Positions 1 through 64,000 of a DNA stretch of 64,000 bases are shown in pieces. Position numbers and translations under genes: made by a program. This DNA comes from Maridesulfovibrio sp. (GTDB lineage: Bacteria; Desulfobacterota; Desulfovibrionia; Desulfovibrionales; Desulfovibrionaceae): positions 806,001-870,000 of the forward strand of contig NZ_OY763931.1 in assembly GCF_963667685.1 (NCBI RefSeq). The letters are read 5' to 3'. Within the stretch, counting starts at the first letter, position 1. Each line of letters starts with the position of its first letter. The notes beneath the pieces were generated by a model, which did no database searches, was not told where the DNA came from, and saw nothing but the letters and a program-made list of their open reading frames with translations.

Positions 1-312
1 GATTACAAAAAAGATTATTTTACGACATACTCACTTACAGCTTCAATACTATATCGCTATTATACAGGTAAAAATCTAAGCGCATACATTGGAGGTAGCG
101 GCGGCTACGCTTTTTATGATCACCCTAAAACCGAATTTGAACTTTCTGACGGCGCTCCTATTGTCGGAGCTGAAACGGGACTGATTTATAAATTTGATTC
201 CGGCTTCACTATTGGGGGAGAAGTAAATTACACAGCACCCATTGGAGCCAAAAAAGATGACCCGGATGGATATTTAGGAACATCATTCAATTTAGGATAT
301 ACGTTTGATTGA
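1..312 (+). CDS. Outer-membrane beta-barrel protein, C-terminal fragment (start outside window)
   Basis: The first frame is open from the window edge to a TGA at 310-312 and gives about 103 residues. The sequence alternates polar and hydrophobic residues with many Tyr, Gly and Phe, and ends in a strand-like LGYTFD, as expected for the last strands of an outer-membrane beta-barrel. The beginning of the gene lies outside the window, so the family and function cannot be named. A strong terminator follows directly, so it is not co-transcribed with the nikL-like gene downstream. Confidence 0.6.
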   Translation, partial: DYKKDYFTTYSLTASILYRYYTGKNLSAYIGGSGGYAFYDHPKTEFELSDGAPIVGAETGLIYKFDSGFTIGGEVNYTAPIGAKKDDPDGYLGTSFNLGYTFD

Positions 313-334
313 ATGAATTAAGAGCCCAAGTATA

Positions 335-369
335 AAGCCCTTAACTTATAATAAGTTAAGGGCTTTTTT
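335..369 (+). terminator. Rho-independent terminator after the barrel gene
   Basis: A nearly perfect inverted repeat (AAGCCCTTAACTTAT and its complement) is followed by a run of seven T. It lies 22 bases after the stop of the partial barrel gene and ends that transcript. Confidence 0.9.
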
Positions 370-469
370 TAATTCTCTATTGACTTATCAAAGCCCAACT
401 TGTACCACTCTTTAAAAATACGTAACACAAAACAGCTATTCATTTTGATATCAATCTCAAAGGGGAAAT

Positions 470-1087
470 ATGCAGCCTAAACATAGAACCGTTATTTTAA
501 GCGCCATGTTCATGATTACCCTTTTCGCAACACAGGCATTCGCCCATAGGGTTAACCTTTTCGCCTACGTTGAGGGTGATACTATTTTTACTGAAAGCTA
601 TTTCAGTAAAAATAGGAAAGTCCATCAGGGTAAACTCGAAATTTTCAGTACAGCCAGTGGGAAACTTCTGCTTGAAGGCAGTACCGATGATAATGGACTC
701 TTCAATTTCCAGATTCCGGAAACAACAAGAATGGAACGAAGCGGGCTTTTGATCAACTTGTACGCATCAGAAGGTCACAGAGCAGAATGGACCCTGACAG
801 CAGATGAAATATTTCCTGAAACTTCTGAGCCAAGTTCAGGAGCACAGTCCTCGGCAGCTCCTGCCACAGAGCCAATGACAGAGACTGCACTTCAGACAGA
901 ATCCAATGCAGATCTGGCAAGACTATCAGCGCAAGTAAAAACGCTTACCGACAAGGTGGAAACACTCAAGAGACTGATCATAAGTCAGCAGGAAAAAGGT
1001 CCCGGCGTTAATGAAATATTTTCGGGGATTGGTTACATCCTCGGCCTATTTGGTGTTGCAGCATTCTTCCTATCCCGGAAAAAATAA
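470..1087 (+). CDS. nikL: NikL/CbiL-like component of an ECF-type nickel transporter
   Basis: A 205-residue exported protein. It has an N-terminal signal peptide ending AFA, so the mature protein would begin with His (HRVNLF). A beta-rich domain covers residues 27-110, a Ser/Ala/Glu-rich linker with coiled-coil character follows (about 115-175), and a C-terminal membrane helix (GYILGLFGVAAFFL) is followed by RKK. This is the layout of NikL/CbiL, the periplasmic auxiliary component described in nickel ECF transporters of deltaproteobacteria. The next gene, 30 bases on, is nikK-like. The membrane and ATPase components (nikM, Q, O) are not in the window, so the pair is detached from its transporter here. 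Nickel specificity is inferred from the family. Confidence 0.72.
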   Translation: MQPKHRTVILSAMFMITLFATQAFAHRVNLFAYVEGDTIFTESYFSKNRKVHQGKLEIFSTASGKLLLEGSTDDNGLFNFQIPETTRMERSGLLINLYASEGHRAEWTLTADEIFPETSEPSSGAQSSAAPATEPMTETALQTESNADLARLSAQVKTLTDKVETLKRLIISQQEKGPGVNEIFSGIGYILGLFGVAAFFLSRKK

Positions 1088-1116
1088 TTTTCAACCCATT
1101 TATCTGGAGTGATCTC

Positions 1117-1878
1117 ATGCGTAAATTATTCATCACGGCTTTAGCTTCAACCCTGTTACTTATTTTTTGCGGTTCAGCATTCGCTCATTTTGGAATGTTG
1201 ATCCCCCAAGACTCAATCATTACACCACAGAAAAAAAATACTGAAATAACCCTTTCCTTCTCACATCCGTTTGAAGGACAAGGCATGAATCTTGTAAAAC
1301 CTAAGAAATTCAGCGTATTCTATGATGGTAAGGAAACTGATATTCTTCCTTCCCTTAAAGAAACCAAGATCATGGATCATGATTCATTCAAGACCGAATA
1401 CAAGTTCAAGCGCCCCGGCATGTATACATTTTACATGGAACCGGTTCCATATTCCGAACCTGCTGAAGACAATTACATCATCCACTATACCAAAACAGTT
1501 GTCTCCGCTTTTAATGAAGGCGAAGATTGGAACAAGCCTCTTGGGGTTAAAACTGAAATTGTTCCACTAACCCGCCCATGGGGCAACTACGCCGGCAACG
1601 TATTTCAGGGCGTTGTTCTTCTCGACGGAAAACCAGCTCCTTATACAAGGGTTGAAGTTGAACTTTACAATAAAGACAGCAAATATGAAGCTCCATACGA
1701 ATGCATGGTTACACAAGAAGTTCTCTGCGATGCAAACGGAGTATTCACTTTTGCCTGTCCAAAAGCCGGATGGTGGGGTTTTGCAGCACTAAATGATGCG
1801 GACTACAAAATCAAAGGTAAAGACGTTGAACTAGGTGCGGTTCTATGGATTGAAATGCTGCCTTATAAAACTAAATAG
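1117..1878 (+). CDS. nikK: NikK-like periplasmic protein (DUF4198)
   Basis: A 253-residue exported protein preceded by a clear ribosome binding site (TCTGGAGTGATCTC). The signal peptide ends SAFA, and the mature protein would start with His (HFGMLIP). The rest matches the DUF4198/NikK pattern: an SFSHPFEG motif, a carboxypeptidase-regulatory-like beta domain in the middle (VVLLDGKPAPYTRVEVELY), and a C-terminal GWWGFAAL stretch. The family is found with nickel or cobalt ECF transporters and is thought to deliver or capture metal in the periplasm. It forms an operon with the nikL-like gene and is closed by a terminator. Confidence 0.75.
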   Translation: MRKLFITALASTLLLIFCGSAFAHFGMLIPQDSIITPQKKNTEITLSFSHPFEGQGMNLVKPKKFSVFYDGKETDILPSLKETKIMDHDSFKTEYKFKRPGMYTFYMEPVPYSEPAEDNYIIHYTKTVVSAFNEGEDWNKPLGVKTEIVPLTRPWGNYAGNVFQGVVLLDGKPAPYTRVEVELYNKDSKYEAPYECMVTQEVLCDANGVFTFACPKAGWWGFAALNDADYKIKGKDVELGAVLWIEMLPYKTK

Positions 1879-1908
1879 AAACAGCTCTATTTTATTTCAA
1901 AAATAAAT

Positions 1909-1941
1909 AAGGCCGAAGACAATCATCTTTCGGCCTTTACT
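1909..1941 (+). terminator. Terminator after nikK
   Basis: AAGGCCGAAGA pairs with TCTTTCGGCCTT around a short loop, followed by a T-rich stretch. It separates the nikL-nikK operon from the response regulator. Confidence 0.85.
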
Positions 1942-2035
1942 TTTATCATCAAGATAATTATGACAATGAAATCATGAACACCTGAATTTATCCAACATAC
2001 TGTGATTTCAATAAATATTAAAAAACGGAGACTGA

Positions 2036-3403
2036 ATGCTTAACCCTCAAGTTTTGATTGTCGATGACAGCAAAACTATCCGTTCTGTCATTAGTTCAGA
2101 ACTGAAGAAGCATTCAATTGATGTAACTGAAGCCGTTAACGGTATCCAAGGTCTCGACTTCACCCGTACCAACCACTACGACCTGGTAATCACAGATATC
2201 ACCATGCCCGGTATGGACGGCTATCAACTCTGTACTGAAATCAAAAAAAATCCTGACACTCAGTCAACACCGGTAATCATCCTTTCCAGCAATGACAGGC
2301 ATGAACAGATCGAAAAAGGATTTGAGGTAGGCGCGGCTGCGTATGTCACCAAGACGAAAGCCAGAAAAGACCTGCTGCCTTACGTTAAAGAAATTCTTAA
2401 TCGTGCTAAATTGCTCCGGGATAAGCTGGTGCTGGTTGTTGATGATTCTAAATATATTCTCAACGTAGTCGCTTCCGGCCTGACCTCTGCAGGGTTCAAG
2501 GTAATTACAGCCACGAATGGTCGTGAAGCCTTTGACATCGCCAGCGAGGTTGCACCGCACCTGATTCTTTCTGACATCAATATGCCGATTATGGATGGAA
2601 TTCAATTGTGTGAAAAGATTCAAAGCCACCCCGGACTTTCACATATCCCTTTTGTAATAATGAGTTCCGGCGCTGACCGCAGAACCATGCGCGAATTACT
2701 ACATAAAGGAGCTTCCGCATTTTTGGTAAAACCATTTAATATTGACCAGTTAGTAATCACTGCGGAAAAACTGCTCAGTGACCATTTCCAAATAATCCTG
2801 CAACAGCGTGAACTTTTCAAAAAAGAACGAACTTTGCTCATGGGCAGTATCACCAGTCTGATCCAAGCCCTCGAAGCAAGAGATTCCTATACAAAAGGTC
2901 ATTCTGATACAGTTTCGCGCCTGTCTGTAAAAATTGCCGAACGACTTGGTTTTAATGAATTAGATTGTGAGCGTATAGCATTCGCGGCAAGGCTTCATGA
3001 TCTGGGTAAAATCGGAATACGTGACGACATACTCCTGAAAAACGGTCCACTGGAAGATCACGAGTTTGCAAAAATTAAAGAACATCCTGTTCTTGGTGCA
3101 GATATTTTGAATCCCATCCCCAGTATGGAAGATATTATCCCGGCAGTGCTTCATCATCATGAAAGAATGAACGGCAAAGGATATCCGCATGGCCTCATCG
3201 GCAAGGAAATACCTTTATGGGCGCGAATCATATCAACTGCGGATGTCTACGATGCCCTGACAACAGACCGGCCATATAAAAAAGCATTTACACACAACCA
3301 TACGATGGAATTCATCAAAAAAATTTCACCAGATGAATTGTGCCCGGAATGCGTCAAGGCTTTTCAAGCCGTCATGCTGGAAGACAGAGTTCCACTTAAT
3401 TAA
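2036..3403 (+). CDS. Response regulator with two receiver domains and an HD-GYP phosphodiesterase domain
   Basis: A 455-residue cytoplasmic signalling protein. REC1 spans residues 5-122 with phospho-acceptor D54 in VITDITMPGMDG. REC2 spans 130-250 with D180 in ILSDINMPIMDG. A linker helix leads to an HD-GYP domain (about 272-450) with H321-D322 in HDLGK, the HHHER motif near 373 and GYP at 382-384. HD-GYP domains hydrolyse cyclic di-GMP, so the protein probably lowers c-di-GMP in response to phosphorylation. All key residues are present, so it is probably active. No histidine kinase is adjacent, and the signal is unknown. Start ATG at 2036 follows AAACGGAGACTGA. Confidence 0.93.
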   Translation: MLNPQVLIVDDSKTIRSVISSELKKHSIDVTEAVNGIQGLDFTRTNHYDLVITDITMPGMDGYQLCTEIKKNPDTQSTPVIILSSNDRHEQIEKGFEVGAAAYVTKTKARKDLLPYVKEILNRAKLLRDKLVLVVDDSKYILNVVASGLTSAGFKVITATNGREAFDIASEVAPHLILSDINMPIMDGIQLCEKIQSHPGLSHIPFVIMSSGADRRTMRELLHKGASAFLVKPFNIDQLVITAEKLLSDHFQIILQQRELFKKERTLLMGSITSLIQALEARDSYTKGHSDTVSRLSVKIAERLGFNELDCERIAFAARLHDLGKIGIRDDILLKNGPLEDHEFAKIKEHPVLGADILNPIPSMEDIIPAVLHHHERMNGKGYPHGLIGKEIPLWARIISTADVYDALTTDRPYKKAFTHNHTMEFIKKISPDELCPECVKAFQAVMLEDRVPLN

Positions 3404-3405
3404 AA

Positions 3406-3609
3406 TCAGGCCGGCTGTAATTTATCCAGACCTGAAATTTCCCAGGCCTTATCTTTGTCTACTTCTTCACCGTTTTCCAAAATTAAAGCCTGCACCTCAT
3501 CTTGAACATCCGCGCTTTCTTTAACACCCATTTTAAAAATCAGTTTTTGATTAGTATCATAGATGTAAGCTTCTTCTTCATAAATATAAAACTTAAAAGG
3601 ATTCTGCAT
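3406..3609 (-). CDS. Small hypothetical protein
   Basis: A 67-residue acidic protein, not recognised. The start at 3609 is chosen because GGAGG stands just upstream; a longer reading from 3624 would contain this ribosome binding site. It has a short beta-rich N-terminal half (FKFYIYEEEAYIYD) and no membrane segment or Cys motif. It is convergent with the HD-GYP regulator, two bases apart. Confidence 0.6.
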   Translation of the reverse strand: MQNPFKFYIYEEEAYIYDTNQKLIFKMGVKESADVQDEVQALILENGEEVDKDKAWEISGLDKLQPA

Positions 3610-3742
3610 AGTTCCTCCATACAATTATTAATTGCCAGCAACTGGCTTTTACCACTTTGCGCAATGACAAGAAAGAGGTATCATCATAAGAATCCAATTT
3701 AATTGAAACAAAAATTCGTACCCCCTACAAATGAGAGCATTT

Positions 3743-4066
3743 ATGAAACCAAGCCTTAGCCTCAAGATAACCTTCCTTGCTTTTCTTGTAACTACACTGA
3801 TAAACTCAGCCGCTTTTGCAGGAAAGACAACCTATAGATGCGACCAAGGGCCGGGTTGCAGAGATGAGCGGGTCAATTTCGGAACCGCTGAAATTCAATG
3901 TCTGGACATTAACGGAGATATTCTCAGCGACTGGGTTTGCGAATATGAAGCTGAATACAGCTGCCGGAACCAATTGACAGGTGAAATACGCAAAGGCGGA
4001 TTTGACCCGATCCCCACCTCGCTCTGCTCAAAACTTTGCGGACAGTGCAAAACAGGTTGGAAATAA
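3743..4066 (+). CDS. Small secreted cysteine-rich protein
   Basis: A 107-residue protein with a signal peptide (KITFLAFLVTTL...SAAFA) and a mature part of about 80 residues containing eight Cys, an even number compatible with four disulfides. I do not recognise the family. The start at 3743 is preferred because GAGAG lies just upstream; an ATG at 3731 would add four residues. It is a single gene between the small reverse-strand gene and ssrA. Confidence 0.6.
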   Translation: MKPSLSLKITFLAFLVTTLINSAAFAGKTTYRCDQGPGCRDERVNFGTAEIQCLDINGDILSDWVCEYEAEYSCRNQLTGEIRKGGFDPIPTSLCSKLCGQCKTGWK

Positions 4067-4167
4067 TTAAAATACCACGACTTGGGTATTGCCAACTCTC
4101 CAGCAATGTATTAGATACTTTCTCTTCACCTGAATGGGCATAAGCTAGATATTTTGCTTACCAGCCC

Positions 4168-4195
4168 TTGCATCATCTTTCTGCGTGTATATTCT
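4168..4195 (+). promoter_or_regulatory. Likely sigma-70 promoter of ssrA
   Basis: TTGCAT at 4168-4173 and TATTCT at 4190-4195 are separated by 16 bases and lie about 30 bases before the mature 5' end of tmRNA. Placement only; not tested. Confidence 0.5.
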
Positions 4196-4224
4196 ATAAG
4201 CAGGAAGAAGTTCTTTGAAAAAAT

Positions 4225-4584
4225 GGGGGCGCATTGGTTTCGACGGGGGTGAATGAAACCAAGGTTGCAGGTCGTGGCGCCGCTGGCCACGTAAAAAGCG
4301 GCACAATCATAATTGCAAACGACAATTACGATTACGCAATGGCAGCTTAATTAAGCTGACCATGTCATAGCTTTGATGTCTGATATTAGCTTTGACAACA
4401 ACCCCATCAGACTGGCTATCCTTGCGTTGCACGTCCGTAGGGAGGTGAGAACCTAGCACGCGCTGGCTCATATGTTGCCTGTTCAGGGGCGTCCATATGA
4501 GCGAGAAACAATACTTGAACTAAACCTGTAGACATCTTGGCGGAGCATTCTCGGACGGGAGTTCGACTCTCCCCGCCTCCACCA
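4225..4584 (+). ncRNA. ssrA: Transfer-messenger RNA (tmRNA)
   Basis: The 5' end GGGGGC pairs with GCCTCC before the encoded ACCA at 4581-4584, with a G3-U wobble typical of alanine identity. TTTCGAC near the 5' end and GTTCGACTC near the 3' end form the tRNA-like half. The tag frame runs 4315-4350 and reads ANDNYDYAMAA followed by TAA. tmRNA with SmpB rescues stalled ribosomes and marks the product for proteolysis. The 3' end of this gene is the insertion site of the downstream element, and the gene is left intact. Confidence 0.97.
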
Positions 4585-4692
4585 TTTCATTGATTTCATA
4601 CTGTCCCATACAGTTTCACAAAGAACGCTAAACCCTTGTTATTCATACGAATAGCAAGGGTTTTTTCGTTTTTTCTACGTTCGTTATAGTTC
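4571..4692 (+). repeat. attL: left copy of the element's flanking direct repeat
   Basis: The first 27 bases (4571-4597) are identical to 21854-21880. The rest is about 95% identical with a few substitutions and single-base indels. It contains the final ssrA bases, including ACCA, and the ssrA terminator. Confidence 0.93.
4631..4666 (+). terminator. ssrA terminator
   Basis: AACCCTTG-TTATTC pairs with GAATAG-CAAGGGTT, followed by T6. The corresponding hairpin in the right repeat (about 21914-21948) has mismatches. Confidence 0.85.
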
Positions 4693-4720
4693 GCTTAACC
4701 CCGTTGACATCCGTGGTTCT

Positions 4721-4771
4721 GTGTGAGTACGGATGAGCTTACTCACTACCTAAAAGGTAGCCGTACTCACA
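4721..4771. promoter_or_regulatory. Inverted-repeat pair, candidate integrase arm-binding or operator sites
   Basis: TGTGAGTACGG at 4722-4732 is repeated in perfect inversion as CCGTACTCACA at 4761-4771. A second small hairpin (CTACC-TAAAA-GGTAG) lies between them. The same GTGTGAGTAC word occurs inverted near the right end at 21776-21785. Words shared between both ends and lying just outside the core are what arm-type integrase sites look like. The location before int also allows autoregulation. Confidence 0.5.
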
Positions 4772-4788
4772 AAACACATGGAGGTCTC

Positions 4789-5985
4789 ATGGCTTTAACT
4801 GTGAAGCAGATCCAAGCAGCAAAACCCAAAGAGAAGCTTTATCGAATAACGGACTCAAACGGCTTATGTCTGGAAATAAGACCCACCGGTTCAAAACTGT
4901 GGAGATTCCGATACAGGTTTAACGGCAAAGGGAAAATGATAGGACTGGGCTCCTACCCTGCTACAAGCCTGAAGGACGCCAGAGATAAACGTGACGAGCA
5001 ACGGAAGATCCTTGAACGTGATATAGACCCATCAGAATATAGAAAAGATCAACAGGCCGCAGTGAGTGGGGAAAACGAATTTGAATCAATCGCCCGCGAA
5101 TGGCACACCAAATTCAAAAACACATGGACCGCAGGACACGCCCAAACTGTTATCAGCCGTCTTGAACTAAACTGTTTCCCTTGGATCGGCAAAGTGGTTG
5201 TCAGTGAAATTGAACCGCCGGATATCTTAAAAGTCCTCAGAAGGATTGAAAGCCGGGGTGCGCTTGAAACAGCTCACCGTGTGCGCAGTATTCTTGGTCA
5301 GGTTTTACGCTATGCCGTAGCCACCGGTCGCGCCACCCGTGATGCTACTTCAGATCTTAAAGGTGCTCTTCCACCAGTAAAGCACAAACACATGGCGACA
5401 ATAACCGATCCTAAACAAATCGGCCCCCTTCTCAACAGCATTGATGAATATGAAGGCAGACACATAACCAAGTGCGCTTTGCAACTGGCTCCCTTAGTTT
5501 TCGTCCGCCCCGGAGAACTGAGACATGGTCTATGGAGTGAGATTGACCTCGAAGCAGCTGAATGGCGAATCCCTGCGGGCAAAATGAAAGCTCGCCGTCC
5601 ACACATCGTGCCGCTATCCCGGCAAGCCTTAGAAATTTTATATGAACTAAAACCACTGACCGGTGATGGTGAGTTTCTATTTCCAAGTGTACGCAGCAAG
5701 CTAACACCCATGAGTGAAAACACTGTCAACGGAGCGTTGCGCCGCCTTGGCTACACCAAAGAAGAACTCACAGGACACGGCTTCCGCTCCATGGCTTCAA
5801 CCAACCTTAATGAAAACGGTTGGAAGCCAGACGTGATTGAAAGACAGCTTGCTCACGTTGAGGGAAATAGCGTGCGTGCAGCATACAACCATGCCGACTA
5901 TCTGCCGGAACGGCGCAAGATGATGCAATGGTGGGCTGATTACTTAGATGCTTTGAAGAATGAGGATGAGATACCCAGCATTTAA
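4789..5985 (+). CDS. P4-type tyrosine recombinase / integrase
   Basis: A 398-residue site-specific recombinase that inserts and excises the element at ssrA. The N-terminal DUF4102 arm-binding domain (about 1-85, ITDSNGLCLEIRPTGSKLWR) is followed by a core-binding domain and a catalytic domain with the Arg of VRPGELRHG, the H-x-x-R box in GHGFRSMAS, and a terminal Tyr in RAAYNHADYL. The ATG at 4789 follows GGAGG. A GTG at 4723 would run through the inverted repeat and is less likely. Length is normal for the family. It stands immediately after ssrA and reads into the element. Confidence 0.95.
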   Translation: MALTVKQIQAAKPKEKLYRITDSNGLCLEIRPTGSKLWRFRYRFNGKGKMIGLGSYPATSLKDARDKRDEQRKILERDIDPSEYRKDQQAAVSGENEFESIAREWHTKFKNTWTAGHAQTVISRLELNCFPWIGKVVVSEIEPPDILKVLRRIESRGALETAHRVRSILGQVLRYAVATGRATRDATSDLKGALPPVKHKHMATITDPKQIGPLLNSIDEYEGRHITKCALQLAPLVFVRPGELRHGLWSEIDLEAAEWRIPAGKMKARRPHIVPLSRQALEILYELKPLTGDGEFLFPSVRSKLTPMSENTVNGALRRLGYTKEELTGHGFRSMASTNLNENGWKPDVIERQLAHVEGNSVRAAYNHADYLPERRKMMQWWADYLDALKNEDEIPSI

Positions 5986-5996
5986 GGAGATCAACT

Positions 5997-6647
5997 ATGA
6001 TAGCTAAATTGACACGCACAGCATTGAGAATGACGGCTTTAACTTTTATAATCTTTGAAGTAATGATTCTCTTAGGTCAGCTTTTTACTCTTTCCATGCT
6101 TGACGCTATATATATCGATATCAGCACGACAGCACAGGTAGTAATAATTATATTTAGTATGCTTCTATTTTATTACTCATGCAAGTACACGCATACTACA
6201 TACGAAAAAGCATGGCTACATAGAACATTAGAGCAGGTTATTGAAGGAAGATTGCTTGAACGAAAAAGCATCATTAATGCTCAAAAGATTGAGTCAGAAG
6301 AAAAAATAGCAACACAACTTCATGAAAAAGGTTTAACAACAGACGAATATATTAATGCCTTAGAGCAGCATGTCGAATCATTAAGAGCCGAGCTTGAAGA
6401 AGCACATGAAACAATAAGTAAAAACAATTGGAAAAAGTGGTTTAGTCCTGCGTGTAAAGCTATGGCTGATACGATTAGAGAGAATACTACACATAGGGCT
6501 GACCGTGTCATAGTCAAACAAAAAGACTTTTATGCTCGTGTAATTTCTCACTACCCTGACTATAAAAATCTAAAGGGTAAACCATTTGGATCAGCTTTAT
6601 CTGAAGCATGGAGTTGTATGCCAAAAGGGATAAAACTCGACGACTGA
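5997..6647 (+). CDS. Hypothetical membrane protein with coiled coil
   Basis: 216 residues, not recognised. Two membrane helices (about 12-35 and 45-62) are followed by a long charged helical region (about 70-145) rich in Glu and Lys, and a basic C-terminal domain of about 70 residues. It begins 12 bases after the integrase stop with AAGGAGATC as ribosome binding site, so it is probably co-transcribed with int. It is AT-richer than int. A role in the element's maintenance or in superinfection control is possible but unsupported. Confidence 0.6.
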   Translation: MIAKLTRTALRMTALTFIIFEVMILLGQLFTLSMLDAIYIDISTTAQVVIIIFSMLLFYYSCKYTHTTYEKAWLHRTLEQVIEGRLLERKSIINAQKIESEEKIATQLHEKGLTTDEYINALEQHVESLRAELEEAHETISKNNWKKWFSPACKAMADTIRENTTHRADRVIVKQKDFYARVISHYPDYKNLKGKPFGSALSEAWSCMPKGIKLDD

Positions 6648-6838
6648 CAGCATAATACGGATAAAATTTTCAATTTAAACCCAAATTGTAAAATTGTTTC
6701 TCTCAAAAAAAGATCCAACTTTTTAGTATATTAGAAAAAAACATTTATTTTTTACCCCTTTTACCCCTTCAACCCGTCTAGAAAACAAATCCGATTCTTG
6801 TAGGCTTTCCTCAAACGTCAAAAAACGGAGGAAAGCTT

Positions 6839-7063
6839 ATGAGAACCGAATCAAACCAGACTTCATACCACCTGCCTAATACGGGCTTTGTGAGACTTGT
6901 AGATGTCCTAAAGGTCATCCCGGTATCTAAAACAACTTGGTGGAAAGGTATTCAGACCGGCAGATTCCCGAAGCCGGTCAAACTGACTGAACGCACAACA
7001 GCATGGCGTGTTTGTGATATTCGCAGACTGATTGATGAACTCCCAAATCAGAGCGAAGCCTAA
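6839..7063 (+). CDS. AlpA-family excisionase / transcriptional regulator
   Basis: A 74-residue winged helix-turn-helix DNA-binding protein. The pattern FVRLVDVLKVIPVSKTTWWKGI followed by GRFPKPVKLTERTTAWRVCDI is that of AlpA proteins of P4-like elements, which act as excisionase or as activator of int. A strong ribosome binding site (ACGGAGGAAAG) precedes it, and it ends one base before the DUF3987 gene, suggesting translational coupling. The 190-base AT-rich stretch before it probably carries its promoter. Confidence 0.88.
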   Translation: MRTESNQTSYHLPNTGFVRLVDVLKVIPVSKTTWWKGIQTGRFPKPVKLTERTTAWRVCDIRRLIDELPNQSEA

Positions 7064-7064
7064 C

Positions 7065-8660
7065 ATGTCTAATATGGCGTCCATGGCTTTTGAGGGGAGT
7101 AACTTGCTCCCCTCGCCAACCTCTTTCCCGCAAGGAGTTCTCCCGGCCAGTGTTGAAGACTCGCTATCCGTAGCAGCTTCAGCTTTTACGGTTCCTTTTG
7201 CCGTTCCTGCTGTAACCTTTCTTGCTGTGATCGGCGCAGCCGTCGGAAGAACCAGAGGCCTTGAAGTTAAACCAAGCTGGATCACGCACCCGAATCTATA
7301 TTGGGGACTGGTAGCGCGGTCGGGCATGGGTAAAAGTCCGTGTTCAAATGCCATATTGAAACCAATTCATGAGCAAGAGAATGCTGCATTTAAAGAGCAT
7401 AAGCGAGAGTTAGAAGCATACGAGCTGGAATTAAGGGAATGGCAAAGCTCTTTTGCCCGCGCTCAGCGCAAAAACGACACGCTTCCAGACAAGCCCATCT
7501 ACCCTACTTGGGAGCAAATTTACGTTGAAGACAGTACCACGCAAGCCGTGGGTTCAATTCTGTCCAATAATCCCCGTGGCATTCTCTGGTACCGTGATGA
7601 GCTTTCCGGCCTGCTGGCCGACCTAGGCCGCTATGACAACAAAGGCAGTGACGGAGGCGACAAAGCCCGCCTGCTTTCCGCATACGACTGTGGAGCATGG
7701 AAAGTATCTCGCAGTACTAAAGATGCCCTTCACATACCGCACGCCTGCGTTTCTATCTTCGGGACAGTCCAGCCGGATCTACTTCCGTCACTCTTCAAGC
7801 ACAAAGATACTGTTTCCGGCTTCCTGCCCCGCTTCCTTTTCATTCGTTGTGAGCAAGAAGCTCCGCCCCTATGGACATCCGAAAGTTTTGATGGAGAACC
7901 GGCTGACCATATCCATGGATTCATTCATCAGGCACTAGACTTAAATTTTGGCCCGGAGAACTCCCCTGAAATAATCAAGCTATCCGATGCAGCCAAACAC
8001 AAAGTCAAAGACTGGTACGACAATCAGGTTCTGTCTCATTGGTATCAACCGGAGCTTGAACAATTCGAATCTCTTGCACCTAAGTTACGCGGTGCATTCT
8101 TCAAAATCTGCCTGATTATTCACATGTTGGACTGCTGGAGCACTGGCAAATCTGAGATGATCCCTGTTCATCATGAATCAATTCAGCGAACCATTGTTTT
8201 GATGGAATGGCTTCAGGAACAGCAAAGACAAGTCTGGACCTTACTTTCTGCCGGAAACAAATTTCAGGAAGCTTCAGCCATTGAGCGGAGAGTTGCGCAA
8301 GCAATTGTTGCCCTTTCCAAAGAACTAAATCAGGCCCTGCTTCCCACCTCACGTATTGTTGAATTTCTTAATCATGAATTGCCAGAATCATTTCACATCA
8401 AGCCGGATGCAGTTGGCAAAACATACAAAAAATTAGGCATCGAAACCGGACGTAACAGCAAGGAACGTGGCGCCAAACTGACCCCGGAAATCATCGAAAC
8501 GCTTTCAAGATACTTCCCAGTAGAAAAAGGTGTCATAGGCGTCACAGATGTCACTGGGGCTAATAAAAGTTCAGAATTTCAAGGTGATAACCAAGTGACA
8601 TCTAAGGTGACACCTATTTTTCAGGAGTCATCAGGTGTCACTTCTAAAAATGGTTATTAA
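7065..8660 (+). CDS. DUF3987 family protein, primase/helicase-like
   Basis: About 531 residues. A Walker A-like SGMGKSP sits near residue 95, an acidic ILWYRDELSGLL near 170 looks like a Walker B region, and an arginine-bearing FLPRFLFIRCE follows. This matches DUF3987 proteins of mobile elements, often described as RepA/DnaB-like ATPases or primase-associated helicases. The start is uncertain; ATG at 7065 is chosen as the first plausible one after the AlpA stop, and a TTG at 7032 also exists. It could support replication of the excised circular form. The C-terminal about 40 residues are low-complexity (Thr, Val, Ser). Confidence 0.75.
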   Translation: MSNMASMAFEGSNLLPSPTSFPQGVLPASVEDSLSVAASAFTVPFAVPAVTFLAVIGAAVGRTRGLEVKPSWITHPNLYWGLVARSGMGKSPCSNAILKPIHEQENAAFKEHKRELEAYELELREWQSSFARAQRKNDTLPDKPIYPTWEQIYVEDSTTQAVGSILSNNPRGILWYRDELSGLLADLGRYDNKGSDGGDKARLLSAYDCGAWKVSRSTKDALHIPHACVSIFGTVQPDLLPSLFKHKDTVSGFLPRFLFIRCEQEAPPLWTSESFDGEPADHIHGFIHQALDLNFGPENSPEIIKLSDAAKHKVKDWYDNQVLSHWYQPELEQFESLAPKLRGAFFKICLIIHMLDCWSTGKSEMIPVHHESIQRTIVLMEWLQEQQRQVWTLLSAGNKFQEASAIERRVAQAIVALSKELNQALLPTSRIVEFLNHELPESFHIKPDAVGKTYKKLGIETGRNSKERGAKLTPEIIETLSRYFPVEKGVIGVTDVTGANKSSEFQGDNQVTSKVTPIFQESSGVTSKNGY

Positions 8661-8834
8661 AACAAGGACCTACAACAGGAATGACGGCTATGACACCTAT
8701 GACACGTATTTTAAGGTTAGTAACTCATATTGATAAAAGTGCTCTCATATTTTTCCATGGAGTTAAACCTGCGACCCAATTTCGCGCCAGCACGATAGAC
8801 CAAGATTCGTACATAGTAATGTGCTGTAGCTGTC

Positions 8835-8890
8835 CAAGCCAGTTTACCCAATGTTGCACATTGGGAACTGGCGAGGGAGATTCTCTCCCT
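8835..8890. other. Candidate origin of transfer (oriT)
   Basis: The 291-base gap between the DUF3987 gene and mobC holds two adjacent hairpins: CCAGTTTACCCAATGT / ACATTGGGAACTGG (8839-8871, a two-base bulge), and AGGGAGA-TTC-TCTCCCT (8874-8890, perfect). On the minus strand 8835-8842 reads CTGGCTTG, close to the ColE1-type nick sequence CTGG/CTTA as I remember it. Position directly before mobC-mobA fits an oriT. Confidence 0.55.
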
Positions 8891-8951
8891 TCGATCCCAC
8901 GTAAGATTAAGAGCCGTGCAAGCACTCCACTCTCTGCGAGGTTTGGACTCC

Positions 8952-9257
8952 ATGAAGAATAATGAAGAGAAACGCACCGAGTTCGTGAACACACGCGTCA
9001 CTCCATCGGAAAAGAAAATACTCAAGCTTCAGGCTGAAGCCGAAGACATGAGTCTAGGCGATTATGTGCGCGAAAAACTGAATCGCCCACGGGTCAGGAA
9101 GACAAAAGCAGAAAGACAAAAAGTCATCCACTTGGCCCGCATCGGCAACAACATGAACCAAATAGCTCGCTGGGCAAATACTTATAAGAAAAATGTTGAA
9201 GCGGCACAGGTGGTCCTAACTCTCCTCGAGATAAAGGAGCAGCTCAAATGCTTATGA
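8952..9257 (+). CDS. mobC: MobC-like relaxosome accessory protein
   Basis: A 101-residue basic protein. It starts with a ribbon-helix-helix-like stretch (TEFVNTRVTPSEKKILKLQAE) and ends in the conserved MobC/MbeC pattern IGNNMNQIARWANTYK. Such proteins bind oriT and help the relaxase open the strands. ATG 8952 is preferred over an upstream GTG at 8916. The gene overlaps the start of mobA by 10 bases, so the two are coupled. Confidence 0.85.
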   Translation: MKNNEEKRTEFVNTRVTPSEKKILKLQAEAEDMSLGDYVREKLNRPRVRKTKAERQKVIHLARIGNNMNQIARWANTYKKNVEAAQVVLTLLEIKEQLKCL

Positions 9258-10768
9258 AAGTATTCCGGCACGGAGTCGGACGCGGAGCGAAGGTCGTTGA
9301 ATATGTGACGGGTAAAAAGGACTCTAAGAGGAAGGAAAATCCACCAGAAGTACTGCGCGGAGATCCTGATTCAATCTCAGCCCTCATCGATACCACTACC
9401 CGCAAATGGCGATACACTTCCGGCGTTCTCTCATGGGCTCCAAAGGACAAGGTCACGCCTGCAGACGAAAGAAAGCTCATGGACAGCTTTGAATCATACG
9501 CTTTTGCAGGACTTGAACCGAATCAATATTCAATCCTTTGGGTTCGCCACAGCCATGCTGGGCATCATGAGATGCATTTTGTGATTCCGCGCACAGAACT
9601 ACGAACAGATAAAGCTCTCAATCCTTGCCCACCGGGATGGGAGAAGCAATATAATCCGTGGTGTGAACTTCACAACCGTCGTCACAACTGGGCACGCCCT
9701 GATGAAATGAAACGCGCAAGGTTGGTCAGTCCGGGCAGCTCGATCCAAAGCTATAAATCCGGCAATGCCTCAGAGATAAGGCGGACCGTAACTGAAGCGA
9801 TAGTTCAAGGTGTGGAAGCCGGTCTTATTCATAACCGGCAAGACATCGTCAGGACTCTTGAGGAATTCGGTTTTGGTGTACCGCGCCAAGGCAAGGAATA
9901 CATAACTATTGAACTACCAGAAAACGACAAAAGCACAGTTTCCCAGAAACGGAAAAACCGCCGCATCAGGCTAAAAGGAGTACTTTATGCAAGATCATGG
10001 ACAGCCGAGCAATTCAAAAAACGCGCTGAGCTTAGCCGAGAAAATGAAGGAGCAGATGGAAGAACAAGCGCAAAGCTCCAAGCAGATAATTCAAGAAGGA
10101 TTGCAGAGCTTGAGAAAAGCGTTTCTAAAATCCGCCAAACACGAGCTGAGTACCATCGAAACCGCTATAAAAACAGAGACCGCAGAACTCTCGAAAATTC
10201 AACAAACCTTAATCCGCGATATGCACCGCTCCTTGAAGATCCCCGTCGCAGTTTCATTAGCGGTGACAATCGTTTGCTGTCTGGTCCTAGTGGGCGGGAC
10301 TCTATTCTGGATAGATCTTCAGGGAACAACCCTAGCAGAACTCTCCCAGAAGATAGAACACCAGAGGACAATAGAGAAAAAGCTCGTAAGCTGGGGAGTA
10401 ACGCCCCTTCTGGACAACAACCGCAGATTCATAGTTCTGCCAGCCGGGACAAGCCTGAAGCAGAATTGGCAATCAGGAAACCGTCCCGCCATTTTACTCA
10501 AGGATTAAGCCATGAACGAATTACAGAAGAGCTTATTGGACGCGCTAAGCCGAATCGAAGAGGAACAGGCACGCCGATTGGACGAACAAGATCAAAAGAT
10601 AGCCAAACTGGAAAAGGAAATACAGGGTTGCCGGGACTTGCAGAGCGAATTGGAGCAAGTTTTGAACGAATTGGAAAAATTAGCTCAGCTCTAGTTCAAA
10701 AGATTATGAATCCCAGAAGCCGCAAAAAGACTTTAAAAGCTGGAATTAATAAACTATTGAGCAGGTAA
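9248..10768 (+). CDS. mobA: MobA/MbeA-like relaxase (MOBP, ColE1/HEN-type)
   Basis: A 506-residue relaxase that would nick oriT and lead the strand during mobilization. Tyr19 in KVVEYVTG is the likely nucleophile. SHAGHHEMHFVIPRTEL (about 102-118), followed by ALNPCPPG (123-130), carries the H-E-N signature of ColE1-type relaxases, in which the usual three-His motif is replaced. The C-terminal half is very basic, Ser/Arg-rich and low in predicted structure, exactly where mobB and mobD are encoded in a second frame, so its odd composition may be forced by overprinting. ATG 9248 has GGAG eight bases upstream. Confidence 0.9.
   Translation: MLMKVFRHGVGRGAKVVEYVTGKKDSKRKENPPEVLRGDPDSISALIDTTTRKWRYTSGVLSWAPKDKVTPADERKLMDSFESYAFAGLEPNQYSILWVRHSHAGHHEMHFVIPRTELRTDKALNPCPPGWEKQYNPWCELHNRRHNWARPDEMKRARLVSPGSSIQSYKSGNASEIRRTVTEAIVQGVEAGLIHNRQDIVRTLEEFGFGVPRQGKEYITIELPENDKSTVSQKRKNRRIRLKGVLYARSWTAEQFKKRAELSRENEGADGRTSAKLQADNSRRIAELEKSVSKIRQTRAEYHRNRYKNRDRRTLENSTNLNPRYAPLLEDPRRSFISGDNRLLSGPSGRDSILDRSSGNNPSRTLPEDRTPEDNREKARKLGSNAPSGQQPQIHSSASRDKPEAELAIRKPSRHFTQGLSHERITEELIGRAKPNRRGTGTPIGRTRSKDSQTGKGNTGLPGLAERIGASFERIGKISSALVQKIMNPRSRKKTLKAGINKLLSR
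9987..10508 (+). CDS. mobB: MobB/MbeB-like membrane protein, overprinted inside mobA
   Basis: A 173-residue protein in a different frame wholly inside mobA. The ribosome binding site AAAAGGAG stands just before the ATG. The N-terminal part (SLAEKMKEQMEEQAQSSKQI) resembles the start of ColE1 MbeB. A helical region leads to one membrane helix near 88-110 (VAVSLAVTIVCCLVLVGG) and a short C-terminal domain (LVSWGVTPL, RFIVLPAGT). MbeB of ColE1 is membrane-associated and stabilises the relaxosome. The overlap, order and membrane helix all copy the ColE1 layout, so this is a gene and not a shadow frame. Confidence 0.82.
   Translation: MQDHGQPSNSKNALSLAEKMKEQMEEQAQSSKQIIQEGLQSLRKAFLKSAKHELSTIETAIKTETAELSKIQQTLIRDMHRSLKIPVAVSLAVTIVCCLVLVGGTLFWIDLQGTTLAELSQKIEHQRTIEKKLVSWGVTPLLDNNRRFIVLPAGTSLKQNWQSGNRPAILLKD
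10512..10694 (+). CDS. mobD: MobD/MbeD-like small coiled-coil protein, overprinted inside mobA
   Basis: 60 residues, almost entirely a heptad-patterned helix (LDALSRIEEEQARRLDEQ... LEKEI... LEQVLNELEKLAQL). It begins three bases after mobB, with AAGGA as ribosome binding site, and lies within mobA in another frame. ColE1 MbeD has the same size, position and coiled-coil nature and is linked to entry exclusion there. Function here is inferred from layout. Confidence 0.68.
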   Translation: MNELQKSLLDALSRIEEEQARRLDEQDQKIAKLEKEIQGCRDLQSELEQVLNELEKLAQL

Positions 10769-10780
10769 AGGAGTCAGTAA

Positions 10781-11524
10781 ATGAATCATTACGAAGGGAA
10801 TATCGAAGATGCGCTCAGCAAACACGACATTGAAGCCGTATGGGAATGGCTGGAGCATGGCGGCAATCCGCGCCACATTACTGAATACGGTGACTCATTG
10901 CTTCATATCGCAGCGTTACACGATAACACCAATGCCACAAAACTACTGCTTGATGTCGGCGTAAATCCCAATATCCGTAACGCCGAAGATCTCACCCCCA
11001 TATGCTACGCGAGCAAGGCTGAAACAATCATCATGCTCCATGAATATGGCGCATCCCTGACCGTAGAAGATGACAATTACGGCCCTCCCCTACACCGTGC
11101 GGCCTGCGGTCTGTCCGTGGAAGCCGTAACGACCATGGTCGCTCTCGGTGCTGACATTTATGCCGAACCTTCAGACGAAGGATTACCGGCAATATATAAC
11201 AGCTTTCTTTCGGATAACTGCAAAGCCATGTTGCTGGCGTTCATCTCAATGGGCTTCAGTGTTGACGGCATAGAGGGCCACCCCCTGCTTCACTATGCTT
11301 ACGGGAGTGAGAGACTTGAAGCGGTCAAGTTACTTCTAAAGCTTGGCGCAGACCCTACCCTCAAAGACGAGAACGGCAGGGACTTTGAAGCCTTTAAGGA
11401 AATGGTGAAAGAACGCCGAAAAGCAGCTAACAGTCAATCCGTCGAAGGAGGACAAAAAGTTAATCCTTTACTTGAGAAATTGGAAAAGCAATTGAAGATA
11501 AATGAGCAGCTTAAACAGGAATAA
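10781..11524 (+). CDS. Ankyrin-repeat protein
   Basis: 247 residues, cytoplasmic. Four to five ankyrin-type repeats can be seen, e.g. GDSLLHIAALHDNTNATKLL (about 43-62), GPPLHRAACGLSVEAV near 108 and HPLLHYAYGSERLEAVKLLL near 167, ending in a Lys/Glu-rich tail (205-247). It starts 12 bases after mobA with AAGGAG, so it belongs to the mob operon. Ankyrin proteins mediate protein binding; the partner is unknown. It may be cargo, or an accessory factor of the mob block. Confidence 0.85.
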   Translation: MNHYEGNIEDALSKHDIEAVWEWLEHGGNPRHITEYGDSLLHIAALHDNTNATKLLLDVGVNPNIRNAEDLTPICYASKAETIIMLHEYGASLTVEDDNYGPPLHRAACGLSVEAVTTMVALGADIYAEPSDEGLPAIYNSFLSDNCKAMLLAFISMGFSVDGIEGHPLLHYAYGSERLEAVKLLLKLGADPTLKDENGRDFEAFKEMVKERRKAANSQSVEGGQKVNPLLEKLEKQLKINEQLKQE

Positions 11525-11532
11525 AAGAATCA

Positions 11533-11784
11533 ATGCAGACGAAACAAATAAGTATTTCCAAAGAGATAGCAGATAGATTGGAGGATCTTGCCAGATACAC
11601 CAATCGCAGTCAGGAAGAACTCATAACCTCTGCAATTGAAAGCTACATTGAAAATGAATTTGCAGAAATTTCCCTCATCCACGAAAGCCTTGCCCAAGCC
11701 AACAACGGCGAATTCGCTACAGACTCAGAAGTACAGAACGCTTTCAGCAAATGTGGGATAACGCCAAAATCAACAGAATTTTAA
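11533..11784 (+). CDS. Ribbon-helix-helix protein, ParD/RelB-like antitoxin without a recognised toxin
   Basis: 83 residues. The N-terminal QISISKEIADRLEDLARYTNRSQEELITSAIESYI is a CopG/Arc-type RHH domain. The C-terminal NNGEFATDSEVQNAFSKCGI is the pattern seen in antitoxins that pair with ParE-type toxins. It starts eight bases after the ankyrin gene, yet no ParE-sized frame follows, and the next gene is a Fic protein 82 bases on. It is either an orphan antitoxin, an autoregulator of this operon, or a partner of the Fic protein. Confidence 0.75.
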   Translation: MQTKQISISKEIADRLEDLARYTNRSQEELITSAIESYIENEFAEISLIHESLAQANNGEFATDSEVQNAFSKCGITPKSTEF

Positions 11785-11865
11785 TACAGTTTTATTTCAA
11801 TTTGCTCTCCGTTCAAAAAAAGCTACAATCAAGCATCGTTAACGCATAAACACACGGCTCACATT

Positions 11866-12726
11866 ATGTCCCAGAAGAAACAAGATATACCTTCAAGCTA
11901 CATACTTCCTGATTCCGCAGATCTTACCACCAGCCTTGCCGAAAATGACAGGCTGCAAAAGAGTATAGATAAGAAACGCCCGTTGGAAGGCGATCTTTGG
12001 GAAGTAATCCAGTTCAAGCTGAAAGTTGACTGGACTTACAACTCAAACGCTATTGAAGGCAGCACTTTAAGCCCAAGTGAAACGCTCTTCTTTCTACGTG
12101 AAGGCCTTACCGTAAAGGGCAAGCCGCTCAAGGATTTTCTGGACGCCAGAAACCATTCTGAGGCTGTTGATTTACTTCAGGACACCATCAAGGATGAAAG
12201 GCCGCTTTCTGTTGGATTCATGAAAGAAATAAACGCCTTGATTCTCAATGGAGTCAGTTACACAGCAGCCCAGACACCCGACGGGCAGAGCACCAAAAAA
12301 AAAGCTCATGCCGGGGAATATAAAAAGCATCCGAACCATGTGTTAACACCAAGCGGCGAAATCCATACCTACGTTGAGCCTGAACAAGTAGCCGCTGAAA
12401 TGGATTATCTTTTTAAGTGGATTGACGAGCAGGAGCAAAAGCAAACACATCCTCTGATTACTGCCTCTATAGCGCACTACAATTTTGTACGTATCCATCC
12501 TTTCGATGATGGGAACGGTCGCGGGGCAAGGCTTCTGATGAACCTAATCCTTATGAAAAACGGCTATCTCCCTGCCGTCATTAACAATGAAAACCGTCAG
12601 GATTATATTGAAAGCCTGCATCAGGCAGATAAAGGTGAGCTGGCCCCTTTCTGCGTGTTTGTTTCTCAGTCCCTGCGGGAAACTCAAGAATCGGTTGTGA
12701 AGATTCTGGAAGGTAATGGGAAATAA
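11866..12726 (+). CDS. Fic family protein (probable AMP transferase)
   Basis: 286 residues. The Fic core HPFDDGNGRG starts at His211 and is complete. An N-terminal inhibitory motif S60-N-A-I-E64-G matches (S/T)xxxE(G/N), placing it among class II Fic proteins with internal auto-inhibition. Fic enzymes transfer AMP or another nucleotide part to hydroxyl side chains of target proteins. It follows the RHH gene and converges with the DUF2075 gene. The target is unknown. Confidence 0.92.
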   Translation: MSQKKQDIPSSYILPDSADLTTSLAENDRLQKSIDKKRPLEGDLWEVIQFKLKVDWTYNSNAIEGSTLSPSETLFFLREGLTVKGKPLKDFLDARNHSEAVDLLQDTIKDERPLSVGFMKEINALILNGVSYTAAQTPDGQSTKKKAHAGEYKKHPNHVLTPSGEIHTYVEPEQVAAEMDYLFKWIDEQEQKQTHPLITASIAHYNFVRIHPFDDGNGRGARLLMNLILMKNGYLPAVINNENRQDYIESLHQADKGELAPFCVFVSQSLRETQESVVKILEGNGK

Positions 12727-12744
12727 GCTCTATTAACCCCACAG

Positions 12745-14712
12745 CTAAATATTGGATATGCCACACTCTAGAAGGAAATTGTACATAGGGTCGTAAAACT
12801 CAGGAAGCCTGGTTTCATCTTCAGTGCTACCCTGAGGAATGAAAATGACCATTCCTTGCCGTGCTCTGGTCAACAAAACCCTATACGCATTAAGAAGATA
12901 TCGCCTACGTATTTCATCATTTACATTTTGCCACTTGGTTCCTCGGAAATTTTTAAACTCCCAAGCCCCGTTTTTAATTCTTAAACTCGAATCCCAAGCT
13001 ACACAGGTCCAATCTAACTCAAGACCTTGGATATCAAATTCAGTTGCTGCATCTTCTAAGAATGCAGCTGATCGCACATCATTTTTATTATTTAAAAACC
13101 ATGTCTTAGGATCAATTTGCGATTTAACATGAATACCGTAAGGCTTTAATCTATATGCTCCGGAGTAAGCAGTTATTCCAAGTCCTTCACTGCCACGAGC
13201 TTTTGATTTAAGCCAATTTTTGGCTGCCTCAAGATTACGAGTAACTTTAAGTGGATATACCTCCCTTAATTCTTCATTCAACTCTGCAGCGGTCTCCAGA
13301 TCTAGATCCAATATAGCCTTTACAAATCCAGAAAGTCGCTCAGACCTAAAAGATCTAACTGAAACAGATAAGTGTAAATCTTTTTTGATCTTAAGTTGTT
13401 TAGTTGAAAGTGCTGAATAGATATTGTTTCCATTTGTATATTCAATCTCGGTAAGCTGGTCAGAAGCATATACATCCCAATGTGGATATGAATCATGTAT
13501 TGCAGTAAACCACTCAGGTAGGCCCGCCTCACCTGTGTTTATCTCCTGCCCTCCGCCTATCAGACAAATGATCGTCGCCCAATCTTCATGTCTATCGAGA
13601 ACGCTTATTAAAAATTCTGGCTCAGACATTGCGAAATCACGCATATTTCGTTTTTTAGACATGAAAGAACTCGCCTGCTCTTTAGTCCATGCTCTTTGAG
13701 CTTCATCAAAAACAGCCACTCGTTCGATTGGCGCTAGATCACTCTGCAAATTATCATCTCGAAAGTGGTGTATATTTTGGATGAATGCTTTCGCTTTTCG
13801 ACGGGCTTTATCCTTGGTGATCTTTACGCCTGAACATGATGCTACTTCATTTCTTGCAAGAGCTTCCTGCAAAACATCAACTAAAGGTCCATTACCGGAC
13901 AGGAATACGGCATGCTCACCTTCGTCAACATTATGCCGTTCATTTGCAATGTTAAGTCCAGCGAGAGTCTTACCCGCACCAGGAACACCTGTAATGAAGC
14001 AAATAGATTTACGCTTTTGACGTTTAGAGTGCTCAATAATGTCTGAAATTGTATTTGAGGTAGCGGCAAGATTAATGGCACCAGAATCTGATCTAGAAAT
14101 TTCCTTTACGCTATGACCTGTATAAAGCGCTTGGGCAGCTTCGATAATAGTAGGAGTAGGTTTATATACCGAATTTAGCCATGCTTCAGAGTCTATTTGA
14201 CCTATACATTCAACTTTTTTTGATATTTCAGATAAATATTCAGCAATATTGTTCTTGTTCGCCATAATGGGCTGATAAATAGCATCTGGATATTCTTTGA
14301 GAATAAACTGTTCTCGAGGCGCTTCTGTTGAAACAACGACCGGAACAATCACGCAATTATGGCTTTGCTCGTGAAAATTTTTCAAATCAACTGAATAGTC
14401 TAGTACCTGCTCTATTGCCGACTTCGTATACTTCTTATCGCCAACCTTGAATTCCAGCGCAAAAACGATCCCCTTATAGATAATGACTACATCTATACGT
14501 TTTCCCATTCTGGGAATTGCATATTCAAAAGCTATGTAAGCCCCAGAAAAATCTTTTAACTCACGTTGAAGTATCTCTATCTGAGCCACCCATGCATTTT
14601 TTTGTAAATCTTCTAATGAAAATGTATGGTTCTGAGTTAAATCACCAAGAATTGAAGACGGGAAATCAAGAAGGAATTTATCAACTGGCGAAGAATAATA
14701 GGCTCTTTTCAC
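12745..14712 (-). CDS. DUF2075 (Schlafen-like) helicase with N-terminal nuclease domain
   Basis: 655 residues. The N-terminal domain (about 45-115) has D74 in RIDVVIIYK, E87-F-K89 and Q102, the arrangement of a PD-(D/E)XK nuclease. A superfamily 1-type ATPase follows: Walker A TGVPGAGKT (241-249), Walker B VFDEAQ (334-339), SVRSFRSE near 440, and a C-terminal LLTRARQGMVIFIP motif. DUF2075 is related to the helicase part of Schlafen proteins. A nuclease joined to a helicase on a mobile element suggests defence against foreign DNA or RNA, but this is inference. It is transcribed against its neighbours and AT-richer than the mob genes. Confidence 0.82.
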   Translation of the reverse strand: MKRAYYSSPVDKFLLDFPSSILGDLTQNHTFSLEDLQKNAWVAQIEILQRELKDFSGAYIAFEYAIPRMGKRIDVVIIYKGIVFALEFKVGDKKYTKSAIEQVLDYSVDLKNFHEQSHNCVIVPVVVSTEAPREQFILKEYPDAIYQPIMANKNNIAEYLSEISKKVECIGQIDSEAWLNSVYKPTPTIIEAAQALYTGHSVKEISRSDSGAINLAATSNTISDIIEHSKRQKRKSICFITGVPGAGKTLAGLNIANERHNVDEGEHAVFLSGNGPLVDVLQEALARNEVASCSGVKITKDKARRKAKAFIQNIHHFRDDNLQSDLAPIERVAVFDEAQRAWTKEQASSFMSKKRNMRDFAMSEPEFLISVLDRHEDWATIICLIGGGQEINTGEAGLPEWFTAIHDSYPHWDVYASDQLTEIEYTNGNNIYSALSTKQLKIKKDLHLSVSVRSFRSERLSGFVKAILDLDLETAAELNEELREVYPLKVTRNLEAAKNWLKSKARGSEGLGITAYSGAYRLKPYGIHVKSQIDPKTWFLNNKNDVRSAAFLEDAATEFDIQGLELDWTCVAWDSSLRIKNGAWEFKNFRGTKWQNVNDEIRRRYLLNAYRVLLTRARQGMVIFIPQGSTEDETRLPEFYDPMYNFLLECGISNI

Positions 14713-15033
14713 AAAATGCTCCTAAGCAGTTATTATCGACATCGAGTTAACTAATAGAGTTATGTTTTGCAAGATCCAACCTAAAAACTGATGCAGGAAA
14801 ACAAGCCCATTATTACAAAATAAAGCATGGCTGCGCTGACTACACACCCCTAACACACTAGCTTTATAGTATTATTTAATATCGCGCGCAAAACTTGGCA
14901 AACGTATACGATTTTTCTATAATGCCGCCTAGATTTAGTCTAGATATTATTACATCACACTGAGTGTGTTGCCAATAAACAAGTTTTCGTTCCCGGTACC
15001 CCCGTAGACATAACGAAAAAGGAGGTGATTCGT
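14713..15033. other. 321-base gap between divergent genes; small palindrome
   Basis: Both flanking genes read away from this gap, so it should hold two promoters. A palindrome CACACT-G-AGTGTG lies at 14956-14968, and CTAGA-TTTAG-TCTAG occurs just upstream. I see no gene in it. Confidence 0.4.
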
Positions 15034-15261
15034 ATGGCCCGCGATACACACCGCGTAATGCCGCACCCTGACGGCGGATGGCAAATTAGACGCGATGGCG
15101 ACAGCAGAGCATCTCATAGAACAGATACTCAGGCTGAAGGAATTGACATCGCCAGAGGAATTAGCCGTAATCAAGGAACAGAGCTCCAGATCCACCGTCC
15201 CAACGGACAAATCAGAGAGTCTGACAGCCACGGCAATGATCCATATCCTCCCAAGGGGTAA
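15034..15261 (+). CDS. DUF2188 family small protein
   Basis: 75 residues. The pattern HPDGGWQIRRDGDSRASHRTDTQAEGIDIARGISRNQGTELQIHRPNGQIRESDSHGNDPYPPKG is spread through the protein in the order usual for DUF2188 and ends in the family's typical PPKG. The start at 15034 has a near-perfect ribosome binding site (GGAGGTGAT). DUF2188 proteins are small and widespread on plasmids and islands, and their function is not known to me. Confidence 0.85.
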   Translation: MARDTHRVMPHPDGGWQIRRDGDSRASHRTDTQAEGIDIARGISRNQGTELQIHRPNGQIRESDSHGNDPYPPKG

Positions 15262-15469
15262 CTGGCTAACTGAAGGAAACGAAGATGATTGAAGACTTCA
15301 AAGAAAAAGCGGCTGAGTGCGCCAACACCCAACCGCCCTTGAGGTCGACCTGCTCAAACCAGAGTCGTTGCAGGTAATAGAGGGACCTCCGCCATTTGAT
15401 AAATTAGATTTACATGAAGGTTCCATATATTTCAAGACGGCTCTTAATTACTTTCATACTAGGATTATT

Positions 15470-15931
15470 ATGAAAACACTTGGAATTAACACAGCTTCAT
15501 CAGAAGTAAGGTTTGCCCTCATTTCATTTACCAATGATACCCCTACACTTTTAAACGCAGCTAGCGAAAACAGGCTGAGATTCCCTGCAGACTGTGAGGA
15601 TACTGGAGAAAAGGCAAAATGGCTTTATGAAGAATTGGAAAGAATTTTCGAAACCAATCCTGATATAGAATCAATGGTCATCCGTATGAATGGTTATGGC
15701 ATGGAGAAAAAGGCAACAAGAATTTCCTCTCACTTGGATGGGGTAGCACTATTGTCCGCAAAACTGCACGACATTAATGTAGCAATGATGTTGAACTCTC
15801 AGTTAGGGATCAATCAAAAACAAGTGAAGTCCGAAGCAGAGAACCACGTAGGTAAGACTGATAAATACTGGAATGATAGCATGGCATACGCCATTGTTTC
15901 TGCTATCGAGGCAAAGGATATTCATGAGTAA
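15470..15931 (+). CDS. RNase H/RuvC-fold-like protein of unknown function
   Basis: 153 residues. The opening KTLGINTASSEVRFALIS reads like the first strands of an RNase H-like (RuvC-type) fold, and the end YWNDSMAYAIVSAI resembles the last helix carrying acidic residues. In active members the first strand has Asp (GID); here it is Asn (GIN), so catalysis is doubtful. The fold call is from pattern only. The frame is open upstream to 15317, but ATG 15470 fits the domain start and has AGGA before it. The stop overlaps the kinase start by eight bases, so the two are translationally coupled. Confidence 0.5.
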   Translation: MKTLGINTASSEVRFALISFTNDTPTLLNAASENRLRFPADCEDTGEKAKWLYEELERIFETNPDIESMVIRMNGYGMEKKATRISSHLDGVALLSAKLHDINVAMMLNSQLGINQKQVKSEAENHVGKTDKYWNDSMAYAIVSAIEAKDIHE

Positions 15932-16988
15932 AAGACTGCTATCCCCTAAGGACCAAATATATAAATACACACTTATCAAAAAGCTTGGCCAAGGTGGCTT
16001 TGGCCAAGTTTGGCTAGCTAAGGACGCCGCTGTCGATAGAGTTCTTGCTGTAAAAATAATAGAATCGTCAGGCAACATAATATCTGCGTTAAAAGAAGCC
16101 CGGATTGGTAATAAGCTATCACACGATAATCTTTCTAGAATTCATTATGCTGACGTCGTCAAAGAAAATGACATAGATCTAGTCATCATTGCGATGGATC
16201 ATTACGAGAGGGGAGATATCTCGCAGTTGGCAAATACAGACAACTTTATCCCTATCAAACAAACCATTCGAGTGATCATTGACGTTTTAAAAGGACTAGA
16301 TCATTTACATCGTCAAAATTTATATCATTGCGACATTAAACCAAACAACATCTTAATTAATGACAATGGGAGTGGAATTCTTACAGATTATGGAATTTCT
16401 TGCCCTTCATCTAATGGAGAATCTGTCTGTCCTGAATCTGTATACGTACTGCACATGTCCCCTGAAGTTCTCAAGGACAATAAAATAAACGCCCAAACTG
16501 ATATTTATCAATTAGGTCTGACTGCATTCAGAATGTTAACAGACTTAAAATTCCTCGAGAATAAAGATAATCTTCTTGGAAGATCTACCTATTACGAAAA
16601 AATAAAATCAGGAACTATAATATCAAACTCGGACTATTTAGACTTCATTCCGCGCCAGCTAAAAGCAATTATCAATAAAGCCTTAAAAAAAGAGCCTAGC
16701 CAACGTTACGGTTCAGCTATCGAGATGCGCAGAGCACTTGAATCATTACGTCTGATAGGCACTTGGACCGTTGACAATTCGAACAATTATCTTGGGGAAG
16801 ATAAAAGCTATTACTACCGATTTGAAATTTCACCAAGGCGGGCTGGCAATATTGATTTCACAGCATTTAAAACTAATAAATCCAGTGGTAAAGAAACAAG
16901 AGTCACTAAATATTGCGGGAAAAATATATCCAAACGAAAAGGGGACACTTTACGAAAACAATTCATGCAATACGTTGTGTGCGGCTAA
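15924..16988 (+). CDS. Ser/Thr protein kinase with unknown C-terminal domain
   Basis: 354 residues, soluble. The glycine loop is GQGGFGQVW (22-30), the ATP lysine K44 is in AVKII, the catalytic loop HCDIKPNN has D137, and the metal site D155 is in TDYG. MSPEVL takes the place of the usual APE motif. The kinase domain ends near 275. About 75 residues follow (YYYRFEISPRRAG... GKETRVTKYCGKN) that I do not recognise and which may bind a substrate or sensor ligand. It is coupled to the RNase H-like gene upstream. A Hanks-type kinase without membrane anchor on a mobile element recalls defence kinases such as Stk2, but the pairing here is different. Confidence 0.85.
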   Translation: MSKRLLSPKDQIYKYTLIKKLGQGGFGQVWLAKDAAVDRVLAVKIIESSGNIISALKEARIGNKLSHDNLSRIHYADVVKENDIDLVIIAMDHYERGDISQLANTDNFIPIKQTIRVIIDVLKGLDHLHRQNLYHCDIKPNNILINDNGSGILTDYGISCPSSNGESVCPESVYVLHMSPEVLKDNKINAQTDIYQLGLTAFRMLTDLKFLENKDNLLGRSTYYEKIKSGTIISNSDYLDFIPRQLKAIINKALKKEPSQRYGSAIEMRRALESLRLIGTWTVDNSNNYLGEDKSYYYRFEISPRRAGNIDFTAFKTNKSSGKETRVTKYCGKNISKRKGDTLRKQFMQYVVCG

Positions 16989-18097
16989 GCCACCCCATCA
17001 CTCAACCGATAACTAGTACTCCGCCCGCCTCCGGGGTTCTGGAGCAGTATTCCGCGCTCCTTCAAATCCTTGATGTCACGCAGAGCTGTATCTGTGGAGC
17101 ATTTTGCCAGCTTGGCGTATTTTGAAGAGTTCATGTATCCCTTGAAGTTTTCATCAAGCATGCGCTCAAGTACCCCCCGCTGACGTTCATTCACTGGTGA
17201 CTGCTGGGAGATCCGTTCCCACAGGCTGGCTTTGTGGAGTACATGGCTCAGCGTGGATTCGGCATTGATCAAGGCTTCTTTCAGGCAATCCAGAAACCAC
17301 TCCAGCCATTTGGTGATATCAGGCGTACCGCGCTGCTGCCTTTCCAGATGGGAATAGTAATCCTTGCGTTTCAGCTCAATCTGCGTGGACATGCTGTAAT
17401 AACGCTCCGCCGCTCCATCTGCACGGGCCAAGGCCATATCCGCGATGGTTCGCGCAATACGCCCGTTACCGTCTTCAAAGGGGTGAATGGTAACAAACCA
17501 CAGGTGGGCTATTCCAGCACGCAGAACCGGATCAGTATCATCTTCGCTCTCGAACCATTTCAGAAATCTAGCCATCTCTTGCTCAAGGCGATCCGCATGC
17601 GGTGCTTCAAAATGGACTTTCTCGCGTCCCATGGGCCCGGAGATTACCTGCATGGCTCCAACCTCCGCAGGTCGCCAGTCTGCAACGGTAATCCGTTTGA
17701 TGCCGCTGCGTCCGGTCGGAAAAAGTGCCGCGTGCCAGTCACAAAGCCGATCCTTGGTCAACGGCTCCGCGTATCGCTGCGTGGCATCGAGCATCATTTC
17801 AACTATGCCGTCCACATCACGCCCAGCCGGTTTCAACCCAGCAATATCGATTCCCAGTCGCTGAGCAATAGAGGACCGTACCTCCTCAGGGTTGAGGAGT
17901 TCCCCTTCTATGGCTGATGAATGAACTATGTCATTGGTAAGAGTCTTCAGGCCCGCTTCATTTCTCAGATCGAAGCCTAGATTCCCAATCTTACCCAGCA
18001 GCACGCCCTGCCGATGGCGGACGTCTGCCAGTTTGGAAATCAGCTTTTCTGCGTTCCATGAGAAATTTGGCCAGTCTTGATGTTGATGGAGGGGCAT
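16985..18097 (-). CDS. Fic family protein with DUF4172 N-terminus and winged-helix C-terminus
   Basis: 370 residues. The DUF4172 region is at about 5-75, the inhibitory motif S60-S-A-I-E64-G follows, and the Fic core HPFEDGNGR starts at His205. A C-terminal winged helix (about 300-365, YAKLAKCSTDTALRDIKDLKERGIL) probably binds DNA. This is a common chromosomal and island Fic type with regulated AMP transfer. The base composition is GC-richer than the genes on either side, suggesting separate acquisition. Its stop codon overlaps that of the convergent kinase by four bases. No clear ribosome binding site precedes the ATG. Confidence 0.92.
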   Translation of the reverse strand: MPLHQHQDWPNFSWNAEKLISKLADVRHRQGVLLGKIGNLGFDLRNEAGLKTLTNDIVHSSAIEGELLNPEEVRSSIAQRLGIDIAGLKPAGRDVDGIVEMMLDATQRYAEPLTKDRLCDWHAALFPTGRSGIKRITVADWRPAEVGAMQVISGPMGREKVHFEAPHADRLEQEMARFLKWFESEDDTDPVLRAGIAHLWFVTIHPFEDGNGRIARTIADMALARADGAAERYYSMSTQIELKRKDYYSHLERQQRGTPDITKWLEWFLDCLKEALINAESTLSHVLHKASLWERISQQSPVNERQRGVLERMLDENFKGYMNSSKYAKLAKCSTDTALRDIKDLKERGILLQNPGGGRSTSYRLSDGVA

Positions 18098-18111
18098 TGT
18101 TTTTGGGGGTG

Positions 18112-18202
18112 TTTGCGGTGAATGTTGGGGTTATTCGCCGCAGGTTTTGCGGTGATTGTAGAGAGTATTTGGGGCAATGGCAAATAATGAATATTTTGCG
18201 GT
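18112..18202. repeat. Three copies of TTTGCGGT upstream of the second fic gene
   Basis: TTTGCGGT occurs at 18112, 18146 and 18195 in the 130 bases between the fic gene and the nuclease gene. On the fic coding strand the word is ACCGCAAA. The copies lie where the fic promoter should be and may be operator sites for its winged-helix domain. Confidence 0.4.
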
Positions 18203-18230
18203 TTATGTTGATCCATTTTTACTAGCTATA

Positions 18231-19925
18231 TTAATTTAAATTTTCGTTAAGAATTTTCAAAAATTGAATGGGGACTGGCAACCTATAATGCCTACACCCC
18301 AAAAGTATTATAGGCAAAAAATTATATTTGACAGCAGACATGTTTTCAAAAAAATCAGTCTCTTCACATTCTCCAAAGATTACTTTCAAAAAATCTTCTT
18401 TTGATTCTTCCACCGGTACGCCAGAAAAAGTAGAACCATGTGAACCTAAATCATTATAAAATCTTTCTTCTGAATTTTTATTAGGATACCAAAATTGAAA
18501 ATTACAATGTTGAAGATCATTTTCTTTAATTCTCTGAATTTTACTATAGATATCATCAAAATTAAAAATTGCAGCAAAGGCAGCACAAAAAGGTAATAAA
18601 ATACTTCCAGCTGTCATTTCTTCTCGGTAAGAATCGGTAGACTCAAGAGGATGATCTAAAACATCAATATATGAATGAAGGTTACATGTATATCTACCAT
18701 GCCTAATATAACTAAACTCAAATAACGAAACTATTTCATTTAACCATTCTTTTAAATCATAATGATTAGTACGATCAAAACCAAGAAAAAGTAGAGCTAA
18801 AGAAATATCTATTGCTTGATCATCTTTAAAGGGAGAACATAAAGTAGGATTGTTGACGATCAGCTGTTTTAATGCAGAATATTGCGCACGCAATTTCTCC
18901 CTTAATATCTCTATCATATCATCATAGCCTTGCGTAAGTTGGTTGCTAAAAAAAACAAACCATAACCCATGCATAGCCATCCGACTTAAAACATCAAACA
19001 TCCTAAAATTAACCGCCACCTTACATGGCAATCCAACAGTCTTCGACATACCATGCTTAACTTCTGCAAGAGGTATTATTTTAGAGTTCAATTCTGTTGT
19101 TATTTGATCATAAACCACAAAAACAGAGAAGAAAGACGACTGTATCTGCTTAGATAATTTGTCTTTTTCATTGAAAGACTCACTCGCGACGTTCCAAGCA
19201 TGAAGCAAGGACAACTCTGCGGCTTTGTATGCTGCCTCTAAATTGTTATCTCTTCTACACCACGAAAATAACATCCATAAGCAGATACAGATCTGTCGCA
19301 ACGATATTAAAACAGTCCTTTTATCTTCCGAATTTGACAAGATAGCTGAAATCAGTTGCGAAAAATATTTGCAAGAAACATCAGGCTCATCCAATAGAGC
19401 TAAAGATTTTCGGAGCGAAGATTGAAAATTTGAAGGTAAAAGTTCCTCTCGCAAAAAACCAGCCAAAATAATATCAGCTAGCCGATCTCCATGCCACTCT
19501 TGAAACTCAACTCCATCCCTTGAATTACGATCGAGAAATCCTTCAACCTGCGGCCGAACCTGTTCCTTTATCTCTCCTCCAAAACATAGACAGATAACGA
19601 TGGGTTTTCCTCGGTGCTCAACAGGAAGCCTATTTGGTATATACGAATCAAGAATTTCCTCTAACGATGGTCTTAAAGCTTGCTCAGAATTCCCACTCCA
19701 TGAGGTCCGAGTTAGATCTCCCGATTTAACAGAAAGCAAATAGACTCGTTCGACATCATCCTCAAAACAACCAACTGCGGCGATATCAACACCATCCTGT
19801 CGTGTTCCTCTCCCAGGCCTAGAAAAAACAGTTAGCCCTAACTCACTCAACAGATCAGGAAGAATTGCATCCAATTCATCGCGTTCCTTTAAAGAGGCAA
19901 GGTATTCTCTTAAAACTAATTTCAT
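18231..19925 (-). CDS. PD-(D/E)XK-like nuclease, second gene of a two-gene operon
   Basis: 564 residues. The N-terminal about 160 residues look like a restriction-endonuclease fold: LLSELGLTVFSRPG, then D47 in DGVDIAA and K67 in LLSVKSGD, giving the D...x-V-K arrangement with Ser in place of the usual acidic residue. YIPNRLPVEHRGKPIVICLCFGG continues the fold. The remaining 400 residues are helical, with no motif I can name. The start ATG overlaps the upstream gene's stop by four bases (ATGA), so both proteins are made together. It is strongly AT-rich. A DNA-cleaving defence effector is plausible but unproven. Confidence 0.62.
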   Translation of the reverse strand: MKLVLREYLASLKERDELDAILPDLLSELGLTVFSRPGRGTRQDGVDIAAVGCFEDDVERVYLLSVKSGDLTRTSWSGNSEQALRPSLEEILDSYIPNRLPVEHRGKPIVICLCFGGEIKEQVRPQVEGFLDRNSRDGVEFQEWHGDRLADIILAGFLREELLPSNFQSSLRKSLALLDEPDVSCKYFSQLISAILSNSEDKRTVLISLRQICICLWMLFSWCRRDNNLEAAYKAAELSLLHAWNVASESFNEKDKLSKQIQSSFFSVFVVYDQITTELNSKIIPLAEVKHGMSKTVGLPCKVAVNFRMFDVLSRMAMHGLWFVFFSNQLTQGYDDMIEILREKLRAQYSALKQLIVNNPTLCSPFKDDQAIDISLALLFLGFDRTNHYDLKEWLNEIVSLFEFSYIRHGRYTCNLHSYIDVLDHPLESTDSYREEMTAGSILLPFCAAFAAIFNFDDIYSKIQRIKENDLQHCNFQFWYPNKNSEERFYNDLGSHGSTFSGVPVEESKEDFLKVIFGECEETDFFENMSAVKYNFLPIILLGCRHYRLPVPIQFLKILNENLN

Positions 19926-21646
19926 GATTCACACCCTTCAATGCGAAAAATAGAAGAATAATAATCTAAACGAATTGGATCTAATATATCTAACGAAGGA
20001 TATTCTATGGAATGCGTAAATGATTGAAGTGGGAATTCAGCTCGCTTTGGTTCATCGCTTAACTCATTAGTATATGTTATAGAAGCCTCTCCATACAAAA
20101 GAACAACACTTTGGGCAATTGAAGCAAAGATAGAATTATTTCTAGCTTCTTTATGAATTTCACTTTGTCTTAAATACTCTTTATGCTGATATACATTTAA
20201 ATCTGCTGCCGAAGGCTTGAACTCTTTGAAGCCCTTCATCTTTTCAAATTCATCATGATATACACTCAACCTTTCTAATAAATCATCACACCACTTTTGT
20301 GTTGCAATATTGAAATTTCTTTTTTCAGCAAAGATATATTTCCGCAACTCTCCTGGGTAATTTAATAACATCAAGTCAAAAAAAATATTGTCTAAATCAT
20401 TCGTATAAACCTTTGGAGCACATTCATAGATAGAAAGAAAATAACTCCCAGCAGAAACAGGAAACATAACCAGCCAACCACAGCATTTACGAGCTAAAAA
20501 TAAATAATCTACATCTTCTGATATTTGAGATTCATCCAAATTTAGGAGCAATTTATTGTGTGCTGATGCAACAATGTCATGAACTGCACGGCACAATTTA
20601 ACTCTTTTAGACAAAAACCATTTAGTTACAATTTTTTTTAAAACATTCTCATTATCTATAATTTCATTAACAGTCCCATCAAAAGAACCAATAGCTATCT
20701 CCCTATTTTGGATAAGAATATACTTTAAATAAGACACAGCATATTCACAAAGGTGAGTCGAAATCATCTCGGCCAAAATATTGTCTATCAAATCAAGAGT
20801 GCCTGAATGCTCACAATTAACACTTTTAAGTTCTGCTAAGAACTCGATTTTTAATTCATCAGAAAAGTATTTACTTTCTCTAAACAGTAAAGATGCTACT
20901 GCATGTATTACATAAGGACCTTTCTTCTCGAACACGTTAAGACAAAATTCCTTAAAAGACTTACTATCAATATTATCTTTTTTGTATATCTCAAATGCAG
21001 ACTGCAATAGAATTGATAACAGATGATCAGATTTCGCAACTGTAGCTTTGCTAACAAGAGCATCAAAGGCCTTTTTTAAAGCTTGTTTCTCCTCACCATA
21101 TTCCAAATATCCAAGGGCACTTGTTGCACCAATTTTGAACTTATATCTTGAATCATGTAATAGCTCAATAGTTGTGCTTAAATACTTATCTAAATCAAAT
21201 CTTGACCCTGCAATTAGAACTCGTGTGAGAATTTCTGAATCAATGTCCTGAGTCTTTAATAGCTCATTTAAAGCTTGTTTAGGGCGGTCTTTAGAACCAA
21301 AACAAAACTCAGCGAATTCAGGATATAAAATCCCTGCCGCTAAATCATTTCCAGCTTCAACAGTTAAGTGAGTCACGCACTGCATAACATCAGCAACTGG
21401 AGCATCAATAAATCGAAGACATTTCCCAAAAAAATGGCGTGTACCAAAAAAATCAATGTTAGAATCATCGTTCCTTAAATCCATAAACTCAGAAACGACA
21501 TCTATTTTTTTTTGATTATGTAAAAATGCTAATTCTTCACCTATAGATTCTCTCAATTCAATATTTTCTCTATATATTGACTTCAATTCCTTTAAAAAAA
21601 TACCATCGGAATATGCTTGGATAATCTTATGCCGAAACTCGCTCAT
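19922..21646 (-). CDS. Large helical protein of unknown function, first gene of a two-gene operon
   Basis: About 574 residues. The start at 21646 is chosen because GGAG lies nine bases upstream; an in-frame ATG at 21685 would add 13 residues but has no ribosome binding site. The protein is almost wholly helical with regularly spaced pairs such as EILTRVLIAGS..., KFKIGATSALGYLEYGEEKQALKKAFDAL and YVIHAVASLLFRES, suggesting HEAT-like repeats over about residues 120-330. No catalytic motif is visible. It is coupled to the nuclease gene and lies at the attR end of the element, a common place for defence cargo. Family not recognised. Confidence 0.6.
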   Translation of the reverse strand: MSEFRHKIIQAYSDGIFLKELKSIYRENIELRESIGEELAFLHNQKKIDVVSEFMDLRNDDSNIDFFGTRHFFGKCLRFIDAPVADVMQCVTHLTVEAGNDLAAGILYPEFAEFCFGSKDRPKQALNELLKTQDIDSEILTRVLIAGSRFDLDKYLSTTIELLHDSRYKFKIGATSALGYLEYGEEKQALKKAFDALVSKATVAKSDHLLSILLQSAFEIYKKDNIDSKSFKEFCLNVFEKKGPYVIHAVASLLFRESKYFSDELKIEFLAELKSVNCEHSGTLDLIDNILAEMISTHLCEYAVSYLKYILIQNREIAIGSFDGTVNEIIDNENVLKKIVTKWFLSKRVKLCRAVHDIVASAHNKLLLNLDESQISEDVDYLFLARKCCGWLVMFPVSAGSYFLSIYECAPKVYTNDLDNIFFDLMLLNYPGELRKYIFAEKRNFNIATQKWCDDLLERLSVYHDEFEKMKGFKEFKPSAADLNVYQHKEYLRQSEIHKEARNNSIFASIAQSVVLLYGEASITYTNELSDEPKRAEFPLQSFTHSIEYPSLDILDPIRLDYYSSIFRIEGCES

Positions 21647-21694
21647 ATGCCGTATCTCCAGTTGCAAATCTTTATTGATACGCATTTGCTATAC

Positions 21695-21720
21695 TGTAAA
21701 TACGAACGCCGTGTAAATAC
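21695..21720. promoter_or_regulatory. Direct repeat TGTAAATAC upstream of the two-gene operon
   Basis: TGTAAATAC occurs at 21695-21703 and 21712-21720, 17 bases apart, just before the first gene of the reverse-strand operon. On that strand the word is GTATTTACA. The spacing suits a repressor site or overlaps the -35/-10 region. Confidence 0.35.
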
Positions 21721-21770
21721 ATTCCCATATTTTCAAAAAAAATGATATTCTTCTCATGATTTTTACCCTG

Positions 21771-21791
21771 CACGAGTACTCACACGAGTAC
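21771..21791. promoter_or_regulatory. Right-end repeats, candidate integrase arm sites
   Basis: CACGAGTAC occurs twice (21771-21779, 21783-21791), and across the junction the word GTACTCACAC (21776-21785) is the exact reverse complement of GTGTGAGTAC at 4721-4730. This gives related words at both ends of the element, just inside the core repeats. Confidence 0.5.
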
Positions 21792-21853
21792 ACCAATTTC
21801 TTAATCATAAAAAATCATATAATCCCGACACCATACCTCATCAATTCTATGTC

Positions 21854-21974
21854 CCCCGCCTCCACCATTTCATTGATTTCTTACTGTCCCATACAGTTTC
21901 GCAAAGAACGCTAACCCCTTATTATTCATACGAATAGCAAGGTTTTTTTCGTTTTTCTACGTTCGTTATAGTTC
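21854..21974 (+). repeat. attR: right copy of the flanking direct repeat
   Basis: Begins with the last 14 bases of ssrA (CCCCGCCTCCACCA) and continues for about 107 bases matching the region after ssrA, including a degenerate copy of its terminator. It marks the right end of the element. Confidence 0.93.
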
Positions 21975-22139
21975 AGCTACTCCTATACAAAAACTACAAG
22001 TCATAATGAACACACCAAGTAGTTCAATTGAGGAACGGAGCATTTCTTATAAAATATACTCTGGACCACAACTGGCGTTCAGGGTAAAGAGTTGAAGACG
22101 TTGAGAAATAACAAAAAACAAATATATGGTAGCTTGAAT

Positions 22140-22940
22140 ATGACTATACTTAATCGCTCCTGGAATATTGTTGAACAGATTCGCTCCAACGCACCGCTTG
22201 TACACAGCATAACCAACTATGTGGTTATGAATAATACAGCCAATGCTCTTCTGGCTATTGGAGCATCCCCCATTATGGCCCATGCACAGGAGGAGATGGT
22301 GGAAATGGTAGGCATCTCCAACAGCCTTGTTCTGAATATAGGGACGCTCAGCGAACCATGGATTTCCAGCATGCTTGTTGCCGGGAAAGCGGCAAAGGCT
22401 GAATCTAAGCCGGTTATTTTTGACCCGGTGGGCGTAGGCGCAAGCACATTTCGGACGCAAACCTGTACGAAGATTATTCAGGAAGTTTCCCCTGATCTTA
22501 TTCGCGGTAACCCCTCAGAAATTATGGCTATGGCCGGGGCAGACGGACAGACTAAAGGCGTGGACTCCATGCACGCGACACAAACGGCGGAAGAAGCCGC
22601 TAAATATCTTGCAGAACATTTTGATTGTGTTGTGGCTGTTAGCGGAGAACAGGATATGATTGTGTCCGCTACAGAGATCGTATGGTTACAGGGCGGCAGC
22701 CCCTTGATGCCCAAAGTGACCGGCATGGGATGCACCGCATCCGCCATTTGCGGAGCCTGTGCTGCCGTAGCGGATACCACGTTTGATGCTGCCGTGGCGG
22801 CCATGGTCATCATGAACAGTGCTGGCGGAATGGCTGCTGCCAAGGCTGACGGTCCCGGCAGCTTTCAGATGCATTTCCTCGATGCATTGTATTCACTTGA
22901 TAAAGATAGTTTGATCTCTAATTGCACGGTGAAAGCCTAA
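22140..22940 (+). CDS. thiM: Hydroxyethylthiazole kinase
   Basis: 266 residues from ATG 22140; a TTG at 22092 would add 16 residues. It phosphorylates the thiazole moiety for salvage into thiamine. Family patterns are complete: PLVHSITNYVVMNNTANALLA near the start, VIFDPVGVGASTFR, IRGNPSEIMAM, and the C-terminal VTGMGCTASAICGA with the catalytic Cys loop. It is a single gene next to attR, with no thiE or thiD beside it and no TPP riboswitch visible upstream. The ribosome binding site is weak. Confidence 0.93.
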   Translation: MTILNRSWNIVEQIRSNAPLVHSITNYVVMNNTANALLAIGASPIMAHAQEEMVEMVGISNSLVLNIGTLSEPWISSMLVAGKAAKAESKPVIFDPVGVGASTFRTQTCTKIIQEVSPDLIRGNPSEIMAMAGADGQTKGVDSMHATQTAEEAAKYLAEHFDCVVAVSGEQDMIVSATEIVWLQGGSPLMPKVTGMGCTASAICGACAAVADTTFDAAVAAMVIMNSAGGMAAAKADGPGSFQMHFLDALYSLDKDSLISNCTVKA

Positions 22941-22949
22941 CCGCGTGGA

Positions 22950-23002
22950 CATCAGTGGTTTGACGTCAAAACTGATGAGTTTCCCTGCCCCCTGCGGGGG
23001 GC
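22950..23002. promoter_or_regulatory. Nested palindrome and GC hairpin after thiM
   Basis: CATCAGT at 22950 and ACTGATG at 22971 flank the perfect palindrome TTTGACGTCAAA (22959-22970). Nine bases later GCCCCC-TGC-G-GGGGGC (22987-23002) forms a short GC hairpin without a T run. The pair may end thiM transcription or be an operator. Confidence 0.4.
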
Positions 23003-23427
23003 CGTAAAACTAAGTCCCCCCTCTCTAGTCTGCTGCACAGCCCATTCTTAAGGTAGTGCTTTCTTCTTCTTTTTTTTGCTCACTTGTATCAGTATCATCT
23101 ATACAAAAACTAAGCATACATACCCAACATATATCATTAGAATTCGCTTTTGAATTGATTCCATCAAGCTTCTAAACTCTTTACTCATTTGGCATAGGAT
23201 TTATCTATAAGACATATAGACTAAAGCTATTTCTAATCCTTTGAAATGTTACGTTTTAATGACAAAATTGTGACCATCCCAGATAACACCTTTTGAACTT
23301 TCTTATACGTGTTTTTTTTAACAGATTGTAATGATAGTATTTTTTGTTATGATAGCTTCCTACAGGAATATATATTTCCAATATAGCAGTGACAATTACG
23401 TAACTGCTTAATCAAGGAGGCCATCCT
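23003..23427. other. 425-base gap upstream of fdhA
   Basis: AT-rich, with no supported gene and no repeat that I can see. It should hold the fdhA promoter and its control sites. AAGGAGG lies just before the fdhA ATG. Confidence 0.4.
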
Positions 23428-26400
23428 ATGAAATGTGACCGCCGAAAATTTTTAAAGCTCACAGCCTCATCAGCAATGTGCCTTTCACTGGCACAAATCG
23501 GTGTCAATCTGACCCCGATTAAAAGCTATGCTGCCAGCCTGAAAATCGACGGAGCAAAGGAGGTATTTACCGTTTGTCCATTCTGTTCCGTCAGCTGCTT
23601 TGCTATCGGATATGTAAAAAACGGTAAATTAGTGGGTGTCGAAGGTGATCCGGATTATCCCATCAACGAAGGTTCTTTGTGTGCCAAAGGCGCAGCCATG
23701 TTTACCATGACTACTTCACACCATCGGCTGCAAAAACCCATGTACCGAGCACCATACAGTGACAAATGGGAAGAAAAAAGCTGGAATTGGATAATCGACC
23801 GCATTGCACGCAGGGTCAAGGAAACCAGAGACAAGGACTTCATTCACAAAAACAAGTCCGGACAGCAGGTCAACCGCCTGGAATCGATGTTTCTGATGGG
23901 AACCTCCCACGCCAGTAACGAAGAATGTGCGCTTACCCACCAGTTTGCCAGAGGTCTTGGCGTAGTACATATGGACCATCAGGCCCGTGTATGCCATAGC
24001 TCCACAGTTTCCGCGCTTGGTGAAAGCTTTGGACGCGGCGCCATGACCAACCACTGGATCGACATCGGCAACGCTGACTCAATTCTGATTATGGGCAGTA
24101 ACGCAGCTGAACACCATCCCATCTCATTCAAATGGGTACTCAGAGCGAAAGACAAGGGCGCAACCGTAATGCATGTTGACCCTAAGTTTTCCAGAACATC
24201 TGCCCGTTCAGACTTTCATGTTCCTCTGAGATCAGGAACCGACATCGCCTTCCTCGGCGGCATGATCAAATACATCATTGAAAAGAAGAAATATTTTAAT
24301 GAATACGTTGTTGAATACACCAATGCATCATTAATCGTCGGTAAGGACTTCGATTTCAAGGATGGTCTTTTTTCAGGATTCGACCCCAAGAAACGTTCTT
24401 ACGACAAAAGTAAATGGGCCTTGGAATTGGATTCCAAGGGTGTCCCCAAACGGGATAAATCGCTCAAACATCCCCGCTGTGTATTCCAGCTGCTGAAAAA
24501 ACATTACTCCCGCTATTCACTCGATAAGGTTTCATCAACCACTGGCGTTCCCGAAGAAACCCTGCTGCGTGTCTATGAAACATTTACCGCAACAGGTACC
24601 GGTAAAAAAGCCGGTACCATTCTCTATGCTCTGGGATGGACCCAGCATACCGTCGGCGTGCAGAATATCCGTACTTCCGGTATAATCCAGCTTCTTCTGG
24701 GTAACATAGGTATCGCCGGCGGCGGCATCAACGCATTGCGCGGAGAACCAAATGTTCAAGGCTCCACAGACCATGCACTTCTCTACCATATCCTGCCCGG
24801 CTATATGGCTATGCCGCAGGCGGAATGGTCTACCTACGATAAATACAACAAGGCCAACACACCGATAAGCAATGATCCCGAGTCTGCCAACTGGTGGCAG
24901 CATAAGCCGAAATACTTTGCATCGTTGCTTAAGAGCTGGTTCGGCGATAATGCAACTCAGAAAAACGGATTCTGCTATGAACTCCTGCCCAAAGTGGATA
25001 AGGGCGTGGATTACTCCTATTTGTTCATGTTCGACCGCATGTATCGCGGTGAAATGAAAGGTGGCTTCTTCATGGGACTAAACCCCATGAACAGCGTTCC
25101 CAATACCAATAAAATCCGTAAAGCAATGGATAATCTTGATTGGGTTGTCTGTGCTGAATTGCATAATACCGAAACTACGGACAACTGGCATCGCCCGGGA
25201 GTTGATCCCAAAAAAGTAAAGACTGAATTCTTCCTGCTACCATCTGCGCACCGTCTGGAAAAATCAGGCTCAGTAACAAACTCGGGACGCTGGCTGCTCT
25301 GGCATGGTCAGGTTATACCTCCCCAGTATGAAGTACGTCCGTTCGCCGAAATGTATATTCCGCTTATGAATCAAATCAGGAAACTCTATACAGAGGAAAA
25401 GGGAACATTCCCTGATCCAGTTCTTAAACTTGACTGGCCAGAAAAGTTTGATCCTGATGATCTTTGTCAGCGCATTAACGGCCGCTTCACCCGTGATGTG
25501 GTCATTAAAGGCAAAAAGTATAAAAAGGGACAACAGGTGCCGAGCTTCGTTTCCCTTGCTGATGACGGTTCAACTTCAAGTCTAAACTGGCTCTACTGCG
25601 GCAGCTGGACAGAAGAAGCGGGCAACAAGAGCCTCCGCCGCAGTCCGAAACAGACCCCCATGCAGGCTAAGATCGGCCTCTATCCCAACTGGTCATGGAG
25701 TTGGCCTGTTAACCGCCGTATTCTCTATAACCGTGCCTCTGTTGATGTTAACGGCAAACCGTTCAACCCGGATAAAGCTGTCATCGAATGGAAAAACGGC
25801 AAGTGGATTGGCGACATACCTGACGGCGGCTGGCCTCCGCTTTCCTCCGGCAAAGGAAAATACCCCTTCATCATGCAGCAGCATGGTTTAGGACACCTTT
25901 TCGGCCCCGGCAGAATGGATGGCCCTTTCCCCGAACATTATGAGCCGGTCGAAACCCCGGTTAAGAGCAACCTGTTCTCAAAGCAGCTTAACAGCCCGGT
26001 CTATAAATTCACAGACAGTGCTATGGACGTCCTCGCCAAAGCTGCCGATCCGAGATTCCCGATTGTACTGACAACATACAGCCTTACCGAGCATTGGTGT
26101 GGCGGCGGAGAAACACGCAATGTGCCTAACCTCCTCGAAGCTGAGCCGCAGCTCTATGTTGAGCTGAGCCCGGAACTGGCAGAAGAAAAGGGAATCAAAA
26201 ACGGTGAAGTGATTATTGTTGAAAGCATCCGAGGCAGAGTTGAAGCTGTTGCCATGGTAACTGTACGCATGCGTCCCCTCAAGGTTCATGGACGAATCAT
26301 ACATGAGATAGGTATGCCTTACTGTTTCGGCTGGACCACTCCTGGGTGTGGTGATTCCACCAACAGACTCACCCCGTCAGTTGGTGACCCGAATACGACC

Positions 26401-26472
26401 ATTCCGGAGTTCAAGGCGTGTTGTGTAAATATACACAAGGCAAAGAAAGTAACAGAGCTGGCCACACCATAA
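23428..26472 (+). CDS. fdhA: Formate dehydrogenase, catalytic subunit (Cys form, periplasmic)
   Basis: 1014 residues. A twin-arginine signal (CDRRKFLKLTASS, cut after SYA) directs export. CPFCSVSC with a later LCAKGAA binds one [4Fe-4S] cluster. The molybdopterin region includes MGSNAAEHHP. In RVCHSSTV the Mo/W ligand position is Cys189 (TGC at 23992-23994) followed by His190, where most Desulfovibrio enzymes use selenocysteine (TGA). The enzyme oxidises formate, or reduces CO2, in the periplasm with electrons passing to FdhB and cytochrome c3. Operon: fdhA-fdhB-fdhE. Length is normal. No membrane or cytochrome subunit follows. Confidence 0.96.
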   Translation: MKCDRRKFLKLTASSAMCLSLAQIGVNLTPIKSYAASLKIDGAKEVFTVCPFCSVSCFAIGYVKNGKLVGVEGDPDYPINEGSLCAKGAAMFTMTTSHHRLQKPMYRAPYSDKWEEKSWNWIIDRIARRVKETRDKDFIHKNKSGQQVNRLESMFLMGTSHASNEECALTHQFARGLGVVHMDHQARVCHSSTVSALGESFGRGAMTNHWIDIGNADSILIMGSNAAEHHPISFKWVLRAKDKGATVMHVDPKFSRTSARSDFHVPLRSGTDIAFLGGMIKYIIEKKKYFNEYVVEYTNASLIVGKDFDFKDGLFSGFDPKKRSYDKSKWALELDSKGVPKRDKSLKHPRCVFQLLKKHYSRYSLDKVSSTTGVPEETLLRVYETFTATGTGKKAGTILYALGWTQHTVGVQNIRTSGIIQLLLGNIGIAGGGINALRGEPNVQGSTDHALLYHILPGYMAMPQAEWSTYDKYNKANTPISNDPESANWWQHKPKYFASLLKSWFGDNATQKNGFCYELLPKVDKGVDYSYLFMFDRMYRGEMKGGFFMGLNPMNSVPNTNKIRKAMDNLDWVVCAELHNTETTDNWHRPGVDPKKVKTEFFLLPSAHRLEKSGSVTNSGRWLLWHGQVIPPQYEVRPFAEMYIPLMNQIRKLYTEEKGTFPDPVLKLDWPEKFDPDDLCQRINGRFTRDVVIKGKKYKKGQQVPSFVSLADDGSTSSLNWLYCGSWTEEAGNKSLRRSPKQTPMQAKIGLYPNWSWSWPVNRRILYNRASVDVNGKPFNPDKAVIEWKNGKWIGDIPDGGWPPLSSGKGKYPFIMQQHGLGHLFGPGRMDGPFPEHYEPVETPVKSNLFSKQLNSPVYKFTDSAMDVLAKAADPRFPIVLTTYSLTEHWCGGGETRNVPNLLEAEPQLYVELSPELAEEKGIKNGEVIIVESIRGRVEAVAMVTVRMRPLKVHGRIIHEIGMPYCFGWTTPGCGDSTNRLTPSVGDPNTTIPEFKACCVNIHKAKKVTELATP

Positions 26473-26487
26473 GATAAGGAGACTGTC

Positions 26488-27222
26488 ATGTCCAAAACAA
26501 TACTGATAGACACCTCTCGCTGCACAGCATGCCGCGGGTGCCAGATCGCCTGTAAGGAGTGGCATGAACTGCCCGCAAACAAGACCTATCAGGTCGGCTG
26601 GGGTAGTCATCAGAATCCGCCGGATTTGAATCCGAACAACTATAAACTGGTCCGCTTCAGTGAACATCTTACTGATAATGTCATCCGCTGGAACTTCTTC
26701 CCCGACCAGTGTCGTCACTGTGAAATTGCTCCCTGCAAGGAAACAGGTGACATGTATATTGAAGAAGCCATCACGCAGGACGATCAGACAGGCGCAATTA
26801 TCTTTACTTCCAAAACTAAAGGTTTCGATAAGGAACAGTTTGAGGAAATAAAAGAAGCCTGCCCTTACAATATCCCCAGACGGGATGAAAAAAGCGGTTT
26901 ACTCTCCAAATGTACCATGTGCAATGACAGAATCCACAACGGCATGCCTCCGGCATGTGTGAAGGTCTGTCCTACCGGCACAATGCAGTTCGGCGAAAGA
27001 GAAGACATGCTGAAACTGGCTAAAAAGCGTGTGGCTGAATTAAAAAAAGACTGGCCCGAAGCTCGCTTGGTTGATCCCGATTCAGTAAATGTAATCTATC
27101 TGCTTATCGACAAACCGGAAAACTATTATGAGTTTGCCGTTGCGGAGTCCAATGTCGGGCCCATGACGAAGAAGCAGTTATTCGCCAAATTGGCGAGCCC
27201 TTTCAAAGCAATGAAAGGGTAA
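26488..27222 (+). CDS. fdhB: Formate dehydrogenase, iron-sulfur subunit
   Basis: 244 residues with four [4Fe-4S] cluster motifs: CTACRGCQIACKEW, CRHCEIAPC, CPYNIPRRD with KCTMCNDRI, and CVKVCPTG. It relays electrons from FdhA. It has no signal peptide of its own, so it is probably exported as a complex with FdhA through the Tat system. It begins 15 bases after fdhA with AAGGAGA as ribosome binding site. Confidence 0.95.
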   Translation: MSKTILIDTSRCTACRGCQIACKEWHELPANKTYQVGWGSHQNPPDLNPNNYKLVRFSEHLTDNVIRWNFFPDQCRHCEIAPCKETGDMYIEEAITQDDQTGAIIFTSKTKGFDKEQFEEIKEACPYNIPRRDEKSGLLSKCTMCNDRIHNGMPPACVKVCPTGTMQFGEREDMLKLAKKRVAELKKDWPEARLVDPDSVNVIYLLIDKPENYYEFAVAESNVGPMTKKQLFAKLASPFKAMKG

Positions 27223-27241
27223 AACCCTAAGCTGTACGATT

Positions 27242-27268
27242 ACAGGGCGCCATGCAGTGGCGCCCTGT
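27242..27268 (+). terminator. Hairpin between fdhB and fdhE
   Basis: ACAGGGCGCCA-TGCAG-TGGCGCCCTGT is a perfect 11-base stem followed only by TT. It may be a partial terminator or a processing site that lowers fdhE relative to fdhAB. Confidence 0.6.
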
Positions 27269-27293
27269 TTAACCAGAGATACGGAGCTACCGC

Positions 27294-28208
27294 ATGGAAA
27301 TGAATTCTGATTTAAAACAAATTGAATCCACGCTCGAAAATATCAAAAACCGTGATGCTTCATACGGTGATCTTGTAGGCAGATTCGGACCACTCTTTAA
27401 AAAAATTGATCAGGTTCGTACCTTCCTGAACTCCATGAAACTGCACACTCCTGTCATCGATGCCGCACGCTTGGCTGCCGGTGTTCCAATCTTTGCCGAA
27501 ACAGATCTCTATAATTGGTCCGATGCTTTCAAACAGTCAGATGAAAGTCTTCTTCCCGTTATTGCTGACGTCATGCAATTGGAACCGGCAGTACACCGAA
27601 ATCTGCTGGCTTATATGGATGTTACCGAAAATCTCCTCGGTCTTGCACAAGCAAGTATAGAAGGGAACCTGAATCATTTTGAAAAAACAGCTGAACAGCT
27701 TGGCATCGATTCCCCGGCAATGCTGCACTATATTTCAAATACAATTGCGACCCCGGTACTAAACGCACTTGTATGCAGCATGGGAGATAAACTTACCTCG
27801 ATTTCATGGGAACACGGCTACTGTCCTGTCTGTGGATCATTACCTTCAATTTCCCAACTATCCCTAAGGAATAGGGCCGACTCTGAATATCTGGTCGGCG
27901 GAGGGGGGAAAAAATATCTGCACTGTTCCCTTTGCGGGCACGATTGGCATCATAAACGGAACACCTGTGCAGCATGCGGAAATGATGACAGCGAGACCAG
28001 AGAATTCCTCTTCTTGGATAATGTAGAGCATGAACGGATAGAAATTTGCCATAAGTGTGGTAAATATATGCTTAACATTGACTTACGTGCATATTCGTCC
28101 CTGCCGCATCTGGATACAATACAGATGGGGCTGATACATCTCGATTTGTTGGCCCATGAAAAAGATCTGGCCCCTGTTACACCTACTATTTGGAATACAA
28201 TTGAGTAG
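27294..28208 (+). CDS. fdhE: Formate dehydrogenase accessory protein FdhE
   Basis: 304 residues, cytoplasmic. Four CxxC pairs (CPVCGS, CSLCGHDW, CAACGN, CHKCGKY) in the C-terminal half form the rubredoxin-like metal sites typical of FdhE; the N-terminal half is helical. FdhE is needed for assembly of active periplasmic formate dehydrogenase. It is the third gene of the fdh operon. Confidence 0.93.
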   Translation: MEMNSDLKQIESTLENIKNRDASYGDLVGRFGPLFKKIDQVRTFLNSMKLHTPVIDAARLAAGVPIFAETDLYNWSDAFKQSDESLLPVIADVMQLEPAVHRNLLAYMDVTENLLGLAQASIEGNLNHFEKTAEQLGIDSPAMLHYISNTIATPVLNALVCSMGDKLTSISWEHGYCPVCGSLPSISQLSLRNRADSEYLVGGGGKKYLHCSLCGHDWHHKRNTCAACGNDDSETREFLFLDNVEHERIEICHKCGKYMLNIDLRAYSSLPHLDTIQMGLIHLDLLAHEKDLAPVTPTIWNTIE

Positions 28209-28293
28209 GTAAAATTTATAGTTGTCCTATTTAATGAAGCTTCCGGATAGGATTAAATCTTTATAAAACAATAGCACTCCATTCTCCTCAAAG

Positions 28294-28335
28294 AGAAGCC
28301 CGGACTTTTTAAATCAAGTCCGGGCTTCTTTTTAA
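28294..28335. terminator. Terminator after fdhE, usable from both strands
   Basis: GAAGCCCGGACTT pairs with AAGTCCGGGCTTC, followed by T5 on the plus strand. It closes the fdh operon; the facing ABC operon ends at 28465. Confidence 0.88.
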
Positions 28336-28464
28336 TCATCACAATGTCACAGCGCGGCTCATGCCTTGTTTGCTCTAATTACTTATCTTGCAGACAATGA
28401 TATCTTTAAACATGTAAATCCAGAATGGAAGATAAAAATCATGTCCTTACCGTAAACTGAATAT

Positions 28465-30033
28465 TTAACAAAAAGACGAGGCTTTTAATAATTCCATAGT
28501 ATACTCATTTTCAGGATTATTAATAATTTTATCTACCGGACCGTATTCAACACACCGACCATTTTTCATCACCAGCACTGTATTACAAAGACCACTGACC
28601 AAGGCAATATCGTGAGAAATAAATATCATACTCATGTTACTTTCCCGAACTAAAGAGCGCAGAAGATCGGCAATTCGTGCCTGAGAAGAAACATCAAGCG
28701 CACTGGTAGCCTCGTCGCAGATAAGAAGTTCAGGTTCGGCAACCAAAGCACGGGCTATGGCTGCCCGTTGACACTGTCCCCCTGATATTTCCCACGGATA
28801 ACGATCAGCCAACTCCGGTTCAAGTCCAACCTTGTGCATCAGTTCATTAATATACGCATCAACTGTGCTTTTTCTTTTCCGGTCGGTCAGATTGCGTACA
28901 GCATCTCTCATGGTCACACGGATGCGCTTATTCTGATCAAAAGATGTAAGCGGAATCTGAAATACCATTTGAGCCCTGCGATAAAGAGTACGCAGGCTCC
29001 GCCTGTTCATGGCCGTAACTTCTTCCCCTTCATATCTGATACTCCCCTCATCCGTTTCCTCCAGCTGAAGAAGTTGTCTGGAAAGAGTACTCTTGCCTGA
29101 TCCCGATTCCCCAACGATTCCTAAAACCTCGCCGCGAGCGAGAGTAAAGCCGACGTCCCGCACTGCTTCTATTGTTCGCTCAGCAATACTGTAACGTTTT
29201 GTTAAACTGCTCACTTCAAGAAATTTAGAAGAAAAATCAGGAACAGAGTTGACCGCCAGCAAGCAGGGAACATCTGATATCAATTCTTTTGTATAAGAGT
29301 GCTGCGGAGAATCAAGAACCTTTCTGGTGGGCCCACATTCGACAATCTCCCCCTGATGCATGATAGCCACCCTGTCAGCTATATGCGACGCAAGAGAGAT
29401 ATTATGAGTCACCAAAAGAATTGATGCCCCGCACTCTTCACGTAAAATACAAAACTCCTCAATCACCTGCCTCTGGTTCATCACGTCCAGCGCACTGGTA
29501 GGTTCATCTGCAAGGATAAGGGTTGGCTCCATTACCATAGCCATAGCCAAAGCAACACGCTGACACATCCCTCCCGAAAGTTCAAAGGGGCAGCAGTCCA
29601 GCACCCTATCAGCATCGCCCAGCCCAATTTTTATAAAAGCGGTTCGTAATGCAGCGAGAGATTTTTCATCATCAAACCGCTTATGGCTACGCATGGTATC
29701 CAGAAACTGGCCGCGTATCTTCCGTATGGGATTCATGGAAGTAGCAGGATTCTGAAATACTGTGCACAACTCATCGCCCAGCAGATTCCTGCGCTCTTCA
29801 GTGGATAGCTCAGTTAGATTCCGTCCGTTGAACGTTATTCCTCCTCTGGAAGTCCGTACCCTATTGGAAGGAAGTCCCATTATGGACTTTAAAACAGTAG
29901 ACTTACCCGATCCTGATTCACCGACCAACGCGAAGATCTCTCCAACCCCCACATCAAAGGAGATGTCTCGGATGACATCCTCTCCATTGTATCCAGCGCT
30001 AAGGTTCTGCAAATTCAACACCGTACTTTTCAT
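28465..30033 (-). CDS. Fused double ATP-binding protein of a nickel/peptide-type ABC transporter
   Basis: 522 residues with two complete ABC domains in tandem. Domain 1 (about 5-240) has Walker A GESGSGKST, signature LSGGMCQR and Walker B LILADEPTSAL. Domain 2 (about 270-520) has GESGSGKST, ISGGQCQR and LLICDEATSAL. This fuses what are usually separate DppD/DppF or NikD/NikE subunits. It powers uptake through the two permeases encoded just upstream. The start overlaps the permease stop by four bases. The substrate is not fixed by sequence. Confidence 0.92.
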   Translation of the reverse strand: MKSTVLNLQNLSAGYNGEDVIRDISFDVGVGEIFALVGESGSGKSTVLKSIMGLPSNRVRTSRGGITFNGRNLTELSTEERRNLLGDELCTVFQNPATSMNPIRKIRGQFLDTMRSHKRFDDEKSLAALRTAFIKIGLGDADRVLDCCPFELSGGMCQRVALAMAMVMEPTLILADEPTSALDVMNQRQVIEEFCILREECGASILLVTHNISLASHIADRVAIMHQGEIVECGPTRKVLDSPQHSYTKELISDVPCLLAVNSVPDFSSKFLEVSSLTKRYSIAERTIEAVRDVGFTLARGEVLGIVGESGSGKSTLSRQLLQLEETDEGSIRYEGEEVTAMNRRSLRTLYRRAQMVFQIPLTSFDQNKRIRVTMRDAVRNLTDRKRKSTVDAYINELMHKVGLEPELADRYPWEISGGQCQRAAIARALVAEPELLICDEATSALDVSSQARIADLLRSLVRESNMSMIFISHDIALVSGLCNTVLVMKNGRCVEYGPVDKIINNPENEYTMELLKASSFC

Positions 30034-30860
30034 ACACGGTCCTCGCCAAGATCCTTAACGTCAAAACGGTCACGCAAGGCGTCTCCCAGATAGTTAAATA
30101 CCATTACGGTTATAACAAGAGCGGCAGCCGGATACATGACCGTCCATGGGGCGGTACGTAACATCCCCCTCGACTCGCTGATCATACTACCCCACTCAGC
30201 CTGAGGAAGCTGAACTCCGAGTCCAAGGAAGGAAAGCCCTGCAAACCCCAGCATGACTGTACCAATCTGGGAAGTTGCAAAGGTGAGAAGCGAGTTAAAA
30301 ATATTTGGCAAAATATATTTTGTCATAATTACGGTATCGCTACAGCCTGAAATTCTGGCAGCCTGAATAAATTCCTCATTTTTCAATGAGATAACTCGGC
30401 TTCGAGCCAAACGGGCATATGGTGTCCAACTGGCAAATCCCATGGCAAGCATTGCATTACCCATTCCTCCTCCGAGTATACCGGCCACCGAAATAGCCAA
30501 TACCATCTGTGGAAAGGCCATAATGCCGTCGATAAACCGCATTACAATCCTATCGGCCGAACCGCTATAATAACCACAAAGAATACCGACAGAAGCACCA
30601 AACACAGCAGTAATGCAAACCAGGCTCAAAGCCGAAAAAACACTCGTCCGGGCACCGTATAGCAATCGAGAAAAAACACAGCGCCCCATAGCATCCGTTC
30701 CCATCGGAAACTCCATTCCCGGAGCCTGCCGCATACGCATGATATGCGTGGTATAAGGATCATTCGGGGCAAAATGCTGGGCAAACAAACTTCCTACAAC
30801 CAATAAAAGGGCAATACAGAGAAATATCCTCAGCCATAAATTCTTATGATTTATTTTCAT
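30030..30860 (-). CDS. ABC transporter permease, DppC/NikC type
   Basis: 276 residues from ATG 30860; the frame is open to 30911, which would overlap the preceding gene. About six membrane helices, a MGTDAMGRCVFSRLLYGAR motif at the periplasmic N-terminal loop and the EAA loop ARISGCSDTVIMTKYILPN identify the second permease of peptide/nickel transporters. Confidence 0.92.
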   Translation of the reverse strand: MKINHKNLWLRIFLCIALLLVVGSLFAQHFAPNDPYTTHIMRMRQAPGMEFPMGTDAMGRCVFSRLLYGARTSVFSALSLVCITAVFGASVGILCGYYSGSADRIVMRFIDGIMAFPQMVLAISVAGILGGGMGNAMLAMGFASWTPYARLARSRVISLKNEEFIQAARISGCSDTVIMTKYILPNIFNSLLTFATSQIGTVMLGFAGLSFLGLGVQLPQAEWGSMISESRGMLRTAPWTVMYPAAALVITVMVFNYLGDALRDRFDVKDLGEDRV

Positions 30861-30870
30861 GTGCCTACTT

Positions 30871-31800
30871 TCAACTCTCAGTAACTCGTGGGTCAAAATA
30901 ACGGTAAGCAAGGTCGGTCATCAAATTGATAAGTACATAGATGATCGCAATGTAAACTACGAATCCTTGTATAACCGGGTAATCCCTTGCTGTAATAGCG
31001 TCCATTACCAGCTTCCCCATTCCCGGCCACTGAAAAATTGCCTCGATAACAACACTGCCGGCAAATAAGTGGCCCACTGCAAAGCCTATAACCGTTAATA
31101 TTGAAAGCATGGAATTGTGCAGAACATCTTTAACAAGTATAGTACCGGACTTTACACCTCTGGCCTGAGCCCCGGTTACATAATTCTGCCCCAACTCCCC
31201 AAGCACCTCCGCCCTTATCTGCTTGATAAACTTTCCCATTGTGGGCATTGCGAGAGCTACTGTAGGTAGAATAAGTCCCTGAAAACTGTTCTTCGCAAGC
31301 ACAGGAAGCCACTGGAGAAACACGCAAAACAGATAAATCAACAATAGTGCTGCCAGAAATGAGGGTATAGCATTGGCCAAGAAAGTCAGAAATCTGACCA
31401 GATAGTCTGCAACTGTATTTCTTTTTACCGCGGTCCAGATTCCAAGTGGTATTGATACAATCAGAGAAAGAGCCAGTGCAGAAACTGCAACCATAGCTGT
31501 TTTACCCATCGCATTCCACATAAGCCGGGACACAGGCAGACCTTTTGCATAAGACTCACCGAGGTCTCCCTGCATAAAATTCCACAACCAGTTTCCGTAA
31601 CGTACAATAAAAGGATCATTCAAGCCCATGTTCTGCCGCGTAGCTTCAAGAACTTCCTCGCTCGGAGCTATTCCCTGAGCTATCAACTTCTTTTGTGCCG
31701 GATCACCGGACGCAAGATACATAAGAGAAAATGTAATGAACGTTATAACCAAAAGAACTGGGATCAGTCGTAGTAGACGGTTTTTTATATATTTCAACAT
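30871..31800 (-). CDS. ABC transporter permease, DppB/NikB type
   Basis: 309 residues with about six membrane helices. The N-terminal KYIKNRLLRLIPVLLVITFITF and the EAA loop TGAQARGVKSGTILVKDVLHN are typical of the first permease of this family. It pairs with the DppC-type protein encoded downstream. AAAGG stands before the start. Confidence 0.92.
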   Translation of the reverse strand: MLKYIKNRLLRLIPVLLVITFITFSLMYLASGDPAQKKLIAQGIAPSEEVLEATRQNMGLNDPFIVRYGNWLWNFMQGDLGESYAKGLPVSRLMWNAMGKTAMVAVSALALSLIVSIPLGIWTAVKRNTVADYLVRFLTFLANAIPSFLAALLLIYLFCVFLQWLPVLAKNSFQGLILPTVALAMPTMGKFIKQIRAEVLGELGQNYVTGAQARGVKSGTILVKDVLHNSMLSILTVIGFAVGHLFAGSVVIEAIFQWPGMGKLVMDAITARDYPVIQGFVVYIAIIYVLINLMTDLAYRYFDPRVTES

Positions 31801-31823
31801 ATAATACCTTTAAAACACAAAAA

Positions 31824-31850
31824 GGCGTGTGGAAAATTCATCCACACGCC
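31824..31850 (-). terminator. Hairpin between binding-protein and permease genes
   Basis: On the minus strand GGCGTGTGGA and TCCACACGCC form a ten-base stem followed by T5G. Placed after the binding-protein gene, it would let only part of the transcripts continue into the permeases, which fits the excess of binding protein usual in such operons. Confidence 0.75.
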
Positions 31851-31873
31851 GTAAACAGTATCAGCATTATTCA

Positions 31874-33406
31874 TCAGTCATTTAGTGCAGTTTCAGCATT
31901 GAGAAAATAAAAACTGATCGGATTTCTTTCACTGCAATTGACTACTCCGGCTCTCATGACTGTCGTCTTATTAAGAATTGCCAGAAAACCCATAGCTTCA
32001 TCATCAACAATCTGCTGCTGAATAGCTATAGCCAGTTTCGCGCGTTGAGCTGCAACAGGTTCCGAGTAAAGCTGCTCCAGAAGCTTTTTGGCTCTGGCAT
32101 TGTTATATCTGCCGGAAGTATATTTACCTCCGCCAACTACACGCTCCATGAAGTAATAGGGATCCGCTGAAGGGTTGGCCGTCATGCAGTATACGCCGAT
32201 ATCAAAATCACCTGTACTCATATAGGTCCCGTCCGGGTCCTCAGTGACCCTCAAATTCGCCTTGATACCAACAGACCTTAACTGTTCCTGCATCAGCAGG
32301 ACTATTTTATCAATTGAACGTGCCGCATAATAAGCAATGTCCAACTCAATTTCCTTACCATCCTTTGCATAGTATCCATTTTCATCAATGGTATAGCCCA
32401 GCTTCTCAATCAGTTTTTTCGCCTCCACAGGATCGAAACCGTGTTTTGTAATTTTACCATATGCGGTACCAGTGCCGTAGGCTCCGACCGTGGGGCTGGC
32501 CAGACCGGCCAGAAGGATACAGACATCGTCAGAATTAATGGACATATTAATTGCAGCACGAAGATTTTTGTCGGGAATACGTTCCATGCTCAAATAATAA
32601 TAGTACAGGCGGGAGGCCGGAATAGCGACAACATTATATTTTTCAGGAGAAGCGGAAAAGATGCTGAGATCGTTGGTTGTAGGGCCTATGTATGCGTCAA
32701 TCTCACCATTCTGAAATGCAAGGGAAAGCGTATCAGCATCAGCAACATATAATCCTTCTACACCGTCAAGATTTACTTTTCCGCCCCAATAATTATCGTT
32801 ACGTACAAGCCTGACGAATACACCGGGATCAAATTTATCTACTTTGAACGGCCCGGTACAAACAGGAGCATTATCTAAATCTTTTGAGGTATCTAGATTT
32901 ACCATCGCCATATAAACGTTGCACAATTCGTTAAGCACCGTAGGCAAAAGCTTAGGAGTGGAAATAGTAAATGTTTTCTCATCAACAACAGCCAAAGAAG
33001 CATTCTTGAGCATCCGGGACTTTTCATTTACCTTATTAGCACGCTCTATGCATCTTACTGCGATATCAGATGTAAGTTTGCTTCCGTCAGAAAAACATAC
33101 ATTATCCCGCAGTTTAATAGTCCATGTGGTCCCATCAACAGAAGCGGACTCAGCCAGCCAGGGAACTACTGCGTAACTATCGTCAATTCTGAACAAGGTC
33201 TCGGAAAGACCCATTGTTGAAGTGTACCAACCGAAAGACACCTTCTGAGGGTCAAGACTGGTATATGTATTAGCGAACAAGTCTCCGATACGTACGACTT
33301 TAGGCTGTTCAGTTGATGCACTGCATAAAGAATAAACCAAAACTGATAACAATGCAGCAGTAATAATTAAGCACTTAGAAACATACGTGCTTTTTTTTGA
33401 AAGCAT
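31874..33406 (-). CDS. Extracellular solute-binding protein, family 5
   Basis: 510 residues with a signal peptide (CLIITAALLSVLVYSLCSAS) and the SBP_bac_5 fold: LSETLFRIDD, WLAESASVDGTTWTIKLRDNVCFSDG, a family-typical TGPFKVDKFDPG and LRAAINMSINSDDV. A Cys in the signal-peptide end (YSLCSAS) could allow lipidation. It captures peptides, nickel or a metal-chelate in the periplasm for the ABC transporter encoded downstream. AAGGAG precedes the start. Specificity cannot be read from sequence. Confidence 0.9.
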   Translation of the reverse strand: MLSKKSTYVSKCLIITAALLSVLVYSLCSASTEQPKVVRIGDLFANTYTSLDPQKVSFGWYTSTMGLSETLFRIDDSYAVVPWLAESASVDGTTWTIKLRDNVCFSDGSKLTSDIAVRCIERANKVNEKSRMLKNASLAVVDEKTFTISTPKLLPTVLNELCNVYMAMVNLDTSKDLDNAPVCTGPFKVDKFDPGVFVRLVRNDNYWGGKVNLDGVEGLYVADADTLSLAFQNGEIDAYIGPTTNDLSIFSASPEKYNVVAIPASRLYYYYLSMERIPDKNLRAAINMSINSDDVCILLAGLASPTVGAYGTGTAYGKITKHGFDPVEAKKLIEKLGYTIDENGYYAKDGKEIELDIAYYAARSIDKIVLLMQEQLRSVGIKANLRVTEDPDGTYMSTGDFDIGVYCMTANPSADPYYFMERVVGGGKYTSGRYNNARAKKLLEQLYSEPVAAQRAKLAIAIQQQIVDDEAMGFLAILNKTTVMRAGVVNCSERNPISFYFLNAETALND

Positions 33407-33494
33407 CGTTAAATCTCCTTAAAAGAAAAACTTTACGTGGATAGCAGAGTCGCCCGGGAAGGTGCTCCATTATATCAAAACAACATAAAAACAA

Positions 33495-34232
33495 CTATTT
33501 ATCTGCATAAACGATGAAGAACGAAGGATTGATACTCATGTCAAAGGCATAAGGATTCGCTCTAAAAGATTGATCGACATCCCATGAAGAAACGTCACTA
33601 AACCCCGCATAATGCAGCAGCTTTTGCACTTCTTGTTTCTTCACCCCTTCATATAAGGGTAATTCTTTCATCATACTGGCATAATGTAGAAAAAAGCGTA
33701 AAGATATCCGGCTTTTTGCTTGAAAGACACTCTTTAACAAATTTATCGGAATCTCATAAAATCTTTTCCAAGTCTGATTGCTCCAGAAACCATCTGAGAT
33801 AATAATTCTCCCCCCGGGTTTCAGAATTCTGTACCATTCTTTCAGTGCACGATCAGGATTTGGCAGTGTCCAGATAAGGTTTCGGGAAACAATCACATCA
33901 AACTGATTATCGGCAAAATCCAGATTCTCTGCGTCACCAGTACGAAAATCAATGTTAAGATCCATTTCTTTCGCAGTCTTTTGTGCGCTGGCTATCATTT
34001 GCGACGACAAATCTACGCCGGTAACATTAAAACCGGCTTCAGCTAGATAAAATGCAAGTTGTCCAGGCCCGGTCCCTACATCCAATGCATATTGATTCCG
34101 ACCGGACTTTGCCAAAGTTCTTATTGTCGAATCCCATGCTTTTTCAGTTTCCTGAGACTTCTCATTATCCAAAGCGTAACTGGAACTACGCCAGTTCCAA
34201 TACCTTTCTATCTTGTTTTTTAATTTATCCAT
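33495..34232 (-). CDS. SAM-dependent methyltransferase, class I
   Basis: 245 residues. Motif I is ALDVGTGPGQLAFYLAEAG, the acidic end of motif II is VTGVDLSS, and DAENLDFADNQFDVIVSRNLIWTL and RILKPGGRIIISDG complete a UbiE/type-11 fold. It is the first gene of the operon with the family-5 binding protein and ABC transporter, 88 bases before the binding-protein gene. The substrate is unknown. Because it heads a nickel/peptide transporter operon, it may modify a metal-binding small molecule; this is inference. Confidence 0.88.
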   Translation of the reverse strand: MDKLKNKIERYWNWRSSSYALDNEKSQETEKAWDSTIRTLAKSGRNQYALDVGTGPGQLAFYLAEAGFNVTGVDLSSQMIASAQKTAKEMDLNIDFRTGDAENLDFADNQFDVIVSRNLIWTLPNPDRALKEWYRILKPGGRIIISDGFWSNQTWKRFYEIPINLLKSVFQAKSRISLRFFLHYASMMKELPLYEGVKKQEVQKLLHYAGFSDVSSWDVDQSFRANPYAFDMSINPSFFIVYADK

Positions 34233-34516
34233 TTTAAATTATTCCTTAAAAGACATTTACTTTCATGCTTTACAAATATTAAATTGCTTTTTTGCTGCTA
34301 TTTGTAAAACAAAACTTTAAATAGTAACACTAAACAGGTACAAGAATACACCAAAAAGTTTGATTTCAAACTAAAAACAACTTTAGCTGCCAACAGTATT
34401 ACAAATTTACAATTAATATTACCAGACTTGTCTATTTTTCACAAGTATTTTAATCTCAATGGGTTCCGTATTAATTTGGCAGATAGCACTTCATCCAACC
34501 TAAGGAGCGACAGATA
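34233..34516. other. AT-rich gap between methyltransferase and PTS operons
   Basis: About 280 bases, very AT-rich, holding the promoter of the methyltransferase/ABC operon on the minus strand. No gene seen. Confidence 0.4.
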
Positions 34517-34549
34517 AAAAAAGGACTCACGGTTTTGACCGCAAGTCCT
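34517..34549 (-). terminator. Terminator of the fructose PTS operon
   Basis: On the minus strand AGGACTTGCGGT pairs with ACCGTGAGTCCT around TCAAA, followed by T6. It lies 40 bases after the fruA stop. Confidence 0.85.
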
Positions 34550-34590
34550 AGTAATTGTTCTTATTGAGACAGAGCTAAGAGGTTTGACAG

Positions 34591-36321
34591 TCAGCTTTCC
34601 TGCGTAATCGGTTTTTTAGCCACAAATAGAGCTCCGGCAGTGATTATTGTTCCTACGATGATAGCCACGGTGTATGGAATCAGTCCGGTTACAGCATTTG
34701 GAATTGGCAGAACAAAAATCCCGCCATGAGGAACCATCAAAGTGCACTTCATAGTCATGGAGATGGCTCCGGTAACTGCAGAACCGAGCATAATACACGG
34801 AATTACGCGAAACGGATCTCGGGCGGCAAAAGGAATCGCACCTTCAGTAATGAAAGATATACCAAGGACGAATGCGGCCTTACTTGCTTCATGCTCGTCT
34901 TCGGTAAAACGATTTTTAAAAAGACTTGCAGCCAATGCCAACCCAAGCGGCGGAGTCATACCCGCAGCCATTACCGCGGCCATGGGACCGTAAATTTTCG
35001 CGGAAAGCAAACCTACACCAAATGTGTATGCGGCTTTATTTACCGGCCCCCCCATATCAAAAGCCATCATTGCACCAAGAACAAGACCTAAAGCCAGTGC
35101 ACTTGTACCCTGCATAGTCTGCAACCATTCAGACAAAGAGGTAAGGGCAATCTTAACCGGCGGGCCAATCACATAAATCATAAGCAAACCAACTACCAGA
35201 GTAGATAAAAACGGCAGGATCAATACCGGCTTGAGTCCCTGTAAATTCTGGGGGAGTTTGATCTTGTCATTGAGGAACTTAGTGAGGTACCCGGCAATGA
35301 ATCCGGCAACAATCCCGCCGAGGAATCCTGCACCTACATTTGTTGCAAGCAGACCACCGACAATACCGGGAGTAATACCGGGACGCTGAGCAATGGAATA
35401 CGCAATAAATGCTCCGAGAACAGGTACAAACAGGGAAAATGCCCCGGCCCCACCTATCTGCATAAGCGCCCATCCGAGAGTGCCTTCTTTATCTCCGGCA
35501 TAAATACCGCCAAAGGCGAAAGCCAAGGCAATAAGCAAACCACCGGCAACAACAACTGGAAGCATATAGGAAACACCCGTCATAAGATGGCGGTACGGTC
35601 CGGTTCTGGCTGCTGAACGCTCCTTCTTAAGTTCATCAACCTGTCCTGCTAGATCCTTATGGACACTAGGAACCGCTGCCAACGCAGACTTGATAACCTG
35701 TTCTCCGTCCCTCAGGGCATCCTTCGTTCCAGTCTCATAAAGCGATTTGCCGGCAAAGCGTTTAATATCAACGAAAGCATCTGCCGCAATTACAACAGCA
35801 TCAGCACGGGCTATATCCTCTTCCGTAAGGACATTCTTGGCGCCGACTGAACCCTGGGTTTCAATTTTAACTTCATACCCCAGACTCTCTGCCGCTTTGC
35901 GTAATGCTTCCGCAGCCATAAATGTATGTGCTATTCCTGTCGGGCAGGAGGTGACCCCAACTATATACTTGCGCCCACCATCTGTCCCGGAAGAGGCCAT
36001 TGGTGAACTGAAATCTTCAGCTTCCTTCAACGCAGTGCTGATAACTTCCTTTGTCTTGCGAATAGCATCGCTTGTAGAGACAGCATGCATGTATTTATTT
36101 TGAAACCTGAAAGGGTCCACATGAATATCAGCGGCAATGATGACGACATCTGCTTCGTCAATGGCCTGTCGGCTAAGTACATCTTTTGCACCTTCCGCCC
36201 CTTGGGTTTCAACTTCCACACTATGTCCCATACTGAGACCGACTTTCTTCAGGGCTTCGGCAGCCATAATGGTATGTGCCACGCCAGTAGGACACGCTGT
36301 TACAGCAACGATCTTTGACAT
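34591..36321 (-). CDS. fruA: Fructose PTS permease, EIIB'BC
   Basis: 576 residues. Two EIIB-fructose domains in tandem each show the CPTGxAHT loop: B' with Cys10 (1-100) and B with Cys126 (117-220). The EIIC membrane domain (about 240-570, eight or more helices) starts [17 protein letters not shown]. It phosphorylates fructose at C1 during import. It is the last gene of fruB-fruK-fruA. Confidence 0.95.
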
Positions 36322-36333
36322 AAAAGTTCTCCC

Positions 36334-37284
36334 TTACAAGCTTATCGCTTCAAAAATTACCTGTTCTTCTAGATCCTTAGCAACATCAAGCCTTTCTAGA
36401 CTGGGCCCAGCCTGTGCCACAGTAGCGGCAGACAGGGAAGTTGCAAGACGCACTCGCTCCTTTAACGAAAGCCCGAGCGCAACTCCCGCAACAAGACCGC
36501 CTATCATGGCATCTCCGGCTCCAACAGTGCTGACCGGCTCTATCTTTGGCGGTTTCGCTAAAAGCTCCTCTTCTCCATCTGTGAACAAGGCTCCCCGCGC
36601 TCCCAGAGAAACAGCCACATTAGCGATACCGGACCTGTTCATATTTCGCATCTCATCAAGAATGTCCCTGTGATCCTCAAGCGGACGGTCAACCAACTCC
36701 GACAATTCATCATCATTGGGCTTGACCAGCCATGGAACAGCCTTGATAGCACTGACAAGAGCCGGGCCGCTGGTATCAACAACCGCTTTTGCCCCCTTGT
36801 TCTTGATAACTGCAACCAACCGCCCTACCACATCCGGAGATACACCGGATGGAAGACTGCCAGCGACCACAACTATCGACGCATACTCGGCCAACTGCTC
36901 TACCTTATTTATCAACTCCTCAACTTGATCCCCATCCGGAGAAAGACCGGGGAAATTGATATCCGTTGTTAATTCCGTACCCGGATCAAGAACTTTAATT
37001 CCGATACGCGTTTCACCGGTTACCCGGACAAATTCATCAACAAGTTCTTTCTCCGTAAATAATTTTTCAAAAATACCGGCATTTTCCAGCCCGAGAAACC
37101 CTGTTACAATTACCGGCAGATCAAATTTGCGTAGCAGAACGGCTATATTCACTCCCTTACCTGCGGCATCGGTTTGATACTGCGTGACCCTGTTCACCTT
37201 TCCAGCGGTAAAATCCGGCACCATACAAGCCAGATCAATAGCCGGGTTCATAGTCACAGTAACTATATGCTTTTTTACAGACAT
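36334..37284 (-). CDS. fruK: 1-phosphofructokinase
   Basis: 316 residues of the PfkB family. It has the early TMNPAID motif, the sugar-binding AAGKGVNIA, and the C-terminal VSTVGAGDAMIGG with the catalytic Asp. It turns fructose 1-phosphate into fructose 1,6-bisphosphate. ATG 37284 is preferred because GTGGAG, an alternative upstream GTG start, is its ribosome binding site. It lies between fruB and fruA. Confidence 0.95.
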   Translation of the reverse strand: MSVKKHIVTVTMNPAIDLACMVPDFTAGKVNRVTQYQTDAAGKGVNIAVLLRKFDLPVIVTGFLGLENAGIFEKLFTEKELVDEFVRVTGETRIGIKVLDPGTELTTDINFPGLSPDGDQVEELINKVEQLAEYASIVVVAGSLPSGVSPDVVGRLVAVIKNKGAKAVVDTSGPALVSAIKAVPWLVKPNDDELSELVDRPLEDHRDILDEMRNMNRSGIANVAVSLGARGALFTDGEEELLAKPPKIEPVSTVGAGDAMIGGLVAGVALGLSLKERVRLATSLSAATVAQAGPSLERLDVAKDLEEQVIFEAISL

Positions 37285-37297
37285 GCGTTTCTCCACA

Positions 37298-39769
37298 TTA
37301 AGGCAGATCTAAGGCCCGCACTTCCTTACTATTGCGGCAGGCTAATGCTTTCCGCGCAAGTTCACGTGCCGACTCTATGCTTATTGAACGCAAATATGCC
37401 TTAACCGCTGCAATGCTGGGAACAACCATGCTGAGTTCTTTGACCCCCAGTCCGGCAAGAATAGCAGCTCCTAAAGGTTCCCCGGCTAGTCCACCGCAAA
37501 CGCCGGTCCATATTCCAGCAGCATCAGAAGCCTTGACCACCAGTTCTATTAGACGCAGCACCCCCGGATGCAGGCTGTCTGCCTTAGAGGCAAGCGTCGG
37601 GTGGACTCGGTCAATTGCCATTGTATACTGTGTCAGGTCATTGGTTCCTATAGAGAAAAAATCCACTTCTTTTGCAAATTCAGCTGACATAACGGCTACT
37701 GAAGGAACCTCAACCATGATTCCGATTTCAACGGGGTCGGCACCGACTTCAAGACGGGCCTTCTCCGCAAGACGTTTGGCCGCATCAAGGTCTTCAAGGG
37801 TTGAAACCATAGGAAACATGATTCTCACCGGTCCAAAATTGGATGCGCGATATATAGCACGCAATTGAGCCAGAAACATTTCAGGTCTGTTCAGGCAAAG
37901 ACGGATTCCGCGTTCACCGAGAAACGGATTGTCTTCCGGCGGAAGATCAAGGTATGAAACAGCTTTGTCGCCGCCGATATCAAGTGTTCTGATAATGATT
38001 GGCAAACCGTTAAGGGCTTCAACCATGGCCTTATAACTCAGGTACTGTTCTTCCTCGCCCGGCGGAGTATCCCGTTCCAGAAACAAGAATTCCGTCCGCA
38101 TGAGCCCAACGCCCTCTCCGCCTGCGTTAATGGCGTTTTCCGCTTCACTGACCTTGCCGATGTTGGCAACGACCTCAATTCGCTCACCGTCAGTTGTTAA
38201 AGCTGGTTCAAATCTGGTCCGATATTCTTCATTGCGTAATTCTTCCAGCTGTAGCTTGGTCTCATTGGCGGTCTTAATGTCGGCTTCGCAGGGTTCAAGG
38301 TAAAGATTGCCTGAATCTCCATCCAGAATTGCAAACGTGCCATTAGCGATATCAAGCACACTGGGGCCCGCGCCCACAATAGCCGGAATACCAAGGGACC
38401 GAGCAATAATAGCGGAATGAGATGTAGGCCCGCCGCTAGCTGTGCAAAAGCCAAGTATGAATGCAGGGTCCAGTTGTGCGGTATCCGATGGAGTTAAATC
38501 TTCAGCGATAAGTATCACCGGTGATTCCGGTGTAAATGGTTCATCCTGAACAACTCCTGCCAAATGTTTTAGAACACGCCTCCCGATATCACGCAGATCC
38601 ATAGCCCTTGCTGCCAGCAGTTCATCACCGTGCTGTTCCATGGCATGGACACGGTCATCAATAACCTGCCGCCATGCGTAACCTGCGCTCTTTCCTTTAC
38701 GAATAAGATCATGGGTTTCGGCAAGCATTTCAGGATCATCCAAAAAAGCCTCATGGGCCTTGAAAATTGCTGCACGCGGTTCACCTGACTTGGCCCTTAC
38801 TTCTTCATAAAGGAGGCGCAGATTTTGGCGGGCAGCACTGATTGCATGATTCAATTCGTCTGATTCATGCTCTGGATCTTTACCCAAGGCTTCCACCACA
38901 ATCCGCCGCTGAGTCAACTGATGCACAGGACCAGTGGCAAGTCCGGGGGAAGCAGTACATCCGGGAATGGTTTTCTTTACATCTTCAGGAACCCAGCCAT
39001 GCGCGACTTGAGTGATACTTTCTTCTTCCGCCTCTTCACCAAGCCCGGCGTCCACGGCATCTTTCAAAGCAGCAAGAGCAATTCCCGATTCCACACCCTT
39101 AGCGTGTATACGAATCGTTTTCCCGCCGGAGACACCTAGTTTAAGCAATGAGGCAAGACTCTTACCATTGCCTGACCGTCCACCGAACTCCACCTGAATC
39201 TCTGCATCGAACCGCTTGGCGATATCTACAAAAAAAGTTGCAGGACGGGCATGAAGTCCATGTTCCCCCATAATTGTAACATCAATTGATGAATCAAAAT
39301 CAGAAACGTCCAGAGTTGGAGCCGGCCGGGATTCCGTTTTGCATTCCCCACTTAAAACTCCCACGATGTCTGCCGCATCATTAGTCACTGACAGACGGGC
39401 GACAGTCTCTTTATCGTCCAGCACGTGTGTCAGGTTGGTCAGAATTTCAATATGCTCATCAGATTTGGCTGCAATCCCGATTACCAGATTTACTATTTCA
39501 CCGGGATTCCAGGCCACTCCTTCCGGAATCTGCAAAACAGCGATACCTGTCTTTATAATTTTATCCCGGTTTTCAGGCAGACCATGCGGAATAGAGATGC
39601 CGTTTCCAAGAAAAGTATTCGCAACTCCTTCCCTTCTTTTCATGCTCTCAATATACTCAGGATCAATATAACCCTGCCGCACCAGAATTTTGCCGACTTT
39701 TTCAATTGCTTCAGTCTTTCCTGAAGCAGTTGCCCCCAACTCAATGCTTGTCTGGTCAAAACTGATCAT
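37298..39769 (-). CDS. fruB: PTS multiphosphoryl transfer protein, EIIA-HPr-EI fusion
   Basis: 823 residues with three PTS modules. EIIA-fructose is at about 1-145 with His62 in SIPHGLPEN. HPr is at about 160-250 with His173 in GEHGLHARPATF and a regulatory-site-like Ser204. Enzyme I is at about 268-820 with His451 in GGPTSHSAIIARS. The protein carries phosphate from PEP to FruA on one chain, so the fructose pathway has its own EI and HPr. First gene of the operon, with an 18-base palindromic operator upstream. Confidence 0.96.
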   Translation of the reverse strand: MISFDQTSIELGATASGKTEAIEKVGKILVRQGYIDPEYIESMKRREGVANTFLGNGISIPHGLPENRDKIIKTGIAVLQIPEGVAWNPGEIVNLVIGIAAKSDEHIEILTNLTHVLDDKETVARLSVTNDAADIVGVLSGECKTESRPAPTLDVSDFDSSIDVTIMGEHGLHARPATFFVDIAKRFDAEIQVEFGGRSGNGKSLASLLKLGVSGGKTIRIHAKGVESGIALAALKDAVDAGLGEEAEEESITQVAHGWVPEDVKKTIPGCTASPGLATGPVHQLTQRRIVVEALGKDPEHESDELNHAISAARQNLRLLYEEVRAKSGEPRAAIFKAHEAFLDDPEMLAETHDLIRKGKSAGYAWRQVIDDRVHAMEQHGDELLAARAMDLRDIGRRVLKHLAGVVQDEPFTPESPVILIAEDLTPSDTAQLDPAFILGFCTASGGPTSHSAIIARSLGIPAIVGAGPSVLDIANGTFAILDGDSGNLYLEPCEADIKTANETKLQLEELRNEEYRTRFEPALTTDGERIEVVANIGKVSEAENAINAGGEGVGLMRTEFLFLERDTPPGEEEQYLSYKAMVEALNGLPIIIRTLDIGGDKAVSYLDLPPEDNPFLGERGIRLCLNRPEMFLAQLRAIYRASNFGPVRIMFPMVSTLEDLDAAKRLAEKARLEVGADPVEIGIMVEVPSVAVMSAEFAKEVDFFSIGTNDLTQYTMAIDRVHPTLASKADSLHPGVLRLIELVVKASDAAGIWTGVCGGLAGEPLGAAILAGLGVKELSMVVPSIAAVKAYLRSISIESARELARKALACRNSKEVRALDLP

Positions 39770-39806
39770 GCCTGCCTCCTGTTCCGGTTCAGGTCTTTGA
39801 AATTTT

Positions 39807-39824
39807 ATTGTAATCGATTACAAT
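39807..39824. promoter_or_regulatory. LacI-type operator before fruB
   Basis: The perfect palindrome ATTGTAATCGATTACAAT lies 37 bases before the fruB ATG. Its central CG and symmetric arms are typical of LacI-family sites. An almost identical copy precedes the divergent regulator gene. Confidence 0.85.
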
Positions 39825-40010
39825 ATACAAAAAAGAAATTGATCTTTTCCTTCGTATACTACCGAGTATAGAATTTGGCTTTTATTATACATACAATTTT
39901 AATCTTGTAAACAAGGCTGATTTTGTAGCATCCAAGCTTAAAAAGTATTTCTTAATAACCAATTAGAAGCAAAATACCGCCATGTTGATCCAAAATAAGT
40001 TGTAAAAAAA

Positions 40011-40028
40011 ATTGTAATCGATTACATT
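40011..40028. promoter_or_regulatory. LacI-type operator before the regulator gene
   Basis: ATTGTAATCGATTACATT matches the fruB operator at 17 of 18 positions and lies 24 bases before the regulator's ATG, which suggests autoregulation. Confidence 0.85.
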
Positions 40029-40052
40029 ATTACTAACAGCATGAGGTAAGAT

Positions 40053-41048
40053 ATGAGAATTAAAGATATTGCTGAAGCCGCAGGGGTTTCTACCGCTACT
40101 GTTTCACGTGTTTTGGGCGGCAAACCGAATGTCCGGGAGGAAGTCCGGGAAAAAGTGCTGAAAGTAGTCGCCAGGACCAATTACAGACCCGATAAGGCAG
40201 CCCAAAGGCTGCGCTCAAAAAAATCAACCTACATAGGACTCATTGTAGCTGATATTCAAAGTCCTTTTTTTGCATCAGTGGCAAGGGCTGTAGAAGATGT
40301 AGCCCAAAAAAACGATTACAGTGTTATCTTTTGCAATACTGATGAGAATCACGAAAAAGAGCGCATGTACCTTGAAATGATGCAGAGTGAGAACGCTGCC
40401 GGGATCATATTGGCTCCTACCCTGCGGCTTTCCGATAATTTTGAACTGACCAGATATTATACCTCGCCCATTGTCGTTATAGACCGGCAGGTTAACGGAT
40501 ATGCTGCTGACATGGTCCTGATAGACAACCATCAGGCTGCCTTAGAATTAACCAGACATGTGCTGGCGCATGGTTACAAACGCATTGCCGCCCTTTTCGG
40601 TGACAATAGCGCCACGGGACAGCAGCGCAAAGCAGGTTTCAATCAAGCGATACAAGAATCAGGGCTTGCCAAAGAAGATGTGATAACCAAGACCCTGCCG
40701 GCCACAGATCAAGCCGCCCATGAAGCTATTACCGAATTGCTGAATCATGCAACTCCTCCCGAAGCCATCATTACCAGCAATGGTAGACTTGGAGCTGGAG
40801 CATTCAAAGCTATAAGAGATAAAGAACTCCCCATTCCAGAGTCCGTGGCTTTTGCAAGCTTTGACGAGTCAATCTGGACTTCCATGACCCGCCCCGCCAT
40901 CACCGTCGTTGAACAGCCGACTTACGCCATTGGCCAGACTGCCTGTGAGTTGCTTCTTAAACGTATTGATGACCCCAAACGTCCGTCAAGAAAAGTTGTT
41001 CTTGAAAGCAGACTGATCGTGAGACAATCCTGTGGTGGGGAAATATAA
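40053..41048 (+). CDS. LacI-family repressor of the fructose operon
   Basis: 331 residues. The N-terminal helix-turn-helix and hinge RIKDIAEAAGVSTATVSRVLGGKPNVREEV is canonical, followed by a periplasmic-binding-protein-like sensor domain (60-331). It is divergent from fruB, and both promoters carry the same palindrome, so it probably represses the fru genes and itself. By analogy with FruR/Cra the effector would be a fructose phosphate; that is inference. Confidence 0.92.
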   Translation: MRIKDIAEAAGVSTATVSRVLGGKPNVREEVREKVLKVVARTNYRPDKAAQRLRSKKSTYIGLIVADIQSPFFASVARAVEDVAQKNDYSVIFCNTDENHEKERMYLEMMQSENAAGIILAPTLRLSDNFELTRYYTSPIVVIDRQVNGYAADMVLIDNHQAALELTRHVLAHGYKRIAALFGDNSATGQQRKAGFNQAIQESGLAKEDVITKTLPATDQAAHEAITELLNHATPPEAIITSNGRLGAGAFKAIRDKELPIPESVAFASFDESIWTSMTRPAITVVEQPTYAIGQTACELLLKRIDDPKRPSRKVVLESRLIVRQSCGGEI

Positions 41049-41135
41049 AACAACGTAAACTCCCTCGCAGATTACATCGTCTTCATAATTTATTCTGTTC
41101 CACGGTGTTCCCCGTCAATTTCATAGAGACAAAAA

Positions 41136-41178
41136 AGCCCCTGCTATTCAACAGAATAACAAGGGCTCTTCGTTTTTT
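41136..41178. terminator. Terminator between the regulator and the alcohol dehydrogenase
   Basis: AGCCC-TATTC and GAATA-AGGGCT form an interrupted stem. T-rich stretches follow on both strands (T6 on each), so it can serve both convergent genes. Confidence 0.75.
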
Positions 41179-41277
41179 ATGTTTGCTCTAGTAAGCCTAG
41201 AACTATTATTACACATTACTATCTGGTAATCTGGACAACTACTAAGACAGCCAGTCCATCCGGACTGAGGTGTATAA

Positions 41278-42459
41278 TTACATGGCAGCCTTATAGATGG
41301 CTTCGACAGCTGCGTCAGTCATGATTCTGGGGTTGGTAAGACCACAGGCATCTTTCTGAGCGTTGGCGGTCATTGTCGGGATATCTTTTTCATCTACGTT
41401 CTTACCGTATTTCTTACCAAGTTCCTTCAGACCTGCCGGGATACCTACATCAGCAGACAGCTGGCGGATTGCATCAAGGGCAGCATCAGCAGCATCACGC
41501 TTAGACATGCCTTCAGTATTTACGCCGAGCCATTCTGCCATAATAGCAAAACGTTCCACGTGAGCAATCAGGTTATGCTGTTCAACGTGAGGCAGCAGAA
41601 TAGCATTGCATTCGCCGTGAGGAAGATCATAGAAACCACCAAGCTGGTGGGCCATAGCGTGTACATGACCGAGGGAGGCGTTGTTGAATGCCATACCACC
41701 GAGATACTGAGCGTAGCACATGCCTTCACGGGCTTCGATGTCCTGACCGTTGGCAACTGCACGGCGCAGGAACTTGTTAATCAAGCGGATTGATTTTTCA
41801 GCACAAGCGTCAGTTATGGGGGTTGCGATGGTGGAAACCCATGCTTCAACAGAGTGAGTCAGTGCATCCATACCGGTTGCAGCGGTCAGTGCCGGAGGCA
41901 TGCCCATCATCAGCAGGGGATCGTCAAGTGCGATACCGGGAGTAACGCGCCAGTCAACGATAGCCATTTTAACTTTACGGGAAGTATCAGTGATGATGCA
42001 GAAACGAGTCATTTCAGAAGCGGTTCCTGCTGTGGTGTTGACTGCAACATAAGGAGGCATGGCTTTAGTGGATTTATCCACACCTTCGAAATCATGAATT
42101 TTACCACCGTTGGAGACAACAAGGCCAACGCCTTTACCGCAGTCGTGAGAGCTACCACCGCCGAGAGTGATCAGAGAGTCACAACCGTTATCCTGATAAG
42201 CTTTAACACCTTCTGCTACGTTTTTGTCGGTAGGGTTAGGAATGGTATCATCATAAACTACGCAGTCCATGCCCGCAGCCTTAAGAATGTCAACGATCTG
42301 CTGGGTAATTCCAACACCGGTAATTCCCTTGTCAGTTACGAGCAGGGGTTTTTTGCCACCAAGAGCTTTGATACGGGCAGGAATTTCTTTGTGAGCACCA
42401 ATACCAATAAGAGTAACACTAGGAATGAAAAAACCGTTTACTTGTTCACGTACAGCCAT
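41278..42459 (-). CDS. Iron-containing alcohol dehydrogenase
   Basis: 393 residues of the type III (Fe-ADH) family. It has the nucleotide-binding ITLGGGSSHDCGKG, the TTAGTASEMTRF motif, and metal-ligand regions around MDALTHSVEAW and GHVHAMAHQLGGFYDLPHGECNA. It oxidises primary alcohols such as ethanol with NAD+, and Desulfovibrio enzymes of this type are abundant. Single gene. The ribosome binding site AAGGA is ten bases upstream. Confidence 0.94.
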   Translation of the reverse strand: MAVREQVNGFFIPSVTLIGIGAHKEIPARIKALGGKKPLLVTDKGITGVGITQQIVDILKAAGMDCVVYDDTIPNPTDKNVAEGVKAYQDNGCDSLITLGGGSSHDCGKGVGLVVSNGGKIHDFEGVDKSTKAMPPYVAVNTTAGTASEMTRFCIITDTSRKVKMAIVDWRVTPGIALDDPLLMMGMPPALTAATGMDALTHSVEAWVSTIATPITDACAEKSIRLINKFLRRAVANGQDIEAREGMCYAQYLGGMAFNNASLGHVHAMAHQLGGFYDLPHGECNAILLPHVEQHNLIAHVERFAIMAEWLGVNTEGMSKRDAADAALDAIRQLSADVGIPAGLKELGKKYGKNVDEKDIPTMTANAQKDACGLTNPRIMTDAAVEAIYKAAM

Positions 42460-43000
42460 TTTGAGACCATCCTTGTAGCTTAATAGGTTTTTGAAAATTG
42501 ACCCTAGTCGTTTGACTTCTTAACGCTTTCACACTGACAACAAGAGCCAGAATAAAAGCAGCTGAGAATGCTATAAACACAACAGGAAGACAGAGTATCA
42601 AGATCTCTATCCTACATAGACTAATTATGGTAATATAAATCAGCCATATACTCCTGCGTGCCTGAAGCAAATTATACTACTGAGCATGTATATACCCTAA
42701 AAAAGTCAATGTAGAAATATTTTTTATTACTTTTACCATGTTTTTTTAATCACAAAGTTTTTATATTATTAACTACAAAAGATTAATGGAAATAATATAT
42801 GAATTTAAAAAACCAGAAATCAATCTATTATATATTTACTTTCTCAGAGATATTTATGTATAAGCACTCTTTTTTTTAAAAAAACAAGACAAATGAAATG
42901 ATAAATGCTAGTTTTATTCAACTGGTCAGCTTAGGATGTGACCTCTAAGCTCTGTTTAGTGTATTGAAACATTCTTTTATTCAAAATGGAGGTTGTTTTA
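42460..43000. other. 541-base gap between two divergent genes
   Basis: AT-rich, particularly from 42680 on. It must contain promoters for the alcohol dehydrogenase and for the small gene at 43001. A short hydrophobic frame overlaps the dehydrogenase start but has no support. No repeat seen. Confidence 0.4.
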
Positions 43001-43234
43001 ATGGGTGTTCCTCCGAGTTCAAATTCCAGGTGGAAAGAAATCGTAACAGGCAAGAAAACTTATACTTTGAAGTTTCTCGCTGCAAAAATTTTACTAGGAC
43101 GCCTTATCCGCAATGTTAATTCGGATAGCTCCCCGGAGAATGTGGCAAAGGCCGTTGCTGAGCTTCATGCTATTTATACTAAGAATGCAGACAATGCTTC
43201 GGCAAAGGAAGATCTGCAAACCATGTTCGGATAG
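43001..43234 (+). CDS. Small conserved-looking protein, partner of the next gene
   Basis: 77 residues, not recognised. ATG 43001 has TGGAGG as ribosome binding site; a longer reading from 42986 would include it. The protein is helical, with VTGKKTYTLKFLAAKILLGRLIRNV followed by a Ser/Glu/Ala-rich helix. No membrane segment. It is eight bases from the following gene, so the two form an operon. Confidence 0.65.
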   Translation: MGVPPSSNSRWKEIVTGKKTYTLKFLAAKILLGRLIRNVNSDSSPENVAKAVAELHAIYTKNADNASAKEDLQTMFG

Positions 43235-43242
43235 GAGGGGAT

Positions 43243-44235
43243 ATGAACCAAGAACTTCTTAGCGTTAAGGAAACTGTGGATCTGATTGCCGATGGGAAAA
43301 TCCTTCTTATTGCCGGAGATGAGAGCCTTCTCGCAGAACTTCCAAAGGGTAAGTGGATAGGTGGAACCATTCCTTATTTTGTTTCTTCCTCCGAAGGTGG
43401 TCTTGTTACCCAAAAACAACTTTTTGTAACCGATATTTCTGATGTCGCAGCTTCTATTACTCTGAAAAAGTATAATCAGGATGAGCTTGGAAACGTATAC
43501 AAGGATGCAGGGTATGGCGGTTTCAGCTTTATCATCATCCCTGCTTCAAGTCCGGCACATGTTTCTTTTGCACTTAATGCGCCCAACTATCAGGATTTTG
43601 GGTCACAACCATTAGTGGGCTGGATTTCCGGTGTATTGTTGGACGACCTCGGCAAGGTAAAGCCAAAAGTTTTCAGCGGTGCAACAGGAAACAGTTACGA
43701 AGACGAGGCCTTGGTCATGCATGTTGACCTGATTCCCGGCAAAACAATTGATGTTGGAATTGTCAACATTTTCGAGCAGGGAGACGGCGATACACTTACA
43801 TTTAATCAGGATTCCTTTGCGGCTGATTCTGTAATGGTCAATGGGGTCAAAAAGAATTTTGCGGAATATATCGCAGAAAAGAACATTGACACAAAGCTTC
43901 CCCTGGTTGCCGATTATTACGGAGCGCTGATCAATATCAGCTTTCAGGCAGTGTCTCCTGAAGATGGTGTAAGCTTTTACGCACCTGTTTTTTCAGGTGT
44001 CCGCTACAAGCATGCCAAGCCTTTGGCTGATTATGCAGGAGCTTTCAACAAACAGCTGACGGATAATGATGTTGCCGGAAAGAAAATCGCTTTTTCCTGT
44101 AACTGCATCCTCAACTATCTCTATTCAGAACTTGAAGGTAAAAAGACTGATCCATTTGTAGGACCGATAACATTTGGTGAGATTGCATACCAGCTGTTAA
44201 ACCAGACATTAGTCTATGTGGATATTCATGATTAA
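43243..44235 (+). CDS. Protein of unknown function, possibly FIST-like (DUF6976 type)
   Basis: 330 residues, soluble. The C-terminal SCNCILNYLYSELEGKKTDPFVGPITFGEIAYQLLNQTLVYV is like the end of FIST sensory domains (Cys motif followed by G-xx-T-F-GE), and the body alternates short strands and helices. I recall similar proteins in Desulfovibrio under DUF6976, from memory only. If FIST-like, it would bind a small ligand such as an amino acid. Operon with the 77-residue protein; a strong terminator follows. Confidence 0.5.
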   Translation: MNQELLSVKETVDLIADGKILLIAGDESLLAELPKGKWIGGTIPYFVSSSEGGLVTQKQLFVTDISDVAASITLKKYNQDELGNVYKDAGYGGFSFIIIPASSPAHVSFALNAPNYQDFGSQPLVGWISGVLLDDLGKVKPKVFSGATGNSYEDEALVMHVDLIPGKTIDVGIVNIFEQGDGDTLTFNQDSFAADSVMVNGVKKNFAEYIAEKNIDTKLPLVADYYGALINISFQAVSPEDGVSFYAPVFSGVRYKHAKPLADYAGAFNKQLTDNDVAGKKIAFSCNCILNYLYSELEGKKTDPFVGPITFGEIAYQLLNQTLVYVDIHD

Positions 44236-44258
44236 CAATAAGTTAATTTAAAACTTGA

Positions 44259-44292
44259 CCCCCCGGCAACGGAACTGTTGCCGGGGGGTTTT
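44259..44292 (+). terminator. Terminator after the two-gene operon
   Basis: CCCCCCGGCAAC-GGAACT-GTTGCCGGGGGG is a perfect 12-base stem followed by T4AT3. Confidence 0.93.
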
Positions 44293-44596
44293 ATTTGTAA
44301 TTCGACAAAAAGTATTTATTTTATGAAGTTAAAAGAAAAATAAAAAAACATCAGCAATAAGTATAAAACTGAAATTTAATTATACAAATTAATATATTTT
44401 AATATTAAATAGTTATACTTTTTAATTAGTTGTCAGCAAATAAAGCTGCATGTTTTTGACCTACCATTTTTTATTACCTCGATACCGGCACTGAATCTTA
44501 ATAAATACTGTAGCAATAGTAATTTTATTGGTGTATTAATGTTCTGTATATCCTTTTAATCATGTATGATCTTGCTATAACATCAGGAGTTGGGGA
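44293..44596. other. 304-base AT-rich gap upstream of adiA
   Basis: No gene or repeat seen. It should carry the promoter of the adiA-antiporter operon. Confidence 0.4.
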
Positions 44597-46897
44597 ATGA
44601 AAATTACCAGACATATGTGGCCGGTTCTTATTGTTTCAGCACAATTTGATGCTAAAACAGATGAAGGCTTACGGTTGCGAAATCTTGAAGAAGAATTGAC
44701 ACAAGAACAGGAATGTTCGGTTTACCCTTCATACAGTTACGAAGATGCTGCTGAAATATTCATTTCGCGAGCCGATTTGGGAGCTGTTGTTATTGATTGG
44801 GACATAAACTTTGAACGTTACAGCGAAGACGAAGGTCCTGAATATCTACTCAAAGAGATCCGCAAGCGGAATAAGAACATTCCCATTTTCCTGCTTACTG
44901 AAAGAATCACCATGGCGAACATTCCTACGGATGTTCTGGCCCAGATTAATGAATGCCTATGGAAAACAGCAGATACCGCTGAATTTTTAGCCGGACGCAT
45001 TGAGACCCGGCTCGTAGAATACGTTCAGTCCGTATTCCCTATTTTCTTTGGGGAAATGGTTAAATATTCAGAAGCTTACAAATACGCTTGGCATACTCCC
45101 GGACATATGGGTGGCGAAGGTTTTCTCAAAAGCCCCGCCGGAGTTGCCATGCATAAATTTTACGGTGAGAACGTTTTCCGCTCCGATCTTTCCATATCCG
45201 TGCCGGAACTCGGCTCCCTGCTTGATCACAGCGGAGTTGTAGGCAATGCAGAAAAGAACTCCGCCCGAGTATTTGGCGCTGACCACACCTACTATGTGCT
45301 TAACGGAACCTCAAACGTCAACCAGATCATATGGCGCAGCCAGCTGGTCCGCGACGATATCGCCTTTGTGGACCGCAACTGCCACAAATCACTTAACTAT
45401 GCCATGGTAATCACCGATGCATACCCGATCTACATGGTTCCCAGACGCAACAAGCGCGGTATAATCGGTCCCTGCCGCCTTTCTGAATTTTCCGAAGAAT
45501 CCATCCAAACCAAGGTTCGTGAAAACTCACTCATTCCCGAAGAACTTAAGGAGCAGAGCGTGCGGATGTCCGCACTGACGAACTCCACATACGACGGAGT
45601 CTGCTATAATGTAATCAATATAAAAAAACAGCTCCAGAAAAGTGTGGACAACCTCCATTTTGACGAAGCGTGGTACGCCTATGCCCGCTTCCATCCCATG
45701 TACAAAGACCATTTCGGCATGGCTGATGATGATCTTAATGAACATCATCCGCCGATCTTCTGCTCCCACTCCACCCACAAACTGCTGACCGCCTTTTCGC
45801 AGGCCTCCATGCTACATGTCCGCGACGGAAGCAGCATCAAGATAGATCCTGATGAACTCAACGAATCTTACATGATGCACGGATCCACATCCCCCCAGTA
45901 CAGCATGATCGCCTCCCTCGATGTCGCCACCAAGATGATGGAAGACAGCGGCGAAGTGCTTATGCATGACACCATGGTAGAAGCTGTTAATCTGAGGAAA
46001 AAGGTTTCCATGATCGCCAGCGAAATGAAAGAAAAAGACAGCTGGTTCTTTGAAATGTGGCAGCCGGAAAAGGTTCTCGTAGGCAAAGACTACAAAAAAT
46101 TTGAAGATGTGGACACTGAATATCTGTGCACACACCAACACCCTTGGGTCTTCACAGCTGAAGATAACTGGCACGGTTTCGAAGACATGGAAGAAGAATA
46201 CGCCATGCTCGATCCCATCAAGCTGACTTTCACAACCCCGGGGCTGCGTCATGACGGCAGCATGGAAGATGAGGGAATCCCGGCCTCAATCGTAACCGAC
46301 TACCTGATCAACCACGGTATAGTTTGCGAAAAAACCGACTACTATTCCTTCCTCATGCTCAACTCCATCGGAACCACCAAAGCCAAGCAGGGTTCTCTTC
46401 TGGCCGGACTGCTTAAATTCAAGGAAGTATACGACGCCAACCGGCCCCTTGATATAGTCCTGCCGGCTTTAGTTAAAAATTACCCGGAAACATACTCCGG
46501 GGTTGGAGTAAAAGACCACTGCGACGCGATACACAACTACTACAAAGAACACAGACTGCTCGATAAGATGCAAGCCGCATTTCAGGTTATCCCGGAACAA
46601 GCCATAAAGCCGTCCGAAGCATATCACGCCGTGGTCCGCAAAAATGTGGAATATGTCGAACTATCAGAAATGAAAGATCGCATTCCGGCAGTGATGGTTG
46701 TTCCTTACCCCCCCGGCATCCCGATCATTATGGGTGGCGAAATTCTAAACAGCAAAGCTCAGCCCGTATTTGACTATCTGATGGCGCGTCAGGACTTCGA
46801 AAACGTTTTCCCCGGCTACGAAAGCGATATCCACGGAGTGGAGCGCATTGAACGCGGAGGTAAGAAATACTTCAAAACCATGTGCCTGAAGAAATAA
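44597..46897 (+). CDS. adiA: Arginine decarboxylase, biodegradative type
   Basis: 766 residues with the full layout of the inducible amino-acid decarboxylases: an N-terminal wing domain (1-140), a PLP domain with HFDEAWYAYARFHPMY (354-369) and the PLP lysine K395 in SHSTHKLLTAFSQ, and a C-terminal domain ending YPPGIPIIMGGE. The EAWYAYARF stretch is that of AdiA rather than of lysine or ornithine decarboxylases. It turns arginine into agmatine and consumes a proton. The AdiC-like antiporter two genes downstream supports the substrate call. Confidence 0.9.
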   Translation: MKITRHMWPVLIVSAQFDAKTDEGLRLRNLEEELTQEQECSVYPSYSYEDAAEIFISRADLGAVVIDWDINFERYSEDEGPEYLLKEIRKRNKNIPIFLLTERITMANIPTDVLAQINECLWKTADTAEFLAGRIETRLVEYVQSVFPIFFGEMVKYSEAYKYAWHTPGHMGGEGFLKSPAGVAMHKFYGENVFRSDLSISVPELGSLLDHSGVVGNAEKNSARVFGADHTYYVLNGTSNVNQIIWRSQLVRDDIAFVDRNCHKSLNYAMVITDAYPIYMVPRRNKRGIIGPCRLSEFSEESIQTKVRENSLIPEELKEQSVRMSALTNSTYDGVCYNVINIKKQLQKSVDNLHFDEAWYAYARFHPMYKDHFGMADDDLNEHHPPIFCSHSTHKLLTAFSQASMLHVRDGSSIKIDPDELNESYMMHGSTSPQYSMIASLDVATKMMEDSGEVLMHDTMVEAVNLRKKVSMIASEMKEKDSWFFEMWQPEKVLVGKDYKKFEDVDTEYLCTHQHPWVFTAEDNWHGFEDMEEEYAMLDPIKLTFTTPGLRHDGSMEDEGIPASIVTDYLINHGIVCEKTDYYSFLMLNSIGTTKAKQGSLLAGLLKFKEVYDANRPLDIVLPALVKNYPETYSGVGVKDHCDAIHNYYKEHRLLDKMQAAFQVIPEQAIKPSEAYHAVVRKNVEYVELSEMKDRIPAVMVVPYPPGIPIIMGGEILNSKAQPVFDYLMARQDFENVFPGYESDIHGVERIERGGKKYFKTMCLKK

Positions 46898-46933
46898 ATT
46901 GTTAACAATACAACAATTAAACCGGAGGGCCGC

Positions 46934-48334
46934 ATGACAGGATCTGGCTCCAAAAACAAATTGTCAGTATTCACACTGATGATGATTAATGTTGCTGCGA
47001 TTCTGTCCTTACGCGCCCTGCCGGGACTCGCAGAATACGGCTGGGGACTGATCTTCTACCTTGCCCTTGGTTCCATCAGTTTTTTTATCCCTTCGGCCCT
47101 TGTTGCGGCGGAACTGGCCTCCGGCTGGGATGAAGAAGGCGGTGTTTACCTCTGGGTACGAGAAGCGTTCGGGCCCAAATGGGGGTTTGTAGCCATCTTC
47201 ATGCAATGGGTGGAGAACCTGCCATGGTTCCCGGCTGTCCTCGCTTTTGCCGGATCAGCAATCGCCTACACCTTCAATCCTCAGCTTGCGGATAACAAAT
47301 GGTTCATTGTGGCGGTCATTCAAGTAGCTTTATGGCTGGCAACCTTAATGAACTTCCGAAACATGAAACTTTCGGCTTTCTTCAGTTCTTCCGGCGCCAT
47401 CGTCGGGACAATTGTTCCCGGCATACTGATCATAGTGCTCGGCATTGATCATGTACTTTCAGGGGGCACGGTACAAATTCCGTTCACTCCTGAAGCCCTC
47501 ATGCCCGACATAGAAAATCTGCAACAACTAATGCTGCTTGCGGCAATGCTGATTTCTTTCACAGGCATGGAAATGTCGGCAGTACACGTAAATGAAGTCC
47601 GCAATCCGGCTGTTAATTATCCTAAGGCGATCTTCACCGCCAGTGCCTTGATCATCGGCCTGTCCGCGTTAGGATCACTGGCAATCGCCATGGTCGTCCC
47701 CGCAGACGGGGTAAGTCTCAGTGCCGGGGTATGTCAGGCCTTCGACAAGCTGTTTCAGATTCACAAGATGGAATTCATGACCCCGATCATCTGCTTTCTT
47801 ATGGCATATGGAGCCTTGACCATGGTTATCACATGGATGGTCGGACCTTCAAAAGGAATACGTGAGGTAGCCCGCGAGGGGTATCTGCCCAAACTCTGGC
47901 AAAAAACCAACCGTTACGGCATCCCGACCAATATCCTGCTCATACAGACAGCACTCTCGGCGCTGGTTTCCTGCGCTATTTTGTTTATGCCTACCGTCTC
48001 TAGCGCTTTCATGCTCATGAGCGCGCTGGCTGTGCAGCTGTACCTGATCATGTATCTACTCATGTTCGCTGCGGCCATACGCCTGCGTTACACAAGGGCG
48101 GATGTTAAACGGGGATACACAATTCCCGGCGGTAAAATCGGCATATGGTGCGTATCAGGTCTTGCCATAACAACCTGCATCTTTGTTTTTGCTTTCGGTT
48201 TCATCCCGCCAAAGGCTGTTCTGGATGAAGGTTTCGCAGCCTCTGCGGGCTATATTGGTTTTCTTATCGTGGGGATTTCTGTCTTCACCTACGTCCCTAT
48301 CTACTTCTACAACAAAGCAGTAAAAAAACGCTGA
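46934..48334 (+). CDS. APC-family amino-acid antiporter, GadC-like
   Basis: 466 residues with about twelve membrane helices. The N-terminal MMINVAAILSLRALPGLAEYGWGLI and GGVYLWVREAFGPKWGF resemble the glutamate:GABA antiporter group of the APC superfamily. It lies between adiA and the AdiC-like gene with short spacings (36 and 31 bases), so all three are one operon. Its substrate may be another amino acid/amine pair or the same arginine/agmatine exchange. The pairing of two different antiporters with one decarboxylase is unusual. Confidence 0.85.
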   Translation: MTGSGSKNKLSVFTLMMINVAAILSLRALPGLAEYGWGLIFYLALGSISFFIPSALVAAELASGWDEEGGVYLWVREAFGPKWGFVAIFMQWVENLPWFPAVLAFAGSAIAYTFNPQLADNKWFIVAVIQVALWLATLMNFRNMKLSAFFSSSGAIVGTIVPGILIIVLGIDHVLSGGTVQIPFTPEALMPDIENLQQLMLLAAMLISFTGMEMSAVHVNEVRNPAVNYPKAIFTASALIIGLSALGSLAIAMVVPADGVSLSAGVCQAFDKLFQIHKMEFMTPIICFLMAYGALTMVITWMVGPSKGIREVAREGYLPKLWQKTNRYGIPTNILLIQTALSALVSCAILFMPTVSSAFMLMSALAVQLYLIMYLLMFAAAIRLRYTRADVKRGYTIPGGKIGIWCVSGLAITTCIFVFAFGFIPPKAVLDEGFAASAGYIGFLIVGISVFTYVPIYFYNKAVKKR

Positions 48335-48365
48335 ATAAAATAATAACCAGTGAGGAAGATAAGAC

Positions 48366-49724
48366 ATGTCAGCTGATCACAAAAAAATGGGTGTAGTCGC
48401 CTGTACTGCAGTTGTTGCCGGAAACATGATGGGGTCCGGCATTGCGCTTCTGCCTTCCAATCTTGCGTCCATCGGCAGCATTTCCATTATCGGCTGGGGA
48501 GTGGCCCTGATTGGGGCTCTCGCGCTCGCTTATGTTTATTCGAGATTGGGCATGGAAGACCCACAGGAAGGCGGACCTATCGCTTATTCCGGCGAAGTAG
48601 CCCCTATTCTGGGATACCAGTCCGGTCTGCTTTACTATCACGCGAACTGGATCGGAAACCTTGCCATTGCCATCACCGGGGTTGACTACCTTTCAGTTTT
48701 CTTCCCATCCCTTCAGGACCCGATAGCTTCCGGTATAACATCTTTGACGCTGATCTGGATATTCACCGGAATAAACATACTCGGCGCTGACTGGATCGGC
48801 CGTCTTGTTTCAGTCGGAGTAATCCTGCTTCTTATTCCGGTTGTGATTACCGGAACGGCTGGCTGGATGTTCTTCGACTCCACCCAGTTCCACGCTAACT
48901 GGCTTATAAAAGGACATACACCGGATTCTGCGGTGCTGGCTGCTATCATTCTGTGCATATGGAGCTTCATCGGCATTGAGAGTGCGGCGGTTAACACGGC
49001 GGTGGTTAAAAACCCTAAGCGAACCATCCCGCTTTCCACCATGATCGGAACCGCACTGGCCGGACTGGTTTACATCCTTTCCTGCACAGCCATATCCGGA
49101 ATGTTCCCGGCGGAAAAAATGGCTGCTTCCGGTGCACCTTTTTCGCTGGCAATGGGACATATATGCGCATCTTTACCTTTCGCCCATGCGATTCCTAAAA
49201 TTGTATCTGCTGTAACAGCCTTTGCTTGTCTGGCGTCACTGGGGTCATGGATGATGCTGGTTTCCCAGGCCGGGGCAAGAGCCTCGAGTGATGGAACCCT
49301 GCCGGAAATTTTCGGACGCAAAAACAACCACGGAACGCCTGTCATGGGACTGGTTCTGTCTTCAGTCATGATGAGCATACTGCTTGTCGTGCTTATGCTG
49401 ATTTCGAAAGGCGGTGACACGCAATCCCTGTTCGGAAATATAGCTTCAATAGCCGTACTCCTCACACTGCCGCCTTATTTCTATTCGGCCCTCAACCTGC
49501 TTCGCCGTTACGGATTCCATGCAAAAAAAGCATGGTTGCAAATCATGTCATCTCTTCTGGCCTGCGCGTTCTGTCTAGTCGCCCTTTCCGGTGCGGCGCA
49601 AGACGCCCTTATCGGCTGTATGATTGTTATGCTGTGTACCTTCATCTTCTATGTGGGCAAGGACCGTTCAGAATTCGAGAATAAAGTCAGGGAGACCGCG
49701 AGTCAGTCATCAGAAAACGCCTAG
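48366..49724 (+). CDS. adiC: Arginine/agmatine antiporter, AdiC-like
   Basis: 452 residues, about twelve membrane helices. It shares with AdiC the substrate-site motif GNMMGSGIALLPSNLA, the Trp-bearing WSFIGIESAAVNTAVVKNPKR and the gate region LASLGSWMMLVSQAGARASSDG, including the Trp that stacks on arginine in E. coli AdiC. Together with AdiA it would import arginine in exchange for agmatine. CadB and PotE are related alternatives, but the decarboxylase supports AdiC. Confidence 0.85.
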   Translation: MSADHKKMGVVACTAVVAGNMMGSGIALLPSNLASIGSISIIGWGVALIGALALAYVYSRLGMEDPQEGGPIAYSGEVAPILGYQSGLLYYHANWIGNLAIAITGVDYLSVFFPSLQDPIASGITSLTLIWIFTGINILGADWIGRLVSVGVILLLIPVVITGTAGWMFFDSTQFHANWLIKGHTPDSAVLAAIILCIWSFIGIESAAVNTAVVKNPKRTIPLSTMIGTALAGLVYILSCTAISGMFPAEKMAASGAPFSLAMGHICASLPFAHAIPKIVSAVTAFACLASLGSWMMLVSQAGARASSDGTLPEIFGRKNNHGTPVMGLVLSSVMMSILLVVLMLISKGGDTQSLFGNIASIAVLLTLPPYFYSALNLLRRYGFHAKKAWLQIMSSLLACAFCLVALSGAAQDALIGCMIVMLCTFIFYVGKDRSEFENKVRETASQSSENA

Positions 49725-49753
49725 AGGACTTAAACCCGACTCATACCATATTG

Positions 49754-49792
49754 ATAATCCCGGACTATTGATAATAGCCGGGATTATTTATT
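49754..49792 (+). terminator. Terminator after adiC
   Basis: ATAATCCCGG-CTATT pairs with AATAG-CCGGGATTAT, followed by T-rich sequence. Confidence 0.85.
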
Positions 49793-49888
49793 TAGACCTA
49801 TCTGCAGAAATCTTTTTTACCACTTGAAGGAAGAACTTCTTATGACTACAGTAGTCAAATAAACCTTACTACTTTCTAAGGAGTTGAA

Positions 49889-50905
49889 ATGCTATTTCAC
49901 AGCCAAATGCGTAGATTTATCTACTTCATCATTTTCATATCACTGTTTTCAACCCTGCTGGCAAGCAACCCGGCGAATGCAGCCGGGGCAGACAGCCATA
50001 AAAATATTTCAATTGCGGTGATACCTGAACGGGGTGATCTTGATTTCTGGGATCTGTTGAAGAAAGGGGTAAGTAAGGCAGCCACCGATGACGGAAAAAT
50101 CAAAATTTTCTGGATCGAACCTGCCGGATATGGAAGTTTCAAGGAACAAAGAAATAAACTTGAATGGTGTCTGAACAATAATATAGATGCAGTGGTCATT
50201 TCCCCGGTTCATGGTCTACGGTTGAAAAAGGCTCTCCAAAAAGTTGTGCGGAAAGGTATTCCGGTAATTCAGATGGTTTCAAAATCTCCCATCAGTAAAA
50301 GCGGTTATGTTCATTCGGATAATTTCAACGGAGGCACTTTAGCCGCTGATTTTCTGCAAGGGGAACTCAACGGGTCCGGATCTGTCATATTAGGCCTGTT
50401 TACTCAGGGCAATTCCCCGGTAAACAGCCGGGTAGAAGGATTTAAAAAACGGCTGAAAATGATTGGTTCCAAAATCAAAATTGCCAACTCCATTTATGTA
50501 GGTAAGTCATTGAAGGAAGGAGCTTCAAAAACCAGAATCGCCATGTACGGGAATGATACGCCCAGTTCTAAAACAGGTATTAAAGCTGTTATCGGGTTCA
50601 ATGAGAGCAGTAGCGAAATACTTCTGCATACATTGTCTCAAATGAATAAGCTTGACGGCATTAAATTCGTGGCCTTCAACCCGGACCCGCAAATGATCAA
50701 AGGCATTAAAAGCGGAAAAATAGCGGCGGCTATAGCACAGGACCCGTATGAAATAGGCCGCCTTGCAGTGACTCAGGCCGTTATGGCTGCCCGCGGTCAC
50801 AAAATTCCATCTAATACCAAAACAAATGTTTACCTGATCACTAAAGACAATCTGGATAACCCTAAAATTCAGGAAATACTGGGATTGAAAAAACGCACTC
50901 TGTAA
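49889..50905 (+). CDS. Periplasmic sugar-binding-like protein (Peripla_BP_4)
   Basis: 338 residues with a signal peptide (RFIYFIIFISLFSTLLASNPANA). The body is an RbsB/TorT-like type I binding protein: IAVIPERGDLDFWDLLKKGVSKAA, NNIDAVVISPVHG, VIQMVSKSP, and the C-terminal IAAAIAQDPYEIGRLAVTQA. No permease or ATPase is adjacent, so it may serve as a sensor partner, as TorT does, or feed a transporter encoded elsewhere. AAGGAG precedes the start. Confidence 0.87.
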   Translation: MLFHSQMRRFIYFIIFISLFSTLLASNPANAAGADSHKNISIAVIPERGDLDFWDLLKKGVSKAATDDGKIKIFWIEPAGYGSFKEQRNKLEWCLNNNIDAVVISPVHGLRLKKALQKVVRKGIPVIQMVSKSPISKSGYVHSDNFNGGTLAADFLQGELNGSGSVILGLFTQGNSPVNSRVEGFKKRLKMIGSKIKIANSIYVGKSLKEGASKTRIAMYGNDTPSSKTGIKAVIGFNESSSEILLHTLSQMNKLDGIKFVAFNPDPQMIKGIKSGKIAAAIAQDPYEIGRLAVTQAVMAARGHKIPSNTKTNVYLITKDNLDNPKIQEILGLKKRTL

Positions 50906-50969
50906 TTCTTTAACTTTTACTTCAGCTTTTAGTCCATATACCAGTATCAATTAGCATCTGAACTTACGA

Positions 50970-51009
50970 TAAAGCCTCCGAGCCAATTAAATAGTTTCGG
51001 AGGCTTTAT
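50970..51009. terminator. Bidirectional terminator
   Basis: AAAGCCTCCGA pairs with TTCGGAGGCTTT between two convergent genes; T-rich ends occur on both strands. Confidence 0.85.
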
Positions 51010-51013
51010 CTAT

Positions 51014-51328
51014 TTATTTAATACCGCGCTTGGAAGCCTTAAGCGGGTTAACCATTTTAGCTTTACCTGCAACAGCCGTCTTGATCAGATGTTTGTTTTC
51101 CTCAAACAACTCTACCGTTTGAAACCCGTTCATTTCCAACAAATCCCATATTTCCTGTCGCCTTACGCCGTAACGGTTAATATCGGCATGCTTCTTATCA
51201 ACTTTGCTGTGCTCAGTCAGATAAAGCCCCTTACTGTCAATAGCCAGCAGCCTTTTACGTCCTTCAAGCTCAACTTCCTGAATGATCATGTCTGCGGTTG
51301 TTCCGAATCTGTTTACTCCATCAAGCAT
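51014..51328 (-). CDS. Hypothetical protein
   Basis: 104 residues, basic, not recognised. The start at 51328 has TTGGAG eight bases upstream. No signal or membrane segment. It follows the DUF5675 gene on the same strand (about 23 bases apart), so they may form an operon. Confidence 0.65.
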   Translation of the reverse strand: MLDGVNRFGTTADMIIQEVELEGRKRLLAIDSKGLYLTEHSKVDKKHADINRYGVRRQEIWDLLEMNGFQTVELFEENKHLIKTAVAGKAKMVNPLKASKRGIK

Positions 51329-51351
51329 ATGTTTCTCCAATTTTGAATGAA

Positions 51352-51786
51352 TTAATGATATTGACTTTCAAGATCACTTAATCCAGATATGGAAACAATG
51401 TCAATCTCTGCGCTGTCACTCCCAGCCATGGCAGCCATGAATTCTTTGAATCCGTCACGGCTACCCAGCACTGCCCGCTTGCCTTTCAAATAACCTGGTC
51501 TACTCCCTGTAAGCGGGCATCCTTCGGTGTCATCAACTGTATTACCGGCATGGATGCGCACGTATGAACGATTCGGGACGTCTTTAATGGTCCATAGCTT
51601 ACGCCCTTTGGAGGGAGAAAACTCCAGCTTCAAAGGATAACGGCCTTGCGGTATACAGGAAACACCTGCCCTATTCTCACGCCAAGGCTCCTCAAGACTC
51701 CAGCATATAACCTTTCCGTCCACCAGAAAAACACCAAGCGTAGCTTCCCGGCCACTCTCAATGCGAACCAATTTAACCTGTTTCAT
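51352..51786 (-). CDS. DUF5675 family protein
   Basis: 144 residues. The middle part WSLEEPWREN, IPQGRYPLKLEFSPSKGRKLWTI and VRIHAGNTVDDTEGCPLTG has the order of DUF5675, with HAGN...GC reminiscent of an L,D-transpeptidase-like active site. DUF5675 genes are frequent in phages and next to lysis genes, but nothing else phage-like lies here. AAGGAG stands before ATG 51786. Confidence 0.75.
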   Translation of the reverse strand: MKQVKLVRIESGREATLGVFLVDGKVICWSLEEPWRENRAGVSCIPQGRYPLKLEFSPSKGRKLWTIKDVPNRSYVRIHAGNTVDDTEGCPLTGSRPGYLKGKRAVLGSRDGFKEFMAAMAGSDSAEIDIVSISGLSDLESQYH

Positions 51787-51924
51787 CAACTACTCCTTAA
51801 ATTGAAATTCGAGGTGGATCACCAGCGGTCAATCCACACAACATCCAATTCAGTTTACGGATCAGCCGGACACAAACAATATTGACAATGTCTGAGAGAC
51901 TCGAAGTGATGACAAGATGAAAAT

Positions 51925-52662
51925 CTAATGAATGGATGATCTTGGTTTGAATACAAACAGAGAAAAGGCAAAAAGCAGAACCCCGACCACTCCAAATAAT
52001 CTTTGCGGGCCGTCAATATAAAACAGAACCCTCAGGCCACTGCCCCATAGAAAAAGAATAGACGAGCTTAGAATTAATACAGCCCAACCACATATAATAT
52101 TATCTACAGCAAACAACTTCAGCAATTCAGGCAAGGCCTTACTTAAGAGCAACCAAAGTAAATAGCTGACAAATGCCCCACCTATCAGAAACACCCACCA
52201 CGGGGACAGGCCCATTCCCTTATTAAACAGACCGACATCACCGTGGTTCGCGAAGGCACGCATGTAGATATAGGCAACAAGCTCCATGAGATTCACCACT
52301 GCCAGCCAAAAAGCTGAATGATACGCCCATTTATTGCGCAGCCGGCCTGTATTCATAAAGAACAAGCAGACACAAGCCACTATCGAGTGCATTATCAGAG
52401 GGAGAACACCTATGAACGCACCATGCAGATCGTGCCCTTGGGCAAAGATGCGGTTATAATCAACTCCCTCATCCCAGCCGGTCATCATCACCGGATTACC
52501 CCAGATAATTCCCAGTGGATTTTTCATCTCGCCCAAGAAATACGCTGTGGTGCTGTGTGTAAACTCATGAACTACAACCACAATAGATTGCAGAATCAGA
52601 ATACTTATGACAGTCACACCCAAATAACGCACAGTTTGTATTAACTTAAGAGAGTTTTTCAT
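51925..52662 (-). CDS. Membrane protein with HExxH motif, possible M50-like protease
   Basis: 245 residues with about six membrane helices. H32-E-F-T-H36 lies in the first long hydrophobic segment, as in intramembrane zinc proteases of the M50 type. A GHDLHGAFIGVLPLIMHS segment near 95 could give a further ligand. The usual NPDG or LDG motif of M50 enzymes is not evident, so the protein may be a distant or inactive relative. It is transcribed alone. Confidence 0.55.
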   Translation of the reverse strand: MKNSLKLIQTVRYLGVTVISILILQSIVVVVHEFTHSTTAYFLGEMKNPLGIIWGNPVMMTGWDEGVDYNRIFAQGHDLHGAFIGVLPLIMHSIVACVCLFFMNTGRLRNKWAYHSAFWLAVVNLMELVAYIYMRAFANHGDVGLFNKGMGLSPWWVFLIGGAFVSYLLWLLLSKALPELLKLFAVDNIICGWAVLILSSSILFLWGSGLRVLFYIDGPQRLFGVVGVLLFAFSLFVFKPRSSIH

Positions 52663-52702
52663 CTTACCATAGTACGCCTTTCGGCACTTCGGTCAATGAA
52701 AA

Positions 52703-52731
52703 GCCCCGTCCTTCGGATCGAAGAACGGGGC
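52703..52731 (-). terminator. Terminator after the nitroreductase gene or the HEFTH gene's boundary
   Basis: GCCCCGT-CTTCG and CGAAG-ACGGGGC form a stem, followed on the minus strand by TTTTC. It lies just after the stop of the ferredoxin-nitroreductase gene. Confidence 0.8.
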
Positions 52732-52766
52732 CGTTTAGCTCCTTTGGTTACAGGGAATGGAAGGTA

Positions 52767-53597
52767 TTAACTACCCCACTCGACCCGTCTTACTCGAGCT
52801 TCTCCACGCTCCACAGTACGCTGATATTTTACGGCTGGTTTGCCGAAAAGCATCGCGTAACCAAGCTCATGATCGTCAGGAATACCCAAGCTTTCCTGAA
52901 GGTCCGGGAGAATAGTATCGATCACCCGCTTAAGTATCCCGTTCCAGAGAGTGCCGATTTCCATGGAGCTGGCCATGATTTCGAAATATGACAGAAAGAT
53001 GTTCATATCAGCTACCCGACTGGGAGCACTCTTTGGTGCGGAAACAACAATAAAATGAGGAGCTCCACGAAAAAGAATATCCACGCCGTTTTCCTTTTTC
53101 TGCTGACACGCCATTTTGAAAAGATTCGCCACATACGGAACCTCAATAGTATTTTCTTTGAGGGCATCTTCAAGACGGCTGTATATCTCATCGCTGAATT
53201 TCTTAACCGACTCCGGGTTATCCATCATTGTAATATGAACACAACGAGAATTAACCCCTGTGGGAGCATGCCATGCAACATCAAGAAGCTTCTGAATTCG
53301 CTCCGGCTCAAGAGGTTCCGGCTTATAAGCACGAATTGAACGGCGCCCTTTGATGAGCGCTGCAACCTGATCCTCTTCCGGCATACTGTCTTTAAGGGGC
53401 ATTGAATCTTCGGGTGAATTACCCAGAATTGAGATTGCCCCCACAGGACAGACAGCAAGACAATGCTGACATTCAAAGCACTTCTGTTCATCAGTAATCC
53501 GAGGATACTCGTTCAGTTCAATCAAGCCATAGAAACAGTCCTGAGCGCATAGACCGCAAAGCACACAAAGATCTTCATCAACTTTAAAATTTTTCAT
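52767..53597 (-). CDS. Ferredoxin-nitroreductase fusion protein
   Basis: 276 residues. Two [4Fe-4S] motifs, CVLCGLCAQDC and CFECQHCLAVCP, form an N-terminal ferredoxin domain (1-60). A nitroreductase-fold FMN domain follows, starting RRSIRAYKPEPLEPERIQKLLD. Such proteins reduce nitro or quinone-type substrates with electrons from ferredoxin. Single gene, with TGAGGA before the ATG. Confidence 0.9.
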   Translation of the reverse strand: MKNFKVDEDLCVLCGLCAQDCFYGLIELNEYPRITDEQKCFECQHCLAVCPVGAISILGNSPEDSMPLKDSMPEEDQVAALIKGRRSIRAYKPEPLEPERIQKLLDVAWHAPTGVNSRCVHITMMDNPESVKKFSDEIYSRLEDALKENTIEVPYVANLFKMACQQKKENGVDILFRGAPHFIVVSAPKSAPSRVADMNIFLSYFEIMASSMEIGTLWNGILKRVIDTILPDLQESLGIPDDHELGYAMLFGKPAVKYQRTVERGEARVRRVEWGS

Positions 53598-53695
53598 ATA
53601 TTCCTCAAGAGCTTAATAATTATGGATTATTCTCAATATCCACAATCTTATGAAAGCGGCTTACCGGAATAAGTAAAAACCGCTTTCAACCACCA

Positions 53696-54268
53696 CTACT
53701 TAATAAGCTTTTTACCTATACTAAAAGCTGTGCCTGCCATTTCGCCCAAGGCAACATATTCCCTTGTGGCGGGAGCAAATACAAAAGGATCCGCAGCACC
53801 GATCATGGGCAGACCTTTGTCATTAAGAATATTCTCCTCAGCCTTAATCCCGACAATTTCACCTACAAACTGGGTGTGCAGGCCAAGCTCAGTGGTTTCA
53901 ACAACCTTGCATTCAAAAATGAGCGGAAATTCGTCCACGTAAGGAGCGTCAACAACTTCAGAACGGACCGGAGTCAGGCCGGACTGGGCAAACTTGTCCG
54001 TATCCTTACCACTGGCAATACCAAAATAATCAGCCTCTGCCACGTGCTTGGTTGAAGGGATGGAGACAGTGTATGCACCACGCTCCATAATAGAGCCGTA
54101 AGTATAAGTCGCCTTGCGCAGGGAAATTGTCAGCATGGGAGGAGAGGAATTACAAATACCGCCCCAAGCAATAGTCATTACATTAGGTTTACCGTCTTTA
54201 TCGTAGCTGCCAACACACCAGACAGGGGTAGGCATAGCCAGAGTATTGGGCTTAATTCTCTTTTTCAT
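53696..54268 (-). CDS. Flavin reductase family protein, flavoredoxin-like
   Basis: 190 residues. PTPVWCVGSYDKDGKPNVMTIAWGG, SLRKATYTYGSIMERGAYTVSIPS and HTQFVGEIVGIKAEE match the FMN-binding flavin reductase-like fold, closest in layout to D. gigas flavoredoxin, which takes part in electron transfer around sulfite and thiosulfate reduction. The second of two ATG codons is chosen for better spacing to AAGGAG. Confidence 0.87.
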   Translation of the reverse strand: MKKRIKPNTLAMPTPVWCVGSYDKDGKPNVMTIAWGGICNSSPPMLTISLRKATYTYGSIMERGAYTVSIPSTKHVAEADYFGIASGKDTDKFAQSGLTPVRSEVVDAPYVDEFPLIFECKVVETTELGLHTQFVGEIVGIKAEENILNDKGLPMIGAADPFVFAPATREYVALGEMAGTAFSIGKKLIK

Positions 54269-54486
54269 CATGAACTCCTTATAACTTTTTATGTCATACT
54301 CTTTTTAAAAGGAAAAACATTAACTCATCAAAATTATGTACTTTTATCCAAACCAATTGAATGAGAACCAACATAAACCAGATTTGAACATCCATCACTT
54401 CTCTAGCACCATCAGTAATCTTTGCAATCAACTCTTCATGATATTCAATTGAAAAAGCTAATTCACCAGAAGTAACAGTCAGTGCA

Positions 54487-54801
54487 TTAATCGCCTACTT
54501 TCTCAAGCATGGTCCAATATTTCACCTCCGGACTCCCGGCAGACAGACGGGCAATGGCATCGTGAGTCCTGCGACAAGGATCACTATCCATATGCATCCG
54601 GTAAGATGCTTCAGACGTGAAATGCATATAAACAAAAAAAAGGGCCGGATCGTCTTTATCCTGATGTAAGTTGTAAATCAGCAGTCCTTCCTGTCCTGAA
54701 CATCCGCGAGCACCATTTTCAAGCACGTCCTTCAATTTGTCCTCACACCCGGACTTAGCCTTGATGCGGACAGTCAGAATAAAATTATCCCCGCGAAACA
54801 T
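54487..54801 (-). CDS. Antibiotic biosynthesis monooxygenase (ABM) domain protein
   Basis: 104 residues. ILTVRIKAKSGCEDKLKDVLE and GLLIYNLHQDKDDPALFFVYMHFTSEASYRMHMDS give the ferredoxin-like beta-alpha-beta pattern of ABM/YgiN proteins. These are small heme- or quinone-related oxygenases, or simply ligand-binding proteins. Function here is unknown. Single gene. Confidence 0.85.
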   Translation of the reverse strand: MFRGDNFILTVRIKAKSGCEDKLKDVLENGARGCSGQEGLLIYNLHQDKDDPALFFVYMHFTSEASYRMHMDSDPCRRTHDAIARLSAGSPEVKYWTMLEKVGD

Positions 54802-55014
54802 AGCATTACCCTTTGCTTACAAAGCCTACTACAAAAGCAGCAATAAACTTGACTATTAAAAATTCGGATTGTTTTTTCATATATAATTTACCTCCGCATT
54901 ATCTGATTCCTGTCTTTTCTTTAGAATATACTCAAATGGAATCGCTATCCACATCCGCAAGATATATGAACATACAGAGGCAGCATCCACGACATTTGTC
55001 GTAGACAATAAAAA

Positions 55015-55041
55015 AGGCAGAGATATTAACAACCTCTGCCT
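55015..55041 (-). terminator. Terminator of the kinase-regulator operon
   Basis: AGGCAGAG and CTCTGCCT form a stem; on the minus strand T6 follows. Confidence 0.85.
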
Positions 55042-55095
55042 GATTAAAATTCTCTTCCTGATTCAAAATGTCAGGACAAATCCACTCTAACCAGT

Positions 55096-55749
55096 TTACA
55101 AAGAAGCAATCCCCTCGCGCAATGCGTAGAGAGTAGCCTCCACCCGGTTAGCCAGATGCAGCTTGGAAAGGATGCTGGTCATATGAGTTCGTACGGTGGC
55201 TTCGCTGACAAACATTGCCGCAGCAATAGCCTTATTGCTCTTGCCCTTGGCTACAAGTTTGAGAGTATCCAATTCACGGGGGGTAAGCGGATCGGGAGTG
55301 GGGGAAGACGACTCTTCTCCGGACTGGGAAAGTTCTGAAAGAACTTTGCGGGCAATGTCAGGGGCAAGGGAAGGTTCTCCACGGTATACACGGCGTATGG
55401 CTTCAAGCAGTTCCTGCGGAGTCGAGTCCTTAAGCAGATAACCCATGGCTCCGGCTTTGATCGCGGGAAACAGTTTGTCGTCGGTGGCGAAGCTGGTCAA
55501 TGCAATAATGCGTCCCGGCAGTTTGCGGTCCCTGATTTCACGGATAGCCTGAATCCCGTCCATAACCGGCATCAGCATATCCATGAGAATAATATCCGGT
55601 GAAAGCTCGGCAGTTAAATCTACAGCTTCCTGACCGTTAGCGGCCTCACCTACGACCTCAATATCGTCAAAACTACACAAAAAACTGCGCACTCCGATAC
55701 GTACAATATCATGGTCATCAACCAGCAGGACCTTAATCACATCACTCAT
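55096..55749 (-). CDS. NarL/LuxR-type response regulator
   Basis: 217 residues. The receiver domain (1-120) has LVDDHDIVRIG and the phospho-acceptor in SPDIILMDMLMPVMDG. The C-terminal LuxR helix-turn-helix reads TPRELDTLKLVAKGKSNKAIAAAMFVSEATVRTHMTSIL. ATG 55749 has GGAGGTGA before it and overlaps the histidine kinase stop by eight bases, so the two are coupled. The target genes are unknown. Confidence 0.94.
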   Translation of the reverse strand: MSDVIKVLLVDDHDIVRIGVRSFLCSFDDIEVVGEAANGQEAVDLTAELSPDIILMDMLMPVMDGIQAIREIRDRKLPGRIIALTSFATDDKLFPAIKAGAMGYLLKDSTPQELLEAIRRVYRGEPSLAPDIARKVLSELSQSGEESSSPTPDPLTPRELDTLKLVAKGKSNKAIAAAMFVSEATVRTHMTSILSKLHLANRVEATLYALREGIASL

Positions 55750-57811
55750 CTTCACCTCCATCTCCTTCTACATCAAAAACTTTCACGGTCAGCACAGTAC
55801 CTTTACCGGGCTCACTGGCTATAACAAGTTCAGCATTAATCTTATCAGCCCGTTCACGAATACTGCGCAGCCCCATGCCCCCAGTAGGCAGAGTTGCGAT
55901 ATCAAATCCCTGTCCGTCATCTATTATCTTTACGGTTGTCTCACCTTCCACAAAATCGACATGTACAGTAACGGATTCCGCTTTAGAATGTTTGGTCGAA
56001 TTATTCAGGGCCTCGATGGCGATACGAAAAATTTCTTCCTCAACCCTTAAAGGCAACCGTCTTTCATCACCTTCCACCAAAAGATCGGCTCCGAGGCCAG
56101 AACGGATTTCAACCGAGTTTAAGCGGGCCTGTATCGCTCCGACCAGACCTTCGCTCTCCAGCTCCGGCGGATGCAGATCGAAGATAAGTGAACGCATATC
56201 ACGCATGCCCTGCTGAGCCATTCCCTGCAAAGCCTTGAGCTGTTCAATCGCCGCAGTTTCCTTACCGGATTCAAGAGAGCGCACAGCCGCATCAGAACAA
56301 AAAGTAATAGCATAAAGAGCCTGAGTTACTGAATCGTGCAGCTCACGAGCCAGACGCTGGCGTTCGCCCTGTACAACAAGTTTTTCACTCTGTTCGAACA
56401 TCCGGCTGTTGCGCAGTGCAAGAACAGCCTGCGCTGCGAACATTTCCATTATGCGCTTATCGGCACTGTCAAAACCGCCGCTCTTGTTGGAAACCATAAG
56501 CAGGCCGGGTTTCTTGTCCCCTTCCAGAAGCGGGACGATAATCAAGGTACGCACTTCATCATTACGTTCAGCCTTAGGAACCTCACTCTGGGCGTCGCGC
56601 ACGATTATTGTTTTACCTTCCTTAAATACTCTGCCGTAGTAAGAAGATTTCACTGAATAAAATTCAACAGGGCACTTGGGTGTACCTGCACTGCAAACAC
56701 AATGCAGATAATCTCCTTCATGAAGCATCAAGACACTGCCCATGCCATTAACAATAGTCCGGGCTTCTTCGGCGATAAGACTCAGCACTTTGCTCTCTTT
56801 GCCCTCAGGACATTCGAGAAGTACGTTGGCCACCCGCCGCAAACTCTCACTTTCCAAGAGCTGCCGTTTCGTCCGGCGGGCAGCAGCTGCACTTTCAATA
56901 GCAACAGCCACAGTATTCAGGATACCGCCGATCAGCTCACTGGTTGCTTCATCAAAAGTAAAACCGGGTTGATCCGAAGAGACAAGAGCGACACCGACCA
57001 TACGTCCGCTGTTGGTAATATGAAAAAGGGAGGCACTTCCCGAACGCACGGCATCAGGAAGGATATCAGCAAAAGACAGACTTGCCTTGTTGGATGAACA
57101 GAATCCATAACTTTTACCGTCCACCCCACTTAAGGTGTTACCGGAAGGACACAGCCTCAGGCCCTGCAAGGCACTTTGGCATTCCTTGGAGCCATAGCCG
57201 AACCCAGCGCATGGAGCAAGTCCGCCAGTCTCTGAATCCACAAGAAAAATAGTACAGCATCCCTCGCCCACAGTTCCGGCCAATACTTCAGCAAGTCTGC
57301 TGAGCACCTCATCAGGATCAAGCGCGCTGGTAACTGTTCGGGACGCTTCCAACAAAAGTTTATTGCGCACATGCTCAGTATTCAGACGCGAAAGCAGCAT
57401 GCTGGAATAGCGGTCAGTTATTATCGACAAGACTCCTGCTGAATATTCCTCAAGCTCATGCAAAAAAATAAGAAGGTCATTTTTGTCTTCGAAAAATTCC
57501 TGCCCGGCATTAATAAAGGCCTTTTTACTGAGCATCGTTCCTTCGACGAGGTCACGTATCCCCACTCCGCGGTCAAGCTTGATTTCGGCACAGCTCAAAA
57601 AATGATTTTCAAGAGGAACGAAATCCCCACGGGTAAAACAACCGAGGTTCATCTCCACCCTGCCATAGGCGATCTCCCTGCACTTCTCGAACTCCATCCC
57701 GGCATACCAGCGAGGTTGGTTTGCTATCAACAATTCAGCAAGATAAGCGGCAACAGCATCTGTATTTTCCAGCAGGTACTCGCCTATTTTTTTTAGTTTT
57801 TCATTTTTCAT
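55742..57811 (-). CDS. GAF-domain histidine kinase, NarX/LiaS type
   Basis: 689 residues, soluble. The N-terminal about 140 residues are helical and look like the RsbRD-type N-terminal domain. Two GAF-like domains follow (about 160-310 and 330-470). The H-box ERQRLARELHDSVTQALYAI (about 490) is of the HisKA_3 kind, and the HATPase domain has NSTKHSKAESVTV and GMGLRSIRERA. It would phosphorylate the adjacent LuxR-type regulator. The signal could be a ligand or redox state sensed by the GAF domains. Confidence 0.93.
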   Translation of the reverse strand: MKNEKLKKIGEYLLENTDAVAAYLAELLIANQPRWYAGMEFEKCREIAYGRVEMNLGCFTRGDFVPLENHFLSCAEIKLDRGVGIRDLVEGTMLSKKAFINAGQEFFEDKNDLLIFLHELEEYSAGVLSIITDRYSSMLLSRLNTEHVRNKLLLEASRTVTSALDPDEVLSRLAEVLAGTVGEGCCTIFLVDSETGGLAPCAGFGYGSKECQSALQGLRLCPSGNTLSGVDGKSYGFCSSNKASLSFADILPDAVRSGSASLFHITNSGRMVGVALVSSDQPGFTFDEATSELIGGILNTVAVAIESAAAARRTKRQLLESESLRRVANVLLECPEGKESKVLSLIAEEARTIVNGMGSVLMLHEGDYLHCVCSAGTPKCPVEFYSVKSSYYGRVFKEGKTIIVRDAQSEVPKAERNDEVRTLIIVPLLEGDKKPGLLMVSNKSGGFDSADKRIMEMFAAQAVLALRNSRMFEQSEKLVVQGERQRLARELHDSVTQALYAITFCSDAAVRSLESGKETAAIEQLKALQGMAQQGMRDMRSLIFDLHPPELESEGLVGAIQARLNSVEIRSGLGADLLVEGDERRLPLRVEEEIFRIAIEALNNSTKHSKAESVTVHVDFVEGETTVKIIDDGQGFDIATLPTGGMGLRSIRERADKINAELVIASEPGKGTVLTVKVFDVEGDGGEDE

Positions 57812-57996
57812 ATTTTTAATCCTAGGAGACAGCTGTAGTTGCAGCGGACCCTTAAATTCAATTCTTCACCAACCGGTTAGCACATTCAAATCATGCAAGA
57901 ATCAGATAAATAGATGATTCCTTGATTTCCATATATCTTTAAGGTTAACTTACTCATCAAAACTTCAAGTATTACTTTAAAAAAAGGGAATTCTTA

Positions 57997-58701
57997 ATGA
58001 AAAATAAAACAGTTCTGATTACCGGGGGCAACAAAGGCATAGGTCTTGAATTGACCGAGATGTTCATTGCTGACGGTGCGAATGTAATCGTCGTAGCCCG
58101 TGATTTTTCCAACTTCAAATACAATGATCACCCACAGGTAAAAACACAAGTATTCGACTTCAGCAATGTAGCCGGAATCCCCGAATTAATTAAAAATATG
58201 CCTGCAATAGACATTCTGATTAATAATGCCGGAGTAATGTTCGCGACTCCTTATGATGAATACACTGCCGAAGGCGTAGATAAAATGCTCAAGATAAATA
58301 TTGAAGCCCCGGTTGCGTTGATTACTGCCGTGTCTAAATCCATGATTGCGAACAGGCACGGAAGGATTGTAAACAACGCTTCCATTGCCGGGCAAATCGG
58401 GCATCCCGATGTCTGGTACGGAATCACCAAGGCAGGAGTCATCAATATGACCAAGAGCTTTGCCAAAATTCTCGGACCGCACGGCATCGTTATAAACGCC
58501 GTTGCCCCCGGTCCCATTGCAACTGACATGCTGGAGACAATTCCCAAAGCCCGCCGCGACGCAATCAAGGCAGCAGTATACACCGGACGTTTCGGTAAAC
58601 CTGAAGAAGTAGCCTCAGCCATGCACTGGCTTGCAACAGACTGCCCGGAATACATTAACGGCACCTGCATTGATATCAATAACGGATCATTCCCCAGATA
58701 A
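57997..58701 (+). CDS. Short-chain dehydrogenase/reductase
   Basis: 234 residues. The cofactor motif is TGGNKGIG, then NNAGVMFATP, the catalytic Ser in NASIAGQIG and Tyr-x-x-x-Lys in YGITKAG. The family oxidises or reduces alcohols and ketones with NAD(P); the substrate is not evident. FabG-like features (VAPGPIATDM, YINGTCIDINNG) are present. Single gene with a terminator. Confidence 0.93.
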   Translation: MKNKTVLITGGNKGIGLELTEMFIADGANVIVVARDFSNFKYNDHPQVKTQVFDFSNVAGIPELIKNMPAIDILINNAGVMFATPYDEYTAEGVDKMLKINIEAPVALITAVSKSMIANRHGRIVNNASIAGQIGHPDVWYGITKAGVINMTKSFAKILGPHGIVINAVAPGPIATDMLETIPKARRDAIKAAVYTGRFGKPEEVASAMHWLATDCPEYINGTCIDINNGSFPR

Positions 58702-58708
58702 TTAAAAA

Positions 58709-58741
58709 TCCGGGGAGATGCTGCAATCTCCCCGGAAAAAA
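58709..58741 (+). terminator. Terminator after the SDR gene
   Basis: TCCGGGGAGAT and ATCTCCCCGGA form an 11-base stem. A6 follows on the plus strand; the T run is on the minus strand side, so it works best for the convergent gene. Confidence 0.7.
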
Positions 58742-58787
58742 GTCACATCATATTGCCAACAAATAATCCCGACAGGTTAACGAAAAG

Positions 58788-59891
58788 CTAAATCCTGATC
58801 TTCATCAATACAACCTCGGGCCGACTTGTCGTTCTTAGCGGAGGCCCCCAGAAACCAACACCGCAACTTACATAGTAGTGTGTCTCGCCCTTCCGATAAG
58901 TACCATACTCCTCTTCATAAAGACGCTTCACCACCAGATTGAACGGAAACAACTGACCGTTATGGGTATGTCCGGAAACCTGTAAAGCAACATCGGCCTG
59001 CTCCGCTTCTTCAAGATGATACGGAGTGTGGTCCATTAGGATTACGGGCAGCTTGTTCTCCTCAGGGAGAATGTTATTTAAAACTTTGCGGATACCACCG
59101 CCGCGCATTGTCGCGAAATCATTACGCCCTGCCAGCAGGAAACGGTTGTCAACAACAACAGCACTGTCCCTGAGCACTTCAATACCCTGATTTTCCAGCA
59201 TTCGCAGTGACCAGTCATTGCCGAGATAGTACTCATGATTTCCAAGCACAGCATATTTGCCTAGCGGGGCTTTTATACGTGCAAGTTCTTCCACTGCACC
59301 ACTGATCTCGCTGTCATGATCATCCAAAACATCCCCAACCATAAGAACTATGTCCGGGCCCAGTGAGTTAACCATATTCACCACGCCAGCAACTCGGGCA
59401 CTGGTCATCAGCTTTCCGGCATGCAGATCCGAGAACATAACAACCCGGTATTCTTTAGCGTTCCTGCTGCCCTTGGAAAGATCAAAATCAACTTCTTTAA
59501 CAACAGGTGAAGTCGCGTTGATATAGCCGCCTACAGTCATCACAATGGAAATCAGACAAAGAGCGGCAAAGATTTTCAGCCTCGGAACCCTGATACCGTT
59601 ACCGAGAAGTTTCATTCCCCAGCGAATAGGTTCAAAACAAAGTCCCACCGGAACCATGCAGACAATTATCGCCGCCCAGCTGTACCCAGCACCAAGCATA
59701 AGGATTTTAAGCAAATAGGGCAGTTTCTCCGGGAAAAACACCGTGATAGGCATAACCAGAGTCATGAGGTCCGAAGCGACTAAAACCCCGCGCTTGAGTT
59801 TTGGATTATCAACCAGCAGTCTGCATACCCACAGCCGTATATACAGATAAAAAGAGATGTAAATAATCGTAGCTTTTACATAAAATGACAT
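58788..59891 (-). CDS. Membrane-anchored metallophosphoesterase
   Basis: 367 residues. Four membrane segments in the N-terminal 130 residues precede a calcineurin-like phosphoesterase domain with VMFSDLHAGK, VLMVGDVLDDHDSE, VLGNHEYYLG, ILMDHTPY and VSGHTHNGQLFP; all five metal-binding blocks are present. Similar YkuE/YaeI-type enzymes hydrolyse lipid-linked phosphates or nucleotide substrates. Single gene. Confidence 0.93.
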   Translation of the reverse strand: MSFYVKATIIYISFYLYIRLWVCRLLVDNPKLKRGVLVASDLMTLVMPITVFFPEKLPYLLKILMLGAGYSWAAIIVCMVPVGLCFEPIRWGMKLLGNGIRVPRLKIFAALCLISIVMTVGGYINATSPVVKEVDFDLSKGSRNAKEYRVVMFSDLHAGKLMTSARVAGVVNMVNSLGPDIVLMVGDVLDDHDSEISGAVEELARIKAPLGKYAVLGNHEYYLGNDWSLRMLENQGIEVLRDSAVVVDNRFLLAGRNDFATMRGGGIRKVLNNILPEENKLPVILMDHTPYHLEEAEQADVALQVSGHTHNGQLFPFNLVVKRLYEEEYGTYRKGETHYYVSCGVGFWGPPLRTTSRPEVVLMKIRI

Positions 59892-59983
59892 AACTAGCCT
59901 GATCGTTTTTATAGTTGTTCTTATCTGACTTTATACTAAGGCGGCACGACTGTAAAAGAACCACAACCCTAACCGTACTTAAC

Positions 59984-60016
59984 AAAAAAAGGCTGCACCC
60001 TAATGGATACAGCCTC
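59984..60016 (-). terminator. Terminator after dapB
   Basis: AGGCTG and CAGCCT bound an imperfect stem, with T7 on the minus strand. It lies just after the dapB stop. Confidence 0.8.
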
Positions 60017-60039
60017 TAAAAAACCTGACTCACCCCTGA

Positions 60040-60816
60040 CTAGAATACGTCAGCCATGGAGTAAAGTTTACCGGGTTTCTGATCTTTAAGCCAGCGTGCT
60101 GCACGCAGCGCACCCTGCGCGAAAGTTTCGCGGGAATGAGCACGGTGAGTGACTTCAATGCGCTCACCGGGTCCGAGAAAGTAAGCGGTATGATCGCCCA
60201 CGACGTCACCGCCGCGCACAGCCATTACACCAAGTTCATCTTTGGTTCTTGCGCCAACGATACCATCGCGGCAATGCTTCTTCACCTCATCATAGACAAG
60301 ACCGCGAGCTTCAGCCATGCATTGCGCCAGCTTAAGCGCTGTTCCGCTAGGGGAGTCCACTTTCTTGTTATGGTGAATCTCAGTCATTTCCATATCGTAA
60401 GCTGGTCCGAGCATGCGTACCAGCTCAGGCAGGATCTTAAGCAGAACATTCACTCCGACGCTCATGTTCGGAGCGAGGAATACCGGGACTTTTTTGGCGA
60501 AATCTTCAACCTGTGCAATTTCTTCATTGGTCATGCCGGTAGTGCCGATAACAACAGGGTTGCCTGTCACAACAGCTGTTTCCAGGAGCTTCAAAGTTGC
60601 GGCTGGAGCAGTAAAATCTACAATTACGGCACCGGGAACCTTAGTCAGCACTTCCTGCGCGTCAGTGCCGCAGACACAGCCTAAAGAATCGAGACCATCT
60701 TCACAGCCTGAACGTTCCATTACTGCTGCGAGCTTCAGGTCATCACTCTGTTGCACACAACGAACCAAAGTATCGCCCATACGACCTTTAGCGCCTATAA
60801 TTACTACGTCTGTCAT
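60040..60816 (-). CDS. dapB: 4-hydroxy-tetrahydrodipicolinate reductase
   Basis: 258 residues. The nucleotide-binding [18 protein letters not shown], the catalytic [19 protein letters not shown] and the C-terminal [33 protein letters not shown] show DapB, the second committed enzyme of lysine/diaminopimelate synthesis. ATG 60816 follows AAGGAG. Possibly alone; the ligase gene upstream on the same strand is 130 bases away. Confidence 0.97.
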
Positions 60817-60972
60817 AATCAGCTCCTTAAAATTCAATTTGATGCGCTTCGCGCTTTATTGAAAGAAGAGACCTACGGCGGCCTTCCTATGGACAGAGAT
60901 TTTTAAAAAAAACCTCTGAACTATTCCAAAGCCTTTAATAAGCTTTTGCCGCTGCGGGGCTTAAAGTCTACT

Positions 60973-62817
60973 TTAATTTGCGTTTACAATATCCATGTAT
61001 TCAGCTTCGGTCATGATCTCGACGCCTTTTGCTTTGGCGGATTCGATCTTCTTGGCCCCGACTTTGCTGCCGCAAACCAGAAAATCAGTCTTTCCGGTAA
61101 CGGAAGTCTGCACCTTTGCACCAAGACGTCTTGCCATGGCCTGCATATCTTCACGGGAGCCTTGCTCCATTTTTCCTGTAAAAACAATACCCTTCCCGGT
61201 AATGGGGCTTTCGAGGCTTTCTGTATCCGAAACCAGCGGAGTGCGGCGCAGGTTGAAATCGAACTCCAACATATGCAGAATGGTTTCCCTGATGGAGGCA
61301 ATACCCTCTGTTACGGAATGGCTGGTAATTTCTCCGAAACCGTGAAGCTCTTTTAGCTGTTCCTGTTTCACGTTTACCACATCTTCCAGCTTGAAATACC
61401 CGAGCAGCTTGCGGCTGTCTGCTTTACCAAGATCAGGTATGCCAAAGGCTGCCAGAAAACGCCAATCGTCAGTTTCCTTGGTCCGGCTTATATACAGAGC
61501 TTCCGCAAGATTGGTTGACTGCACAGGGCCGAAACCAAGTTTCTGGAAATCATCTTCAGCCATAGTATAAACAGATTCAAGTGAATTATGCCCGGCTTTA
61601 ACCAGCTTTGCTATAGTCTTTTTACCAAACCAATCAGCATTACCAAGGGTCTTGAACCAATACTCAAGCCTTTGCTCTACACGGGCCGGACAACTGAAAT
61701 CAGGACATTTCAAAAAGTCATTCTGCCAGAAAAGTTTCGCTCCGCACGCAGGACAAACCTCGGGCAGTTCCACTTCCGAGGCAGGTTTAATAACTTCTTC
61801 CAGCTTGGGGATTACCTCTCCACTACGAATAATACGGATCGTTGCGCCGATTCCAATTCCCTGATTACGAAGCATCCCTGCGTTATGAGCAGTGACGTTA
61901 CGGATAGTGGCCCCGGAAACCGAAACAGGTTGAACTTCCATGACCGGAGTAACCGCACCCATGCGGCCAACCTGCCAGCGGATACTTTCAACCTCGGTCA
62001 CTGCGGATTCGCCCTTCTTCTTGATGGCAATCTGCCAGCGATAGTGATGCGCTGTAGCACCGAGACGTTCCTGAAGAGCAGGATCGGTCACCTCGGCAAC
62101 CATACCATCCAGAGGATAATCGGTTGCGGCCCAGAGCTCATCTGTAATTTCCCAGACCCGGCTTACCAGCTCGTCGCCATCAACGACTTTCTTGGGCAGA
62201 GTAGTATACGGGACAAAACGAACCGCTTCATCCTGTAAAGCCTGCTTAGAGGCCTCGTTTACCTTATCAGAATTGATGATCCCTACTACCATGTTTCGCG
62301 GATGCTCAAAGGAATCTGCGAGGTGTTCAGCAAAGTATTCCTGACTACAGACAATCTCCCCCACACCCTGTGCGCGTCCGCCAACAGCTATCACCCCCTT
62401 GGCAAAGGCGCTTGAAATTTCATAGCCCACTTCACCGTTACCACGGGTAGCAAAAACTTTCCCGTCATCACGGGCAGCCAGACCATCCAGCTTGGGAGTC
62501 ACACGATAAGTAACCTTTTTAATTCCCAGTGCACTGGCTTCTTTCTGCACACGTGCAACAAAACGCTGAAGCTCGTCAACTGTGTAAGCTTTTTCAGTAG
62601 ATAACATGGGACGCGGATGGCGAACCTCAACCTTTTCGCTGAAACTCTCAGGCTCCACGTTGGTTAAAAACGGATGCTCAGGATCAAGATCACGCAGCTG
62701 CTCGGTCAGTTCATCATACCGGGCGTCACTAATAGTCGGCATACCACGGCGGTATGCTTCGTTATGCTTCTCCAAAAGAGAAACTAATTCTTCAATTTCT
62801 TTAGTTTTATTCTTCAC
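60973..62817 (-). CDS. ligA: NAD+-dependent DNA ligase
   Basis: 614 residues, about 50 shorter than typical LigA. Visible are the Ia domain (HNEAYRRGMPTISDARYDEL), the adenylation motif TPKLDGLAARD, an RGNGEVGYE motif in place of the usual RGDG-x-GE, a four-Cys zinc finger (CPACGAK... CPDFSCPAR), helix-hairpin-helix repeats and a C-terminal BRCT domain. It joins DNA nicks. The start is GTG at 62817 with a weak ribosome binding site. The small changes in usual motifs suggest it may be a divergent or second ligase. Confidence 0.85.
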   Translation of the reverse strand: MKNKTKEIEELVSLLEKHNEAYRRGMPTISDARYDELTEQLRDLDPEHPFLTNVEPESFSEKVEVRHPRPMLSTEKAYTVDELQRFVARVQKEASALGIKKVTYRVTPKLDGLAARDDGKVFATRGNGEVGYEISSAFAKGVIAVGGRAQGVGEIVCSQEYFAEHLADSFEHPRNMVVGIINSDKVNEASKQALQDEAVRFVPYTTLPKKVVDGDELVSRVWEITDELWAATDYPLDGMVAEVTDPALQERLGATAHHYRWQIAIKKKGESAVTEVESIRWQVGRMGAVTPVMEVQPVSVSGATIRNVTAHNAGMLRNQGIGIGATIRIIRSGEVIPKLEEVIKPASEVELPEVCPACGAKLFWQNDFLKCPDFSCPARVEQRLEYWFKTLGNADWFGKKTIAKLVKAGHNSLESVYTMAEDDFQKLGFGPVQSTNLAEALYISRTKETDDWRFLAAFGIPDLGKADSRKLLGYFKLEDVVNVKQEQLKELHGFGEITSHSVTEGIASIRETILHMLEFDFNLRRTPLVSDTESLESPITGKGIVFTGKMEQGSREDMQAMARRLGAKVQTSVTGKTDFLVCGSKVGAKKIESAKAKGVEIMTEAEYMDIVNAN

Positions 62818-63007
62818 TTTAAACTTTATGCTTTAATGCGCAATGCGCTTTTATGGATAAAAGATGCCCCGGCGGCCATCCGAGCCTCAAAAAATTATTA
62901 TGGCTTTGCCGTCTGCATATACAAAAAAACGTTTTAATAAAACAATCTGCAAAATTTACCAGAAGATCTTTGAAAAAGAGTGAACGGAAGATGGAAAAGG
63001 CACAAAA

Positions 63008-63991
63008 CTACAAAATTTTGCTGATCGCTGAAAGATCGGATATTTTTCCGACGGTAAGCAGAGTATCTCCAGCTTCAATCATTTCTTTGGGTCCGGGGTT
63101 GAAGACCATTTCACCGCTGCTTTTACGGATAGCAATAATAATCAGGTTGAAGCGAGGACGTATTTTGGATTCAATCAGGTCCTGCCCGACCAGCTCGGAA
63201 AAATCGGAAACAAAAAGCTCTTCCATCTGCAAATCGATTTTGCCGCGCATGGCAATATCAAGAAAGTTGGTCACTGTGGGACGCAGCACGGACTGGGCCA
63301 TACGGATTCCACCTATTGTATGCGGCAACACAACCCGGTCCGCACCGGCAAATTCGAGACGAGAAATACTGGCGGTATCATTCCCACGGGCAATGATGTT
63401 CACATTGATGTTGGACTGACGGGCAATGAGGGTTACGTATACATTTGAAGCTTCATCGGAAAGAGCGGCAATTAGAGTCTTGGCATTTGCCAGTCCTGCA
63501 AGCTGCAAAATCTCATCACAGGTTGCATCACCTTCAATACAGGCAATTCCGGCGGATTCCATTTGCAGAATAAGTTCAGGGCTATTATCAATAACTACGA
63601 TATCCAGCCCTTCGTCCATGATCTCTTTAGTTACAATGGCACCAATTCTACCATACCCGCAGACAATAATATGATTTTTAAATTTACCGATTGTCTTCTG
63701 CATCCTACGTCTCCCTAAAATTGCCTGCAACCGCCCTTCCACCAACAGCTGTGAAAAAGCACCGATCAAATATGCAAAACCACCGACACCGCCGAGAATG
63801 AGAATAGAGGTAAAAACCCTGCCGTCATCCGATAAGGGCAAAACTTCCATAAATCCTACAGTGGAGAGCGTAATCACAACCATATAGAAGCTGTTCAGGA
63901 AATTCCATCCTTCCAACCACATATAGCCGATGATTCCGCCGATAAACACAAGCACCATATAGATGAAGCCGGAGATAAGCCCCCAGAACAT
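63008..63991 (-). CDS. Two-TM potassium channel with RCK/TrkA domain (start may lie outside window)
   Basis: At least 327 residues. TM1 is IYMVLVFIGGIIGYMWLEG, the pore loop FLNSFYMVVITLSTVGFMEVLPLS carries a TVGF filter, TM2 is ILILGGVGGFAYLIGAFSQLL, and the RCK domain follows with VCGYGRIGAIVTKEI and a TrkA-C domain at the end (ELVGQDLIESKIRPR, LLTVGKISDL). It would gate K+ flow in response to a nucleotide or ion. The frame is open to the window edge, so the true start may be upstream. Confidence 0.88.
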   Translation of the reverse strand: MFWGLISGFIYMVLVFIGGIIGYMWLEGWNFLNSFYMVVITLSTVGFMEVLPLSDDGRVFTSILILGGVGGFAYLIGAFSQLLVEGRLQAILGRRRMQKTIGKFKNHIIVCGYGRIGAIVTKEIMDEGLDIVVIDNSPELILQMESAGIACIEGDATCDEILQLAGLANAKTLIAALSDEASNVYVTLIARQSNINVNIIARGNDTASISRLEFAGADRVVLPHTIGGIRMAQSVLRPTVTNFLDIAMRGKIDLQMEELFVSDFSELVGQDLIESKIRPRFNLIIIAIRKSSGEMVFNPGPKEMIEAGDTLLTVGKISDLSAISKIL

Positions 63992-64000
63992 CCCAAAATC

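Follow-up and report, generated by a model that had tools for sequence, protein, structure and literature searches.

A divergent, probable Olokun (OloA-OloB) gene pair beside an att repeat of a tmRNA-integrated island in Maridesulfovibrio sp.

The gene pair and its match to Olokun

Olokun is an already named two-gene anti-phage system, formed by OloA and OloB; excerpts from the literature credit it to Millman et al. 2022 (PMC10121019) and describe its mechanism as unknown, or the system as not thoroughly characterised (PMC12926258, PMC12592470). The window, i.e. the whole stretch of 64,000 nucleotides that was analysed, carries two adjoining genes on the minus strand that we compared with this system.

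19922 to 21685, minus strand: oloA, upstream gene of the pair, 587 amino acids, ATG start (open reading frame and PADLOC OloA match)
18231 to 19925, minus strand: oloB, downstream gene, 564 amino acids, ATG start (open reading frame and PADLOC OloB match)
19922 to 19925, minus strand: overlap of the oloA end with the oloB start, four bases, ATGA
19446 to 19925, minus strand: predicted N-terminal nuclease-like domain of OloB, residues 1-160 (model, alignment and hhalign)

OloB matches the PADLOC model PDLC03926 with 620 bits (E-value 1.2e-186; residues 1-557 on positions 1-551 of 556) and OloA matches PDLC03925 with 283 bits (E-value 1.8e-84; residues 19-586 on positions 12-595 of 596). Upon splitting OloB into three, each third matched its own corresponding part of the PADLOC OloB model. 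An E. coli pair, which was recognised by the same PADLOC models, is 43% identical to the window pair in OloB and 26% in OloA. Judged from their sequences, the two genes very probably constitute an Olokun system, carried as cargo of a tmRNA-integrated island.

Both genes are intact, and the two open reading frames with a four-base overlap that an earlier note on this DNA had described are borne out by the ORF list and the shared ATGA. They are genes rather than chance open reading frames, since relatives spanning nearly their whole length are found elsewhere. The pair is also AT-rich, as the note had observed, with a GC content of 36.0% in oloB and 32.8% in oloA, as against 47.5% in the open reading frame at 9248-10768 and 49.0% in the 1-kb window 5001-6000 (mob and integrase are the note's own labels for these compared regions). 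A scan for promoters and terminators picked out 17 promoter-like sites, where 13.7 were expected, and nothing resembling a terminator.

Predicted structures of OloB and OloA

The AlphaFold2 models of the two proteins were each built from seven sequences. In the OloB model (pLDDT 78), an N-terminal Mrr-like domain of the PD-(D/E)XK fold is followed by a mostly helical region. The DSSP assignment of the model runs H15-28, E32-35, E48-53, E59-67, H84-99, E109-115, H124-134, E139-144 and H146-156, an order that we read as the predicted alpha-beta-beta-beta-alpha-beta core of PD-(D/E)XK proteins. The hhalign comparison of the OloB N-terminus with an Mrr_cat alignment, the single real family compared, gave a probability of 85.5% and a score of 41.4 over columns 7-157, and the controls, which were shuffled and reversed alignments only, gave at most 19.9 in 20 column-shuffled alignments and 13.6 for the reversed alignment. 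For the Mrr_cat alignment, 15 of 25 places were taken (the ten sequences L074-L083 being left out), four were dropped on account of contig-end cuts and 11 were used. Asp47 and Lys67 of OloB align with the Asp and Lys of Mrr in this comparison, and both are invariant across 23 sequences. Among 17 sequences, the window's included, 28 positions of OloB are invariant, Glu14, Glu17, Asp19, Asp47, Lys67, Arg73 and Gln82 among them.

Foldseek of the whole OloB model against the PDB returned 287 matches, none at an E-value of 0.001 or better and with no usable nuclease among the best 50 listed, and sequence searches of solved structures with OloB gave nothing useful. The Pfam Mrr_cat family had no hit to the OloB of the window and hit only one of 23 N-terminal domains, with a best E-value of 0.1. 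The position two residues before Lys67 is Ser, Thr, Leu, Val or Ile in all 17 sequences and never Asp, Glu or Gln; cleavage by OloB is therefore not assured, and the site may be inactive. The PD-(D/E)XK likeness that the note had assigned to residues 1-160 is supported by the fold order, the hhalign alignment and the Asp47/Lys67 pair, but lacks the acidic residue or Gln two positions before the Lys.

It is conceivable, though we consider it unlikely, that the system is Olokun but that the N-terminal domain of OloB is a pseudo-nuclease, which would bind nucleic acid without cutting it and leave the effector role to the helical remainder or to OloA. The missing Asp, Glu or Gln in 17 of 17 sequences would fit such a domain, as would the invariant residues of the remainder (Trp479, Pro481, Arg545 and Arg548); yet Glu14, Glu17, Asp47, Lys67 and Gln82 are invariant in the manner of a retained active site, where the role could be taken by another acid, and the first 160 residues hold 16 of the 28 invariant positions.

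The OloA model (pLDDT 80) comprises a HEAT-like helical solenoid at about residues 2-484, after which come one long helix and a C-terminal part that contains beta strands and is modelled with low confidence. Profile searches matched OloA to ARM/HEAT-type proteins, designed ARM and alphaRep proteins among them, and Foldseek matched its model to the PP2A-A and AP2 scaffolds with E-values from about 4e-4 and TM-scores of at most about 0.4 among the best 50 matches listed. No Pfam family, HEAT families included, reached its cut-off with OloA, and HEAT_2 was matched in one relative only, at an E-value of 0.1. We read the PP2A, AP2 and ARM matches as reflecting a shared repeat architecture rather than common descent. 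The HEAT-like periodicity proposed earlier for this long helical protein is supported by the ARM/HEAT profile matches and by the solenoid of the model.

The island and the distribution of the pair

The island is delimited by a repeat of the 3' end of a tmRNA gene.

4225 to 4584: tmRNA gene, overlapped at its 3' end by attL
4571 to 4692, no strand assigned: attL, spanning the tmRNA gene's 3' end together with its flank
21854 to 21974, no strand assigned: attR, 121 bases repeating the tmRNA 3' end and downstream flank with 95% identity to 4571-4692

The pair adjoins attR, as noted earlier, with 168 bases between the repeat and the start of oloA. An empty integration site was not found by tblastn of the host gene to the right of attR against 20 tmRNA/att loci, of which 18 are from other genomes and which extend only about 1500 bases beyond the match; the sole match was the window's own.

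In a profile search of 27 loci, OloB was found in 24, the window's own counted, and OloA in all 24; the other 23 loci with OloB thus all have OloA, in two of them as a short form. For the profiles, 17 OloB and 14 OloA sequences from these same 27 loci were used, and the matches of those sequences are therefore by construction. A separate OloA search of plasmids yielded 12 records, every one of which also has OloB. The four-base overlap recurs in 17 of the 23 other loci, and in one locus (L022) two ISAs1 open reading frames lie between oloA and oloB. The pair is hence conserved as a unit, which the earlier note had proposed as a check.

The short-OloA form was observed on two Klebsiella plasmids (loci L023 and L024), where OloA has 300 amino acids and its match to OloA is confined to the C-terminal part; no remnant of the OloA N-terminus was found at either locus. 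Their OloB proteins are 22-24% identical to that of the window over the whole length and retain Asp47 and Lys67, and oloB overlaps the preceding gene by four bases as in the window pair.

The carriers of the pair comprise this island, plasmids, the surroundings of E. coli prophage genes and viral contigs. The E. coli Olokun loci that we read, three of the 14 found, all adjoin prophage tail genes near paoD. A single-sequence scan of the viral contigs gave no match, while an alignment-based scan found five loci, with the same layout of ORFs and the same translation starts in two of them (L033 and L037); phage records searched for OloB gave no match. Of nine annotated main-type plasmid loci, five have defence-like neighbours in a raw count (CBASS-type, TIR/SIR2, NACHT, or DNA methyltransferase/helicase genes) and in two none was seen. 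That the pair serves maintenance or transfer of the island instead of phage defence, as its place beside attR and its relatives on plasmids might suggest, is very improbable given the several kinds of carrier and the other defence genes that adjoin some relatives.

A genuinely undescribed system, which would accord with neither protein passing the cut-off of any Pfam or NCBIfam family, is very improbable and is contradicted by the nearly full-length PADLOC OloA and OloB matches and the shared gene order, as well as by relatives in E. coli that these models recognise too. The same matches contradict the earlier note, which had proposed an undescribed module whose pairing matched no system and had accepted that this would fall if both proteins matched a known system; its picture of a conserved, coupled HEAT-like and PD-(D/E)XK-like pair beside attR, and of a defence module, judged by the relatives, stands without the novelty.

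The PADLOC OloB model also matches further proteins that are missed by our own OloB profile, and there are signs that it may collect a second family; a lone match to it is weaker evidence than it appears, because the model takes in proteins outside that profile. The hits of this kind in G072 and G618 were removed as relatives, and hhalign of the two OloB-like proteins with our OloB alignment (a small fragment, L005, being left out) gave 0.1% and 0.4%. The gene preceding that of the G618 protein matches PADLOC OloA with 78 bits and our own OloA alignment with 6.1% (E-value 0.006), and for this reason G618 may, from its sequence context, be a remote branch of Olokun.

Proposed mechanism and comparison with described systems

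For the Olokun pair, we infer, at about even confidence, that OloA senses infection and controls the Mrr-like nuclease of OloB. OloA would act as both sensor and scaffold, holding OloB probably via its C-terminal part, and on infection the Mrr-like domain would cleave nucleic acid, either phage DNA or, as abortive infection, host DNA. A more specific version, which we hold to be rather doubtful, is that Olokun is a HEAT-like solenoid sensor driving an Mrr-like nuclease that lacks the usual acid or Gln near the Lys, with the C-terminal part of OloA coupling to OloB and the N-terminal solenoid being exchangeable, as in its loss from the short Klebsiella-plasmid form. If true, sensor and effector would have been separated by nature in Olokun, and the nuclease site would be unusual or non-cleaving.

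The find is ordinary in kind. It supplies a further, divergent Olokun pair, located on a mobile island, and takes one claimed new system off the list. For work on the mechanism, the alignments name OloB residues to mutate (Asp47, Lys67, Glu14, Glu17 and Gln82) and the short-OloA form sets the solenoid apart from the rest, with the caution that two families may be pooled in the single PADLOC OloB model.

In comparison with the HEAT/ARM scaffolds, such as the PP2A A subunit and the AP2 adaptor, OloA shares the helical solenoid but differs in its low TM-scores, its position below the Pfam HEAT cut-offs and its own C-terminal part. OloB resembles Mrr_cat (PF04471) in predicted fold order, profile alignment and the placement of Asp47 and Lys67 on the Mrr Asp and Lys, whereas it falls below the Pfam cut-off and has Ser, Thr, Leu, Val or Ile two residues before the Lys. 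With Olokun, the window pair has in common the two genes, their order, their tight coupling and the nearly full-length profile matches of both products, and differs in its divergent sequence and its location on a tmRNA-site island.

Identity and setting of the pair

The pair and its immediate surroundings comprise the following features:

4571-4692, 3' end of the tmRNA gene and its flank, template of the att repeat
16985..18097, - strand, Fic-family gene (family match; PADLOC SoFic, 157 bits), flanking the pair on one side
18231..19925, - strand, oloB, ORF of 564 aa
19922..21685, - strand, oloA, ORF of 587 aa
21854-21974, att repeat flanking the pair on the other side, a copy of the tmRNA 3' end and flank at 95% identity

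The end of the oloA ORF and the start of the oloB ORF share the four bases ATGA, and both genes have a lower GC content (36.0% in oloB and 32.8% in oloA) than ORF 9248-10768 (47.5%; labelled 'mob', putatively, in the earlier note). Thus, the ORFs, the ATGA overlap, the GC values and the att repeat bear out the position, coupling, composition and neighbourhood first described for the pair. The module is not an undescribed one as had been supposed, since both proteins match PADLOC models of the Olokun system, viz., OloB (residues 1-557, 620 bits) and OloA (residues 19-586, 283 bits). These models score 688 and 370 bits with an E. coli pair (locus L058), and the matches, along with the identity between the two pairs, place the pair at the sequence level as Olokun, a name credited to Millman et al. 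2022 in PMC10121019. Neither Pfam nor NCBIfam contains a family matching OloA or OloB of the window at cut-off, and a PHROGs search of the window proteins gave weak matches only (best E 0.0089).

The product of 12745-14712 (- strand), 655 aa long, has a Schlafen-group-3 helicase domain and matches PADLOC candidate PDC-S41 with 964 bits; its gene is likely a second defence gene on the same island. A second Fic-family gene (11866-12726, + strand) matches the PADLOC candidate PDC-S04 with 132 bits and SoFic with 115 bits, and a Ser/Thr protein kinase-like gene (15873-16988, + strand) is probably a generic kinase, as many PADLOC kinase models match it (mad6, PD-T4-6 and others). In G398, a genome of the same genus, two more tmRNA att flank copies (L045 and L055) follow the tmRNA gene at distances of ~7 and 26 kb downstream, and hence other elements seem to occupy the same site in that genome.

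Structure of OloA and the putative active site of OloB

The helical, HEAT-like periodicity proposed earlier for OloA is supported by profile, model and structure comparisons. A profile of the OloA alignment retrieves ARM, HEAT-type and alphaRep proteins from the PDB, the best match (E 8.2e-11) being a designed protein. The AlphaFold2 model (seven sequences; mean pLDDT 80, pTM 0.67) has helices in a row over residues 2-484, followed by a long helix and then by a beta part modelled with low confidence. A Foldseek search with this model retrieved engineered repeat proteins, the PP2A A-subunit and AP2 scaffolds, with eight matches at E <= 0.001 and TM-scores of up to ~0.4 among the 50 matches listed.

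The OloB model (AlphaFold2, seven sequences; mean pLDDT 78, pTM 0.78) begins with a helix, three strands, a helix, a strand, a helix, a strand and a helix, which we read as a predicted PD-(D/E)XK core, and its remainder is mostly helical; this core was not seen by Foldseek using the whole chain. Using hhalign, 23 OloB N-terminal domains could be aligned with 11 sequences of Mrr_cat, the sole real family compared, over columns 7-157 with a probability of 85.5%, a score of 41.4 and an E-value of 5.7e-6 (for one comparison), against scores of <=19.9 in 20 column-shuffled copies and 13.6 for a reversed copy. D47 and K67 align with the Mrr Asp and Lys, and the 17 OloBs as well as the 23 N-terminal domains all share E14, E17, D19, D47, K67, R73 and Q82.

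Most likely, OloA would detect infection and hold OloB, whose Mrr-like domain would cut nucleic acid. The main rival, a non-cleaving pseudo-nuclease, draws on position 65, two before K67, which in all 17 OloBs is S, T, L, V or I and counts against an active nuclease. Of the PD-(D/E)XK nuclease suspected in the earlier note, the domain is favoured by the order of elements in the model, the Mrr_cat alignment and D47/K67, whereas its activity is weakened by position 65.

Conservation as a unit and distribution

Conservation of the pair elsewhere, a check the earlier note had proposed, is observed. In 27 loci, the window's own among them, OloA and OloB profiles built here identified OloB in 24 (the window's own counted) and OloA in all 24, of which 17 OloBs and 14 OloAs match by construction because they were used to build the profiles; the kinship of these to the window proteins rests on single-sequence searches and PADLOC. 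OloA is a 300-aa form in two loci (L023 and L024), and the locus end falls inside it in L003, L030, L031 and the window's own locus. The four-base overlap recurs in 17 of the 23 other loci; the remainder show an overlap of 1 base (L018) or 17 bases (L033, L036), a 1-base gap (L058), two ISAs1 ORFs between the genes (L022) or an OloB start set upstream by the ORF caller (L030). On plasmids, OloB is present in 34 records and OloA, at single-sequence sensitivity, in 12, all inside the 34. Thirteen of these OloBs are 31-46% identical to that of the window (11 loci fetched) and 21 are 23-24% identical (two fetched); both fetched loci of the latter group carry a short OloA.

The short form is found in L023 (5096-7686) and L024 (5096-7674) on two Klebsiella plasmids, with an OloB of 22-24% identity. 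This OloA, missed in both by the single-sequence search, spans the C-terminal part only (PADLOC OloA positions 313-589 or 360-589), and no N-terminal remnant was found in the two loci, while the partner OloB retains the invariant residues. These observations suggest that OloA is tied to OloB through its C-terminus and that the solenoid is a changeable sensor.

The PADLOC OloB model matches 3/395 genomes of the phylum sample and 4/369 of a second, class sample. Of these, one per sample (G072 and G618, respectively) lacks a match to our OloB profile and reaches 0.4% and 0.1% in hhalign against the OloB alignment, leaving 2/395, which counts the window's own genome, and 3/369, which counts the centre genome G453, picked because it carries the pair. 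Against calling G618 unrelated, the gene upstream of its OloB-like protein matches PADLOC OloA with 78 bits. The 16 other genomes of the genus yielded no OloA, and weak matches (19-30 bits) in five more distant genomes among the 58 searched are taken to be generic helical repeats, 2/14 control genomes also matching. Among complete E. coli genomes the pair is present in 14 of 5426, its DNA being 72-73% identical to a copy on a viral contig; in one genome an IS3-like element lies within the stretch, and the three loci inspected adjoin prophage tail genes near paoD. The phage record collection yielded no OloB match.

PADLOC OloB also matches L032 (1387-4300; 170 bits), L004 (132 bits) and a fragment in L005 (37 bits), none of which matches our profile. 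LmuA is a further match of the L032 protein, in which a DL...ELK motif is visible by eye close to the C-terminus; the preceding gene scores 78 bits with PADLOC OloA. Either the PADLOC OloB model is composite or L032-type proteins are a very remote branch.

Neighbours and comparison with known Olokun

A second rival assigns the pair an island-maintenance role. The original Olokun was reportedly assayed against phages. Among nine annotated plasmid loci other than the short-OloA form (two further ones carry no annotation), in raw counts, CBASS-type, TIR/SIR2, NACHT or DNA methyltransferase/helicase genes occur nearby in five and RES or AbiEii-type genes in two, and two have no recognised defence-like neighbour.

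In the literature, the mechanism of Olokun is listed as unknown (PMC12926258), the system is described as not thoroughly characterised (PMC12592470), and a table giving mechanisms that are either validated or predicted files it under nuclease activity (PMC10855318); it is also reported in a Pseudomonas island hotspot (PMC12629846), in strains lysed by a phage (PMC12390725) and in E. coli islands (PMC10121019). Olokun and Mrr were not found together in the open literature searched, and the assignment may be in print elsewhere. The value of this analysis is modest, comprising residues to mutate and the short-OloA form. Olokun itself is already known; to its E. coli representative L058, OloB of the window is 43% and OloA 26% identical.
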